A stretch of DNA of 53,189 nucleotides from Candidatus Gastranaerophilales bacterium. GTDB lineage: Bacteria; Cyanobacteriota; Vampirovibrionia; Gastranaerophilales; Gastranaerophilaceae. How positions within the stretch are numbered: position 1 is the first letter of the stretch; each line of letters starts with the position of its first letter. Below are positions 1 to 53,189 of the stretch, piece after piece. The stretch is taken from the NCBI GenBank assembly GCA_944325315.1, contig CALVAA010000012.1, forward strand, positions 1-53,189. Reading direction: 5' to 3'. Below the pieces are notes generated by a model. The model was not told the DNA's origin, did no database searches, and was given only the letters and a program-made list of their open reading frames with translations. Made by a program: the position numbers and the translations under genes.

Positions 1-871
1 TGTCTTCATTGGCGCTAAAGCCCGTTGTAGTAAGGTAGTTTCCAACAATTGCACTATCAACACAATTTTTGATTAAAAGAGAAATATTTTCTTCGCTTAA
101 TCTTGCTTTTTTGCCGCCTGCAAGGCGAATAGAAGATTTTGGATTTGCAATTTTAAAAATAGCTATTGTGCGTATTATATTTTCTTCATCTATTTTATCA
201 AAATAGTTTTCAAAAGGAGTACCTTTTATAGGGGTTAAAATATTAACAGGAATACTATCAGGAGCAATTTTTTTTAATTCAAGCGCCATTTCAATTCTTT
301 GTTCAACCGTCTCGCCCATTCCTATAATTACTCCGCAACATAGCTCTATTCCATACTTTTTAACCAATTTACAGGTGTTAATTCTGTCAGAATATGTATG
401 GGTAGAACAAATTTTAGAATGATAACTTTCAGCTGTATTTATGTTATGATGAAACCTTTTTAAACCAGCTTCTTTTAGTTGTTTTGCTTGTTCTTCATTT
501 AAAATTCCAATGCTGGCGCAAGAATTTAGCCCCAAATTATTAATTTCTTTAATCATTTCAATTAATTCGTCAAAGTCTTTTGCTTCATCCGGGGTTTTTC
601 CGGATGTTACAATTGCAAAATTAATTGCACCGTTTTCTTTTGATTCTTTTGCCGTCTTTATAACATCTTTTATATTAACCAAAGGGTGAGTGAAAATATT
701 TGTATTGTATCTTGTGGATTGAGCACAGTATTTGCAGTCTTGAGAACATTTTCCCGTACGAGCAGAGATAAGAGAACAAAATTCAAATTCTTTAAAAGTA
801 TATTTTTTTGCTTCTTTTAAAAGGTCGTTTAATTCAAGATTATATAAATCTAAAAGTTCTTTTTTATCCAT
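1..871 (-). CDS. bioB: Biotin synthase BioB (3' end cut off by window edge)
   Basis: Radical-SAM enzyme that inserts sulfur into dethiobiotin, the last step of biotin synthesis. The reverse strand is open from an ATG at 871 to the window edge (290 codons). The radical-SAM cysteine motif CxxxCxxC is at C42, C46 and C49 (segment KCSQDCKYCAQ). The last visible residues include VGNYLTT, a signature near the end of BioB, so only about 30 residues should be missing. It is divergent from bioD, with 47 bases between the two starts, and an AGGA-like ribosome site (aaaggaaat on the reverse strand) precedes the ATG. The adjacent bioD and bioFGC genes confirm the pathway. Confidence 0.95.
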   Translation of the reverse strand, partial: MDKKELLDLYNLELNDLLKEAKKYTFKEFEFCSLISARTGKCSQDCKYCAQSTRYNTNIFTHPLVNIKDVIKTAKESKENGAINFAIVTSGKTPDEAKDFDELIEMIKEINNLGLNSCASIGILNEEQAKQLKEAGLKRFHHNINTAESYHSKICSTHTYSDRINTCKLVKKYGIELCCGVIIGMGETVEQRIEMALELKKIAPDSIPVNILTPIKGTPFENYFDKIDEENIIRTIAIFKIANPKSSIRLAGGKKARLSEENISLLIKNCVDSAIVGNYLTTTGFSANED

Positions 872-918
872 TTTATTATTTCCTTTATTGTAAAATTATA
901 ATATAAAAGAGGTAATTT
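872..918. promoter_or_regulatory. bioB-bioD divergent intergenic region
   Basis: These 47 bases must hold the start signals of both bioB and bioD. It is very AT-rich and contains the bioD ribosome site (aaagagg, 906-912) and the bioB ribosome site. Both promoters would have to overlap here or lie inside the neighbouring genes. I see no convincing BirA operator. Confidence 0.5.
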
Positions 919-1584
919 ATGAAAAGTATATTTATAACAGGAGTAGATACAGACATCGGAAAAACTTTTGTCTGCGCAGGGCTTTGCGCTGCTTTAACAG
1001 AAAAAGGCAAAAAAGTTGGTTATTTTAAGCCTCTTCAAAGCGGCGCAAAAGAAGCAGACGGAAGATTTATTGCACCTGATAGTTTAGAAGTTGAAAAAAT
1101 AGCAAAAAATGTTGAAACAAAAATTTCATACCTTTTCAAGGGCGATGTTTCCCCCTATTTAGCAAGCATTTTATCCGGTCAAGAAGTTAATATGAATAAA
1201 ATTAAAAATGATTATGAAACATTTTTAAATACAAAAGATTTTGTTGTAACTGAAGGCGCAGGAGGACTATATTGCCCTGCTTTTAGAGGAAAATTATTTT
1301 ATAATATTATAAAAGAATTGAATACGGAAATTATAATAGTTACAACCCCTTCTTTAGGACGTCTGAATCACCTTTTAATGACAATCGAGTGCGCTAAAAT
1401 TAATGATATTAAAATAAAAGGTGTAATAATTAATAAAGTTTCAAAAACGCCAACACTAAGCGAAAAAAACTTTATAAAAGAATTTAAAGCATTCAGCGAT
1501 GTTGATATACTGGCTATTATTCCAAAAATTGAAAACAACAACAAAAGCACTATTTTTAAAGCCTTTAAAGATATTAATCTATAA
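919..1584 (+). CDS. bioD: Dethiobiotin synthetase BioD
   Basis: ATP-dependent carboxylation and ring closure of 7,8-diaminopelargonate to dethiobiotin, the step before BioB. The 221-aa length is usual for the family. It has the P-loop GVDTDIGKT (residues 8-16), the KPLQSG substrate lysine segment (from K37) and the TEGAGG motif (111-116). An aaagagg ribosome site lies 6 bases before the ATG. The 3' end overlaps the convergent bioC by 11 bases. Confidence in function is high from motifs and neighbours. Confidence 0.95.
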   Translation: MKSIFITGVDTDIGKTFVCAGLCAALTEKGKKVGYFKPLQSGAKEADGRFIAPDSLEVEKIAKNVETKISYLFKGDVSPYLASILSGQEVNMNKIKNDYETFLNTKDFVVTEGAGGLYCPAFRGKLFYNIIKELNTEIIIVTTPSLGRLNHLLMTIECAKINDIKIKGVIINKVSKTPTLSEKNFIKEFKAFSDVDILAIIPKIENNNKSTIFKAFKDINL

Positions 1585-2278
1585 TAATATAAATAGGATT
1601 ATAGGTTAGCTTGTTTTTATAAGTCACTTCAAGGGTTTTTAATTTTTCTTTAATTTCAGAAATTTTAAAAGGATTTTTTGATATCGAATTAACACCCGTA
1701 AGTTTAAGGTGTCTTAAAATTTCTAATGGATTTTCAAATTCAAGACAGTATTCTTTTTCAATAATTTTGGCATTTTTAAAATCTTTTTTTAGCTCAGAAA
1801 CACTCTTGTAATTAAGTCCGATATTAAAAGTGTTTTTAATTTCAATTAAATTTTTTTTACCAAAAATTGAAATAATAATTTGTCCGTTTTTGTTTTTAAT
1901 TTTTTCTAGTTTTTTTAAAGTTAAATTAAAATCCTCACACCACTGTAAACTTGCATTGGATACAATAAGGTCGAATTTTTGTTTAGTAGTGAAGCTTTCG
2001 ATATCGCATTTTTTAAATTCAATTTTACCGTTTAGTTTTTTAATAAAATCAAAGCTGTCGACAATATCAACTGCTAAGTATTTTTCAAATTCAACGTTTT
2101 TAACAATTTTTTCGGTTAAAATACCTGTATATGAGCCGATTTCTAAAATTGAAACATATTTTTTATTTTTTATAAATTTAATAACCTCATCTGCCATCTG
2201 TTTTTGCACAATAGCATTGGCGCTATAGGTTGTTATGCTTTTTTTAAAATTTTTTTCGATTAATTTTTTATCTAGCAT
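1574..2278 (-). CDS. bioC: Malonyl-ACP O-methyltransferase BioC
   Basis: SAM-dependent methyltransferase that methylates malonyl-ACP so that fatty acid synthesis can build the pimeloyl moiety of biotin. The 234-aa protein opens with a typical BioC N-terminus (a basic, Phe-containing helix followed by a TYSANAIVQ-type segment). It has SAM motif I ILEIGSYTG (about 44-52) and a motif near DLIVSNASLQW. It is the last gene of the leftward bioF-bioG-bioC run, and its start overlaps the end of bioG by 7 bases, so translation is probably coupled. BioC alone can look like a generic methyltransferase; the bio neighbours settle the call. Confidence 0.9.
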   Translation of the reverse strand: MLDKKLIEKNFKKSITTYSANAIVQKQMADEVIKFIKNKKYVSILEIGSYTGILTEKIVKNVEFEKYLAVDIVDSFDFIKKLNGKIEFKKCDIESFTTKQKFDLIVSNASLQWCEDFNLTLKKLEKIKNKNGQIIISIFGKKNLIEIKNTFNIGLNYKSVSELKKDFKNAKIIEKEYCLEFENPLEILRHLKLTGVNSISKNPFKISEIKEKLKTLEVTYKNKLTYNPIYIIID

Positions 2279-2916
2279 ACAATCTCCTGCCAGCTTTTAT
2301 AAATTTCAAAGGGGCAGTGGGTAGAGTCTATTTGAACAATTTGAGTTTTATCTTTCCAAAAAGCAATTTGATTTTTGGTTGGAATTATTCTATCATCATT
2401 TGAAATTATTGCTTTATTGAATTTCAATTCTTTTTCTATTTTTATTTTTTGAATTGAAACCAATTCTTCTTTTAATTCTGTTAATTCTCTTGTGATTGTA
2501 ATATTTGGATTTAATTCGCCGTTTTTAAACATATTTTTTATGAATTTATCTTTAGAATCTTCATTTAAAAATTTTGTTGTGATTTTGTATACTTTTTCAG
2601 GTATTCCAAAATTGTCATCAATGATTTTTGCTGTTCCGTTAATTGCAATTTTTTTATCAAACAGATTCAGTTCGCTATAGAATAAATTAGCAACATACAC
2701 CCCCATTGACCAAGAAACGAGATATTTTTTATTGTATTTTGTAAAATCAAATTGATTAAAGAAATTAAAATCAATGTTTCTATAATCAAACACAACTAAA
2801 ATATCATAATTATTGCTTTTAAGATGCTTTATGGGGCTTTCATTCATTGCCCAGCCATTTAAAAAAAGAATAAAATTTTTGTTTTGTTCATCCTTGTTTA
2901 GCCAAAAATGTTGCAT
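2272..2916 (-). CDS. bioG: Pimeloyl-ACP methyl ester esterase, BioG type
   Basis: Removes the methyl group from pimeloyl-ACP methyl ester and so releases the BioC/Fab product to BioF. The 214-aa protein is a small alpha/beta hydrolase of the BioG (DUF452) kind rather than BioH. The FLNGW segment is at 18-22, the nucleophile elbow SWSMG at 68-72 (Ser70) and a C-terminal DSTHCPF with the likely catalytic His200. It sits exactly between bioF and bioC, overlapping both (29 and 7 bases). An isolated hydrolase would be ambiguous, but this position makes BioG very likely. Confidence 0.85.
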   Translation of the reverse strand: MQHFWLNKDEQNKNFILFLNGWAMNESPIKHLKSNNYDILVVFDYRNIDFNFFNQFDFTKYNKKYLVSWSMGVYVANLFYSELNLFDKKIAINGTAKIIDDNFGIPEKVYKITTKFLNEDSKDKFIKNMFKNGELNPNITITRELTELKEELVSIQKIKIEKELKFNKAIISNDDRIIPTKNQIAFWKDKTQIVQIDSTHCPFEIYKSWQEIVC

Positions 2917-4048
2917 TTTTTATACCTTTAAAAATTTTTTCTATTTCACAAAACTCGATATCACTATTTAAAGAAAGTCTAAGCCTTGAAGTCCCGATTG
3001 GAACAGTGGGAGGATTAATCGGAAGAACATAAAAGCCTTGGTTTTGAAGGTCAAGTGCTTTTTTTCTTGTTAATTCGCTATCCCCTATAATAACCGGTAT
3101 TATCTGTGATGCACTTACTGTAGGATAAACTGAGTGAACTTTTTTAAATAAAGCATTTAATTTTTCTTTTTTTTGAATCAATAAATCAAACTTTTCTTTT
3201 AATAAAAAATTGCTCCAAAGAATATTAGAAGAAGGAATAGCTGTTGAAAATATAAAACTTGAAGCTTTATTTATTAAAAAATCAATTATTGTTTTACTAG
3301 CCAGGCAAATTGCTCCAAAAGAAGCTAAGGACTTTCCAAGCGTAAGAGTTATTATATCTATTTCATCAACTAAATTGTTTTCCTCTGCAATACCTCTTAG
3401 TTTATTGCCAAAAACCCCGAAAGCATGGGCTTCATCTATCATTAATAAGCAATTATACCTTTTTTTCAATTCTACTAATTTTTTAATATCTGCTATATCG
3501 CCATCCATTGAAAAAACAGATTCAGATATTATTATTGCATTTTTAAATTTATTTCTTTGTTCTTTTAAAGCCTTTTCGAGTTGATAAGCGTCATTGTGTT
3601 TATATCTAAAGTGTTTTGCTTCTGTTAATTTTAAACCCGATACAATGCTTGCATGGTTTAATTTATCGCTAAATATACAATCGCCTTTTGAAACAATGCT
3701 GCTTACAACCCCTTGATTGCACTGATAGCCTGTATTGAACAACAAAGCTTCTTTTTTATAAAGATTAGAAAAAAATTTTTCTAATTCAAAATAACAAGAA
3801 GAGTTTCCGGTTAAAAGCCTTGCTGAAGCTGATGAAAAAAGAAATTCCGGATGATTTTTGTATTTTTCGATAAATTCTAAGATTAAATCCTTGTCTGTGC
3901 TTAAATTTAAATAATCGTTTGATGACAAATTAAGCATTTTTTTATTATCAACAAAAATGTATTTGCCTTCTTTTTTTTCAATATTTTTAATTTGCCTAAA
4001 GGTTGATTCTCTTTTGAATTTATCCAGAATCTTATTGTAATTATCCAT
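2888..4048 (-). CDS. bioF: 8-amino-7-oxononanoate synthase BioF
   Basis: PLP-dependent alpha-oxoamine synthase that condenses pimeloyl-ACP (or -CoA) with alanine. The 386-aa length is typical. Visible features are the SSNDYLNL segment (42-49), the conserved DEAHAFGVFG (205-214) and the PLP lysine in TLGKSLASFG (K239). It is followed by bioG with a 29-base overlap and preceded, 2 bases away, by a methyltransferase gene, so all are probably on one leftward transcript. A second, more distant member of the same enzyme family is at 22135-23403. Confidence 0.92.
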   Translation of the reverse strand: MDNYNKILDKFKRESTFRQIKNIEKKEGKYIFVDNKKMLNLSSNDYLNLSTDKDLILEFIEKYKNHPEFLFSSASARLLTGNSSCYFELEKFFSNLYKKEALLFNTGYQCNQGVVSSIVSKGDCIFSDKLNHASIVSGLKLTEAKHFRYKHNDAYQLEKALKEQRNKFKNAIIISESVFSMDGDIADIKKLVELKKRYNCLLMIDEAHAFGVFGNKLRGIAEENNLVDEIDIITLTLGKSLASFGAICLASKTIIDFLINKASSFIFSTAIPSSNILWSNFLLKEKFDLLIQKKEKLNALFKKVHSVYPTVSASQIIPVIIGDSELTRKKALDLQNQGFYVLPINPPTVPIGTSRLRLSLNSDIEFCEIEKIFKGIKNATFLAKQG

Positions 4049-4050
4049 AA

Positions 4051-4935
4051 CTAAATAGTATCACAAAAATTAACAACCGCTTTTATAGTGTTTCTGATTT
4101 TGGATTTTATTTTTCTTAAAATTTCAAAGAATTCAAATTTTATTAATTTTAAAATATTTTTTGATTCAATCATAAGTACGAGTTCTTGAAATTCTAAGTC
4201 TTTTTTAGTGTATATTTTTCTTGCTTTTTTATAAAAATCGTTTCTTTGATAAATTGCTCTTTGAAAAACAGGGTATATATTAATTCCTTTAACTTTTTTT
4301 GCTTCTTTTAAAATATCGCTTCCTTTTATTTTTGAAATATCATCTGATAACATATATGCAACAATTTTATCTATTTGTTTTTGAGGAATATTTTTAAATT
4401 CAAGATTTTTTCTAATAGCATCTTCGCCCTTTAAAAACAAATGTTCCCAGGGTTTAAAAGGGTTAGTATTTTCGCTGAATTTACAGGTAAAATCTTTATC
4501 TTCTATCCAAATATGATGACCCCAATGGCAAGTGTACAAAGGATTCCCTTGCAAAAAAGCAAAGCCGTCTTTTTTTAAAAGGCGCTTTGTTTCTTTTATT
4601 AATTCTTCTACTCTTAAAACATGTTCTAAAAGAGCAATTCCAAAGATTATATCAAAGCTTTCGTCCTGAAAATTTGTTTTTTCGCCATAGCCTTTATGAA
4701 TTTCAATATTAGAAAAAGGCGCAGTTGAGTTTTTATTGAATCTTGGATTAATACATACAACTTTTTTTACTCCTAATTTTACAAACATTTTTGCAACATT
4801 CAAGTTTAAATCCGAGCCAATTTCAAGTATGATTTTATCTTTTAAAGGTTTTTTATAGATTTTTAAAAACCTGTTAATTAGTTTTAATTGATAATCTTTA
4901 TAATTTATATCTTTAAAAAATTCTTCATTTATCAT
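4051..4935 (-). CDS. Class I SAM-dependent methyltransferase, unknown substrate
   Basis: 294 aa with a Methyltransf_11-like fold: motif I IILEIGSDLNLN (35-46) and a motif II/III region FDIIFGIALLEHVLR near residue 100. The C-terminal 100 residues are basic and rich in Lys and Ile, with no recognised domain. The start overlaps the end of the upstream glycosyltransferase-like gene by 11 bases, and the stop is 2 bases before bioF. It probably modifies a sugar or polysaccharide made with the upstream gene, and is co-transcribed with biotin genes without an obvious role in biotin synthesis. The substrate cannot be told from the sequence. Confidence 0.8.
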   Translation of the reverse strand: MINEEFFKDINYKDYQLKLINRFLKIYKKPLKDKIILEIGSDLNLNVAKMFVKLGVKKVVCINPRFNKNSTAPFSNIEIHKGYGEKTNFQDESFDIIFGIALLEHVLRVEELIKETKRLLKKDGFAFLQGNPLYTCHWGHHIWIEDKDFTCKFSENTNPFKPWEHLFLKGEDAIRKNLEFKNIPQKQIDKIVAYMLSDDISKIKGSDILKEAKKVKGINIYPVFQRAIYQRNDFYKKARKIYTKKDLEFQELVLMIESKNILKLIKFEFFEILRKIKSKIRNTIKAVVNFCDTI

Positions 4936-6403
4936 TTGTTTTTCCTAAATAAAGGGCTGTTTTAAGATTGTTTAAACTTTCATTTGTAATTTTTTCTTTT
5001 AAATCTTCAAGTTTCAATAAAAGCTCGTTATAGTCTCTTTGGTTTTTTTCAATTGCCATAATAAAAGCTTCTAAAAATTTTCCGTTTTCATATACTATTG
5101 CATTGTCTGAATTAAACCCATGATTAAAAGCAAAAGTTTTTTCAATTATAATTGGAACATTTAATCCTAATGAAAGCTGAAAGCTGCCCGAAACAGCACT
5201 ATTTATATATCTTTTATGGCTTAAAATATTTGAATCTAAAAGAGGGAGAATATAATCCGCATTTTTGATTTTTTTATACATTTGATTATAATTCAGTCTT
5301 TTTTTTGTTGTTTTTATTCTTTTATCAAAAAAATCTGCTTTTCCAATAATACTAATTTCAAAATCATCTCTTTTGAGTTTTTGAAGCGCTTCTTTGACTA
5401 AATCGGTGTTTCTTCTGTTTTTATCGGATGAGCCTATAATTATAAATTTTGTTTTTTTGTTTTTAATTCTTTTTTTGTTTTTTCCAAAATAGCAACAATT
5501 AAGGGTTTTGATGTCTTTATCAGACATAATTTTAAGAGCAAAATTTTTGTATTCCTTTTTTTTAAAATCATCGATTTTATCTATATGATGATTTAAAAAG
5601 ATAATTTTTTCTTTTTTAATATCAGATTCAATAAAATCCAAAACATCTCTAAGGCCGAATTTATCTGATTCAAAGTATACTTTTTCTGAAGCAAAAACAA
5701 TATAATCGTATTCATTAATTTTTTTTGACTGCATTGCCTTTATGTATTTTGAAATTCCGATTGAAAAAACATTAATTTTTTTATTAAAAGCCATACTAAG
5801 GGGCTTTTCTTTTGCTTTTTTATTGGTTATCAGAACATCAACATTATAATTAAGCTTTAAAAAATAATAACAAAGCCCGCCTAAAACTTCTCCGTGGCAA
5901 TCATTTATATCAGTAATAAGAACGGATTTTTCTCTGATTTTATGATTTAAAAAACGATTAATATCGTATTTGGTAAGTTTATTATAAATTCTATAAACGG
6001 ACCGCTTTAAAAAAAATATAAGACTAAGTGTTTGAAGAATTTTTTTTATCAGTTTTGTGTTTTTCCTTGTCCAAATTTCAGTCATTTCTTCTTTAAAGTT
6101 TTTTTTAAAAAGTGTATCTATTTTTATTTTGTTATTATCTAAAATATCATTCAATTTATCAATTGAATTAATATAGTTTTCGGATGCAATTAAAATGCAG
6201 TCGGTTTCTATGGAATTAATTTCACTTTGTTTTATCAGGGGATACGAGATTAAAGGATGGTTTGAATTATTATTAGACTCATCACAAAAACCTGTGATAT
6301 TAATATTCCCAAAAGAAAAATTTGTATTAAAAAAATTTCTGTCACCAAAGACGACACACTTTTTATTTTTTAGTTTTTTTACAAGAGAATAATTTAAAAG
6401 CAG
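4925..6403 (-). CDS. Glycosyltransferase-like protein with a non-ATG start
   Basis: The reading frame is open from a stop at 6428-6430 to 4925, but contains no in-frame ATG, GTG or TTG before a TTG at 6154. The upstream 83 codons encode a credible domain: VKKLKNKKCVVFGDRNF and CILIASENY, resembling the Rossmann-like module seen before FkbM or acyltransferase domains. I place the start at CTG 6403 (7 bases after the ribosome site aaaagga at 6411-6417); ATT 6406 is the alternative. The resulting protein is about 492 aa. The C-terminal half (FIIIGSSDKNRR, IIGKADFF, SLGLNVPIIIE) looks like a GT-B glycosyltransferase donor domain, but no family is certain. It probably heads the transcript leading to the methyltransferase and bioFGC. 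Confidence 0.65.
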   Translation of the reverse strand: MLLNYSLVKKLKNKKCVVFGDRNFFNTNFSFGNINITGFCDESNNNSNHPLISYPLIKQSEINSIETDCILIASENYINSIDKLNDILDNNKIKIDTLFKKNFKEEMTEIWTRKNTKLIKKILQTLSLIFFLKRSVYRIYNKLTKYDINRFLNHKIREKSVLITDINDCHGEVLGGLCYYFLKLNYNVDVLITNKKAKEKPLSMAFNKKINVFSIGISKYIKAMQSKKINEYDYIVFASEKVYFESDKFGLRDVLDFIESDIKKEKIIFLNHHIDKIDDFKKKEYKNFALKIMSDKDIKTLNCCYFGKNKKRIKNKKTKFIIIGSSDKNRRNTDLVKEALQKLKRDDFEISIIGKADFFDKRIKTTKKRLNYNQMYKKIKNADYILPLLDSNILSHKRYINSAVSGSFQLSLGLNVPIIIEKTFAFNHGFNSDNAIVYENGKFLEAFIMAIEKNQRDYNELLLKLEDLKEKITNESLNNLKTALYLGKTNDK

Positions 6404-6429
6404 AATTTTTTCCTTTTGTTGTTGTAGTC

Positions 6430-6435
6430 ATTATA
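6430..6435 (-). promoter_or_regulatory. Possible -10 box for the glycosyltransferase-like gene
   Basis: TATAAT on the reverse strand at the edge of the terminator stem. It predicts transcription starting near 6423, upstream of the ribosome site at 6411-6417. This would leave the nearby ATG (6431) untranscribed and supports the non-ATG start. No good -35 is visible. Confidence 0.35.
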
Positions 6436-6475
6436 TAATAAAAAGCTCTTAAAAAAGAGCTTTTTATTATATAAT
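6430..6475. terminator. Perfect 21-bp hairpin terminator
   Basis: Arms 6430-6450 and 6455-6475 are perfect complements around an AAAA loop; the stem ends in A/T tracts on both sides. It lies just downstream of the leftward 155-aa membrane protein gene (stop at 6492) and just upstream of the leftward glycosyltransferase-like gene, so it should insulate the two. Confidence 0.85.
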
Positions 6476-6491
6476 TTTACTTTATAGCATT

Positions 6492-6959
6492 TTATACATA
6501 AAAGAATCTAATGATATTTGTAATTGAATATGTACATATTACAAAGTAAACACAAGTTATTATTAATGTTAAGATTTTTTGAAAATCCCCAAAAACAATA
6601 AGGTTGTTCTTCTTTTTCATTTGAACATAATCTATAAATTCTTTATGGTATGGTTGTTCGGGCAGTTTTGTTTCAAGGTATTCCAAAACCTTAGAATATT
6701 TAACCTTGATAAGCATTTGGTAAGAATCAATATTCATCCACCACATCAAAGTAACGGCAATTCCTATAACGCATAAAACTATGATAGGATGTTGCGAAGG
6801 AATTAAAGTATTGATAATGCATATCATCGTAAGCACAATTAAATTAAAAACAAGGTAAAATTTGTTTGTTGCAAATTGTCTGTCTATAAATTTTTCTTTA
6901 GCGTCCGAATAAATTCTATATTGCTCAAGTATAAGATACTTTTCGTCTTTTGGATCCAT
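6492..6959 (-). CDS. RipA-like small membrane protein
   Basis: 155 aa with two central hydrophobic segments (about 33-53 and 58-76), a cytoplasmic-looking loop with YLETKLPEQPYH (around 95-106), and a third hydrophobic stretch near the C-terminus (about 128-150). The N-terminal EQYRIYSDAKEKFIDRQ and the KLPxxPY motif resemble the family named after the Francisella RipA octameric membrane protein; this is pattern recall, not a search. Alone on its strand, it has an aggag-type ribosome site and the strong hairpin at 6430-6475 as terminator. Its function is unknown. Confidence 0.6.
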   Translation of the reverse strand: MDPKDEKYLILEQYRIYSDAKEKFIDRQFATNKFYLVFNLIVLTMICIINTLIPSQHPIIVLCVIGIAVTLMWWMNIDSYQMLIKVKYSKVLEYLETKLPEQPYHKEFIDYVQMKKKNNLIVFGDFQKILTLIITCVYFVICTYSITNIIRFFYV

Positions 6960-7039
6960 TTAAAACTGCTCCTTTCATAGATAAAGTTTACCATTTTTTG
7001 TTTTAAATGTATTTAATATAAAAGTATGATTTTAAGGAT

Positions 7040-7062
7040 AAAAAAATGGGGTACATACCCCA
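7040..7062 (-). terminator. Rho-independent terminator downstream of glgC
   Basis: Reverse strand reads GGGGTA-TG-TACCCC (arms 7048-7053 and 7056-7061) followed by A and seven T (7046-7040). It lies about 107 bases beyond the glgC stop; nothing that looks coding lies between. Confidence 0.7.
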
Positions 7063-7168
7063 ATTCGCATACTAGCCGAAGCATTAACAACATGTCTATA
7101 ATACCTTTATTATTGCAAAAAAGAAAGGCATTATTAAGAAATGTAAACCATTTGTATGAGAACTAAAG

Positions 7169-8410
7169 CTAATCTACAATAGCACCTTTCGGAACAACTG
7201 TGATTCCGCCCGTTGAAACATAAAAACCCCTTTTAAGATCATCTTCTTTATTAAATCCGATTTCTGTATACGGAGGAATTTCAACATTTTTATCAATTAT
7301 CGCCCTATTTATTTGCGAATGTCGTCCTATTGTAACATTTTCCATTAAAATTGAATCACAAACGCTTGAATAACTATTGATTCTTACATTTGGAGACAAA
7401 ACACATCCGGATATAATTCCACCGGAAATTATGCATCCGTCTGAAACAAGGGAATTTTTCGCAATGCCTACCCTTTCTTCTTCATCCCAAATAAACTTTG
7501 CGGGAGGCAAATTATAGTTATACGTTCTTAAAGGCCAATCAGGAGAATATAAGTTTAATTCCGGAGAATACGCAAGTAAATCCATATTAGCCTGCCAATA
7601 ACTATCTACGTTTCCCACGTCTTTCCAATAACCTTTTTCAGCATCTGTTATTCCTGAAAATTCATTTTGAGAAAAATTGTATATAAATACTCTTGAGCCG
7701 TTATTTAACATATTTGGAATAATATTTTTTCCAAAATCATGACCGGATGTTGTATCCATTGCATCTTTTTTTAATTCTTCAATTAATTTATTTGGCTTAA
7801 ATATATAATTGCCCATAGAAGCAAGACAAAGGTTGTGATTACCCGGTATGTGTTTTGGTGTGGTTTTCGGTTTTTCAATAAAATTCACCAAACGCCAGTT
7901 ATCATCAACTTCAATTATCCCATACTCACCTGCTTGCTCAATAGGAATGGCAATAGCCGAAATTGTTAAATCAGCGTCCTTTTCAACATGATAATTCAAC
8001 ATCTGACGAATATCCATTTTATATATATGGTCGCCTCCAAAAACACAAACATGTGAAAAACTTTCATCTGTTATTTGGTTAATATTTTGAAAAATAGCAT
8101 CCGCTGTTCCTTTATACCAATTACCGTCCGTTCTCATTTGAGCCGGAACCAAATCAACATATTGATCAATAGATGAACAAAGATTCCAGCCTCTTGAAAT
8201 GTGTTTGTTTAAAGAGTCTGATTTGTATTGGGTTAATACTTTAATTTTATGGAAGCCGGAATTTACAAAATTGTTCAAAACAAAATCTATAATTCTATAT
8301 CTTCCGCCAAAAGGCACAGCCGGTTTTGCCCTGTCTTTTGTAAGCGGATACAGTCTTTTTCCCTGACCGCCCGCTAAAATCATTGCTAATACTTTATCAT
8401 GATGGTACAT
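7169..8410 (-). CDS. glgC: Glucose-1-phosphate adenylyltransferase GlgC
   Basis: Makes ADP-glucose from ATP and glucose-1-phosphate for glycogen synthesis. 413 aa from ATG 8410, which I prefer to an in-frame GTG at 8419 because an aggtg ribosome site lies 7 bases before the ATG. The N-terminal nucleotidyltransferase signature LAGGQGKRLYPLT and RAKPAVPFGG are present, as are ADP-glucose pyrophosphorylase segments WYKGTADA, FGGDHIYKMD and FIEKP. The C-terminal third is a left-handed beta-helix-like repeat (IISGGIISGCVLSPNVRI, NVTIGRHSQI). No other glycogen gene is in the window, so it is probably a single-gene unit. Confidence 0.95.
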   Translation of the reverse strand: MYHHDKVLAMILAGGQGKRLYPLTKDRAKPAVPFGGRYRIIDFVLNNFVNSGFHKIKVLTQYKSDSLNKHISRGWNLCSSIDQYVDLVPAQMRTDGNWYKGTADAIFQNINQITDESFSHVCVFGGDHIYKMDIRQMLNYHVEKDADLTISAIAIPIEQAGEYGIIEVDDNWRLVNFIEKPKTTPKHIPGNHNLCLASMGNYIFKPNKLIEELKKDAMDTTSGHDFGKNIIPNMLNNGSRVFIYNFSQNEFSGITDAEKGYWKDVGNVDSYWQANMDLLAYSPELNLYSPDWPLRTYNYNLPPAKFIWDEEERVGIAKNSLVSDGCIISGGIISGCVLSPNVRINSYSSVCDSILMENVTIGRHSQINRAIIDKNVEIPPYTEIGFNKEDDLKRGFYVSTGGITVVPKGAIVD

Positions 8411-8519
8411 AACTAACACCTGTTATCTCATTTACAATTGTACTTTTGATAATAACTAAAAACAATAATTCAAATATATGTTTTTAAGTATAAGTTTTTA
8501 TTAAATTTTGCTTTTTTAG

Positions 8520-8525
8520 TATAAT
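8520..8525 (+). promoter_or_regulatory. -10 box giving a near-leaderless mRNA for the U32 gene
   Basis: TATAAT ends 8 bases before the ATG at 8534, predicting a transcript start about 2 bases before the start codon. There is no ribosome binding site in front of the ATG. A weak TTTATT -35 is 17 bases upstream. Confidence 0.5.
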
Positions 8526-8533
8526 TAATTTGT

Positions 8534-10315
8534 ATGCATAAAGTTGAACTTTTATCTCCCGCCAAAAACTACAATACAGCCATTAGTGCAATAAACTGCG
8601 GTGCTGATGCCATATATATCGGAGCATCGGATTTCGGTGCAAGAAAAGCGGCGGGGAACTCAATTTATGATATTGAAAAAATAGTAAAATACGCTCATCT
8701 GTTTAACGTTAAAGTATATGTCACAATAAATACAATTTTATCAGATAGTGAAATAGCTAAAGCAAGTGAACTTATAAAAAAACTTTATGAAATTAAAGTA
8801 GATGCAATTATTATCCAAGATTTTGCAATTCTTTTGCTTGCGTTTGAAAAGAAAATTCCCCCCATTGTACTTCATATGAGCACTCAGTGTGACAATAGAA
8901 CCTTGGAAAAAATAAAATTTTTTGAAGACATAGGTATAAAAAGAGTCATTTTAGCCCGTGAACTGTCAATTGATGATATAGCAAAAATTTCAAAGAATAT
9001 AAATATAGAGCTTGAACATTTTATCCACGGTTCTTTGTGCGCATGTTATTCGGGAAACTGCTATATGAGTGCTTATATTGGTTCAAGAAGCGCTAACAGA
9101 GGAGATTGTTCACAGCCTTGCAGAAAAAAATATACCTTAATTGACAAAAACAATAATATAATAGCAAAAAACCAATATTTGCTTTCTCTTAAAGATAACA
9201 ATCTTTCAAACCACTTAGATAAACTGATAAAAGCAAATGTTAAAAGTTTTAAAATCGAAGGAAGATTAAAAGACGAAAACTATGTAAAAAACACCGTGCT
9301 TTTTTATCATAAAAAACTAAAAAATTATCCGAGAACATCTTATGGAAAAGTCATTGAAGACTTCAATCCAAATCCTTTTAAAACTTTTAATCGCTCTTTT
9401 TGTGACGATTATTTGTTCAATAAAAAAGACAATATCTATAATTTTCTAACCCCAAAATCGACGGGAGAATTTATTGGCGAAGTTATAAAAACAAATGGCA
9501 ATAGTTTTACCGTAAACACAAATGAAACAATCAATCCTCAAGACGGGCTTTGTTTTATTTTTAATAACGAACTGACAGGATGTCTTGTGAATTCCATAGA
9601 AAAAACAAAAAAAGGAGTCAAAATATTTCCAAATAAAAAAATCAAACCAAAACTAAACACAAAAGTGTATAGAAACATTGATTTTGAGTTTGAAAAAACC
9701 CTTGAAAATTCAACAACAACAAGAAAACTGAGTGTATATTTTGAGGTTTTTGATAACAAAATTAAAGTTTCGGATGATTTTAACAACAAAGTTGAACTTT
9801 TATTTGACAACAGCAAAAGTGCGAATAATTCCGAAAAAATGTGTGAAAATTTTAAAAAATCTTTGTCAAAAACATCTCTAAGTCCGTTTTTAGTTGAAAA
9901 AGTTGAAATTAAGGCTAAAAATATCCCGTTTTTGCCAATTTCAACAATAAATGAATTAAGGAGAGAAATTTTAGAAAAATTAAAAGAAAAAATACTTCAA
10001 AAATACAAAACTAAAAAACAAAAACCCATCGATATTGCAAAATTTCCCCTGGAAAAAGGCGACTACAGGCTGAATGTTCACAATAAAAAATCGCAAGAAT
10101 TTTATGAATTGTGTGGTTGCAAAGTAACTGAAAAAAGTTTTGAATCACTTCAAAACAAAAGCAAAAAAGAATTAATGCGCATGCGCCATTGTCTAAAAAA
10201 AGCAACTTTAGGCTGCAATAACAATCAGGAGCTTTTTTTAGTTGACGAAAAAAACAAAAAATTCCCGCTTATATTTGACTGCAAAAATTGTGAAATGGTT
10301 ATAATGTCTGATTAA
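8534..10315 (+). CDS. U32 family protein, RlhA-like RNA hydroxylation enzyme
   Basis: 593-aa member of the U32 'peptidase' family. The N-terminal TIM-barrel-like region has the usual LLSPAKN start, ADAIYIGASDFGAR, HMSTQCDNR and the cysteine-rich HGSLCACYSGNCYMS with NRGDCSQPCRK. These cysteines are conserved in members that modify RNA. The length and the C-terminal region (STINELRRE, then a terminal FDCKNCEM) match the long RlhA subfamily, which makes 5-hydroxycytidine in 23S rRNA in E. coli, better than the shorter tRNA hydroxylase TrhP. Older annotations call it a collagenase-like protease. The stop abuts the stop of the convergent MFS gene. Confidence 0.85.
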   Translation: MHKVELLSPAKNYNTAISAINCGADAIYIGASDFGARKAAGNSIYDIEKIVKYAHLFNVKVYVTINTILSDSEIAKASELIKKLYEIKVDAIIIQDFAILLLAFEKKIPPIVLHMSTQCDNRTLEKIKFFEDIGIKRVILARELSIDDIAKISKNINIELEHFIHGSLCACYSGNCYMSAYIGSRSANRGDCSQPCRKKYTLIDKNNNIIAKNQYLLSLKDNNLSNHLDKLIKANVKSFKIEGRLKDENYVKNTVLFYHKKLKNYPRTSYGKVIEDFNPNPFKTFNRSFCDDYLFNKKDNIYNFLTPKSTGEFIGEVIKTNGNSFTVNTNETINPQDGLCFIFNNELTGCLVNSIEKTKKGVKIFPNKKIKPKLNTKVYRNIDFEFEKTLENSTTTRKLSVYFEVFDNKIKVSDDFNNKVELLFDNSKSANNSEKMCENFKKSLSKTSLSPFLVEKVEIKAKNIPFLPISTINELRREILEKLKEKILQKYKTKKQKPIDIAKFPLEKGDYRLNVHNKKSQEFYELCGCKVTEKSFESLQNKSKKELMRMRHCLKKATLGCNNNQELFLVDEKNKKFPLIFDCKNCEMVIMSD

Positions 10316-11557
10316 TCAGTATTTATCTTTGATTTTAAAGGCACAGATAAGTTCAATTAAACTTAAAAAGAAAAATAATCCGAAAACTAAAAGATAAGAC
10401 TTGTTTGAATAAATTAAAACACCGTTTTTATTAACAGGCTCAAAAACATTCATCAATATTCCGGATATTGTACCCAAAATTCCTACCGTCATAAAAAAGC
10501 CAAAGTTTTGAATCGAAACAGCCGTTGCCGATACTTCATAGCGGTTTAAAAGGTGCAAAGTAAGAATTAAAAGAGGCGAAATACTTCCTATAAAAGAAGG
10601 TATACACATTATTAGCGCAATAGCTTTTGAATGAATGTCAAAAAATAAAAGCATACATACGCTTAAGGTTGAAAAAACGCTTAAACAAGCAAATGTTTTA
10701 AAAATCACCGCTCTTTTTCCGTTAATACATCTTGAAATAAAAGCGGTTATTGTGCCTGCAAAAGAAGAAATCACGGCCATTAAAGATAAAACAAGAGCGG
10801 CTTTATTAACTTCAAAAAAGCAAAAATCTTCAAGAAATTTTTTTCCTATAACACTTTGCAAAACATAGTAAAGGCCGTAGTTTATTGATCCAAACAAAAA
10901 GATATTTATATTTTTTGGATTTGATAAAATTTCAAAGAAAGGTTTAAGAGAAAATTCTGTTTTCTTTTCAATATGCACAGGTTTAAAAACAAAAAGTACG
11001 GTTAAATAAATGATTGCCAAAAAAGCCGTAAAAAAACCTATTAAGTATAGTGAATTTCTCCAGCCGATTTCATTTACGCAAAGAACAAACGGCGCATTTG
11101 CAACTATTCCTCCGCTATAGCCTATGAAAAGAATATATGAAACAGCAAGAGAAAAATTTTTATCTTTGGCATACTTTTTAACTTCTCTTATTGTGCTAAG
11201 ATAAAATGTTGCAGCACCAAAGCCTACAAATGCTCTTGACAAATAAAGCCCAAAAAGAGTTTCACTGTGCGGGAAAATTATTGCTCCAAGAGCAAAAATA
11301 ACACTCCCTATAGCAGCCACTCTAAAGCCTCCGAGCTTATCTACCATAAGCCCGACTATGAGTTGTGTAAGCGCATACATATAACAAAAAACTGCCCCCA
11401 AAAGAGTTACCCTTGAAGCATTTATACCAAAATCGCCCTGCAAAGAATCAAATATAGCCCCAGGTATAGCTGCTCTTTGAATATTGGCCAAAAAATAAAA
11501 AATTGTTGCAGCAGCTATTAAAATAAATCTTAAAATGTGTTTTTTATGTAGAGACAT
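10316..11557 (-). CDS. MFS transporter
   Basis: 413 aa with about 12 hydrophobic segments in two halves separated by a short charged loop near residues 190-205. The MFS loop 2-3 motif is present as GLMVDKLGGFRVA (about 68-80). An aggaaata ribosome site precedes the ATG and lies at the end of the upstream DUF486-like gene, 6 bases away, so the two are one operon. The substrate cannot be predicted; organic acids or sugars are usual for this type. Confidence 0.85.
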   Translation of the reverse strand: MSLHKKHILRFILIAAATIFYFLANIQRAAIPGAIFDSLQGDFGINASRVTLLGAVFCYMYALTQLIVGLMVDKLGGFRVAAIGSVIFALGAIIFPHSETLFGLYLSRAFVGFGAATFYLSTIREVKKYAKDKNFSLAVSYILFIGYSGGIVANAPFVLCVNEIGWRNSLYLIGFFTAFLAIIYLTVLFVFKPVHIEKKTEFSLKPFFEILSNPKNINIFLFGSINYGLYYVLQSVIGKKFLEDFCFFEVNKAALVLSLMAVISSFAGTITAFISRCINGKRAVIFKTFACLSVFSTLSVCMLLFFDIHSKAIALIMCIPSFIGSISPLLILTLHLLNRYEVSATAVSIQNFGFFMTVGILGTISGILMNVFEPVNKNGVLIYSNKSYLLVFGLFFFLSLIELICAFKIKDKY

Positions 11558-11563
11558 TATTTC

Positions 11564-11902
11564 CTACTTTTTAAATATGAAAAACACTGCAAGCACGATA
11601 AAAATAAACCCTACAAGATAGTTCCATTTAAATTGTTCTTTTAGATACAGTATGCTGAAAACACTGAAAACGCTTAGAGTTATAACTTCTTGTATTGTTT
11701 TTAGTTGCACAACATTATATACTTCATTTCCGAATCTATTTGCAGGTACTTGAAAACAGTATTCAAAAAAAGCAATTCCCCAACTTACAAGAATAACAAC
11801 CCATAAGGCCGAATTTTTATGCCTTAAATGCCCATACCAGGCAAAAGTCATAAATACATTGGATATAACCAAAAGAACTATAGGATTCAAGTATTTTATC
11901 AT
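11564..11902 (-). CDS. DUF486 (DMT-like) four-helix membrane protein
   Basis: 112 aa with four hydrophobic segments. The central motif SWGIAFFEYCFQVPANRFG with VVQLKTIQEV is the hallmark of DUF486, a small drug/metabolite-transporter-like family of unknown function. It lies between the zinc-ribbon membrane protein (21 bases upstream) and the MFS transporter (6 bases downstream), all leftward, and is probably co-transcribed with them. Confidence 0.85.
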   Translation of the reverse strand: MIKYLNPIVLLVISNVFMTFAWYGHLRHKNSALWVVILVSWGIAFFEYCFQVPANRFGNEVYNVVQLKTIQEVITLSVFSVFSILYLKEQFKWNYLVGFIFIVLAVFFIFKK

Positions 11903-11923
11903 AGCTTTATTTTAATACAAAAA

Positions 11924-12892
11924 TTAATCAAAATACATTTCATAGTAAATGTCGGGTTTTGAAAAATGAATATTTGGTTGTTTTTTATAAAGTTTAAAAT
12001 TAATATATCCGCCCTCTTTTTTTATATTGAATATCATATTACTCTGAAAAGGCGAATAATTATTACATCCTTCTTTTAATCCGCAGGCAAATCCTTTGTG
12101 GTAATACCCTTTCATCTTATAAGGTTTTATTGACATATTATTTGTCTTATTTTCAAAAAACACTCCCTTTTTATTGTATGCATACACCCAGTCATATCCC
12201 AAATCTCTTGCATTTGTTTCATCCGGATAAACAGTTATATGAGTCCATTTATGTTGTTTCGATTTAAAGAAATCCGTTATTTTAAAATGCGCCCTTATTG
12301 TATTTTTTTGTTTATCCCAAACAATTCTATACGGCAAAAAATAGTCCAATTCGCTAAAGGGAGTTTTTTCATCTCTTTTAAGCGTAGGGATAATAAAGCT
12401 TATTAAAAGCTCCGGGTTATTTATTGATATGGAATGCCTGGAAGCTCCTTTTGTTATATCGGGATTATTTTTAACTCCGTTTTTAGAAATTTCATAAGCA
12501 CTTATCCAACCTAAATTATCTTCAATTTTATATACGTTTTTATTTGGTGAGTAATTTTTTATCTTATTGAAAATAACAGACTCTTGAACATATTTTTTTC
12601 TTTTTGCAAAAATCTCATCCCTGCTTAATCCGCTAAAATTGCTCAGCGGTCTTATGGATATTTCCCGAGGCAAAACAATTTCTTCTTTTGCGTTTTGGCT
12701 TCGCTGCATTGTGTTATCGGAGCCAAGAGCAGATATTTTTTGAAAAAACATTACAATTAACAACAGCAGAATAAAAATCCATAAAACTTCGTCCAATTTC
12801 ATAGGCTCTTTATAATTGCAGTTAGGGCATTGGTTTAGCTTTTTAGGATATACTGTTTTACAATTAGAACACTCTTTTAAATTTTTTTCCAT
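11924..12892 (-). CDS. Membrane-anchored protein with N-terminal zinc ribbon, unknown
   Basis: 322 aa. A rubredoxin-like zinc ribbon is formed by C8, C11, C22 and C25 (CSNC...CPNC), followed by one membrane segment (about 36-53) and a long extracytoplasmic part rich in aromatic and basic residues (for example DFFKSKQHKWTHITVYP). I do not recognise the outer domain. The ATG is preceded at 6 bases by a TATAAA box and not by a ribosome site, so the mRNA is probably leaderless. First gene of a leftward group with the DUF486 and MFS genes. Confidence 0.75.
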   Translation of the reverse strand: MEKNLKECSNCKTVYPKKLNQCPNCNYKEPMKLDEVLWIFILLLLIVMFFQKISALGSDNTMQRSQNAKEEIVLPREISIRPLSNFSGLSRDEIFAKRKKYVQESVIFNKIKNYSPNKNVYKIEDNLGWISAYEISKNGVKNNPDITKGASRHSISINNPELLISFIIPTLKRDEKTPFSELDYFLPYRIVWDKQKNTIRAHFKITDFFKSKQHKWTHITVYPDETNARDLGYDWVYAYNKKGVFFENKTNNMSIKPYKMKGYYHKGFACGLKEGCNNYSPFQSNMIFNIKKEGGYINFKLYKKQPNIHFSKPDIYYEMYFD

Positions 12893-12898
12893 AATAAA

Positions 12899-12904
12899 TT
12901 TATA
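12899..12904 (-). promoter_or_regulatory. -10 box giving a leaderless mRNA for the zinc-ribbon gene
   Basis: Reverse-strand TATAAA ends 6 bases before the ATG at 12892, so transcription would start on the A of the start codon. No ribosome site is seen. Confidence 0.45.
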
Positions 12905-12948
12905 ATTAATAAAATAAATTTTTAAACATCTTTTTGAATTATTTTAAT

Positions 12949-12978
12949 TTGTCATTATAAAAAATATATGCGTATAAT
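12949..12978 (+). promoter_or_regulatory. Promoter of the secreted HExxH gene
   Basis: TTGTCA (12949-12954), 18-base spacer and TATAAT (12973-12978), followed by a leader with gaggag ahead of the ATG at 13009. Confidence 0.65.
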
Positions 12979-13008
12979 ATTAATGTTAAAACGAATGGTT
13001 GAGGAGTT

Positions 13009-13650
13009 ATGAAAAAAAGATTATTTTGTTTACTATTTGGTTTTTTTATTGCAATCTTGCCGATAAGCGCTGTTGAAATATCTCAAAAGCAGCCTTTAGA
13101 TGATACTGTTTATAAAAAATATAAAAATATTACCGACAATGAAAGCTTAATACGTGCGGTTGAAATGCTTGAAAACACAACGGGCAAATATTCTAAAGAA
13201 GCAATTTTAGGGAAAAATTTGACAAATAAACCCATACAAATAAAATTTGCGAATTTAGCCAGCATAAATCCTCTTTATATGAATTTTGATGCTTTAGGAT
13301 GGAAGGAGAAAAAAAGATTAACAATTTACATAAACGAAAAGCACAAAGATGCTCCTATTGAAGCTTTATGTGCAATTTTGGCACACGAAGCGATTCATCA
13401 GGACGAACATAATTCGCTAAATGAAGAAACATATGCCTGGACTCTTGAAGCTGCCGTTTGGACACAGCTTTCAGATGACAATCCCGAGCTTGAAAAAATT
13501 TCACACCCTTTAGTGGAGCGCGAAAATGTAATCAAAAAGTTATTTGTAAGAGGGGATTATACAAGCAAATATATCCATAAGTTTGTTGTAACAAATAAAG
13601 GATATCAAAATTTGCCCGAAAGATCCTATGGGTTTGAAGAATTATTATAA
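13009..13650 (+). CDS. Secreted HExxH protein, putative metallopeptidase
   Basis: 213 aa. A signal peptide (MKKRLFCLLF..., hydrophobic to about residue 20) is followed by a soluble domain. HEAIH (126-130), with downstream acidic residues in LNEETYAWTLEAA (137-149), looks like a zinc site of the gluzincin type (HExxH plus a later Glu). No family is recognised. A gaggag ribosome site and a good promoter precede it. Peptidase activity is inferred only from the motif; a non-catalytic zinc protein is possible. Confidence 0.8.
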   Translation: MKKRLFCLLFGFFIAILPISAVEISQKQPLDDTVYKKYKNITDNESLIRAVEMLENTTGKYSKEAILGKNLTNKPIQIKFANLASINPLYMNFDALGWKEKKRLTIYINEKHKDAPIEALCAILAHEAIHQDEHNSLNEETYAWTLEAAVWTQLSDDNPELEKISHPLVERENVIKKLFVRGDYTSKYIHKFVVTNKGYQNLPERSYGFEELL

Positions 13651-13657
13651 AATTTTA

Positions 13658-13813
13658 CTATTTTCCGTATGAGTTTAATTTTGTTGAAGCAAGGTGTGAA
13701 AAATACGCTGCCTTAAATTCATCACAAGATAAATTTTCAACAATTGAAGGTACTATCACAAGAAATGTGTAGACAATCATACCGAAAAATACAAGACTGA
13801 ACAGTTCTAACAT
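13658..13813 (-). CDS. 51-aa single-pass membrane protein, unknown
   Basis: Open frame of 52 codons including the stop, reading MLELFSLVFFGMIVYTFLVI at the N-terminus. One strong membrane segment covers residues 3-23; a short hydrophilic tail contains DEFKAAYFSHLAS. An aaagagg ribosome site lies 9 bases before the ATG. It fills the otherwise empty space between the HExxH gene and the small gene at 13971, and its stop is 8 bases from the HExxH stop. The ribosome site and membrane segment make a real small protein likely. Confidence 0.6.
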   Translation of the reverse strand: MLELFSLVFFGMIVYTFLVIVPSIVENLSCDEFKAAYFSHLASTKLNSYGK

Positions 13814-13918
13814 AATCTATAACCTCTTTGTTATCCTTACATTGTTATTGACGGTTTATTTTTTTAAAACTTGACAATTTTTAATGTCCGGTTAATAAAA
13901 ATTTACATTCAATAAGCA

Positions 13919-13952
13919 AAATTCCCCGAAGACTTGATGCTTCGGGGAATTT
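13919..13952 (-). terminator. Terminator of the 60-aa gene
   Basis: GC-containing hairpin with arms 13919-13931 and 13940-13952 (13 perfect pairs, 8-base loop), flanked by A/T tracts. It lies 18 bases beyond the stop of the leftward gene 13971-14153. Confidence 0.85.
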
Positions 13953-13970
13953 TTGGTAAAATTGTATAAA

Positions 13971-14153
13971 CTATGCGATTACATCTAATTTAAGGCCGTC
14001 TCTTGTAAGCGAGCGAACTTCATTGCAGTTAATATTTAGCTTTTCGCCACGCTGCAAAAAATTTGCATTGTTTTTATATGCCATTTGCGGATTAATAGCT
14101 ATCGGATTAGAAACCATAGTTTTGTTTGCTATTGCCTTAAGTGGTTTAATCAT
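13971..14153 (-). CDS. 60-aa protein with strong expression signals, unknown
   Basis: 60 aa starting MIKPLKAIANKTMVSNPIAI. I choose ATG 14153 because a near-perfect aaggagg ribosome site lies 5 bases upstream; the frame can be read further upstream, but the promoter lies there. The protein is small, basic and Asn-rich, with no membrane segment. The gene has a consensus promoter (14186-14214) and its own terminator, so it looks like an independently and strongly expressed small protein. I do not recognise the family. Confidence 0.7.
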   Translation of the reverse strand: MIKPLKAIANKTMVSNPIAINPQMAYKNNANFLQRGEKLNINCNEVRSLTRDGLKLDVIA

Positions 14154-14185
14154 AATAACCTCCTTAGCACACACGCTACACATTA

Positions 14186-14214
14186 ATTATACCATAAATA
14201 ATAAAACCTCTCAA
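14186..14214 (-). promoter_or_regulatory. Consensus promoter of the 60-aa gene
   Basis: Reverse strand: TTGAGA (14214-14209), a 17-base spacer and TATAAT (14191-14186) with an extended TGG just before it. It predicts a 25-base leader carrying aaggagg. Confidence 0.85.
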
Positions 14215-14250
14215 TATAATTTTTTGCTTTTTGAAGAAAATTATTTATAT

Positions 14251-14256
14251 TATAAT
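14251..14256 (+). promoter_or_regulatory. -10 box giving a leaderless mRNA for der
   Basis: TATAAT ends 6 bases before the der ATG at 14263, placing the transcript start on the start codon. No ribosome site and no clear -35 are seen. Confidence 0.5.
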
Positions 14257-14262
14257 TGTTTT

Positions 14263-15576
14263 ATGAAAGAAAAAATTATTGCGATAGTCGGACGACCAAA
14301 TGTCGGAAAATCCACTTTAGTAAACAGAATAGCAGGCAAAAGACTATCAATTGTTGATGACAGGCCAAATATCACACGTGATAGGGTGTATATTGAAGCA
14401 TCATGGCAAAATAAAAAATTCATCCTCATTGATACCGGAGGAATTGTTGAAGGCAACGATGATGAATTTGTAAAAAATATCAACACTCAAGTTGATCTTG
14501 CAATAGAAGAAGCGGATTTAATACTGTTTTTAACAGACGCTAAAAGCGGCTTAAATCCTTATGACTATGATATTGCAAATAAATTAAGGCAAACAAAAAA
14601 AGAAGTCCTGCTTGTTGTAAATAAGATTGATTCAAAAGCACAAAACAACCTCGCAAATGAATTTTGGGCATTAGGGTTTAATGATATGTATCTTTTATCC
14701 GCTCTGCATGGTGATTGCGGGGTCGGAGATTTATTGGATGTTATTACAAAAGATATAACTCCAACAGATGCTATTACCGAAAACAATACAATTAAAATTG
14801 CAATAACAGGAAAACCCAATGCAGGCAAAAGTTCAATTCTAAATGCTCTTTTAAAAAAAGAAAGAGCAATTGTAAGTGATATTTCAGGAACAACAAGAGA
14901 TTCAATAGATGAAGAAATTGTTTTTGAAAATGACACCTACACCCTTATTGATACGGCAGGCATAAGAAAAAAAGCCAAAGTAGATTGGGGCGTTGAAATG
15001 TTTGCCGTGGACAGAGCAATTCGTGCAATCAGAAGCTGCGATGTTGCGCTTTTAGTTATAGACGCCACGGAAGGTCTATCTGATCAGGATAAAAAAATTG
15101 CAAGTATATGTGAACAAGCCGGATGCGGTCTAATTCTTGCTTTTAATAAATGGGATTTAGTTAAAAATGTTGACACGCATAAATTTGAAGAAAAAATTGA
15201 AAAAGAAGCCCCGTTTTTAAATTATGCCCAAAAGATATACATTTCAGCCAAAACCGGACAGAGAATAGATAATATTTTAAAAACCGCAAAACAAATTTCA
15301 ATTGAAAGATTAAAAAGAATTTCAACAGGGCTTTTAAATAAAGTTGTAAATGAAGCCTATAATTTAAACCCTCCGACTTCAATTAAAGGAAAAAATTTAA
15401 AAATCTATTATTCAACGCAGGCAAAATCCAATCCGCCGACTTTTGTAATTTTTATCAATAATAAAGATTTAATTCAGGATCACTATAAAAGATATATTAT
15501 GAAAAAATTAAGAGAAAACTTCGGTTTTAAAGGAACGCCTATTGTTGTTTCATACAGACAAAAAGGAGATAAGTAA
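14263..15576 (+). CDS. der: Ribosome assembly GTPase Der (EngA)
   Basis: Essential GTPase for maturation of the 50S subunit. 437 aa from ATG 14263; an earlier in-frame start would lie inside the opposite small gene and give a non-family N-terminus. Two tandem G domains are clear: GRPNVGKS (9-16) with DTGG, and GKPNAGKSS (about 182) with DTAGIRKKAK, NKWD and a SAKTGQ motif. The C-terminal KH-like domain ends near FGFKGTPIVVSYRQK. The stop and the plsY start overlap as TAATG, so the two are translationally coupled. Confidence 0.96.
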   Translation: MKEKIIAIVGRPNVGKSTLVNRIAGKRLSIVDDRPNITRDRVYIEASWQNKKFILIDTGGIVEGNDDEFVKNINTQVDLAIEEADLILFLTDAKSGLNPYDYDIANKLRQTKKEVLLVVNKIDSKAQNNLANEFWALGFNDMYLLSALHGDCGVGDLLDVITKDITPTDAITENNTIKIAITGKPNAGKSSILNALLKKERAIVSDISGTTRDSIDEEIVFENDTYTLIDTAGIRKKAKVDWGVEMFAVDRAIRAIRSCDVALLVIDATEGLSDQDKKIASICEQAGCGLILAFNKWDLVKNVDTHKFEEKIEKEAPFLNYAQKIYISAKTGQRIDNILKTAKQISIERLKRISTGLLNKVVNEAYNLNPPTSIKGKNLKIYYSTQAKSNPPTFVIFINNKDLIQDHYKRYIMKKLRENFGFKGTPIVVSYRQKGDK

Positions 15577-16172
15577 TGCATTATTTATATATTTTTCTTA
15601 CTATTTTAATTGCATATTTAATAGGCTCTGTTCCGACCGGATATTTAATTGTTAAAATAAAAACCAATCAAGATATAAGAACTATAGGCTCAGGCTCAAC
15701 AGGTGCAACAAATGTTAAAAGAGTCTTGGGAAAAAAATGGTTTTTCATTGTTATGATTTTAGATGCTCTAAAAGGAGCTTTGCCGGTTGTTTTAGCTAAA
15801 ATTTTCTTAGACGATGCATATGGTTTCTATGCGGTTTTAGCTTCTTTATTTGTTATAATAGGACATTCAAAACCTATATTCCTTCAATTTAGAGGCGGAA
15901 AATCCGTTGCATCCGGCGTTGGCACAATTTTAGCGCTAAATCCTATAGTGGGCCTGTTAATAGCCTTAATTTGGGGAGTTATCACATACTTTTCAAAATA
16001 TGTTTCACTGGGTTCAATAATTGCACTGTTTATTTCTCCAATTTTAATGTATATTTTTAAAAATCCTCCGGGGTATGTTATTTATTGTGCTTTAGCAGCA
16101 TTATATATAATATATCTTCACAGGCAAAACATTGTAAGATTAATCGACGGCAAAGAAAATAAAGTTCGCTAA
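15576..16172 (+). CDS. plsY: Acyl-phosphate:glycerol-3-phosphate acyltransferase PlsY
   Basis: Integral membrane enzyme that makes lysophosphatidic acid from acyl-phosphate, the first step of phospholipid synthesis. 198 aa with the three PlsY motifs: GSVPTGYLI (17-25), GSGSTGATNVKRVLGKK (37-53) and the HSKP...FRGGKSVA region (about 94-109). At least five membrane segments. It overlaps the der stop by one base, and the aaggag inside the der 3' end serves as its ribosome site. Convergent with murI, overlapping it by 4 bases. Confidence 0.95.
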   Translation: MHYLYIFLTILIAYLIGSVPTGYLIVKIKTNQDIRTIGSGSTGATNVKRVLGKKWFFIVMILDALKGALPVVLAKIFLDDAYGFYAVLASLFVIIGHSKPIFLQFRGGKSVASGVGTILALNPIVGLLIALIWGVITYFSKYVSLGSIIALFISPILMYIFKNPPGYVIYCALAALYIIYLHRQNIVRLIDGKENKVR

Positions 16173-16963
16173 TTACACCTTAAAAAATCCATTAATTTTA
16201 CGTCTTGTATTTCAAAAAACGGTTTTGAATTAAGAATAAATTCATCCGGATTTTTTGAAGCATAGAAAAGCATTTCTCCTGTTTTCTTTTCTCTTGATAC
16301 ATTTATTGAGTTTTTTACCTCTAAACTTAAATAAACGGCAGGATTAAAGTATTCAACATTTAATATTTTTTTAAAAATTTCTTTTAAATACGGATAATGA
16401 GTGCATCCTAAGACAACTTTTTTTGAATTTGTTTTTTTAACAATTTCAAGCTTGGATTCAATAAGTTCAATTGACTCTTTGTTGTTATACAGCCTTTTTT
16501 CAACAATTTCCACAAAGCCTGTACAATCAATTTCCAAGACATTGATTTTAGGATTAATTTTATTAATTTCTTCTCTATATTTATGTGAATTAACCGTTGC
16601 TTTTGTTGCAAGAATTGCTATTGTATCACCCTCTTTTAAATTTTCAACCGCATAGGGCGCTGCTGTTTGAATCAAAGGAAAAATATTAAGCTTATTTTTA
16701 AAGGTTTCCCTTAATTTTTCATATGCAACAGCAGATGTAGTATTGCAAGCAATCACAACATTTTCAACATTTTTTGTCGCAAAAAAGCCTAAAATTTCTT
16801 TTGTATAGGAATATATCTGTTCGGGTGTCTTTGTTCCGTACGGTACATTTTTCGTATCACCAAAATAAATATAGTTTTCATTCGGCAAAAGTTTATATAA
16901 TTCCGATAAAACACTAAGACCGCCTACACCGCTATCCAAGAGTCCTATATATTTTTTATTCAT
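16169..16963 (-). CDS. murI: Glutamate racemase MurI
   Basis: Provides D-glutamate for peptidoglycan. 264 aa with the N-terminal LLDSGVGGLSV (8-18), FGDTKNVPYG (34-43), and the two catalytic cysteines in ACNTT (C73) and GCTHYPYL (C187). It follows the N-acetylmuramoyl-L-alanine amidase gene with a one-base gap, a fitting cell-wall operon. Confidence 0.96.
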   Translation of the reverse strand: MNKKYIGLLDSGVGGLSVLSELYKLLPNENYIYFGDTKNVPYGTKTPEQIYSYTKEILGFFATKNVENVVIACNTTSAVAYEKLRETFKNKLNIFPLIQTAAPYAVENLKEGDTIAILATKATVNSHKYREEINKINPKINVLEIDCTGFVEIVEKRLYNNKESIELIESKLEIVKKTNSKKVVLGCTHYPYLKEIFKKILNVEYFNPAVYLSLEVKNSINVSREKKTGEMLFYASKNPDEFILNSKPFFEIQDVKLMDFLRCN

Positions 16964-16964
16964 T

Positions 16965-18932
16965 TTATTTCAAATACTCCAATATGCCTTTTACTATAGA
17001 ATTTGCAATTTCTTCCTGCCTGTTTTTGGTAATAAGTTTTGACCGCTCGTCAAGATTTGAAATAAATCCCATTTCAATCAAGATACTTGGAGCTTCTGTA
17101 TGATTTATAACATAAAAACGAGATTTTATCACACCTCTGTCTTTTGTTTCCCATTTTTTCAAATTCTTTTCACTTGCAAAATTGGAATGAACTATCTGGG
17201 CAAGCTCTAAACTGTCATCTTTAAAGTAATGCACTTCAAGACCGTAAGAATCTTCTTGCACGGTTGAATTTGTATGGATACTTACATAAATATCGGGATT
17301 AATTTCATTTGAATAGTTAACCCTATCTTCAAGAGTTAAAGTTTCATCTTTACTTCTTGTCATATAGACATAGATATTTTTCTTCTTCAATTTTTCTTCG
17401 ACTAATTTTGCAACAGACAAATTAAGATTTTTTTCATATATACCTCCGCCTATAGCACCACTGTCCATGCCTCCATGCCCGGGGTCTATGACTACTTTTT
17501 TCATTGAACTTATGGATATGTTTTCTTTTATTTTTTTTGGTTTTTCAATTTTTACATCTTCGCCTTTAGGAACATAGATTATATTGATATTTTCTTCAGT
17601 TTTCGGCTTTTCAACATTAGAAATATTGATAATATTGCTATTACTGTTCGATGCGATTTCTTCTTGCGATGGAGTTTTTTTCTTAAAGCACAATTTTATT
17701 GATTTTGCATTGCTTTCTACATTTGCATAAGCAAAATTTAAATCTTTTATCGGAATAATGTATCTTGTTTTATCGCTTGATATTTTTAGTACCTGAATTT
17801 TTGTATCCGCAGATTTAAATGTTTGTTCAAACAAAGCTGCATTATAATCGCTAAGGTTATTTATATCCATATAAAAGTTATCGTTGAGTTCAAAAACATC
17901 GTATGTAGCCGGCAAATTGAAATTAAAATCAAAAATTTTATAGCCGTTTTGGTTAGATGTAAATTTGTATGAATTTATTTTTGCACCGGTTGAAGAAAAA
18001 GCAGTATTTATAACATATGTTCTGTGTGATATAAAAAGGCTTTGTCCATCCGGAGATACAACAAAACGATAATCTTTTAAATTTTGCCCATTCAGTGTCA
18101 ATTTAACTTTTTTTGAATTTAATTTGTTTATTGTAAGTGTTGCTTGTATATTTTTTTTAGAGCTTGGAATATTATAAGTTTTATTGTCTAATTTTGAAGC
18201 AAGAGTAGCACTGTCAAGTATCAAAGAGGCTATTGTATTATCCTGATTATAGCTTACTCTTTGGAAACTTAAAGAACCGATGCCTCTTAAAATAAGTCCG
18301 TCTGAATTTTGATTTATTCTGCTCAAATAATATTTCGTCTGAAATCTTGGTATTATGTCGATTGTATTGTCATTATGATTGTATGTAACCGTTGCTTGCG
18401 TATTTTGAGGATTTGCATTTTTATCAGAATCACCGGAAGGAGTATAGAATTTATATTGAATTGAGTTTTCTACTATATTTGGACTGTATTGAACAATAAT
18501 ATCAGTGCCGTTTGTATAAGTTTTAAATTTTGATAAATTTGAAGCATTATTGACGCTAAAAACAATTCTTACAACATCCGGATTTGCAGAAAATTGAGCA
18601 AGGCTTATATTTGAAAGCATTTTTGAATTTTTTATCTTATAGTTTCTGCTTCCTCCAATAAGAGAGGCGTTTGGAATATCTATAACGTATCTATTGGGGG
18701 CAGATATTGTAAAAGCGGAGATATTATTCAAAAGACGGATTGAATCGCCTGAAGCGTTTGGAATCGGAACATTTGATTGTATTGATTGAACTTTAAAATT
18801 ACCTTCGCCTTTTATTACAACCACTTTATCCGAATTATCAATGATTATATCTTTGACACGATAAGAGGCGCAAAATGCACTTTGCGCAGATATTATCAAG
18901 GAAAATAATATAATTGCAATTAGTCTTAACAA
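16965..18932 (-). CDS. N-acetylmuramoyl-L-alanine amidase with AMIN-like N-terminus
   Basis: 655-aa secreted cell-wall hydrolase. A TTG start (18932) leads straight into a signal peptide (hydrophobic LIAIILFSLIISAQSAFC). Residues about 25-450 are beta-rich and contain AMIN-type repeats (NRYVIDIPNASL near 100; DVFELNDNFYMDI later), followed by a low-complexity linker with Asn, Glu and Lys. The Amidase_3 domain spans 477-655, with zinc/catalytic residues His486 (DPGHGG), Glu500, His553 (SIHTNS) and Glu620 (IEMGF). AmiC-like architecture; AMIN domains target septal peptidoglycan or envelope complexes. Followed by murI after one base. Confidence 0.92.
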   Translation of the reverse strand: MLRLIAIILFSLIISAQSAFCASYRVKDIIIDNSDKVVVIKGEGNFKVQSIQSNVPIPNASGDSIRLLNNISAFTISAPNRYVIDIPNASLIGGSRNYKIKNSKMLSNISLAQFSANPDVVRIVFSVNNASNLSKFKTYTNGTDIIVQYSPNIVENSIQYKFYTPSGDSDKNANPQNTQATVTYNHNDNTIDIIPRFQTKYYLSRINQNSDGLILRGIGSLSFQRVSYNQDNTIASLILDSATLASKLDNKTYNIPSSKKNIQATLTINKLNSKKVKLTLNGQNLKDYRFVVSPDGQSLFISHRTYVINTAFSSTGAKINSYKFTSNQNGYKIFDFNFNLPATYDVFELNDNFYMDINNLSDYNAALFEQTFKSADTKIQVLKISSDKTRYIIPIKDLNFAYANVESNAKSIKLCFKKKTPSQEEIASNSNSNIINISNVEKPKTEENINIIYVPKGEDVKIEKPKKIKENISISSMKKVVIDPGHGGMDSGAIGGGIYEKNLNLSVAKLVEEKLKKKNIYVYMTRSKDETLTLEDRVNYSNEINPDIYVSIHTNSTVQEDSYGLEVHYFKDDSLELAQIVHSNFASEKNLKKWETKDRGVIKSRFYVINHTEAPSILIEMGFISNLDERSKLITKNRQEEIANSIVKGILEYLK

Positions 18933-19021
18933 AATAATAAAACTTTCTTATACTATATAATTTTAACATTAACTTTAATAATAATAACTAATACGGATTG
19001 TTGAATTTTTGCTTCAATTAA

Positions 19022-19027
19022 TATAGT
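19022..19027 (+). promoter_or_regulatory. -10 box close to the ABC permease start
   Basis: TATAGT ends 8 bases before the ATG at 19036, again leaving a leader of only about 2 bases and no ribosome site. Confidence 0.4.
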
Positions 19028-19035
19028 ATAAATTT

Positions 19036-19905
19036 ATGGATTGGAAGAAAAATTTAGGAGCATATCTTTTTTTAATACCGGCTTTTGTTGTGCTTTTGGT
19101 TTTCTTTTTTGTTCCTTTTTTTCAAACCGTTTATCTGAGCTTTTTTGATTATTCAAAAGACATTTATAACCCTTCTTTTGTTTTATTCAATAATTATATG
19201 GAGCTTATAAAGTCGCCTTTGTTCATAAAAACAATATTAAACACCTTTTATTTCTTAATTCTTTGCGTGCCTTTTTTAGTAATTTTTCCTCTGTTTTTGG
19301 CAATTTTAATAAATCAGAATATTAAATGTAAAAATATTTATAAAATTATAATCTATCTTCCGGTTATTATCTCAATCGTTGTTGTGGCTATTGCCTTTAA
19401 ATGGTTATATGCTCCTGAAGGACTATTAAACTTTTTTATACAAGAATTAAATTTTAAACCGTTAGGATTTTTAACCGATCCTAAAATTGCAATGATATCA
19501 ACAGCAATAGTTACAATCTTCAAAGGTGTCGGATATTATATGATGATATATTTAAGCGCTTTAATGAGTGTACCTAAAGAGCTATATGAAGCAGCAGAAG
19601 TAGATGGTGCTGTTGGGTTTAAAAAACATATGCTGGTAACAGTTCCGCATATTATGCCCATGATAGCTCTTGTAAGTACTATAAGCTCAATATCGGCACT
19701 TAAAGTTTTTGTTGAAATATACGTTATGACACGTGGCGGACCTTTGGATTCAACCAAAACAATCGTATATTATATTTATGAAAAAGCGTTTGAAAACCTT
19801 GATTTGGGACTTGCATCAGCAGGTGCCGTAGTTTTGTTGTTTATTGTAATGGGTTTTTCAATTATAAACATCTTTGTATTTGAAAGGGATAAGTATAAAA
19901 TATGA
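19036..19905 (+). CDS. ABC sugar transporter permease (MalF/UgpA type)
   Basis: 289 aa with six membrane segments and the binding-protein-dependent permease EAA loop: ELYEAAEVDGAVGFKKHMLVT followed by PHI (about 190-213). The N-terminus (LFLIPAFVVLLVFFFVPFF) is typical of sugar/polyol/glycerol-phosphate permeases. It overlaps the second permease by 4 bases (ATGA). No solute-binding protein or ATPase gene is adjacent, so the partners must be elsewhere; a shared MsmK-like ATPase is common for such systems. Confidence 0.9.
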   Translation: MDWKKNLGAYLFLIPAFVVLLVFFFVPFFQTVYLSFFDYSKDIYNPSFVLFNNYMELIKSPLFIKTILNTFYFLILCVPFLVIFPLFLAILINQNIKCKNIYKIIIYLPVIISIVVVAIAFKWLYAPEGLLNFFIQELNFKPLGFLTDPKIAMISTAIVTIFKGVGYYMMIYLSALMSVPKELYEAAEVDGAVGFKKHMLVTVPHIMPMIALVSTISSISALKVFVEIYVMTRGGPLDSTKTIVYYIYEKAFENLDLGLASAGAVVLLFIVMGFSIINIFVFERDKYKI

Positions 19906-20756
19906 ATAAATTAAAAAAAATAAAATTTAAAAATATTTTAATTCACTCTATTCTGATTTTTATTTGCATTTTATCACTTATTCCTTTTTTATGGTTGTTG
20001 TCAACTGCTCTCAAAGGAAGAAGTGAAAATATATTTGCTTATCCTCCGGTTTTTATACCAAAAAATTTTACTTTTGAAAATTTTAGGGAAGTTTTAAAAC
20101 TTGTTCCCATTGTAAAATATGTTTTAAATAGTTTTATTGTAGCCTCTTCAACCGTTATTTTGAATGTCATTCTGTCTGCTCTTGCGGCTTATCCTTTAGC
20201 CAGAATGAACTTTAAAGGGAAAAAAATTGTTTTTTTTGCTATTCTTGCAACCATTATGGTTCCTTTTCAAACAATAATGCTGCCCGTTTATATAATTACG
20301 CTAAAACTTCACTTGGTTGACAGCTACTCCGCTTTAGCGGGCTATTTAGGTCTTATTATGCCTTTTTGCGTGAATGCTTTTGGAATTTTTCTTGTAAGGC
20401 AAGCTTTTTTAACTATCCCGAAAGAAATAGAAGAAAGTGCTGTTATTGACGGCTGTAATTCTTTTCAAATATTTTTTAAGTTATTACTTCCAATGATAAA
20501 ACCAACTCTTGCACTCCTTGCAATTTTTACTTTTATCGGCTCTTGGGGCGAATTTCTTTGGCCAAGCATTGTTTTAACCGATGAAAAACTTTTTACTCTG
20601 CCTGTTGGGATAAATAATCTTTCAAGCGCTTTTAGTGCTGACTATAGGCTTGTTGCAGCAGGAAGCATAGTTTCAATTATACCAATTGTATTGTTTTTCT
20701 TATTACTTCAAAAATATTTTATCCAAGGTCAAACCGAAGGTGCTGTTAAGGGTTAA
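19902..20756 (+). CDS. ABC sugar transporter permease (MalG/UgpE type)
   Basis: 284 aa with six membrane segments and an EAA loop: EIEESAVIDGCNSFQIFFKLLLP (about 178-200). The N-terminal SLIPFLWLLSTALKG and the C-terminal FFLLLQKYFIQGQTEGAVKG are classic for the MalG half. It overlaps its partner at ATGA, so the two permeases form a heterodimer. The 3' end overlaps the convergent waaA by 11 bases. Confidence 0.92.
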   Translation: MNKLKKIKFKNILIHSILIFICILSLIPFLWLLSTALKGRSENIFAYPPVFIPKNFTFENFREVLKLVPIVKYVLNSFIVASSTVILNVILSALAAYPLARMNFKGKKIVFFAILATIMVPFQTIMLPVYIITLKLHLVDSYSALAGYLGLIMPFCVNAFGIFLVRQAFLTIPKEIEESAVIDGCNSFQIFFKLLLPMIKPTLALLAIFTFIGSWGEFLWPSIVLTDEKLFTLPVGINNLSSAFSADYRLVAAGSIVSIIPIVLFFLLLQKYFIQGQTEGAVKG

Positions 20757-22026
20757 TCAAAACTTTTTCAAGCTTATTCATCACAAAGTTTATAGCTCCC
20801 TGGTGTTCTTTGAAGCAGTTGTTGCAATTTGTTGATATTTTGTTATAAAAAACATCGTCTATAAAAAGTTTTTTTAAAACTTCTATAAATTCTTTTTTAT
20901 TTTTTACAACAAAAGCAGCGTTTTGCCTTGTCAAAATAGAATAAATATCGATAAAATTTTTAATCGAAGGGCCCGATACAACCGGCTTTGAATAAATAAC
21001 TGCTTCAAGAGGATTGTGTCCTCCTGTTTTATTAAAGCTTCCTCCAATGAATGCAACATCGGCTATGGCATATATTTTAGATAATTCTCCTAATGTATCA
21101 AGGATTATTATATCTTTTGTTAAAAAATCATCATTTTTTGTTCTTAAACCATAGTTTAAGTTTTCTTTCAAGCATAAATTTTCAATCTCAAAAACACGTT
21201 TTAAATGCCTTGGAGCAATAATTAGTTTCAAGTTATTAATTTCTTTTTTTAAATTTTTATAAACTTCAAGAACAATTCCGTTTTCCTCGCCGTGAGTCGA
21301 GCCTGCTATCAGAACTTTAAAATTTTCTTGCTTTAAATTGATATTACAATCTTTTTTTTCAATTTCAAATTTAAGATTCTTCATAACTTCCGTATTGGCT
21401 GCATTCGCATTTATAGATAAGAATCTTGTTTTATCAAGTTCACTCTGGCAAAAAACTCCTTCAAAACAAGCAAAGACATATTTAAAATCGAAAAAACTTT
21501 GTATTTTTTTATAAGTAGGATATGATTTATCCGAGATTCTTCCGTTAATTATATATAAAGGAATATTTTTTTTCTTACAGCAAAAAGAAAAATTAGGCCA
21601 TAGTTCAGTTTCAGCAATAAGAACAATTGAAGGATTAATTGCATTCAAAAATTTTTCAACAACTTTATAAATATCCAAGGGAAAATATGTTATAAAATCA
21701 ACATATTCAGAATATTTTTTCTTTGCGATTTCTTGTGCTGTAGTTGTGCCTGTAGTAAGAACAATTTTGTAATTTTTAAACTTTTTCTTAATCTCCTTTA
21801 TAAGATTTTCCAAAGAAACAATCTCCCCAACAGACACCCCATGGAGCATTATTACTTTTTCGTTTTTAAAATCAGGATATTTAATTTCCGCCATTTTTTC
21901 TTTAATGGGAATCCGAGGCTTTCCTTTTAATTTTCTTATTATATCAATCAAAGGAATGATTCCTTTTAATACGACGGGCGGAATTGATTTATAGATATTA
22001 AGACAAATTTTTTCAAAACAACTCAT
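20746..22026 (-). CDS. waaA: 3-deoxy-D-manno-octulosonic acid transferase WaaA (KdtA)
   Basis: Adds Kdo to lipid A at the inner membrane; direct evidence for LPS in this organism. 426 aa with the Glycos_transf_N features MLHGVSVGE (60-68), VLTTGTTTAQEIA, AETELWPN (about 138-145), then GT-B C-terminal motifs IAGSTHGEE (about 240) and FIGGSFNKTGGHNPLEA (about 324-340). A tgaggag ribosome site lies before the ATG. The N-terminal segment (KSIPPVVLKGIIPLI) is a weak membrane anchor. Confidence 0.95.
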   Translation of the reverse strand: MSCFEKICLNIYKSIPPVVLKGIIPLIDIIRKLKGKPRIPIKEKMAEIKYPDFKNEKVIMLHGVSVGEIVSLENLIKEIKKKFKNYKIVLTTGTTTAQEIAKKKYSEYVDFITYFPLDIYKVVEKFLNAINPSIVLIAETELWPNFSFCCKKKNIPLYIINGRISDKSYPTYKKIQSFFDFKYVFACFEGVFCQSELDKTRFLSINANAANTEVMKNLKFEIEKKDCNINLKQENFKVLIAGSTHGEENGIVLEVYKNLKKEINNLKLIIAPRHLKRVFEIENLCLKENLNYGLRTKNDDFLTKDIIILDTLGELSKIYAIADVAFIGGSFNKTGGHNPLEAVIYSKPVVSGPSIKNFIDIYSILTRQNAAFVVKNKKEFIEVLKKLFIDDVFYNKISTNCNNCFKEHQGAINFVMNKLEKVLINP

Positions 22027-22134
22027 TTTTTCTCCTCAAAAATTTATAATAACACGATACTAGCTTATTGTCGAATTGGAATAAGTTTAAATTTTTAAAA
22101 TAATTTTAAAAAATACTTATTCGTGAGGTAAAAA

Positions 22135-23403
22135 TTGTCTATAGTTGATACTGAAGTTGTGAATATTAAATTTGAAAATTTTATTCACACACAAAAAAAT
22201 GAAGATTTATTTAGGAAAGCTTATCGTGTCAATGAAGTTTTAAAAAGCGGCGTTTTAACCGGAAATGAAGCATTAGGGATGATAAGTCTGAACAAACTTT
22301 CATCCAAGGTAAGACTAAAAGAAAAAGATGGCTATTGCCATGATGTTATTATGCTTGGTTCAAATTCCTATTTAAATATTGCAAACAATCCAAAAGTTAT
22401 AGACGCTTCAATTAAGGCCTTAAAAAAATTTGGAATGGGGATGGGCGCTGTTTCCAATTATGCAGGAATTTGTGATTTACATAAAAAATTAGAAGAAAAA
22501 ATTGCAAAATTCTATAAAACAGAAGATGCTATAGTTTTTCCTTCAGGATACGGAACAAATGTGGGTGTTATTTCCGCCTTATGCAACAGCGAAGATATTA
22601 TTATAAACGATAGCGCAAACCATGCTTCCATTTATGACGGATGTCAACTGTCCGGTGCAAAAATAAAAGTATATCCTCATAGCAATATGAAATATCTTGA
22701 GCGTATTTTAGATAGAATTCCCAATGAAACAACAGGAAGATTAATTATAACAGACGGAGTATTTTCAATGGATGGCGATATAGCCCGTTTGGATAAAATT
22801 GTTGATCTTGCTCAAAAATATAAATGTAAAGTCATGGTAGACGATGCCCACGGGATAGGTATTGTAGGAAAAAGCGGCAGAGGAAGCGCAGAGCATTATA
22901 ATGTTGAAGGAAAAATTGACCTAAATGTCGGAATGCTATCAAAAGCACCAGGAGGATTAGGAGGATATTGCGCAGCCAAAAGGGAAATTATTCAATATTT
23001 GAGACTTTATGCAAGAACCTACTTTTTCTCAACGGCACTTCCGGCCTCACTTGCCGGTGGTTTAATCGAAGTGTTTGATTTATTTGAATCTGATAAAGCC
23101 GGAAGAAAAGAACTTCTGGAAAAAACAAGGCACTTGAAAAACAGACTTTTTAGGGCAGGATTCAATATAGGAACAAGTCAAAGCGCAATAATTCCGGTTA
23201 TGATATATGATGAAAAAAAATTATTCAAGCTCTACCAAGAACTTAGAAATCAAGGTGTTTATGTAAATATTGTTACATATCCCGCAACAAGAAGAAAAGA
23301 ATGTAGATTAAGGCTTTGCGTTATGAAAGATTTAAGTTATTATGAGCTTGATAAAGCAGCGGATTTAATTATTGCAAAAGGCAGAGAATACGAAATCATA
23401 TGA
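22135..23403 (+). CDS. Alpha-oxoamine synthase (PLP), second member beside BioF
   Basis: 422-aa fold-type I PLP enzyme of the BioF/Kbl/serine-palmitoyltransferase family. TTG start at 22135, supported by gagg 6 bases upstream. Visible motifs: LGSNSYLNIANNP (about 78-90), FPSGYGTNVGV, DDAHGIGIVG (about 239-248), and the PLP lysine in MLSKAPGGLGGY. It differs from the BioF here (2888-4048) by a 35-residue N-terminal extension and a Pro-Gly-Gly after the lysine, and it has no biotin neighbours. Serine palmitoyltransferase-like, Kbl-like (2-amino-3-ketobutyrate ligase) and other acyl-CoA:amino acid condensations are possible; I cannot choose. Confidence 0.85.
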   Translation: MSIVDTEVVNIKFENFIHTQKNEDLFRKAYRVNEVLKSGVLTGNEALGMISLNKLSSKVRLKEKDGYCHDVIMLGSNSYLNIANNPKVIDASIKALKKFGMGMGAVSNYAGICDLHKKLEEKIAKFYKTEDAIVFPSGYGTNVGVISALCNSEDIIINDSANHASIYDGCQLSGAKIKVYPHSNMKYLERILDRIPNETTGRLIITDGVFSMDGDIARLDKIVDLAQKYKCKVMVDDAHGIGIVGKSGRGSAEHYNVEGKIDLNVGMLSKAPGGLGGYCAAKREIIQYLRLYARTYFFSTALPASLAGGLIEVFDLFESDKAGRKELLEKTRHLKNRLFRAGFNIGTSQSAIIPVMIYDEKKLFKLYQELRNQGVYVNIVTYPATRRKECRLRLCVMKDLSYYELDKAADLIIAKGREYEII

Positions 23404-23611
23404 ATAAATTAAACATTCTTTTATAAGCAGTGAAATTTATTTTAGATATAACAATAAATTTGAGGCTGATTAAAACTTGTTTTCGGTTTTTTAGAAATGA
23501 TAATTTTAGAATCCTAATCAGATATCTTAACTCTTCTCTTTTTTTAAATTTTATAGTTCAGAGTGACAAAATAAAGGTTGAATTTTATAAATAATAATAT
23601 AATAAATTGTA

Positions 23612-23654
23612 TCTGGCAGTGATTCGCTCCTAGCGACCTATCCCTTAAAAGGGG
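23612..23654 (-). pseudogene. 3'-half fragment of tRNA-Lys
   Basis: Reverse strand matches the intact tRNA-Lys from the anticodon arm into the T arm: 22 identical bases (23633-23654 versus 23717-23738), including the CTTTTAA anticodon loop, then a diverged T arm and a degraded acceptor end (CCAGATAC for CCAGACGC). The T loop no longer reads TTCGAAT, so it is not a working tRNA. Confidence 0.75.
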
Positions 23655-23693
23655 GTTGATTTTTAGGTATCATATTTTAGGCAATAAAAAATT

Positions 23694-23766
23694 TGCGTCT
23701 GGCGCGATTCGAACGCGCGACCTATCCCTTAAAAGGGGAGTGCTCTACCTGCTGAGCTACAGACGC
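23694..23766 (-). tRNA. tRNA-Lys(UUU)
   Basis: 73 bases folding as a cloverleaf: acceptor GCGTCTG/CAGACGC with discriminator A, D arm GCTC...GAGC, anticodon loop CTTTTAA (anticodon TTT), variable loop AGGTC, T arm GCGCG-TTCGAAT-CGCGC. CCA is not encoded. The outermost pair of the anticodon stem is a C/T mismatch. The downstream reverse strand is T-rich and may terminate transcription. Confidence 0.95.
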
Positions 23767-23792
23767 AAATCTATTTAATTGTCATGTCATCA

Positions 23793-23810
23793 CTCAGCAG
23801 GTAGAGCACT
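23793..23810 (+). repeat. Inverted copy of the tRNA-Lys D arm
   Basis: 18 bases identical to the reverse complement of 23739-23756 in the intact tRNA gene, so a perfect inverted repeat with 36 bases between the arms. It is outside any gene. Confidence 0.8.
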
Positions 23811-23846
23811 GTGCTATTTTTTTCCGTTTCAGCAAGCTTCACCGTG

Positions 23847-23867
23847 TGCTGAGCTACAGACGCAAAT
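23847..23867 (-). pseudogene. 5'-end fragment of tRNA-Lys
   Basis: 21 bases identical to 23750-23770: the acceptor 5' strand, the first half of the D arm and the upstream flank. After this the match stops abruptly, so it is a truncated duplicate lying upstream of the intact tRNA on the reverse strand. Confidence 0.75.
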
Positions 23868-24043
23868 TATATTTTAACAACCAAATAATTCAGTTGCTTA
23901 TTTAATATAACAAGAACAAACTTTAACGTCAAATATTTTTTTTAAAATCTTTAAAATTAATCTTTTTACTATACTCTTTTGTCTGATTTAATAATGTTTT
24001 TTATTTTGTTATCTTCTAAATATACAAATTGAAAGGTTAAAAA

Positions 24044-24685
24044 ATGAAAAAAACACTTCTCTCTTTAATGGTCTTGGGACTTCTAAGCTCTGTCAGTATT
24101 GCAGCTAGCAATGAAAATTGTACAAAAGTGCCTTCTGGTCCTGATTGCGGCTGTAAAAAACAAAATAATTGCATCCAAAAGAAAAATGATTGCAAGAATT
24201 CTTGTACTGAAAAAAAAGACTGTGACCCTAAAAGTGTTGAAGAAAAATGCAACAAATGTACCATAGATGACGATGAATATTGTATCTATAATCAATGCTA
24301 CTTAGACAAACACTTCAGAGACTTAAAAAGAACACTTTGTTTAAGTTCAAAACAAGAAACTTGCATAGATACAATTTACAAAAACTTTAAATCAGACATG
24401 GAAACTCTCCATTCAAAATACAGAGTTGAAAAAAATAAACTTTTAGGAATGATTGAATGCGATAATGACTGCTATAGAGAACAAGTGAGCGTGTTAAAAG
24501 AACTTAAAAAAGAAGCAAAAGAAAAATGTAAAGACTTCAGAAGTGACATAAAAGAACAGTTGTGCAAAAACCAATACAGCGCATATAGAAAATTTTTAAG
24601 ACAAGAAAAAAGAAAAATGAAAAAAATTATTAAATACGGCGCAATCTATAAACTACCTTGTAAAGACTGTTGCGGAAATAATTAA
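24044..24685 (+). CDS. Secreted cysteine-rich protein, unknown
   Basis: 213 aa. A signal peptide (MKKTLLSLMVLGLLSSVSIA) is followed by a mature part with 20 cysteines: eleven in residues 25-90 at short irregular spacing (DCGC, CNKC, and others), then more widely spaced pairs in a strongly charged, probably helical Lys/Glu region, and a terminal CKDCC. The many Cys suggest disulfides or metal binding in the periplasm or at the surface. The helical second half recalls periplasmic LTXXQ/CpxP-like helices, but I do not recognise the family. An aaagg ribosome site precedes the ATG. It overlaps the next, convergent gene by 4 bases. Confidence 0.8.
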   Translation: MKKTLLSLMVLGLLSSVSIAASNENCTKVPSGPDCGCKKQNNCIQKKNDCKNSCTEKKDCDPKSVEEKCNKCTIDDDEYCIYNQCYLDKHFRDLKRTLCLSSKQETCIDTIYKNFKSDMETLHSKYRVEKNKLLGMIECDNDCYREQVSVLKELKKEAKEKCKDFRSDIKEQLCKNQYSAYRKFLRQEKRKMKKIIKYGAIYKLPCKDCCGNN

Positions 24686-25539
24686 AATTGATTTTTTTCA
24701 AAAGTTAAATAGCCTTCAAGAGCAATCTTTGAATCGGCTATTTTGACTTTTTCTATATCAAGTTTCCCTTCATTATGCTTATCAAACTTAACATTATATA
24801 AAAAAGGATTCAAAGAATTTATTACATCAATTAAATCTCTGCTTTTTTCTGCCAAATTCGAATTCAGGCTACAGAACTTAATCTTTCCGTCTTCAATATC
24901 AAGCCCTGTTTCTATATAAAGCTTAGGCAATTTATTCATAAAAGAAAAAATACCACTGTTATCTTTTGAATGAAGCCCGAAGCTCAAAACAAGTCTATCA
25001 TTTTTTATTTCAACCTTTGAGGCTTCTATTTTAAAAACAGAAGAAAATATATTATTTGAGTTGATTTTATCTATGACTTTTTGGTATTGGCTTTGCTGAA
25101 TGGTTTTATCCAAATCATCTTGTGTAATATTTGCACTATACTTTAATACAAAATTTTCATCGAAATATAGTCTGTTATCTTTATAGTTGACTTTATTATA
25201 TGGACATACCGATTCAACACTTACATCGGATAAATATACATCATTAAAGAACAAATTTTTGCTTTTAGCTTTAAAGCTTTTAAACTCACCGTCTAAAATA
25301 CTTGTTCCCCAAAATCCTTCAATATTTACTTTAGGATTTGAGTCGGTATTTTTTTTGATTGCTTTTTGAATTTGATATTCGATGATATTTTTATTAATAA
25401 AATTAACACCGGACAAACTCATCAAATCCCCCTTAAAGGTTTTATCCGCATAGCCTGAAGAACAAAATACACCATAGTCCTTTGCCACGACAACCTGGAT
25501 ATTTAAAAGCAATAAAAATAATAATAATATTTTTTTCAT
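24682..25539 (-). CDS. Secreted LmeA/DUF2993-like lipid-binding protein
   Basis: 285 aa with a signal peptide (MKKILLLFLLLLNIQVVVA). The mature part alternates hydrophobic and polar residues as in the DUF2993/LmeA family: a first amphipathic segment ending IQKAIKKN, then KVNIEGFWGTSILDGEF and FFNDVYLSDVSVES, and a later DIEDGKIKFCSLNSNLAE. Such proteins are common in Cyanobacteria and Actinobacteria and bind lipid. The assignment is by pattern only. The gene stands alone downstream of the infC terminator. Confidence 0.65.
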   Translation of the reverse strand: MKKILLLFLLLLNIQVVVAKDYGVFCSSGYADKTFKGDLMSLSGVNFINKNIIEYQIQKAIKKNTDSNPKVNIEGFWGTSILDGEFKSFKAKSKNLFFNDVYLSDVSVESVCPYNKVNYKDNRLYFDENFVLKYSANITQDDLDKTIQQSQYQKVIDKINSNNIFSSVFKIEASKVEIKNDRLVLSFGLHSKDNSGIFSFMNKLPKLYIETGLDIEDGKIKFCSLNSNLAEKSRDLIDVINSLNPFLYNVKFDKHNEGKLDIEKVKIADSKIALEGYLTFEKNQF

Positions 25540-25565
25540 TTTTCCTTCTTAATAAAACTTATAAA

Positions 25566-25590
25566 AAAGCAAACCTAATGGGTTTGCTTT
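25566..25590 (-). terminator. Terminator of infC
   Basis: Ten-pair stem AAAGCAAACC/GGTTTGCTTT with a 5-base loop, followed on the reverse strand by a T-rich run. It lies 4 bases beyond the infC stop, showing that infC is not followed by rpmI and rplT. Confidence 0.85.
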
Positions 25591-25594
25591 AAGC

Positions 25595-26128
25595 TTATTT
25601 TGTTCCCGGAGCAAGAATCATTATGACATTTCTGCCTTCTATCTGCGGTTTTTTTTCAATTTGAATGTTGTCTTCGCTAAATTCATTTTGAAATTTCGTA
25701 ATCAAATCCATTGCAAGGTGTGAATGTTGCATTTCACGCCCTCTTAGCATTACAACAACTTTAACCTTGTTTCCTGAAGCCAAAAACTTTTTTGCAGCTT
25801 TTAATCGTACTTCATAGTCATGAACATCGATTTTATAACGCATTTTAACTTCTTTTATATCAATTGTATGTTGTTTTTTCTTTGCTTCTTTTGCCCTTTT
25901 TTCGGTTTCATATTTATATTTGCCCCAATCGAGTATTTTTGCTACCGGAGGCGCTTGATTTGCAGATACAACCACTAAATCCAAATCTCTTTCACGAGCC
26001 ATCTGTAAGGCTTTTACAGTAGAAACAGTGCCGTGGTTTATTCCTTCATTATCTATTAATCTAACTTCTCTGGCTCTGATTTTTTCGTTTACAAGCTCGT
26101 TTTGAGCTCTTGAATCATTTTTGCTAAT
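25595..26128 (-). CDS. infC: Translation initiation factor IF-3 with AUU start
   Basis: Binds the 30S subunit and proof-reads start codon choice. The C-terminal domain (TIDIKEVKMRYKIDVHDYEV, RGREMQH) is clear. The first ATG (26002) would cut off the N-terminal domain; the frame continues upstream through VNEKIRAREVRLIDNEG to ATT at 26128, preceded at 8 bases by aggag. This gives a normal 177-aa IF-3 that starts with AUU, as in E. coli, where it allows IF-3 to repress its own synthesis. It has its own promoter (26161-26189) and terminator; the usual rpmI-rplT neighbours are absent. Confidence 0.93.
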   Translation of the reverse strand: MSKNDSRAQNELVNEKIRAREVRLIDNEGINHGTVSTVKALQMARERDLDLVVVSANQAPPVAKILDWGKYKYETEKRAKEAKKKQHTIDIKEVKMRYKIDVHDYEVRLKAAKKFLASGNKVKVVVMLRGREMQHSHLAMDLITKFQNEFSEDNIQIEKKPQIEGRNVIMILAPGTK

Positions 26129-26160
26129 GGTTTTATCTCCTATTATCTAAACTACATCTA

Positions 26161-26189
26161 TTTATACCATGGTAAATTAAATTTGTAAA
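26161..26189 (-). promoter_or_regulatory. infC promoter
   Basis: Reverse strand: TTTACA (26189-26184), a 17-base spacer and TATAAA (26166-26161), with an extended TGG before the -10. The predicted leader is about 26 bases and carries aggag. Confidence 0.8.
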
Positions 26190-26200
26190 AGATTGTTTAA

Positions 26201-27757
26201 TTATAAACTTTCAAAATCAACTTTTTGTATAATTTTGCAAACATTTCCGTTTGGAATTTGAATTTCTTTTTCAATTTTATAGTATTTGTTCAAACTTTTT
26301 ATATTTTTATCAACAGATACCCAAAAAGAAAGCATATCAACTTTATTTTGAGCTAAAAATTCTTTATTTAGGATATCTTTTTTTCCAAATTTTTCTCTGT
26401 TTAAAGGGGCATAATCAATTTTTACAAAATCACAATTTGAATCTAATTTTATTTCATCCAGCTGTTTTTGAAACTCTTTTTTTGAAAAATTATAAACACT
26501 ATAAGAAGAATTTATATCATTCAATCTTGGAATTGTTTCAACGGTAAGCACAAGAATAACAAAGCAAAGAATAATTACCTGCTTTTTATTTTTCAAATAA
26601 TCAACAAGTACGGTATTTCCCAAAGCAATAATTATTAAAGCAATAAAACCGAGAGGATTTATACCTTTGTTTAATCCTTCAGTGCCTAACAACAAAATAT
26701 ATGCAATTTTCCAAAAGTAAACAGCGCTGTTTGCAGATGAAATAAGAAAAACTATAACCAAGGTAATTATAAAAGCACCCTTTTTGTTTTTAAATTTAAA
26801 TAATCCAAAAACCCCTCCGATTATTGCAAAAACCCCTAATGAACAGGTCGCATAGGGTATTTTGGCATCTTGCAGGTAAGCTAAATTTTTATAAAAAACA
26901 GTGTCCAAAAAGCTTATATTCCTAACCCAGCATAATCTGTCGCAAAAAGTGCCGGACAAATCCCCAAAACTTATTATTTGTTCCGTTAAGCTGTGATAAT
27001 ATGCCATAGGCAAAAGCAGAAGCATAACAACCAACAAATAAAAAATAAACAGTTTATTATAATTTTTAAAAAAATCTAAAACAATATCTCTGCTTTTTTT
27101 AGGCAAAAGCGCAGCCAAAACAAATATAGAACCGGTCAAAACACTAAAAAAGCCAAGTGTAAAAGAAGTATAGAACTGCAGCGTTAAAAAAACAGCGCTT
27201 AAAAGAAAATAGAAATGATTTTTTATTGAAGATTTTTTCCCGATTACTTTTATTAAAAAAATAATTGAAAGAACGGACAAAAATTGACTGAAAAATTCTA
27301 TTTGGTTAATTTTAAAAAATCTAAAAATATTAAAAGCAAAAATATATGCCCCAAAAGAACTTGCAATATCAGAAAATTTAAACTGTTTTAAAAACCAATA
27401 AAAAACAAAATAATTTATGGCACAAAGTACAAAAAAAAGCGCCTGATAAGAATCAAAAGGCCTAAAAAACAACCTAAAAAAAGAATATACGGGAACTAAT
27501 CCCATTAAAGTTTCATCATATGCACTTGATAATTCAAAAGGAGGAAAGGGAGCTTGCCAAAAAACACCATGCAGCGGATTTTTTGAAAGATACAAAAAAC
27601 CATGTTCTAAAATATAGTTATAGTATAAAAAATTGTACCTATCGCCGGGCATTAAATCAAAACCCGAGGCAAGCATAGGAAAGGTAAAAACCGCAAGGCC
27701 TATTGTTAAAAAGATAAATAAATATTTGTTTTTATTCAAAAAGCTTATAAATTTCAT
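26201..27757 (-). CDS. Polytopic membrane protein, GT-C-like, unknown
   Basis: 518 aa with about 11-12 hydrophobic segments and a soluble C-terminal part (about 420-518). A first extracytoplasmic loop after segment 1 holds LMPGDRYNFLYYNYILEHGF, with an acidic residue placed as in GT-C glycosyltransferases and YfhO-like proteins that use polyprenyl-linked sugars. It is the last gene of the ruvC-mtnA operon; its start overlaps mtnA by 26 bases. A role in glycan transfer is inferred from topology only. Confidence 0.7.
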   Translation of the reverse strand: MKFISFLNKNKYLFIFLTIGLAVFTFPMLASGFDLMPGDRYNFLYYNYILEHGFLYLSKNPLHGVFWQAPFPPFELSSAYDETLMGLVPVYSFFRLFFRPFDSYQALFFVLCAINYFVFYWFLKQFKFSDIASSFGAYIFAFNIFRFFKINQIEFFSQFLSVLSIIFLIKVIGKKSSIKNHFYFLLSAVFLTLQFYTSFTLGFFSVLTGSIFVLAALLPKKSRDIVLDFFKNYNKLFIFYLLVVMLLLLPMAYYHSLTEQIISFGDLSGTFCDRLCWVRNISFLDTVFYKNLAYLQDAKIPYATCSLGVFAIIGGVFGLFKFKNKKGAFIITLVIVFLISSANSAVYFWKIAYILLLGTEGLNKGINPLGFIALIIIALGNTVLVDYLKNKKQVIILCFVILVLTVETIPRLNDINSSYSVYNFSKKEFQKQLDEIKLDSNCDFVKIDYAPLNREKFGKKDILNKEFLAQNKVDMLSFWVSVDKNIKSLNKYYKIEKEIQIPNGNVCKIIQKVDFESL

Positions 27758-28766
27758 CTGGTTTAAAAATGCCGTATTCGGTTATAATCCCTTTTATCAA
27801 ACTACCGGGAGTTACATCAAAACCCGGATTTACAATATTTACTCTTTCGTCACAAATCGGTTTGTCGTTAATTATAGTAACTTCGCTTTTGTCTCTTAAT
27901 TCAATTACAATTTCGTCCCCGCTTTTAATTTTAGGATCAATAGTGGATTTTGGCGCAGCTATATAAAATGGAATATTGTGATAATTTGCTGCAATTGCAA
28001 GCATATATGTTCCGATTTTATTTGCACTATCTCCGTTTAGGGCTATTCTATCTGCACCTGTTATAACTACATCTACCATGCCTTTTTTCATAAAATATGC
28101 GCCCATCCCGTCCGTTATTAGGGTTGTATCAATATTATCTCTTATAAGCTCATAAGTTGTAAGCCTTGCTCCTTGCTGCCTCGGGCGGGTTTCATCGGCA
28201 AAAACTTTAATGGTTTTATCTTTCATATAAGCACTTCTAACAACCCCGAGAGCAGTTCCCCAACCGACAGTGGCAAGTGCTCCGGCGTTACAGTGGGTTA
28301 AAATTGTTGCGCCTTTTGGAACAATTGCTGAACCAAATTCTCCGATTTTTTTATTTATTTCAATATCTTCATCTTCCATTTTAACCGCATTTTTAATCAA
28401 AAGCTCAGTTATTTCCCTATTAGACAAGTGTTTGTTTTTTTCCATCAAATCCAATTGTCTTTTAATTGCCCAAGCCAAATTAACAGCTGTAGGGCGGGAT
28501 GAATTTATGAAATCAGCCTGCTTTTTAACATCACCAAAAAAATCGTCGCTTTGAATATTTTCAATTGCAGATAAAACAACCCCGTGTGCTCCTGCTATTC
28601 CTATAGCAGGAGCACCTCTTACAACCATTGTTTTTATTGCGTCGTACATTTCAGACGATGTTTTGATATCAATCTTTTTGTATTCATAGGGAATGACAGT
28701 CTGGTCAATCATTCTTGAAAAACCGTTACATTTATCTTTTTCAATCCAAGCTATTGTTTTTTCCAT
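27732..28766 (-). CDS. mtnA: S-methyl-5-thioribose-1-phosphate isomerase MtnA
   Basis: Converts methylthioribose-1-phosphate to methylthioribulose-1-phosphate in methionine salvage. 344 aa from ATG 28766, chosen because gagg lies 6 bases upstream; a TTG four codons earlier overlaps that ribosome site. The eIF2B-like fold shows MVVRGAPAIGIAGA, catalytic Cys in ILTHCNAGALAT (about 158), DETRPRQQGARLT, and the catalytic Asp in GADRIALNGDSANKIGT (about 235). No other mtn gene is in the window. Overlaps the downstream membrane gene by 26 bases. Confidence 0.95.
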   Translation of the reverse strand: MEKTIAWIEKDKCNGFSRMIDQTVIPYEYKKIDIKTSSEMYDAIKTMVVRGAPAIGIAGAHGVVLSAIENIQSDDFFGDVKKQADFINSSRPTAVNLAWAIKRQLDLMEKNKHLSNREITELLIKNAVKMEDEDIEINKKIGEFGSAIVPKGATILTHCNAGALATVGWGTALGVVRSAYMKDKTIKVFADETRPRQQGARLTTYELIRDNIDTTLITDGMGAYFMKKGMVDVVITGADRIALNGDSANKIGTYMLAIAANYHNIPFYIAAPKSTIDPKIKSGDEIVIELRDKSEVTIINDKPICDERVNIVNPGFDVTPGSLIKGIITEYGIFKPDEIYKLFE

Positions 28767-28767
28767 T

Positions 28768-29247
28768 TTAATCCTCAATTTTAATATCTAAAGGTGCATC
28801 ATAATCATCGGGTTTTTTTTCAATTTGTCCTAAAATAAAAGTCAGGCCCATTGCCGTTGCACTGTTTGTCATTGCAAAAATTATCGCTGTCATAAACACT
28901 ATTACAAAAAACAACCAAAGCCCCAAAGAAAGCATTTCCGGAATTGCGTATGAATAATAGCTTTTAAAAATTGAATGAATTATACAGACCATCGGACAAA
29001 AAGACACAAAAAAGCCTACTGTTGCAAAAAAGCCTATAATTCCTCCTAAAATTGCACCTTGTTCATTTGTTAAAAAGCTTAAATGTTTTTCATTTCTTTT
29101 CATGTACAAAATAATAATTACCGATGAAAAAAAGCCAAAAATAAATATCACAAGACCGATAAGCATAGGTAAAAGTGCCAAAAGCCCAAAAAGCGCACCT
29201 AAAATCAAAGAGAATATTATTGCTCTTTTAACAACAAATTGGCTCAT
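28768..29247 (-). CDS. Small four-helix membrane protein, unknown
   Basis: 159 aa with hydrophobic segments at about 9-28, 32-48, 66-88 and 105-135, and a charged tail ending DDYDAPLDIKIED. I do not recognise a family. It starts inside the ruvC stop (ATGA overlap) and its stop is directly followed by the mtnA start, so it is part of the operon. Confidence 0.75.
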   Translation of the reverse strand: MSQFVVKRAIIFSLILGALFGLLALLPMLIGLVIFIFGFFSSVIIILYMKRNEKHLSFLTNEQGAILGGIIGFFATVGFFVSFCPMVCIIHSIFKSYYSYAIPEMLSLGLWLFFVIVFMTAIIFAMTNSATAMGLTFILGQIEKKPDDYDAPLDIKIED

Positions 29248-29744
29248 TTAATTTCCTCCTTAAATCTTGCATTCTGCGCATGACACAATGCAAGCGCTAT
29301 AGAATCTATTGTATCATCTAATTTTACATTTTCATCTATTTCAATATAGTTTTTTACCATTGTTTTAACTTCACTTTTGTCGGCTCTGCCATGGCCTGTT
29401 ATTGTTTGCTTTACAACAAGCGGCGTATATTCAAACATTGGGATGGAATTTTCCTCTAAAGTTAAAAGAATAACACCCCTGGCTTGCGCTACGGGTATAA
29501 TTGTTTTTTGATTTTTGAAAAAAAACAACTGCTCAATTGAAGCGCAATTTGGCTTATATTTTTTTATTAAAAAATTAATATCATTTTTTAACTCCAAAAG
29601 TCGTTTAGGGTGGCTTGCGTTTTTGTCTGTTTGAATTGAGCCGCTTGAAATCAAATTAAAAAAATTTCCCTTTGGATTGTCTTCAAACTCAACAAAGCTA
29701 TAGCCCGTTATCCCGATACCTGGATCAATGCCAAAAATCAACAT
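29244..29744 (-). CDS. ruvC: Holliday junction resolvase RuvC
   Basis: Endonuclease that cuts Holliday junctions with RuvAB. 166 aa with the RNase H-like fold: first acidic residue D7 in IFGIDPGIGITGYS, the second in SIEQLFFFKNQKT (about 66), then TPLVVKQTITGHGRADK and C-terminal acidic residues in DDTIDSIALALCHA (about 142-145). First gene of a leftward operon with a membrane protein, mtnA and a GT-C-like gene; ruvA and ruvB are not adjacent. Confidence 0.95.
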   Translation of the reverse strand: MLIFGIDPGIGITGYSFVEFEDNPKGNFFNLISSGSIQTDKNASHPKRLLELKNDINFLIKKYKPNCASIEQLFFFKNQKTIIPVAQARGVILLTLEENSIPMFEYTPLVVKQTITGHGRADKSEVKTMVKNYIEIDENVKLDDTIDSIALALCHAQNARFKEEIK

Positions 29745-29785
29745 AATACTTAGAATATTAAAAAAAGCATCTTTTTGTCAAAAAA

Positions 29786-31399
29786 TTAATCTATTTTAAT
29801 TTTATACGACCTGCTTATTGAATATTCGTTTTTCAGCTCCTTAAATGTTTTGTCAAAATCGTAAACAAGCGTATAATTGATGCCGTATTGCCCCAATCTG
29901 AAAATAACGGTTTCATCGTCTTCGGGTTTTGGGGTTTTATCTTTATATATTAAAATATCCTTGTTTTTTGATTTTTCATACAGCTCATTATAAAAACTGT
30001 TTATAATATATGTTTTATACGCTGTTGCATAAAGATTCTCTTTTAAAATCCAAAGACCGTTTATTGTTATCAAAAAAGAAAGAAAATAAAAAAGAATTTT
30101 ATTTTTTCTTAAATAATAACAAACAAAAACCCCCAAAAGGTATAGCTGACTTACAAATCTTGCCCACCAGCATATCGGATTTAAAAAAGTTGTAAAAAGT
30201 ATAATTGAAAAAACCAAAATTCCTTTTTTCTTTTTTAAAAGAATTGCAACGCAAAACAAACTTATTATAAAAATTCCGGAAAAAAGATGTCCAAAACCCG
30301 ATATTCTGATATCTTCACTAATAAAAGGCATGTCAAAGTGATTTGTAAAAGGAATTTTATAATACAATCTCGGGGTTTTCGGATCTGAAATTCTCGAATC
30401 AGATGCCGATGAAAACATGCTTCTTAAAAACTTATATAAATAATGCTTATCCAAAAACTCTTTCGGGTTTTGTTTTGTCATAAAATCAATTTTATTAAAA
30501 CCAAAAGAAGGATAAAAAGGATTTTTAAATTTAATTAAATTTAAAATATAAGGCTGAATACAAAGAAAACAAGAAAGAAAAAAAACAATTGAAACGGTTT
30601 TTAAAAAAGGAATCAGATTTTGTTTTTTTATAAATTTGTACACCATAAAAATTAAAAAGATAATAACCGTATTAAATAAACCTATATATTTTGTTGCAAT
30701 TGATAAAACGGAAGACATTATAAAAACATATTTGTTTGTTTTAATATCTTTATTCTTATCCGTCAAATAAAGTGATAAAACCTGAAAAACAAAAAGATGA
30801 TAAACAAAAAAATCATTCATTTTTGTGTTTATCTGACAAATATTTACCGCACACAAAATTGTACAAAACGATAGAATAAAAGCTTTAAATCCGGAATTTT
30901 TGAAACTAAAAAAATAAAAACAATAAAAAAACAGACTAAAACAAGACAAAAAATTCACAATTTTCGATGATTCAAAATTATTAAACAGAAGGTAAAAATT
31001 GCTCCTTATTAATTCAAGCGCATTAGGATAGGAAGACGAAAAAAGAAGATTAAAATAGATGTTATTGTTATTGGCAAAAAATTTTATATCATCAAATATC
31101 GGGTTAAAACCGAGTTTAAATAAATTTTCTGTTGTAAAGTGATAACATCTTCCGTCAAAGGATGTGTCGATAAATAAGTTTGCTAAGATGAATGATATAA
31201 GAAAAATTAAAAACAAAATAAGAGTTTTTTTAATAAAGTTTTTTGTTTTAAACAAATAAAATAAACTAACAATTAAAGAAACAGTCAAACAATAAAGATT
31301 AACTTTTAAATTAAACAAAAAACAAATGTTATTCAGTGCAAAAATACAAAACAAAAAAAGCAATATTGAAAAAGACAGGTCAAATAAGCATTTTTTCAT
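29786..31399 (-). CDS. Polytopic membrane protein, GT-C-like glycosyltransferase candidate
   Basis: 537 aa with about 12 hydrophobic segments. The first large outer loop starts with FIDTSFDGRCYHFTTENLF (about 73-91), whose Asp and His placement is like that in GT-C (PMT/ArnT-type) glycosyltransferases. A second loop around 325-355 is rich in Ser, Asp and Pro. The C-terminus is a short soluble part. An aggag ribosome site precedes the ATG. Divergent from nadE. Substrate unknown. Confidence 0.7.
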   Translation of the reverse strand: MKKCLFDLSFSILLFLFCIFALNNICFLFNLKVNLYCLTVSLIVSLFYLFKTKNFIKKTLILFLIFLISFILANLFIDTSFDGRCYHFTTENLFKLGFNPIFDDIKFFANNNNIYFNLLFSSSYPNALELIRSNFYLLFNNFESSKIVNFLSCFSLFFYCFYFFSFKNSGFKAFILSFCTILCAVNICQINTKMNDFFVYHLFVFQVLSLYLTDKNKDIKTNKYVFIMSSVLSIATKYIGLFNTVIIFLIFMVYKFIKKQNLIPFLKTVSIVFFLSCFLCIQPYILNLIKFKNPFYPSFGFNKIDFMTKQNPKEFLDKHYLYKFLRSMFSSASDSRISDPKTPRLYYKIPFTNHFDMPFISEDIRISGFGHLFSGIFIISLFCVAILLKKKKGILVFSIILFTTFLNPICWWARFVSQLYLLGVFVCYYLRKNKILFYFLSFLITINGLWILKENLYATAYKTYIINSFYNELYEKSKNKDILIYKDKTPKPEDDETVIFRLGQYGINYTLVYDFDKTFKELKNEYSISRSYKIKID

Positions 31400-31454
31400 T
31401 TTTCACTCCTTGTTTTAATTTTATGCTAAAATCCTTTTATAGAAAAGGAATAAA

Positions 31455-33248
31455 ATGAAAAATTTAATAGCATTGGCTCAATTAAATCCAAAGGTGGGAG
31501 ATGTTGAGTATAACAAAAATAAAGTCATTGAATCAATTAAAAAAGCAGAGGAAAAGGGGGCAAATCTGATAATTTTTCCGGAACTTTTTTTGATAGGATA
31601 TCCAATGGGAGACATTTTAACAAGATATCCTTATATTGCCAATCAACAATTAAATGCATTAGATGAAATTAAAGAATATTGTAAAAACATTACCGCATTA
31701 ATCGGTTTTTCAGAAATTAATAAAAATAAATTCGGAAAACCGTATTATAATTCAGCAGCTCTAATAAATAATAAAAAAATTGAAAAAATAATAAGAAAAA
31801 CCCTTTTGCCCAATTACTCAGAGCATAATGACTACAGATATTTTGAATCCCATAAAACAGATATTGAAAACCGTATTTTCAATTTAAATGGTATAAATTA
31901 CGGTGTGGCTATTTGTGAGGATGCTTGGAATGATTTTGATTTTTTTGAAAAAAATCTTTATAAAATCGACCCAATAAATGAAATTGCTTCAAAAATTGAT
32001 GTTTTATTGTGTCTTTCATCATCCTGTTCAAGAGCAAAAAAAGAACAATTAAAGCATAATATGATGAAATTTTGCGCTTTGAAATACAATATAAAATATG
32101 TTTATGTTAATCAGGTTGGTGCTAATGATGAGCTTGTATATGACGGGCTATCAAGAATATATAATGAAAAAGGTGAGCTTATCTTCCTTTCAAAAGAGTT
32201 TAAAGAAGACTTAGCTGTTTTTGATTTAGATAAAACAGATAAGTCAATAGATTTAACAAAGGATAAAATAAATCTTCAAAAAAAAGAGTTTAGTCTTAAT
32301 TATGAAGCTGATTTAGATAGAACTTATAAATCCATTGTTCTTGCAATATCTGAATATTTTTCAAAAAACAATTTTAAAAGAGCAGTCTTAGGATTATCCG
32401 GAGGGCTTGATTCAACGGTTTGTGCAGTACTTTTGGCGGATTCATTGGGCAAGGAAAATGTTTTAGGGGTTTCTATGCCTTCAGGAATAACAACAAATGA
32501 AAGCAGAAATGACGCTAAAATTTTAGCAAAAAATTTAGGTATTAATTTTCTTGAAGTTCCGATTAAAACAATGCAGGGATGCATAAAATCAGAATTTGAA
32601 AATATCTTTTACAATGTTTCAAAAAATTGGAATTCAAGATATGAAAATTCCTTCACAAATGATAACATTCAAGCCCGCTTGAGGGGCATGGTTTTATGGG
32701 GAATAGCAAATGAATACGCTTCAACTCTTCCTATTGCAACTTCTGATAAATCTGAGCTTTATATGGGTTATGCTACAATAAACGGCGATATGTCGGGAGG
32801 ATATGCTCCTATTGCAGATGTTGTTAAAACAAAACTATTCAGCCTTGCAAGATGGATGAACAAAAACCGCAAAGAAAAAGACGCTATTCCGACTTCAATC
32901 ATTGAAAAGCCTCCGGGGGCTGAGCTTGCAATAAATCCCAAGACAAATAAGCCTCTTTTAGCGGAAGAAGCTCTTATGCCGTATGAATTTTTAGATGAAG
33001 TCATATGGAGGATTGAAAATCTTAATCAATCAATTAATAATATGATGCAATTTGAATTTTTATATGAGAAAAAGAATGTATTGGATAAAAATACAAAACT
33101 CATGTGGCTTGAAAAATTTTTCAAAAGGCTCAATACGGCTTTGTATAAATGGTATATTGTACCTCCTTATCCTATAATTGATTCATATTCGATAAACAAA
33201 ATAGAATTCAAACAACCAATAGTTTCAAATATAAACTATTCAAAATAA
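31455..33248 (+). CDS. nadE: Glutamine-dependent NAD+ synthetase NadE
   Basis: Amidates nicotinic acid adenine dinucleotide to NAD+, with ammonia from glutamine. 597 aa. The N-terminal nitrilase-like glutaminase has the Glu-Lys-Cys triad E43 (FPELFLIGYP), K115 (IRKTLLPNY) and C154 (AICEDAW). The C-terminal ATP-pyrophosphatase domain has GLSGGLDSTV (about 314-323), TSDKSELYMGYAT and a YPIIDSY end. An aagga ribosome site precedes the ATG. Followed after 11 bases by the ompH-like gene. Confidence 0.96.
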   Translation: MKNLIALAQLNPKVGDVEYNKNKVIESIKKAEEKGANLIIFPELFLIGYPMGDILTRYPYIANQQLNALDEIKEYCKNITALIGFSEINKNKFGKPYYNSAALINNKKIEKIIRKTLLPNYSEHNDYRYFESHKTDIENRIFNLNGINYGVAICEDAWNDFDFFEKNLYKIDPINEIASKIDVLLCLSSSCSRAKKEQLKHNMMKFCALKYNIKYVYVNQVGANDELVYDGLSRIYNEKGELIFLSKEFKEDLAVFDLDKTDKSIDLTKDKINLQKKEFSLNYEADLDRTYKSIVLAISEYFSKNNFKRAVLGLSGGLDSTVCAVLLADSLGKENVLGVSMPSGITTNESRNDAKILAKNLGINFLEVPIKTMQGCIKSEFENIFYNVSKNWNSRYENSFTNDNIQARLRGMVLWGIANEYASTLPIATSDKSELYMGYATINGDMSGGYAPIADVVKTKLFSLARWMNKNRKEKDAIPTSIIEKPPGAELAINPKTNKPLLAEEALMPYEFLDEVIWRIENLNQSINNMMQFEFLYEKKNVLDKNTKLMWLEKFFKRLNTALYKWYIVPPYPIIDSYSINKIEFKQPIVSNINYSK

Positions 33249-33259
33249 GGAGAAAAAAT

Positions 33260-33724
33260 ATGAAAAAAAGTTTAATGACCTTGGTTCTCTGCTCATTTGC
33301 ATTTGGTTTGGGCTTTGGTTTTAACAACCTTGCTTTTAGTGATGTTAAAACTTCAAAAATAGCTTATGTCAATGTTGCAAAATTACTTGCAGCTTCAAAA
33401 ACAATACAAGCAGCTGAAAGCCAAAAAGCAAAACAAACTCAAGACATGCTAAAATGGTACGACAATGCAAGTGCTGACATTCAAAAACAAAAAACAGCGG
33501 AAGGCAAAAAGACTTTAATCAAAAAATATGAAGCTCAATTAACTCAAAAGAAAAAATCTATCAAAGACTCTTATGCCAAAAAAATTACTCAGGTAGATAC
33601 TCAGCTTGATAATGCTATTAAGCAAAAAGCAAAAGAACTTGGCTATGATTTAGTATTCAGAAAAGATGCAATCCTTGTAGGAGGCACTGATATAACAAGT
33701 TCGGTTTTGCCTTTGGTAAAATAA
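33260..33724 (+). CDS. OmpH/Skp-like periplasmic chaperone
   Basis: 154 aa. A signal peptide (to about residue 28, ALAFS-like end) is followed by KIAYVNVAKLLAASKTIQ, the usual OmpH start, a long Lys/Gln-rich coiled coil (about 55-120) and the terminal ELGYDLVFRKDAILVGGTDIT. The Skp family carries unfolded outer-membrane proteins across the periplasm, in line with an outer membrane. A strong terminator follows at 33765. Confidence 0.88.
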   Translation: MKKSLMTLVLCSFAFGLGFGFNNLAFSDVKTSKIAYVNVAKLLAASKTIQAAESQKAKQTQDMLKWYDNASADIQKQKTAEGKKTLIKKYEAQLTQKKKSIKDSYAKKITQVDTQLDNAIKQKAKELGYDLVFRKDAILVGGTDITSSVLPLVK

Positions 33725-33764
33725 ATTTGTAAAGTTAATTTTTGCAAAAAAATATTTTAAGTGT

Positions 33765-33793
33765 AAAAATCACTCTATATCGGAGTGATTTTT
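33765..33793 (+). terminator. Terminator of nadE-ompH
   Basis: Arms AAAAATCACTC and GAGTGATTTTT (11 perfect pairs, 7-base loop) with the 3' arm ending in T5. Confidence 0.85.
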
Positions 33794-33868
33794 ATCTTTG
33801 AAAAAATAATTGAACAATACATAAAATAAATGTATTCATGCTCATAAATTTATAGTAAAATAATTTAA

Positions 33869-33938
33869 AACTGGAAAACATATTTAAAAAACAGCCGGAG
33901 CAAAAATACTTTCGGAAATAAATTTATAAAAGCCAGTT
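33869..33938 (+). promoter_or_regulatory. Possible structured leader upstream of nrdD
   Basis: An outer helix AACTGG (33869-33874) with CCAGTT (33933-33938) encloses an inner helix CCGGAG (33895-33900) with CTTTCGG (33909-33915, one bulge). A short conserved-looking stretch (tacgggaaattaatagg) follows before the ribosome site. The shape would suit a riboswitch or attenuator, but I cannot match it to a known class. Confidence 0.3.
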
Positions 33939-33986
33939 CAAATACGGGAAATTAATAGGCATTTTGTGCATATTTAGGAGGAATTT

Positions 33987-36239
33987 ATGCAAAAGATTTC
34001 AAACGATATAAATCTTAAACAAGAACAACTGCAATCTCATCTGCCTGTAAGTGATGCGATTAAAAACAGCAGTGAAAATTTAATAAATATAATAAATTTC
34101 TCAAGAAGAAATTTAAACAGCATAATTATTGTTAAAAAAGACGGCACAAAAGAAAAATATAATATTGAAAAAGTTGTCGAAGCAATTAAAAAATCAGCAA
34201 CAAGAATGCTTGTTGAATTTAGTGATAAAGAAATTAAAGACATTTGCAATTTTGTAAATAAGTCAGTTCTGGAAATGAATAAAGACGAAGTTGAAATTGC
34301 TCAAATGCATAATATTGTTGAAAGTGCACTCCAGGCAATTAGTCCTTCGGTTGCCGAAAGCTACAGAAACTATAGAAACTATAAAACAGACTTTGTCCAC
34401 ATGCTTGATAAGGTTTATCAAGAATCGCAAAGGATTATGTATATAGGCGATAAAGAAAACGCCAATGCTGATTCTACTTTAGTTTCAACAAAACGTTCTT
34501 TAATATTTAACGAATTAAATAAAGAACTGTATAAAAAGTTCTTTTTAACAGTTGAAGACAAACAAGCAATCAAAGAAGGTTACATCTATATCCATGATAT
34601 GTCCGCAAGACGTGATACCATGAACTGCTGCTTATTTGATGTGGCTACCGTTTTAAAGGGCGGTTTTGAAATGGGCAACATTTGGTATAATGAACCAAAA
34701 AGCTTGGATGTTGCTTTTGATGTTATAGGCGATATTGTCATGGCGGCAGCAAGCCAGCAATATGGCGGATTTACCGTTCCTGAAGTTGATAAAATTCTTG
34801 CTCCCTTTGCTAAAAAAACTTATGACAGACAATACAACAGATACATCTGCATGGGACTTTCTTTTGAAAAAGCAAAAGAAGAAGCAATGAAGGATGTTAA
34901 AAACGATTATGAGCAAGGTTTTCAAGGCTGGGAATACAAGTTTAATACAGTAGCAAGTTCACGTGGCGATTATCCTTTTATTAATGTAACAGCAGGACTT
35001 GGACAGAGTGAATTTGAAGTAATGGCAACACTTGCTCTTTTGAAAACCCGTCAAGGCGGACAAGGCAAAAAAGAATGTAAAAAACCGGTATTGTTTCCAA
35101 AAATTGTATTTTTATATGATGAAGAATTGCACGGAGAAGGAAAACCTCTCGAAAATTTATTTAAAGCAGGGGTTGAATGCTCTCAAAAAACAATGTATCC
35201 GGATTGGCTTTCGCTTTCAGGTGAAGGATATGTTGCTTCAATGTATAAAAAATATAAAAGAGTGGTTTCCCCGATGGGATGTCGTGCGTTTTTATCTCCA
35301 TGGTATGAAAAAGGCGGCATGGACCCTATAGATGAAAACGATAAACCTGTTTTTGTCGGAAGGTTTAATATTGGAGCAATAAGTCTTCATTTACCCATGA
35401 TTTACGCTAAAGCAAAACAAGAAAGCAAAGACTTTTATGAAGTATTGGATTACTATATGAATTTAATCAGAAAAATTCATATAAGAACATATGAATACTT
35501 AGGAGAAATGAGAGCTTCGGTTAATCCTTTAGCTTATTGCGAAGGCGGATTCTACGGAGGACATTTAAAACATAATGACAAAATCAAACCTCTTTTAAAA
35601 TCAGCAACAGCATCGTTTGGAATTACTGCATTAAATGAACTGCAGGAACTTCATAACGGAAAATCCCTTGTAGAAGACGGAGAATTTGCTCTTGAAGTTA
35701 TGAGATATATTAATAAAAAAGTAAATGAATTTAAATATGAAGACGGTCGTTTATACGCTCTATACGGTACACCGGCTGAAAATTTATGCGGTTTGCAGGT
35801 AAAACAATTTAGAAAAAAATACGGTATTATCGGAAATGTTTCAGACAAACCATATGTATCAAATTCTTTCCATTGTCATGTGAGCGAACAGATTAGCCCA
35901 ATTCAAAAGCAAGACCTTGAAGGAAGATTTTGGGACTTAATGAATGGCGGAAAAATTCAATATGTAAAATATCCGATTTCATACAACAAAGGTGCCGTGG
36001 AAACCTTAATACGACGTGCTATGAAAATGGGATTTTACGAAGGTGTTAATCTTTCTTTATCTTATTGTGATGATTGCGGACACCAAGAACTTAATATGGA
36101 TGTTTGTCCAAAGTGTGGGTCTAAAAATTTAACCAAAATTGACAGAATGAATGGCTATCTTGCTTATTCAAGAGTAAAAGGAGATTCTAGGCTGGCTGAT
36201 CACAAAATGGAAGAAATTAAAGACAGAGTTTCTATGTAA
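33987..36239 (+). CDS. nrdD: Anaerobic (class III) ribonucleoside-triphosphate reductase NrdD
   Basis: Oxygen-sensitive glycyl-radical enzyme that makes dNTPs from NTPs. 750 aa: an N-terminal ATP-cone (KKDGTKEKYNIEKVVEAI, about 50-140) for allosteric control, a catalytic barrel with MNCCLFDVATVLKGG, GLGQSEFEVMATLALL and MRASVNPLAYCEGG, a C-terminal zinc ribbon (C694, C697, C707, C710), and the glycyl-radical loop RMNGYLAYSR with Gly723. A taggagg ribosome site lies before the ATG. The activase NrdG is not in the window. The loop residue before Gly is Asn, rather than the Cys of the E. coli-type RxCGYL loop. Confidence 0.95.
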   Translation: MQKISNDINLKQEQLQSHLPVSDAIKNSSENLINIINFSRRNLNSIIIVKKDGTKEKYNIEKVVEAIKKSATRMLVEFSDKEIKDICNFVNKSVLEMNKDEVEIAQMHNIVESALQAISPSVAESYRNYRNYKTDFVHMLDKVYQESQRIMYIGDKENANADSTLVSTKRSLIFNELNKELYKKFFLTVEDKQAIKEGYIYIHDMSARRDTMNCCLFDVATVLKGGFEMGNIWYNEPKSLDVAFDVIGDIVMAAASQQYGGFTVPEVDKILAPFAKKTYDRQYNRYICMGLSFEKAKEEAMKDVKNDYEQGFQGWEYKFNTVASSRGDYPFINVTAGLGQSEFEVMATLALLKTRQGGQGKKECKKPVLFPKIVFLYDEELHGEGKPLENLFKAGVECSQKTMYPDWLSLSGEGYVASMYKKYKRVVSPMGCRAFLSPWYEKGGMDPIDENDKPVFVGRFNIGAISLHLPMIYAKAKQESKDFYEVLDYYMNLIRKIHIRTYEYLGEMRASVNPLAYCEGGFYGGHLKHNDKIKPLLKSATASFGITALNELQELHNGKSLVEDGEFALEVMRYINKKVNEFKYEDGRLYALYGTPAENLCGLQVKQFRKKYGIIGNVSDKPYVSNSFHCHVSEQISPIQKQDLEGRFWDLMNGGKIQYVKYPISYNKGAVETLIRRAMKMGFYEGVNLSLSYCDDCGHQELNMDVCPKCGSKNLTKIDRMNGYLAYSRVKGDSRLADHKMEEIKDRVSM

Positions 36240-36241
36240 AT

Positions 36242-36270
36242 AATAAGCCGGATATTTAATCCTGCTTATT
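36242..36270 (+). terminator. Terminator of nrdD
   Basis: Arms AATAAGCCGGAT and ATCCTGCTTATT (11 of 12 paired, 5-base loop), 3 bases beyond the nrdD stop. The trailing T run is weak. Confidence 0.55.
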
Positions 36271-36375
36271 TACTATATCTGCACAAATTGTCATTATAAG
36301 TTAATATTGCATTGACTTATAACAGCAGGTTTGGTAATATAGCATAAAATAATACAATAATATGAGAGCATTACA

Positions 36376-37155
36376 ATGAAGGTGTTAATTTTAGCTGGAG
36401 GCTTAGGAACAAGACTAAGTGAAGAGACTGAAGTCAAACCAAAACCCATGGTTGAAATTGGCGGTAAGCCCATACTATGGCACATACTAAAAATTTATTC
36501 GCATTTTGGATTTAACGATTTTATTATTCTAACAGGCTACAAATCCCATATTATTAAAGACTACTTTATAAACTACTACCATAGATACTCCGATATCACT
36601 GTTAATATGCTGGATAACAGCGTTGAAATTCATAAAACAAGAAATGAACCCTGGAAAGTGACAATGCTTTATACAGGAAAAGATACAATGACCGGCGGAC
36701 GCATTAAAAAAGCACAAAACTATATCAACAATGAACCATTTTTGCTTACATACGGCGATGGTGTAGCGGATATAAATATCAATAAGCTAATTGATTTTCA
36801 CAAAAAATCCGGTAAAGTTGCAACTCTAACAGCAATTCAGCCTACAGGCAGGTTTGGAGTATTGAATATAGATAACAACGATAATATCTTATCATTCACG
36901 GAAAAACCAACAAACAACAATGCTTGGGTTAATGGCGGGTTTTTTGTTCTTGAACCTGAAGTATTTAAATATATTGACAATAATGACAGTACAATTTTTG
37001 AATGCGAGCCGCTTGAAAAATTGGCACAAGACGGACAATTAGGAGCATACAAACACAGAGGGTTCTGGAAATCAATGGATACATTGAGAGATAAAAACGA
37101 ACTAACTAAAATGTGGTTGTCTAAAAATGCTCCTTGGGCAGTTTGGAGCAATTAA
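36376..37155 (+). CDS. rfbF: Glucose-1-phosphate cytidylyltransferase RfbF (DdhA)
   Basis: Makes CDP-glucose from CTP and glucose-1-phosphate, the entry to CDP-deoxysugars. 259 aa with LAGGLGTRLSEET (6-18), KPKPMVEIGGKPILWH, the family's YHRYSDITVNM segment, TGGRIKKA, and FWKSMDTLRDKNEL near the end. First gene of the rightward part of the sugar cluster; rfbG follows after one base. A ga-rich ribosome site is present before the ATG. Confidence 0.95.
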   Translation: MKVLILAGGLGTRLSEETEVKPKPMVEIGGKPILWHILKIYSHFGFNDFIILTGYKSHIIKDYFINYYHRYSDITVNMLDNSVEIHKTRNEPWKVTMLYTGKDTMTGGRIKKAQNYINNEPFLLTYGDGVADININKLIDFHKKSGKVATLTAIQPTGRFGVLNIDNNDNILSFTEKPTNNNAWVNGGFFVLEPEVFKYIDNNDSTIFECEPLEKLAQDGQLGAYKHRGFWKSMDTLRDKNELTKMWLSKNAPWAVWSN

Positions 37156-37156
37156 A

Positions 37157-38200
37157 TTGAACAGTTTCAATAATATCTACAAAAACAAAAAAGTATTTTT
37201 AACAGGACACACAGGCTTTAAAGGCTCTTGGTTAAATTTATGGCTTAAAAAACTAGGGGCTGAAGTTTTCGGCTACTCTTTAAAGCCCAATACAAATCCT
37301 TCACTACACAATATTTTAAAAGCAGATAACGGAATTTTGGGAGATATTTTAGATACAAAAACACTTGAAAAATCTATGATAGATTTCCAACCCGATATAA
37401 TATTTCACCTTGCAGCGCAACCCGTAGTAAGGCTATCTTATCGAGAGCCGGTTAATACTTATATGACAAATGTTATTGGGACTTTAAATGTCTTAGAAGC
37501 AGCAAGAAAATGCCCGAGTGTTAAAGCTTTTGTAAATATAACCACTGATAAGTGCTATGAAAATAAAGAAATAAAAAGAGCCTACAAGGAAGATGACCCT
37601 ATGGGAGGGTATGATATGTATTCTTCTTCAAAAGGCTGCGTTGAAATAATGTCTGCTTCTTATCGCCGCTCTTTTTTAAAAAACGGTTTTAATCTTGCAA
37701 CCGCAAGAGCGGGAAATGTCATCGGAGGGGGGGATTGGACAGTTGATAGACTCCTTGTTGATTGCATAGTTGCTATTCAAAACAATCAAACAATCCAAAT
37801 CAGATACCCTAATTCAATTAGACCCTGGCAATTTGTTTTAGAACCTTTAGCCGGTTATTTAAGACTTGGTGAATTACTTTTAACTGAAGGCAAAAGATAT
37901 GCTCAAGGTTTTAACTTTGGGCCAAATGAAGCATACAGTGTTATAGAAGTTGTAGAAAAAACAATACAATGCTACGGTAAAGGCAAGGTAATAATAAACA
38001 AAGACAACAGTCTCCATGAAGCAGGACTTTTAATGCTTGACAACAAAAAAGCAAAAGATGTTTTAAATTGGAAACCGCAATACAATATAGATGAAGCAAT
38101 TCATAAAACAGTTGAATGGTATAAATCTTTTTATAATAGCGATGATATGGAAAAAATTTCCATTAAACAAATAGATGAATACGAGGAAAAAATAAAATGA
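37157..38200 (+). CDS. rfbG: CDP-glucose 4,6-dehydratase RfbG (DdhB)
   Basis: Converts CDP-glucose to CDP-4-keto-6-deoxyglucose. 347 aa from TTG 37157, one base after the rfbF stop, with ggag 8 bases before it; an ATG at 37127 inside rfbF has no ribosome site. Short-chain dehydrogenase features: FLTGHTGFKGSW (Rossmann), HLAAQPVVRLSY, TTDKCYENKE, the catalytic YxxxK as YSSSK, and SIRPWQFVLEP. It overlaps the next gene at ATGA. No ddhC-type 3-dehydrase follows, so the pathway leaves the standard 3,6-dideoxyhexose route here. Confidence 0.94.
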   Translation: MNSFNNIYKNKKVFLTGHTGFKGSWLNLWLKKLGAEVFGYSLKPNTNPSLHNILKADNGILGDILDTKTLEKSMIDFQPDIIFHLAAQPVVRLSYREPVNTYMTNVIGTLNVLEAARKCPSVKAFVNITTDKCYENKEIKRAYKEDDPMGGYDMYSSSKGCVEIMSASYRRSFLKNGFNLATARAGNVIGGGDWTVDRLLVDCIVAIQNNQTIQIRYPNSIRPWQFVLEPLAGYLRLGELLLTEGKRYAQGFNFGPNEAYSVIEVVEKTIQCYGKGKVIINKDNSLHEAGLLMLDNKKAKDVLNWKPQYNIDEAIHKTVEWYKSFYNSDDMEKISIKQIDEYEEKIK

Positions 38201-39183
38201 CTACTCTTTCTATACTAATGCCTGTCTATAATGTTGGAGATGTGCTTGAGGAATACTTACCAAAGCTTTTAGATATTACTAAAGGCTATGATATAGAAAT
38301 TATAATTGTAGATAATAATTCAAATGATAATACACAACAGGTTTTAGAAAAATATAGCGATAAAATAAAATATTTTAAAAACGAAAAAAACATAGGCGGA
38401 AGCGGCAACTGCCTTAAATTATTATCTTTAGCAAAAGGAAAGTATTCAATTTGCATTGGCAAAAACCGCATTTTTAATAAAGAACTTTTTTCTAAACTTA
38501 TAAATCTTCTTGAAACTTCAGACTATGATTTTATCTCTGTAAATTCTCCTTATAGAGTACAGTTACCATCTAAACTATACACAGATATAAATGATATTTT
38601 AGATAATCTTGGCTGGCATTTGACTTTGGTTTCTTCAATAATATTTAACAAAAGAGTTCTTAAAGATATTCAAGAGTATGAAAAATATATAAAAAGCGAA
38701 TTAGTCCATAGTGCAATTTTATACCATTGCGTTTTAAACAAAAACTCAAAAGTATACTTTGACTCAAGACCTTTTGTTGATGGTTTTAACCATAAAAATT
38801 CAGCTTCTCAATGGATGGGCGAGGTTGTTGTTTATATGGCTAAAATGGTAGATTTAATGACAGAACTAAAAGGAGATATTAAAAAAGAATCAAGATACAA
38901 GTGGATTAAAGACCTTTCAGGCAAAAATCACGCCTATTGGTTTAATGTCGCTTTTTATAAAAAGCTTGAAAGAGAATGCGGCTTTAAAATATATCATTGT
39001 TTTAAATATTACAAATATTTTAAATACTTTTCTCCAACCCATCCTTTAAAGGCAGCATCTATAGTGTTTTTTGAAAGGCTAAAAATAAATATACCAAAAT
39101 TCTTTTTTAATAAAACTAAAAAAGGAAACACAAGAAATATTAAACTGTTGGGCGGTTTAATAAATTACAGTTATACCAAATAA
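38197..39183 (+). CDS. GT2-like glycosyltransferase, degenerate DxD
   Basis: 328 aa with the family 2 N-terminus TTLSILMPVYNVGDVLEEY (2-20) and IIIVDNNSNDNTQQVLE (about 32-48), then YFKNEKNIGGSGNC. Where the metal-binding DxD is expected (about residue 90) it has ICIGKNRIFNKE. The C-terminal half is basic and unassigned (KYYKYFKYFSPTHPLKAA). It starts in the rfbG stop (ATGA), so it is the third gene of the rightward operon. It could transfer the sugar made here, or be non-catalytic. Confidence 0.8.
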   Translation: MTTLSILMPVYNVGDVLEEYLPKLLDITKGYDIEIIIVDNNSNDNTQQVLEKYSDKIKYFKNEKNIGGSGNCLKLLSLAKGKYSICIGKNRIFNKELFSKLINLLETSDYDFISVNSPYRVQLPSKLYTDINDILDNLGWHLTLVSSIIFNKRVLKDIQEYEKYIKSELVHSAILYHCVLNKNSKVYFDSRPFVDGFNHKNSASQWMGEVVVYMAKMVDLMTELKGDIKKESRYKWIKDLSGKNHAYWFNVAFYKKLERECGFKIYHCFKYYKYFKYFSPTHPLKAASIVFFERLKINIPKFFFNKTKKGNTRNIKLLGGLINYSYTK

Positions 39184-40275
39184 TTATTGAGCATACAAAA
39201 CCGTTTCATAAGCGCTTGGGCCGTAATGGCGCAATTTAAAGGTGTATTTTGGGTTCAATTCAAGCAATAAATCAGGAATTTCCCACATATCACTTGGCTT
39301 ATGATAAACACAAATTGCAAGTTTCGGTTTTTGTTTTTTAATAATTTCTTTTGCCCCTAAAAGCGCATTTAATTCTGCTCCTTCAATATCCATTTTTATA
39401 AATGTAATCTTTTCACCCTCTAAAACTTCATCCAATTTGCACGTTTTAATTTCTACAATCTTGTCTTGTTCTTTTTTGATATCATTTTTAACAATATTTG
39501 AAAAACCGCTGGAGGTATTATTAAAGCTCAATATTTCTTCTTTATCCCAAACCCCGAGATTAAACAGTTCAACATCTTTTAATTTGGCTAAATTAATTTT
39601 ACAATTTTCATAGTTTGTTTTATCTGCTTCAAATGCAAATATCTTTCTGTATCTTCCAAGACACCATCTTGCAAAATCATAGCAGGTATCGCCATCTAAT
39701 ACACCGCAATCGACAAACGTTTCTTCATTTTGCGGTGAAAATACTTGAAAATATTGAGGTACTAGAGAATTAGAAGGCAAAAATGCAAAAATATTTGATT
39801 CACTAAAGCCTAAATCCATTAATTGTTTTTTAATGGCAATTTGCGCCCTAAAAGTTGGAACACTTATAACTACAAAAGAATTATGAATATCTTCATTTTG
39901 AGCATAATAGTTTGGATTGTATATTGGTAAAGTTTTTGATTCCAGTGAAGATAAAATTGAAGTTTGAATATCAATAAGGGGCTGATTTATGACCGTTTGA
40001 ACTTTATTATCCAAATAACCCGCTATATTGAATTCTCTAAGGCAAGCTGCAAGAAAAATTCCGTTATACCCCCCTCCAAAGATTAGGATTTTTTTATAGG
40101 AATTTTTAATTAATTTTTCTTTTAATCCTAAAATTCCGCCATAGCCGTCTATTTTTTCAAGCATTTGCCAGATTAAATCCTGATTTGAGGTTAAAGAAAA
40201 GTTTAATCTATTGTCGTATATAATTCTTGATTCTTCATCAACTATTCTTGAGCGAACTTTTTTAAAATTTTCCAT
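39184..40275 (-). CDS. FkbM-family methyltransferase with N-terminal Rossmann-like module
   Basis: 363 aa. Residues about 62-165 form a sugar-biosynthesis Rossmann-like module (KILIFGGGYNGIFLAACL, IAGYLDNKV, FVVISVPTF); residues about 185-363 are an FkbM SAM methyltransferase (ETFVDCGVLDGDTCYDFA, IFAFEADKTNYENC, FIKMDIEGAELNALLGA). Probably methylates a sugar. Last gene of the leftward operon; its start overlaps the transketolase C-half gene by 14 bases, and its stop abuts the GT2 stop. Confidence 0.85.
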   Translation of the reverse strand: MENFKKVRSRIVDEESRIIYDNRLNFSLTSNQDLIWQMLEKIDGYGGILGLKEKLIKNSYKKILIFGGGYNGIFLAACLREFNIAGYLDNKVQTVINQPLIDIQTSILSSLESKTLPIYNPNYYAQNEDIHNSFVVISVPTFRAQIAIKKQLMDLGFSESNIFAFLPSNSLVPQYFQVFSPQNEETFVDCGVLDGDTCYDFARWCLGRYRKIFAFEADKTNYENCKINLAKLKDVELFNLGVWDKEEILSFNNTSSGFSNIVKNDIKKEQDKIVEIKTCKLDEVLEGEKITFIKMDIEGAELNALLGAKEIIKKQKPKLAICVYHKPSDMWEIPDLLLELNPKYTFKLRHYGPSAYETVLYAQ

Positions 40276-41197
40276 TTTTATCTCCTAAAATCATTTGTTT
40301 AACTTTATTATAAATACATTCCTCATTTAGCTTATATGTATCTATAATATCTTTATACCAGCCAAACTCATTGGCAAACTCATTATTTAAACCCATTTTT
40401 TCAAAAAGAAAACAACCCTTGCCCGCTAAACAATCCGATACAATACTTGCTAAACCGCCTTGTATTTGGTGTTCTTCAATTGTTAAAAGTCTTTTTGTTT
40501 TTTGAACAGACTCAATTATTGTCTTTTTATCAACAGGTTTTAGAGAAGAAACATTAATTATTTCAGCATTTATTCCTTCTTTTTTAAGTTTATTTGCTGC
40601 TTTAATTGCTTCAGCTATAATATTACCCGTTGTTAAAAGCGTTATATCAGAACCTTCTAAATATATTTTGCTTTTTTGCGGTATAAATTCAGGCTCATCA
40701 TCATATATTTCTGTTTCAAAACATTTGCCAATTCTAATGTAAACGGGCGTTTTAAGAGCAAGCGAAGCCTTTAATACAGGAGGAAGTTCATTTACGCTTG
40801 CAGGCGCAAACAAAGAAAGATTAGGCAAAGCCCTTAATACAGAGATGTCTTCTGTTGAATGGTGCGTTGCACCAAAATTATTAATTTTAAATCCAGCGCC
40901 AAAGCCTACAAAAACCACACCAAGGTTTTGCATACAAGTATTGCATCTTAAAAATTCAAAAGCACGATAAGCAATAAACGCTCCAACACCATATACAATA
41001 GGGCTAAAACCTTCTTTAGCAAGACCGGCCGCTGCACCCAGCGCATTACATTCTGCTATTCCAAAGTCATAGCATCTTTTTGGAAATTCATCTAAAAAAG
41101 CTTGATAGTTTAAAAAATCGTTATCAGTTGTAATTAGAACTACCTTATCGTTTTCTTCCATTATATTAAATACTGTTTGTTCAAATTTCTTTTTCAT
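40262..41197 (-). CDS. Transketolase-like C-terminal subunit
   Basis: 311 aa carrying the pyrimidine-binding and C-terminal domains of a two-gene transketolase. GIAECNALGAAAGLAKEGF holds the ThDP-activating Glu; later come AFLRCN-like EFLRCNTCMQNLGVVFVG, HHSTEDISVLRALP, and TIEEHQIQGGLASIVSD in the C-terminal fold. It overlaps the N-half gene at ATGA. Split transketolases of this kind occur in secondary or polysaccharide pathways and move two-carbon ketol units. Confidence 0.88.
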   Translation of the reverse strand: MKKKFEQTVFNIMEENDKVVLITTDNDFLNYQAFLDEFPKRCYDFGIAECNALGAAAGLAKEGFSPIVYGVGAFIAYRAFEFLRCNTCMQNLGVVFVGFGAGFKINNFGATHHSTEDISVLRALPNLSLFAPASVNELPPVLKASLALKTPVYIRIGKCFETEIYDDEPEFIPQKSKIYLEGSDITLLTTGNIIAEAIKAANKLKKEGINAEIINVSSLKPVDKKTIIESVQKTKRLLTIEEHQIQGGLASIVSDCLAGKGCFLFEKMGLNNEFANEFGWYKDIIDTYKLNEECIYNKVKQMILGDKNGKF

Positions 41198-42003
41198 ACC
41201 ATTCTAAGCTCGTTTATAATAATTTCCATTTCATCTTTTGAGGGTTTTTTGCCATGGTAGTTTAGTCTATTTTCAAGATATTTTGACCCCTTACCTTTAA
41301 TTGTATTTGCTATAATTACCCTTGGTTTATTTGAATTAGAACCTCTTTCAATTTTGAGCGCAGGAATTATTTGACTATAATTGTGACCGTCTATTTCAAC
41401 ACAATCAAACCCAATTGCTTCAAGCCTTTTATTTAAATTGCCCAATGACATTACTTTATCAACATATCCGCTTACTTGTAAATTATTTTTATCTATTATC
41501 CAAACTAAATTATTTAATTTAAATTGAACAATAGAATGCGCAGCTTCCCAAATAGAACCTTCTTGGCATTCTCCGTCGCCTGTCATTACATAAGTTATTG
41601 CATTTGTATTTTTAATTCTTTGACTCAAAGCAACCCCTACACCAAAAGAAAGACCATGACCTAAGCTTCCTGTATGCGCTTCAACACCCGGCACGGTTGA
41701 AGTGGCAAGTCCTCCCAGACGAGTTCCTTTTTTAGCAAATGAAAATAACTCGTCTTCCATAAAATATCCGGCTTTTGCTAAAACACTGTAAAGTGCAAGT
41801 GTACTATGACCTTTAGCTATAAATTTATCCGGATTTTTAATTTTTGATATTGGATAAATATTTAAAACATTTCCAAAATACAGTGCACATAATAATTCTA
41901 CGCAAGAAAAAGAAGATGTAATGTGTCCTTCATTGGTGGCTTTGTTAATTTCTAATATTTTTTTTCTAATATCAAATGCGATTTTTTGTAATTCTTTATT
42001 CAT
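41194..42003 (-). CDS. Transketolase-like N-terminal (ThDP-binding) subunit
   Basis: 269 aa from ATG 42003, which follows agag and starts 11 bases after the stop of the preceding gene; an earlier start would overlap that gene and lack support. It binds the ThDP diphosphate: GHITSSFSCVELLCALYF, AKGHSTLALYSVL, EAHTGSLGHGLSFGVG, and the motif GDGECQEGSIWEAAHS...NLVWIIDKNN. Its partner is the next gene. A housekeeping transketolase is normally a single 650-aa chain, so this is a dedicated pathway enzyme. Confidence 0.9.
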   Translation of the reverse strand: MNKELQKIAFDIRKKILEINKATNEGHITSSFSCVELLCALYFGNVLNIYPISKIKNPDKFIAKGHSTLALYSVLAKAGYFMEDELFSFAKKGTRLGGLATSTVPGVEAHTGSLGHGLSFGVGVALSQRIKNTNAITYVMTGDGECQEGSIWEAAHSIVQFKLNNLVWIIDKNNLQVSGYVDKVMSLGNLNKRLEAIGFDCVEIDGHNYSQIIPALKIERGSNSNKPRVIIANTIKGKGSKYLENRLNYHGKKPSKDEMEIIINELRMV

Positions 42004-42014
42004 ATATTTCTCTT

Positions 42015-43010
42015 TTAGCCTGTCACAAAATCCCAACATTCATTTCCAAAAGGTAAATAAGGTAATTTTTCATTTGTAATATCTATTATTTCTAAATTAT
42101 CAAGATTAAATGCTTTAAATATCTTTTTAAAATCTATTGCACTATAGCCATCCAATGGTGTAGTTTGCAAAGGAAAATCATACTTACGCATTTCTACATC
42201 CAATATCATGCCTGAAGCATTATTATTTAATAATACCACTTTAATTGGAATTTTGTGCTCTTTTAAATATTGCAGTTCTTGAATATTAAACATTAAACCT
42301 TGGTCTCCGCTAAAGCAAATAACAGGTTTTTTATAAGCCCAATAAGCTCCAATTGCTTTTGGCAAAGAACAGCCTAAAGCTCCAAAGGATTTTGAATAAA
42401 TTAATCTGTTATTTACTCCAGAGTATTCATAAGCATACGATAATAAAAGTTGATTATTTCCGACATCACAGGTAAATATAGTATCAAATTCAGCTTCTTT
42501 TAATATTTTAACGATTTTTCTTATGCCATTATTTATATCAATTTCTTTTAAACGATTTTTTACAGACACACAAAAGTCAAACCATTGAGTGTCTTTAAAA
42601 GTTAAATTTAATTTAGGTAAAAACTCTTTTAAATCTGCTTTAATATTTATCCAATTAGGATAGATATTTTCCTTTTTATTAACATCAACACAAATAAACT
42701 TCTTTTGAAATATAGGCTTAAAAGTTAAACTGTCTTTATTGAATTGTAAACGATTTCCAAGTGATATGATTAAATCTGATTTTGATAGTATATAATTAGA
42801 ATACCTTGTCCCATGACTTCCTATAAAACCAAAATAGTTTTTATAACCGGAATAAATATCCTGAGAAAATCTGCTTGATAAAACAGGAACAGAAGAATTC
42901 AAAACCAGATTTTTAAACTCTTCTATTGCCCCGGATAGCCTTACACCGTCTCCAATAAGAAAAACCGGACGCTTTGAATTATTAAGCTCTTTTTGGATAG
43001 TATTTATCAT
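42015..43010 (-). CDS. ThDP enzyme C-terminal subunit (acetolactate-synthase/decarboxylase type)
   Basis: 331 aa from ATG 43010 (ribosome site aaagagga), overlapping the previous gene as ATGA. It contains the central domain of acetolactate-synthase-like enzymes (KRPVFLIGDGVRLSGA, FIGSHGTRYSN, DLIISLGNRLQ) and the ThDP diphosphate domain (TCDVGNNQLL, FGALGCSLPKAIGA, GDQGLMFNIQELQ...VVLLNNNASG). The motif begins GDQG. It lacks the pyrimidine domain, which is encoded by the upstream gene; the two together equal one normal 500-aa enzyme. Confidence 0.85.
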   Translation of the reverse strand: MINTIQKELNNSKRPVFLIGDGVRLSGAIEEFKNLVLNSSVPVLSSRFSQDIYSGYKNYFGFIGSHGTRYSNYILSKSDLIISLGNRLQFNKDSLTFKPIFQKKFICVDVNKKENIYPNWINIKADLKEFLPKLNLTFKDTQWFDFCVSVKNRLKEIDINNGIRKIVKILKEAEFDTIFTCDVGNNQLLLSYAYEYSGVNNRLIYSKSFGALGCSLPKAIGAYWAYKKPVICFSGDQGLMFNIQELQYLKEHKIPIKVVLLNNNASGMILDVEMRKYDFPLQTTPLDGYSAIDFKKIFKAFNLDNLEIIDITNEKLPYLPFGNECWDFVTG

Positions 43011-43519
43011 ATTTCCTCTTTCCACAATTTTTCAAGAAAATCAATAAAAACAGGGCCTGAAGGATTTTGCAGAGCAGAAAAAAGAGCCTCTTCGATTTTC
43101 TTTTTGGCCGTTTTAATATCGTCAATAAAAAATTGCTTTTTTGTAATATCTGAAAGCATTTTTACTGTATCAAATTCCTGTTCAACACCAAAAGGATTCA
43201 GTGGAGAAAAAACCTTTGAATGAGCGCACACAAAAACGACAGGAGTAGAATTATAATAAGCATCAGCAATGGCTGTTATCATATTTGTAAGCCCCGGCCC
43301 TCTTGTAGCATAAGCACAACCCAAAGAATTTTTTGCCTGACTGTAACCAACAGCTGCAAAAGCAGAAGCTTGCTCGTTATAATTTAAATGTAGAGAAATC
43401 TCATTTTCTCTTTTTTTAAGCGCATAAATAAAATCTAATACAACACCTCCCGGAATACCAAAAACATCCGTTACACCGTAGTTTATAAGAGTTTCTACAA
43501 AAAAATCACAAACTTTCAT
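43007..43519 (-). CDS. ThDP enzyme N-terminal (pyrimidine-domain) subunit
   Basis: 170 aa from ATG 43519 (MKVCDFFVETLINYGVTDVF); an upstream in-frame start would lie 59 bases inside the aldolase gene. This is the TPP_enzyme_N domain of the acetolactate-synthase family: GIPGGVVLDFIYAL, the catalytic Glu in NYNEQASAFAAVGY, and ATRGPGLTNMITAIADAYYNSTPVVFV. It ends exactly where the domain ends (GPVFIDFLEKLW), then the partner starts with ATGA coupling. So this is a natural two-gene enzyme, not a frameshift. Confidence 0.85.
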   Translation of the reverse strand: MKVCDFFVETLINYGVTDVFGIPGGVVLDFIYALKKRENEISLHLNYNEQASAFAAVGYSQAKNSLGCAYATRGPGLTNMITAIADAYYNSTPVVFVCAHSKVFSPLNPFGVEQEFDTVKMLSDITKKQFFIDDIKTAKKKIEEALFSALQNPSGPVFIDFLEKLWKEEI

Positions 43520-44552
43520 AAAGCATTTTCTCATTTTCAGCTGTGTATCTGTGACGCATATCATCAGGAATATTTTTTAAAAGACGATAAATTTCTTTAT
43601 ACTTTAATCCACGATTTCGTAAATTTTTTGAAAACTTATAAGCAGTTTTATTTATAGCAGCTATAAGATATGCTACCGAATACCCCCAGGGGCAATTCGG
43701 TTTAAATGTTTCAATAATTTCACAAGCATCCAGTATAGCTTCTAAGTTATAGTTTTTATTATAATTATTATTTAAATACCCTAAAATAAGCTCTGTTTGA
43801 AGATTTCCAGCCCCTTGCCCCATGCCAAGTAAAGTAGAGTCCAGAATTATACTGCGATTAGTTTTAAATTTTAGCATTTTAATTGCATTTGAAAAAGCGA
43901 GATTCATATTATTATGCCCATGGAAACCAATTCTTATTCCTTGATTAAGTAAAGAATCAAATTTAGTAAAATAATATTCAATATCACTTTCTTCCATATA
44001 CCCATAGCTATCTACAAAATAAAGCGCATAAGCATTCATTGAATTTGCATAATCAATTAGCATTTTAAGCTCATCTTCACTGTACCTTTTGGTAACCATT
44101 GGTTGTATAAAAACTTTATATCCTTTTTTAGAAAGCTCAAAACAAAAATCAAGAGATTTTTCGATTTCCGAATATCTTACAATAAGGCGAAGACAATCAA
44201 TATTAACATCTTTTCTTAATGGTATTTTATCTAAATCAATATCCGGTCCGCGAAACAAAGCAGCATATGAAGCATTAGCAGCTTCAGGAACAATTTTTGA
44301 AACATCTTCTAAAGATTCATAAATTGCAAAACCTCTTAAATCTTTACCTGTTTCTTGAATTGAGCCCAGTTCAATATAGTCTAATTTTGAATCTGAGAGT
44401 AAATCAATCAATTTTTCTGTTTCAGATTTAGAAAATTGTTTTACTTTGCTGTCAAATTTTGAATCATCCTCAATTCCTAACCCACCATCTCTTAGCGTAC
44501 AATCAAGAACTTCAATTTTACCTATATTTAAATTATTATTCTCTATCACCAA
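43506..44552 (-). CDS. DRE-TIM (HMG-CoA lyase-like) aldolase
   Basis: 348 aa. The N-terminal VLDCTLRDGGLG (16-27) is the metal- and base-bearing signature of DRE-TIM metallolyases (HMG-CoA lyase, isopropylmalate synthase, 4-hydroxy-2-oxovalerate aldolase). FHGHNNMNLAFSNAI (about 211-225) gives the metal-binding HxH, followed by LDSTLLGMGQGAGNLQTE. No LeuA regulatory domain is present. The length and motifs fit aldolases that form or cleave 4-hydroxy-2-oxo acids with pyruvate. It heads the six-gene operon and overlaps the next gene by 14 bases. Confidence 0.85.
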   Translation of the reverse strand: MVIENNNLNIGKIEVLDCTLRDGGLGIEDDSKFDSKVKQFSKSETEKLIDLLSDSKLDYIELGSIQETGKDLRGFAIYESLEDVSKIVPEAANASYAALFRGPDIDLDKIPLRKDVNIDCLRLIVRYSEIEKSLDFCFELSKKGYKVFIQPMVTKRYSEDELKMLIDYANSMNAYALYFVDSYGYMEESDIEYYFTKFDSLLNQGIRIGFHGHNNMNLAFSNAIKMLKFKTNRSIILDSTLLGMGQGAGNLQTELILGYLNNNYNKNYNLEAILDACEIIETFKPNCPWGYSVAYLIAAINKTAYKFSKNLRNRGLKYKEIYRLLKNIPDDMRHRYTAENEKMLYESL

Positions 44553-44699
44553 TTATCTTTCTTTGTGCAGTGAAATATTCGCTTTAGAAGAATTTAAGTA
44601 TAATATTTTTTAGCTTATTTAAAAATCTATTTTTTGTCAAGCTCTTTAAATAAAGACATAATAAGCTTTTTGGTGGAGATGACTCTTTAAAAAAACAAA

Positions 44700-44732
44700 A
44701 AATCTCCGAAGAAAAAATTTCTTCGGAGATTT
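44700..44732 (-). terminator. Terminator of pckA
   Basis: Perfect 15-pair stem (44700-44714 with 44718-44732) and AAA loop, 15 bases beyond the pckA stop, followed on the reverse strand by T-rich sequence. Confidence 0.9.
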
Positions 44733-44747
44733 AATTAAAATTAAAGG

Positions 44748-46403
44748 CTAAACATTAGCTGCCTGAGTTTGTTTAACAACATTTTCAAGAGCTTCCAGAG
44801 CATCAGATGGAAGTTTATCAATTCCTGCTTTTTCAGTTTCTCTTGATTTAACGAAGTTAATTCTATCTTGCATACGAGCAGCAAACTGTTCAGCATATTC
44901 TTTATTATTGAATGAAGCGTCAAATCCTTCAATATCCATAATTTCGATATCTGTAAAGTTTTCCCATTTATGGAATTTAGCAGTTTTTGAAACAATAGCT
45001 TCAATAATACCTAAGGTGTGTTTAGGTTGTACTTTTGTACCCATAAATTCTCCGGTATTTAAGATATAACAATCAACTCCATCGGCAATTAATTGTTTAA
45101 ATCTTGTATAATCAACTGATAGAGGGTAAACTCTAAATGGATTTGCATAAGGTTCAACAACTAAAGCATTAGGATCAACTCCCTTGGCCAGTCTTTCAGC
45201 GCTTGAGCGTTTTGTAGCTAAAGTTGCACCCATGGCTGAACCTAAAGCAGCTCCTGAAAGTTTTAATACCGGAGGAATGGTAGGATCTTTCATCAACCAG
45301 AAAATTGCATTAATTGGTTGGTCGATTCTATCTACTCTGTTTGGAGACCATAATTTAGATTTAACAGCACGACCATTGCCGTTTCTGATATCTTCAGTTA
45401 CCGAAACTACTTTACCGTCAGCTAATTGGATAGCACCGGCATTTTGTTGAGTTAAGATATATTTGTTATCATCGCATCCTATCGGATAATCTGCTGTTTT
45501 ATCAAAATAAGCCGGTTCCAATGCAATTGTATATTTTTCATCAACATTAATAACAAAAGCGTCGTCGTGTAAAACCGTAATATCGTATTTGCCGCCGTGT
45601 TTAGCATGGGTAATAGTTGATTTTCCAGAGCCGGATAAACCAAATACAGCAACTTGGAATGAGCCGTCTTCAAGGTTATATCTTTTCATACCGCCATGGC
45701 ATGAAGCATAACCGTTTCTTGCAGCTGAGCCCCAAGCAAGTGTTAAAGTACCTTTTTTGTGTTCACCAAAATATCTCATACCTAAAATGCAAGCGCAATT
45801 GTGTTCAGGATCAAAGAATGTTAATCCGTATGGAAAATCAGGGTGAGACCAATCAGGGTCTGAGAATACATAAATATCGCCTTCGTTAATTAAACGGGAT
45901 TCGGAATACATTTTAGCATATTCTTCATTAATGTATTGGAAATTCAACATCCAAGAATACATAATATTTTCAAAACCAGCCGGAATCATTAAGTGAGCTT
46001 TAATCATAAAGTCTTTATCCAGACCAACTACAACTTCTGTTTTATACATTAATTTATCACGTGTACCATAAATTGCTTCACGAATAATTGGTAATAAATA
46101 TGCTAAATCACAGTTTGGTTCGCCTACAATTTTTCTTGCAGCAGCGCATCTACCAACAACTGTACCGTCATTAAACAGTAATTGATTTGCACCTTGTGGC
46201 AAACCCACTCTTTCAGGTTGATATACAGGCATACCTGTTAATTCAATAGTGCCTGATGAATCTTTAGCTAATTTGTAAGCTTCGGAAACCGACTTAACTT
46301 CTTCTACATTGTTTCCAAAGAAAGGTGCGGTGATGGTAGCACGAGCAGCTGACATCATTTTTTTTAATTCATCCGAATTAGTAAAATACTCTACTGTTGA
46401 CAT
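44748..46403 (-). CDS. pckA: Phosphoenolpyruvate carboxykinase (ATP)
   Basis: Interconverts oxaloacetate + ATP and PEP + CO2 + ADP. In anaerobes it often runs towards oxaloacetate. 551 aa with the kinase-1a P-loop GLSGSGKS (255-262), the metal/nucleotide motif LHDDAFVIN (about 277), and ILNTGEFMGTKVQPKHT near the C-terminus. An aggagt ribosome site precedes the ATG. It has its own promoter and a strong terminator. Divergent from ahcY. Confidence 0.9.
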   Translation of the reverse strand: MSTVEYFTNSDELKKMMSAARATITAPFFGNNVEEVKSVSEAYKLAKDSSGTIELTGMPVYQPERVGLPQGANQLLFNDGTVVGRCAAARKIVGEPNCDLAYLLPIIREAIYGTRDKLMYKTEVVVGLDKDFMIKAHLMIPAGFENIMYSWMLNFQYINEEYAKMYSESRLINEGDIYVFSDPDWSHPDFPYGLTFFDPEHNCACILGMRYFGEHKKGTLTLAWGSAARNGYASCHGGMKRYNLEDGSFQVAVFGLSGSGKSTITHAKHGGKYDITVLHDDAFVINVDEKYTIALEPAYFDKTADYPIGCDDNKYILTQQNAGAIQLADGKVVSVTEDIRNGNGRAVKSKLWSPNRVDRIDQPINAIFWLMKDPTIPPVLKLSGAALGSAMGATLATKRSSAERLAKGVDPNALVVEPYANPFRVYPLSVDYTRFKQLIADGVDCYILNTGEFMGTKVQPKHTLGIIEAIVSKTAKFHKWENFTDIEIMDIEGFDASFNNKEYAEQFAARMQDRINFVKSRETEKAGIDKLPSDALEALENVVKQTQAANV

Positions 46404-46442
46404 AATATTACTCCTTTTTTAGTCAAACATATTCGAGCCTAT

Positions 46443-46469
46443 TTTATACCAAAAAAACTGCTCTTACAA
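46443..46469 (-). promoter_or_regulatory. pckA promoter
   Basis: Reverse strand TTGTAA (46469-46464), a 15-base spacer and TATAAA (46448-46443) with an extended TGG. The spacer is short, but the extended -10 may make up for this. Confidence 0.5.
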
Positions 46470-46473
46470 GTGT

Positions 46474-46502
46474 TTAATCTACATTTGTTTTTATGATAGA
46501 AT
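46474..46502 (+). promoter_or_regulatory. ahcY promoter
   Basis: Weak TTAATC (46474-46479), a 17-base spacer and TAGAAT (46497-46502) preceded by an extended TGA; the leader carries aaaggag before the ATG at 46528. The two divergent -35 regions nearly touch. Confidence 0.45.
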
Positions 46503-46506
46503 TTAA

Positions 46507-47793
<1,287 letters not shown>

Positions 47794-47930
47794 TTTGTTA
47801 AGCGATGTCTTATATTAAAACAGCCTTGTAAGAAAAATAAGCCAAAATTTTCCTTATAATATGGAATTTGGAATCTTGCAAAATATAACGACGATTATTC
47901 CGCTATATTCTTTTGTAATACATATAGTTT

Positions 47931-47969
47931 TATTTAAGCAGTATAAATTATATTTATACTGCTTAAATA
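47931..47969. terminator. Perfect 17-bp inverted repeat, probable two-way terminator
   Basis: Arms 47931-47947 and 47953-47969 are perfect complements with a 5-base loop, between the convergent ahcY and UPF0210 genes. Poly-T tracts are short on both sides, so the terminator call is tentative. Confidence 0.55.
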
Positions 47970-48016
47970 AATAACCATACGTTTCGCACTTTTATAGCTT
48001 CAGCAACCTTACACAA

Positions 48017-49384
48017 TTAATTATTTAGACTGTGCAAAGGCGCAGGAACTCTGCCGCCACGTGATACAAAATCTAAAGACGAATATGAATTAACTTTCAT
48101 TATCGGAGCAGACCCCAATAAACCGCCAAATTCAGCGTATTGTCCCACGGTTTTTCCGATAACGGGGATTATTCTTACTGCTGTTGTTTTTTTATTTATC
48201 ATTCCTATTGCCATTTCATCGGCAATTATTCCCGCTATTGTTGAATCCGGGGTATCGCCCGGTATTGCTATCATATCGAGCCCGACCGAACAAACACTCG
48301 TCATAGCTTCCAGTTTATCAATCGTAAGAGCATTTTTTTCTACCGCTTCAATCATGCCGGAATCTTCTGAAACAGGAATAAATGCACCCGATAAACCTCC
48401 GACATAACTTGATGCCATAATGCCGCCTTTTTTAACTGCATCGTTCAACATTGCAAGCGCCATTGTTGTACCGTGTGCTCCCGGTTGCTCCAGTCCCATT
48501 GCTTTAAATATTTCAGCAACGCTATCTCCCCTTAAAGGCGTTGGGGCAAGCGAAAGATCAATTACACCAAAGGGAATATTCAATTTCTTAGCAAGTTTTC
48601 TTCCTATTAATTCTCCGGTTGTAGTAATTTTAAATGCCATTTTTTTAATTAAATTTGAAACTTCACCGAAATCAGCTGTTTTATCTAGTTCAGCTATAGC
48701 ACTGGATACTACTCCCGGACCCGAAACGCCGATATTAAGTGCGCATTCCGCTTCGTTAATTCCACAAAAAGCACCCGCCATAAACGGATTATCCGTTACG
48801 GCATTACAAAAACAAACGAATTTAGCAGCCCCTAAACTGTCTTTGTCTTTTGTTAAAACAGCGGTTTTTTTAATTACCGAAGCAGTTTTTATGACAGCAT
48901 CCATATTAACTCCCGCCTTTGAAGTGCCTAAATTAACGGAAGAACACAGCTTTTGAGTAGATGCCAGAGCTTCAGGAAGTTGCTCAAAAAATAAAAGATC
49001 ACCTTTTGTAAATCCTTTATCCACCAAGGCGCTAAAGCCGCCGATAAAATCAACTCCCACTTCACATCCTGCTTTATCGATTGCTTGGGCAAGATAAACA
49101 TAGTCGATATTGTCACAACTTTCACCTATTAAAGAAATCGGCGTTAAGGCAATTCTTTTATTTACAATTGGAATAGAGTATTCATTTTCAATTTCATTTG
49201 CAAATTTTACTAAGTTTTTAGCATATTTTATGATTTTATTATAAATTTTATCGGCTGTTTTTTTAACATCACTGCAACAACAGTCTCTTAAACTTAAAGA
49301 TAATGTTGTTGTTCTAATATCAAGATGATGTATTTTTATCATCCTTATTGTTTCAAGTATTTGTTTTTGATTAAAATTAGACAT
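48017..49384 (-). CDS. UPF0210/DUF711 family protein
   Basis: 455 aa from ATG 49384 (a TTG just upstream gives one extra residue). The family is structurally related to pyruvate-formate-lyase-like folds but lacks an established activity. Recognisable: the N-terminal [56 protein letters not shown] and [13 protein letters not shown] at the end. It lies 8 bases after an ACT-domain gene of UPF0237, its constant partner in many genomes, which may sense a small ligand for it. Confidence 0.9.
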
Positions 49385-49392
49385 CAAGACCC

Positions 49393-49680
49393 TTATATTG
49401 TATGCATTTTATCAAATATTTCTTTTTTTTGAACCCAGATTTCCATGGAAAGCTCTTTTGATAATTCTAAAATTGCTTCTTTAAATTCCCTAAAAGTTAC
49501 TTTCATATTTTTAATATTTCCAAGCATAATCATAACAAAATTATCTTGCATTATTGTTTGCTTTATATCTTCTATATTAACTTCATATTTTTTAAGGCAA
49601 TTGGAAACAGCAGCAACAATTCCAACTTTGTCTTTACCTGTAACTGTTATTATTATTTGATTATCTTCCAAATCACTCAT
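49393..49680 (-). CDS. ACT-domain protein, UPF0237
   Basis: 95 aa, one ACT domain: [19 protein letters not shown] at the start with the ligand-binding Gly-Ile, and [18 protein letters not shown]. Single ACT proteins usually bind amino acids and regulate a partner; here the partner is UPF0210 directly downstream. The start overlaps the previous gene's stop by one base (TAATG). Confidence 0.9.
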
Positions 49681-49877
49681 TACTTTACATCTTCCTTTAC
49701 AACAATTAAATTATTCATAATTTTCATTGCAACGGTAGGAAAAACAACGTTTTTAAGCCCATCTGCAACGGAAACTACGCTTCCTGCTTTAAGGATTACT
49801 TCTTCTCCTTTGTACATAAATTTGTAGTCTGTTTTTCTGTCTGAACGAATTGTGATTTTGTTTTCTTCTTTAGACAT
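49680..49877 (-). CDS. 65-aa protein, unknown
   Basis: 65 aa, starting MSKEENKITIRSDRKTDYKF and ending NNLIVVKEDVK. Charged ends surround a beta-like middle (MYKGEEVILKAGSVVSVADG); no membrane segment, no Cys. It starts 8 bases inside deoC and its stop overlaps the ACT gene start, so it is under the same translational control. I do not recognise it. The tight overlaps on both sides argue that it is expressed. Confidence 0.7.
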   Translation of the reverse strand: MSKEENKITIRSDRKTDYKFMYKGEEVILKAGSVVSVADGLKNVVFPTVAMKIMNNLIVVKEDVK

Positions 49878-50538
49878 TTTTATCCCTTCCTAACATAATA
49901 TCAACACCGCTTGATGTTCCCAGCCTGCTTGCGCCGGCATCAATCAATGCCATTGCACTTTTAAAATCTTTAATACCTCCGCTTGCTTTAACTTCAACCC
50001 CTGAAGCCTTAACGGTTTTATACATTAACCTGACATTTTCAACAGTTGCACCTATTGAATTTTTAACAAAACCGGTAGATGTCTTAACAAAATTAGCTCC
50101 GGCTGCTACAGCACACTTTGAAGCTATAACTATCTCTTCTTTTGTTAATAAATCTGTTTCTAAAATTACTTTTAAATTATGATTCCCCATAACTTCTTTT
50201 GTTTTTTTTATGTCGTATTCTACTTTTTTATAATCTTTATTTTTAAGGGCGGAAATATTTAAAACCGTATCAATTTCATCAGCCCCGAATTTAAGCGCTT
50301 CCGTGGTTTGAAAAAGGGTTGTTTTAATTGTGTTACTTGCAAGCGGAAAATTTACAACAGTAACTATTTTAATATTTGAACCTTTAAGTAAATTTTTAGC
50401 AAATTCAACATAATTCGGGTTTATGCAAATCCCAAAAAAATTGTTTTCAATCGTCTCTTTAACAATTCTTTCAATATCGATTATTTTGCTATCGGGTCTT
50501 AAAATTGTATGTTCAATATAATTATTTATTGCATTCAT
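49870..50538 (-). CDS. deoC: Deoxyribose-phosphate aldolase DeoC
   Basis: Splits 2-deoxyribose-5-phosphate into acetaldehyde and glyceraldehyde-3-phosphate. 222 aa; TIM barrel with the Schiff-base lysine in NFVKTSTGFV (K152), the GADEIDTVLNI acidic segment (about 85-95) and EVKASGGIKD (about 177-186). It lies 9 bases after the hydroxyacid dehydrogenase gene and overlaps the 65-aa gene by 8 bases. Confidence 0.94.
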   Translation of the reverse strand: MNAINNYIEHTILRPDSKIIDIERIVKETIENNFFGICINPNYVEFAKNLLKGSNIKIVTVVNFPLASNTIKTTLFQTTEALKFGADEIDTVLNISALKNKDYKKVEYDIKKTKEVMGNHNLKVILETDLLTKEEIVIASKCAVAAGANFVKTSTGFVKNSIGATVENVRLMYKTVKASGVEVKASGGIKDFKSAMALIDAGASRLGTSSGVDIMLGRDKNV

Positions 50539-50547
50539 AATAAATTA

Positions 50548-51552
50548 TTATATCAAAACAAGGTTTTTAGCGCCAGCATTAATATCAAAAACAGAGTTTA
50601 TATTTTCAAGAGTCATTTTTAAAATTCTTTCTTGTGCTTCTTTTGTATTGTATGCATTATGCGGAGTTATAATGACATTGGGTAATTGCATTAATTTTTG
50701 TATAAAAAAATATTTTTTAAGACAAACCGATTTCAAAAGAGCATTATCATTACACTTTGACCAATTATTACAAAGAACTTCTTCACATTCGATAACGTCA
50801 AGAGCCGCTCCTTTGATTTTTCTATTTATAAGAGCAAAAAACAAATCTGTTGTATTTATAATTTCACCTCTTGCCGTATTTATTATTATTGCCTCTTTTT
50901 TCATTTTAGATATTGTGTTTTTATTTATTAAATTTCTACTTGTGGCACTTAAGGGACAATTTATTGAAATGAAATCAGATTTACTTAAAAGCTCATCAAG
51001 GCTTACAAAATTATAAGCGCCCACTTGATTAATATCATAAACTAAAGTTTGCATACCAAACCCATGGGCGATATTAATTACTTTTCTTCCTATAGCGCCC
51101 GCCCCTATTACACCCATTGTTTTGGAAAAAATTTCGTCACCCATAATTTCATCAGGATTTACAATTCCTTTTTGAAGTAAAACTTTAGAGTCGATAAGCT
51201 TTTTAGATAAAGCAAGTAAAAGGCAAAAAACGTATTCAGCAACGGTAGAGTTACCGTAATTTGGGGTATTATAAACTTTTATATTATTTTCTTTACAATA
51301 TTCCAAATCAACATTAGAATAACCCACGCATCTTAAAAAGATATATTTCAAATTCTTAAATTTTGAAAGAACACTGCTATCCAACAGAGAACTTACAAAA
51401 ACACTTAAAGCTTCCGCTTGAAGTAATTTATCATCTATATAAACAGAAGAATTTAAAGGAGTCTTTATAAAATGCGGCTCCAATAATGAAGGAATTTTTT
51501 CAAGCAGATAATTCAGCTCAAAATTTCTAATGTCGTAAAACAGTATTTTCAT
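50548..51552 (-). CDS. D-2-hydroxyacid dehydrogenase (D-lactate dehydrogenase-like)
   Basis: 334 aa with the two-domain fold of the D-isomer family: FLRCVGYSNVDLEYC, NSTVAEYVFCLLLAL, the NAD-binding GVIGAGAIGRKVINIAHGFG (about 142-161), ISINCPLS, INTARGEIINT and the catalytic His segment ITPHNAYNT (about 299). Catalytic Arg lies in NTARGE. It may reduce pyruvate or another 2-oxo acid. It lies between a dicarboxylate-type symporter (29 bases upstream) and deoC. Confidence 0.9.
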   Translation of the reverse strand: MKILFYDIRNFELNYLLEKIPSLLEPHFIKTPLNSSVYIDDKLLQAEALSVFVSSLLDSSVLSKFKNLKYIFLRCVGYSNVDLEYCKENNIKVYNTPNYGNSTVAEYVFCLLLALSKKLIDSKVLLQKGIVNPDEIMGDEIFSKTMGVIGAGAIGRKVINIAHGFGMQTLVYDINQVGAYNFVSLDELLSKSDFISINCPLSATSRNLINKNTISKMKKEAIIINTARGEIINTTDLFFALINRKIKGAALDVIECEEVLCNNWSKCNDNALLKSVCLKKYFFIQKLMQLPNVIITPHNAYNTKEAQERILKMTLENINSVFDINAGAKNLVLI

Positions 51553-51581
51553 ACTATTACTATATTTTAATGTGGAAGTTT

Positions 51582-52865
51582 TTATATTATCTTGTCAGAT
51601 ATATTATTTTGGTTATTTTTTTTATCATAAGATAAAAACTTTTCCATTTTTTGGTGATCAAATTCATTTTCCCACCTTGCAACAACTGCCGTAGCAACGC
51701 AATTACCTATTAAATTAACAGTGGTTCTGCCCATATCAAGTATTTGGTCTATTCCCAACAAAACAGCAACACCCGCAACAGGAAGATTAAAACTCGCAAG
51801 AGTGCCCGTCAAAATAACCAAAGAAACTCTCGGAACTCCGGCTATACCCTTTGAAGTCAGCATTAAGGTAAACATTAGCATAAGTTGTTGTTCTATTGAA
51901 AGATTTATACCTACAACTTGTGCGCAAAACAACGCTGCAAGAGTTAAATATAGTGTTGAGCCATCCAGATTAAAAGTGTATCCCAACGGCATAACAAAAC
52001 TAACTATACTTTTTGGAACTCCAAACTTTTCCATCTGGCTCATTGCCTTAGGCAATGCCGCTTCAGACGAAGCTGTTGTGAAAGCAAGAAGTGCCGGATC
52101 TTTTATTGTTTTTAAAATCCCCATAAAGGGAATATTGATAATTTTACAAGCAACAACAAGCACAATTATGATAAAAGCAATCAATGAAAAATATGTTATG
52201 GCAATTAATTTCGCATAACTTGTTAAAATTCCTACTCCGTTTTGCCCTATGGTAGCCGAAATTGCTCCAAAGACACCAATGGGTGCAAACTTCATAACAT
52301 ATTCGGTAAATTTAAACATAATATCGCAAGTGCTTTGCAAAAAGTCTAAAACAGGACGTGCTTTTTGACCGACAGCACAAACAGCAAGAGCAAAGAATAT
52401 TGCAAACACGACAATTTGCAATAAATCTCCCTTTGCCATAGATTCCACAATGCTTACAGGTACTGCATTAACAAACATATGAGTCAAGCTATGACCTTGA
52501 GGTATTGTCTGCATTTTTTCTACCGCAGCAAGCGAAACAGAAGTTATGTCTATATTAAAACCCGCCCCCGGTTTTAGTATGTTTGCCATAACAAGCCCCA
52601 AAACCAGTGCAACTGTTGTTGCAATTTCAAAATAGATTATTGTTTTAAGGCCAATTTTACCAAGATTTTTGACATCCCCATGGCCTGCAATTCCGACAGT
52701 CAAAGTTGCAAAAATCAAAGGAGCAATAATCATTTTTATCATTCTCAAAAATATATCACCCAAAGGTTGCATTTTAACTGCATATGCCGGAAAAAGCCAG
52801 CCAAATAAAACGCCTGCTATTAGTGCAATAAAAATATGTAGTGTAAGTTTTTTGGAACTTTTCAA
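51582..52865 (-). CDS. Dicarboxylate/amino acid:cation symporter (DctA/GltP type)
   Basis: 427 aa with eight membrane segments and two re-entrant loops. Family marks: FLRMIKMIIAPLIFATLTVGIAG near the N-terminus, the Ser-rich AFTTASSEAALPKAM loop, the MPLGYTFNLDGSTLYL motif and GIAGVPRVSLVILTGTL, DQILDMGRTTVNLIGN. Takes up C4-dicarboxylates or glutamate/aspartate with H+ or Na+. It probably heads the leftward operon that includes the hydroxyacid dehydrogenase and deoC. The 250 bases upstream hold nothing I can name beyond AT-rich sequence. Confidence 0.93.
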   Translation of the reverse strand: MKSSKKLTLHIFIALIAGVLFGWLFPAYAVKMQPLGDIFLRMIKMIIAPLIFATLTVGIAGHGDVKNLGKIGLKTIIYFEIATTVALVLGLVMANILKPGAGFNIDITSVSLAAVEKMQTIPQGHSLTHMFVNAVPVSIVESMAKGDLLQIVVFAIFFALAVCAVGQKARPVLDFLQSTCDIMFKFTEYVMKFAPIGVFGAISATIGQNGVGILTSYAKLIAITYFSLIAFIIIVLVVACKIINIPFMGILKTIKDPALLAFTTASSEAALPKAMSQMEKFGVPKSIVSFVMPLGYTFNLDGSTLYLTLAALFCAQVVGINLSIEQQLMLMFTLMLTSKGIAGVPRVSLVILTGTLASFNLPVAGVAVLLGIDQILDMGRTTVNLIGNCVATAVVARWENEFDHQKMEKFLSYDKKNNQNNISDKII

Positions 52866-53113
52866 TATATACTCCCATTTTGACAGTATCTATTATATTA
52901 TAAAAGAACCAAATATTTACAAAAATAAATGCGACTTTATATATTCTTAATATCAATTTTAAAAGTTTTGCACAATCAATAAGTTTACTTTACGTTTTTT
53001 TAGCTATATTTAGCTTTATTCAATTAGCCAAACCCAAAAAGACACTTTTAAAAATAAACCCGACAACACCAATGAAAACCCTATAACACCTTATAACGAA
53101 ACACATTACAACA

Positions 53114-53140
53114 AAAAAGCAGGTGGTATACCTGCTTTTT
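53114..53140 (-). terminator. Terminator at right edge
   Basis: Arms AAAAAGCAGGT and ACCTGCTTTTT (11 pairs, 5-base loop) with T-rich ends on both strands. On the reverse strand it follows directly after the stop of the partial frame 53139-53189. Confidence 0.8.
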
Positions 53141-53189
53141 AACCCATCTTTGAATGAAATGTTCTTGATATAACGTCATCCTGCTGCTC
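53139..53189 (-). CDS. Possible C-terminus of a leftward gene (partial)
   Basis: The reverse strand is open from the window edge to a TAA at 53139-53141 (16 residues ending HSKMG). A terminator starts at the stop, as expected for a real 3' end. Too short to identify; the frame could be chance. Confidence 0.35.
   Translation of the reverse strand, partial: EQQDDVISRTFHSKMG

Follow-up and report, generated by a model that had tools for sequence, protein, structure and literature searches.

Hairpin units derived from tRNA ends in front of tRNA-Lys and other tRNA genes of a Gastranaerophilales genus

REP/BIME sequences and other short palindromic interspersed repeats are dispersed, modular and tandem hairpins of about 40-110 bp that occupy intergenic regions, and their usual partner is a transposase of the Y1 (IS200/RAYT) type. 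The Rickettsia palindromic elements and the double-hairpin elements of mitochondria are small palindromic repeats, of unknown mode of mobility, which invade genes and non-coding RNAs. A hairpin is also part of rRNA and tRNA leaders, where it is followed by boxA, a TTGAAAATTGAATA-like motif, ahead of the stable RNA. The units that we describe here resemble REP/BIME in being modular and tandem hairpins between genes, dispersed in the case of the cassettes of relatives; unlike REP/BIME, they have the end of the host tRNA and the inverse of that end at their flanks, and the Y1 partner is absent in 26 of 27 genomes. They differ from the Rickettsia and mitochondrial elements in that the tRNA was intact at the loci read, with no insertion seen in mature RNAs or reading frames. 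With rRNA and tRNA leaders they have in common the hairpin followed by a TTGAAAATTGAATA-like motif, but their hairpin is made from the 5′ half of the tRNA itself. Finally, tyrosine-integrase elements that target tRNA genes, such as the one found in a relative (G027), take the 3′ half of the tRNA as their att core and leave a restored tRNA. They match at most a 3′ copy present at our locus; in contrast to them, the 5′ unit has neither genes nor an att-like occupied state.

A parallel in process is DNA template switching, which is reported to create and maintain RNA hairpins (PMC8794818). In template-switch hairpins and quasipalindrome correction (PMC8794818; PMC7202029; PMC3820800), the inverted copies are, as here, made from and matched to a nearby template, and the stems are perfect, with few intermediates; such events are expected at highly transcribed palindromes. 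What differs here is that complete units, in which the leader is duplicated and the cassette can be swapped, form tandem arrays at many tRNA genes. Searches of the open-licence PMC literature brought up no account of bacterial tRNA genes with tandem hairpin leaders derived from the tRNA.

The leader unit at tRNA-Lys

The window, that is, the whole stretch of DNA analysed, is a complete 53-kb contig (C12) of a 34-contig genome, and close matches to the aminotransferase gene neighbouring the locus are labelled Candidatus Gastranaerophilales, uncultured bacteria of the gut with a relationship to cyanobacteria. The genome loci retrieved around that aminotransferase gene lacked the tRNA. ARAGORN found a single intact tRNA-Lys(TTT) at the locus. 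Read in the direction of transcription, the features are as follows.

23904..23932, minus strand: tRNA-Lys promoter, TTGACG, a 17-nt spacer with TTTGTTCTTG, and TATATT preceded by TG (consensus scan)
23847..23867, minus strand: copy of the tRNA-Lys 5′ end (ATTT plus GCGTCTGTAGCTCAGCA), 21/21 identity to 23750-23770
23825..23844, minus strand: P2, a hairpin in the cassette, CGGTGAAGCTTGCTGAAACG, whose internal loop is a tandem G-A (genus alignment; proposed by eye)
23805..23815, minus strand: possible hairpin P3, AGC...GCT (AGCAC/GTGCT conserved in the genus alignment)
23793..23810, minus strand: inverted copy of the D arm (AGTGCTCTACCTGCTGAG), 18/18 complementary to 23739-23756
23772..23784, minus strand: spacer motif TGACAATTAAATA, boxA-like (TGAMAAYTRAATA within 25 nt upstream of the tRNA)
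23693..23767, minus strand: intact tRNA-Lys(UUU) (ARAGORN; Rfam RF00005, 70.9 bits)
23600..23654, minus strand: duplicated and decayed 3′ half of the tRNA, with 22 identical nt followed by an altered T arm and an acceptor remnant

The first-pass annotation had placed all the pieces around tRNA-Lys, and their positions and identities proved exact to the base by repeat search, ARAGORN and Rfam. In the repeat search, positions 23633-23654 matched 23717-23738 over 22 nt with 100% identity, and 36 nt separated the inverted D arm from 23739-23756. The self-matches at tRNA-Lys are 18, 18 and 22 nt long, against at most 9 nt in a reversed-sequence control run up- or downstream of 32 tRNAs of the genome. 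The 5′ copy covers the 5′ strands of the acceptor and the D stem and forms the 5′ arm of a hairpin, P1; the inverted D arm is the 3′ arm of P1 and at the same time an 18-nt complement of the D arm of the intact tRNA. An assembly artefact is contradicted by the identical arrangement within unbroken contigs of many other genomes. The pieces are thus real, and they are more interesting than an integration scar.

The same pieces had first been read as a single second tRNA copy split around the intact one. Comparison with relatives gives another picture: upstream of the tRNA, the 5′ copy and the inverted D arm are parts of a single unit that is conserved, and the 3′ copy varies independently of it. 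The unit spans about 96 bp between the tRNA-Lys promoter and the intact tRNA, and consists of the 5′-half copy, a hairpin cassette, the inverted D arm, which is the complement of that copy prolonged into the D loop, and a spacer with TGACAATTAAATA, which we take to be boxA-like from its resemblance. We read the tRNA-Lys locus in each of 28 genomes of the genus and found the unit in 15 of them, four of these loci (G009, G014, G016, G019) being interrupted by a contig end. Eleven of the 28 have a plain leader, and two have other inserts (a shorter hairpin in G021 and a different insert in G005), so 13 genomes do without the standard unit, which is dispensable. Its copy number at tRNA-Lys ranges from 0 to 2, with two tandem copies in 4 of the 15 (G018, G012, G009, G014); the same unit occurs twice in G018 and once in G011.

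Three other genera carry the unit in 20 of 32 genomes (11/15 in g36, 5/8 in g40 and 4/9 in g26), the remaining genomes being those in which the unit is absent, the locus broken or no tRNA-Lys shown. Over the four genera, it is therefore present in 35 of 60 genomes with position, order and structure conserved and no gene inside, and the 5′ copy is conserved across 30 distinct units. Of the family's tRNA-Lys loci L075-L160, a scripted screen picked out L085, L091 and L102 as sharing this plan but with another cassette, and L149 was recognised by eye. The copied arm and its inverse follow each lineage's own tRNA, with GCGTCTG or GCGCTTG and with CAGC or CAGT (L217). By pattern search, the core of the window's cassette is confined to tRNA-Lys of this genus (10 of 288 family genomes sampled; 278 misses). 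It is not dispersed, whereas cassettes of relatives are dispersed with fixed ends. In other genera, several further loci (L129, L136, L142, L145, L086, L088, L096, L105 and others) show different conserved structured tRNA-Lys leaders, for example GACGAAATGAATAGC and a long one with TTTCACCCCCGAG.

The promoter consensus scan gave 3 hits against 2.0 expected by shuffle and is weak on its own. However, the same promoter with its TTGTTCTTG core lies upstream of tRNA-Lys throughout the genus genomes and also in other genera; the genus form, upstream of the unit, is TTGAC-n17-TATATT-like with TTGTTCTTG in the spacer. Near-invariance of TTGTTCTTG across genera is unusual for a 17-nt promoter spacer, and it is possibly a regulator site. 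Divergently from this promoter (24044-24685, plus strand) lies a gene for a small, cysteine-rich, probably secreted protein of 213 aa with no Pfam match, and comparable cysteine-rich ORFs face the promoter in other genus genomes (L066, L067). On the side of the tRNA, TGAMAAYTRAATA occurs at most 25 nt upstream of 5 of the 38 tRNAs of the genome, exactly the five with tRNA-derived upstream units. It is nevertheless a mark of the leader rather than of the unit, because the motif can also be present in relatives that lack a unit.

Pairing within the unit and with the tRNA

We then compared the two arms of P1 in 30 distinct tRNA-Lys units, leaving out the diverged g26 unit (L149/L217). The copied arm was set against the reverse complement of the 3′ arm with plain DNA scoring, which does not favour G-U. 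The count was 321 Watson-Crick, 19 G-U-type, no A-C-type and 19 other cells. As the units are related, the 19 G-U cells may represent nine independent changes, all in one direction; in addition, L016 has a compensatory change from GTCT/AGAC to GTCC/GGAC. Since the stem deviates towards G-U and never towards A-C, P1 looks selected at the RNA level, as an RNA hairpin. These observations bear on the view that the pieces have no role and are neutral debris left by tandem duplication and inversion. The patchy presence of the unit and the decay of the 3′ copies would suit debris, but the one-sided deviations, the compensatory change and the conserved position relative to promoter and tRNA would not, and we regard this view as distinctly improbable.

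The cassette inside P1 was compared by eye, and the counts were taken from P1 only, because a MAFFT alignment across genera misaligned the cassette. In this comparison, the tandem G-A of P2 is kept while the flanking pairs change: UUGGU-GA-GGC/GCC-GA-ACCAA in L091, UUGUC-GA-GGC/GCC-GA-GACAA in L149, and GGUGAAGC/GCUGAAAC and GGUGAGGC/GCCGAAAC in the genus. When the window unit was folded alone with RNAfold, a longer extension of P1 was preferred over P2. A P3 hairpin is predicted in L091 and L149. An Rfam scan of the window region and of 15 loci with units or relatives brought only the tRNA to the gathering score. A hammerhead-like or intron-like cassette, considered as a candidate, found no support in Rfam.

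In all 30 units, the inverted arm is complementary to the D arm of its own tRNA for 4-15 nt past the copied part, and a match past the copy was also seen by eye at Leu-UAG and Arg. When unit and tRNA were folded jointly, the D arm was predicted to pair with the unit in 30 of 30 cases (12-17 pairs), and most or all of the tRNA 3′ acceptor strand to pair with the acceptor strand of the copy. These joint folds lay 10-22 kcal/mol below the separate folds for the 30 units; for units of other genera they used two stand-in tRNA sequences, some of the real T arms being slightly different. The predicted trap follows partly by construction from the geometry of a copy plus its inverse. According to these models, folding order or processing must protect the tRNA from it.

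Two mutually exclusive predicted folds in every unit, together with the RNA-strand bias in P1, could point to a regulatory switch, in which the leader would sense a signal or the nascent tRNA, choose between a productive fold and a trapped chimeric cloverleaf, and so control tRNA supply. A CTACCTG segment, with no local partner visible in g36, keeps its complementarity to the tRNA D loop in most units and would fit such a role. However, the complementary segment past the copy has no strand bias (5 G-U against 7 A-C in the 30 units), and selection for its pairing with the tRNA is thus not supported. Moreover, a leader in 0 to 2 copies, missing from about half of the genus, is not what a switch would lead one to expect, and the trapping itself would be a consequence of the copy-plus-inverse geometry. 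We therefore consider a switch unlikely.

The 3′ fragment and integration at tRNA-Lys

The first-pass annotation also proposed that the fragments were left by integration and excision of an element at the tRNA gene, with no integrase remaining; indeed, we saw no integrase in the window's ORF list over the 18-30 kb portion read. It called for a comparison with relatives, and this did reveal an island at the same tRNA. In G027, a stretch of about 4.6 kb between tRNA-Lys and two 3′-half copies encodes a tyrosine integrase (PF00589, 2e-27) and an ORF6N antirepressor, and the ends of this element share a core of about 28 bp, TTTTAAGGGATAGGTCGCGCGTTCGAATC, with tRNA-Lys. In G004, an integrase C-terminus adjoins tRNA-Lys. 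The tRNA-Lys gene is therefore an integration target in this genus. A 3′-half copy within 600 nt downstream of the tRNA scored above the best of 200 shuffles in 8 of the 24 evaluable genus genomes (4 of the 28 having no usable stretch), and the window's copy reached an alignment score of 51 against a shuffle maximum of 27. In L012, the 3′ half and the trailer are tandemly duplicated with nothing between them, which fits duplication better than excision. The 3′ copy is thus probably a duplication usable as attB, and the fragment may once have served as an att site.

A departed element would account for the 3′ copy at most. On the 5′ side of tRNA-Lys, no integrated element was found in any genome read; the unit there is conserved and sometimes tandem, its plan recurs at other tRNAs, and its fragments recur at related loci with no occupied site, an observation named beforehand as speaking against a scar. 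Exact-pattern searches of viral contigs gave 0 matches to the tRNA-Lys 3′ core and 0 to the unit core. As an explanation of the locus, the scar of an element that integrated and left is thus very improbable, in spite of the occupied gene in G027 and the remnant in G004: it may hold for the 3′ copy and fails for the 5′ copy and the inverted D arm.

Other structures were seen downstream of tRNA-Lys. Four loci (L015, L021, L066, L216) have a D-arm copy there, followed by CCCCTCCAAAATA...GTGTTTT, a stretch much alike in two genera, which suggests recent movement. In g36 (L161, L162, L167, L169, L173), the 3′ flank of tRNA-Lys mirrors the 5′ unit: it holds an inverted T arm, a loop and a second version of the 3′ end of the tRNA.

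Units at other tRNA genes and their origin

The unit is not restricted to tRNA-Lys. Five of the 32 tRNAs tested in the genome of the window (Lys-UUU, Thr-GGU, Ile-GAU, Leu-UAG and Met-CAU) have an upstream self-match of at least 11 nt. Units of the tRNA-Lys plan precede the Thr, Ile, Leu and Met tRNAs of this genome and recur at these tRNAs across 27 genus genomes, and relatives have them also at Arg, Leu-CAA, Leu-CAG, Pro and Ala. The Ile and Leu units stand in arrays that end contigs. As a separate observation, several tRNAs on contigs C4, C11, C23, C25 and C31 of the same genome lie at most 4 nt from contig ends, a position that would fit a breakage of short-read assemblies by tandem units.

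Some of these cassettes are shared between tRNAs. The Thr cassette of the window's genome (G000) is identical at 41 of 42 positions to a 3′-side Arg unit of G020 and at 40 of 42 to a Leu-CAA unit of G008. Its pattern, CACTCTGCCGA-N15-38-GAGAGGG, occurs in 43 copies and 30 distinct versions in 20 of 27 genomes, with 0 matches for the reversed pattern; the ends CACTCTGCCGA...GAGAGGG are fixed, the stems vary, and the cassette is found at different tRNAs and on both sides of them. Of 30 fetched copies, 18 have an intact tRNA no more than 300 nt away. The rest mostly adjoin a tRNA-derived end where the contig breaks off, which is not the case for L348 and L360. Phe and Leu-CAA have the cassette on their 3′ side in antisense orientation, where it follows the antisense end of the tRNA and mirrors the 5′ units. 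The 30 distinct cassettes have perfect stems of 6-11 bp, with 245 Watson-Crick pairs and no G-U, counted up to the first mismatch only. Perfect stems free of G-U are what template switching would leave, and this suggests that the cassette stems are maintained at the DNA level. The window's own cassette is linked to these mobile cassettes by plan and not by sequence. Folding of both strands of a dispersed cassette was discarded as a test of RNA against DNA: the sense strand was the stabler in 10 of 10, and shuffled controls leaned likewise (mean −2.3 kcal/mol).

A second cassette is dispersed and tandem in 23 of 27 genomes, with none in the window's genome, and a tRNA was present in 8 of 30 fetched loci; several of the others begin, by eye, immediately 3′ of a stop codon. 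In L314-L343, a dispersed tandem repeat, GGCARAGGTGTGYGRAG...CCGTACC, occurs with up to 18 copies per genome, often directly 3′ of stop codons. This repeat has nested hairpins with purine-rich internal loops, and the loci scanned gave no match in Rfam.

The occurrence of almost identical cassettes at several tRNAs and in several genomes, with fixed ends and variable stems and mostly close to tRNAs or tRNA-derived sequence, and that of a second, dispersed and tandem cassette may suggest a dedicated small non-autonomous mobile element. In such a case, a trans-acting enzyme would insert the cassette into tRNA ends, and the tRNA-derived flanks would be the signature of the target site. A "tRNA-targeted small mobile unit" was indeed the part of the earlier reading that came nearest. 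However, the units carry no gene, and the Y1 (IS200/RAYT) transposase was found in just 1 of the 27 genus genomes and not in the window's own, so we rejected RAYT/IS200 mobilisation. The duplicated flanks measure about 40 nt and end in an inverted target copy, which sets them apart from known target-site duplications. Insertion by such an enzyme appears to us rather unlikely. We would hold as possible, though doubtful, a broader proposal of a new class of target-copying hairpin elements. Its cassettes would colonise tRNA ends, each gaining a copy of the host tRNA end and its reverse complement; the insertion would be masked by the intact tRNA, and the transcribed leader could shift its own tRNA from the productive fold to the chimeric trapped cloverleaf and back.

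We favour, with a probability of roughly 0.55, leader units made by template switching and maintained as RNA, beside an independent duplication on the 3′ side. The process that we infer is template switching by DNA polymerase, together with tandem duplication, at a palindrome-rich and highly transcribed tRNA gene. Switching would copy the adjoining spacer and the 5′ half of the tRNA and add an inverted arm templated by the tRNA itself, and would keep the arms in step with the present sequence of the tRNA. Cassettes in the form of short hairpins would move between units at different tRNAs, and the survivors would be only those products that leave one intact tRNA. From its position, the unit would be co-transcribed with the tRNA. 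The P1 hairpin would fold first, and selection on the RNA strand would maintain it, as the G-U deviations without A-C suggest. P1 may keep the inverted arm off the nascent tRNA, so that RNase P can release the tRNA. If P1 were missing, the predicted fold is one in which the inverted arm captures the D arm and the copied acceptor strand displaces the real one, giving a dead chimeric cloverleaf. Some units would thus be retained as hairpins of the pre-tRNA leader. The 3′ fragment would be an independent duplication of the tRNA 3′ half, serving as attB for integrase elements. In this proposal the switching process, the transcription, processing and folding of the unit, and the way the leader would act for tRNA-Lys are deduced from sequence and predicted folds.

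It follows from the tRNA-Lys locus that not every tRNA fragment should be called an integration scar. How a tRNA can mature beside a sequence able to trap it is a question that the units pose. If they are real as RNAs, they test tRNA folding and processing next to the tRNA's own antisense; if they are products at the DNA level, they are a natural record, over many events, of template switching at highly transcribed genes. They may also account for assembly breaks at tRNA genes in these metagenome-assembled genomes.
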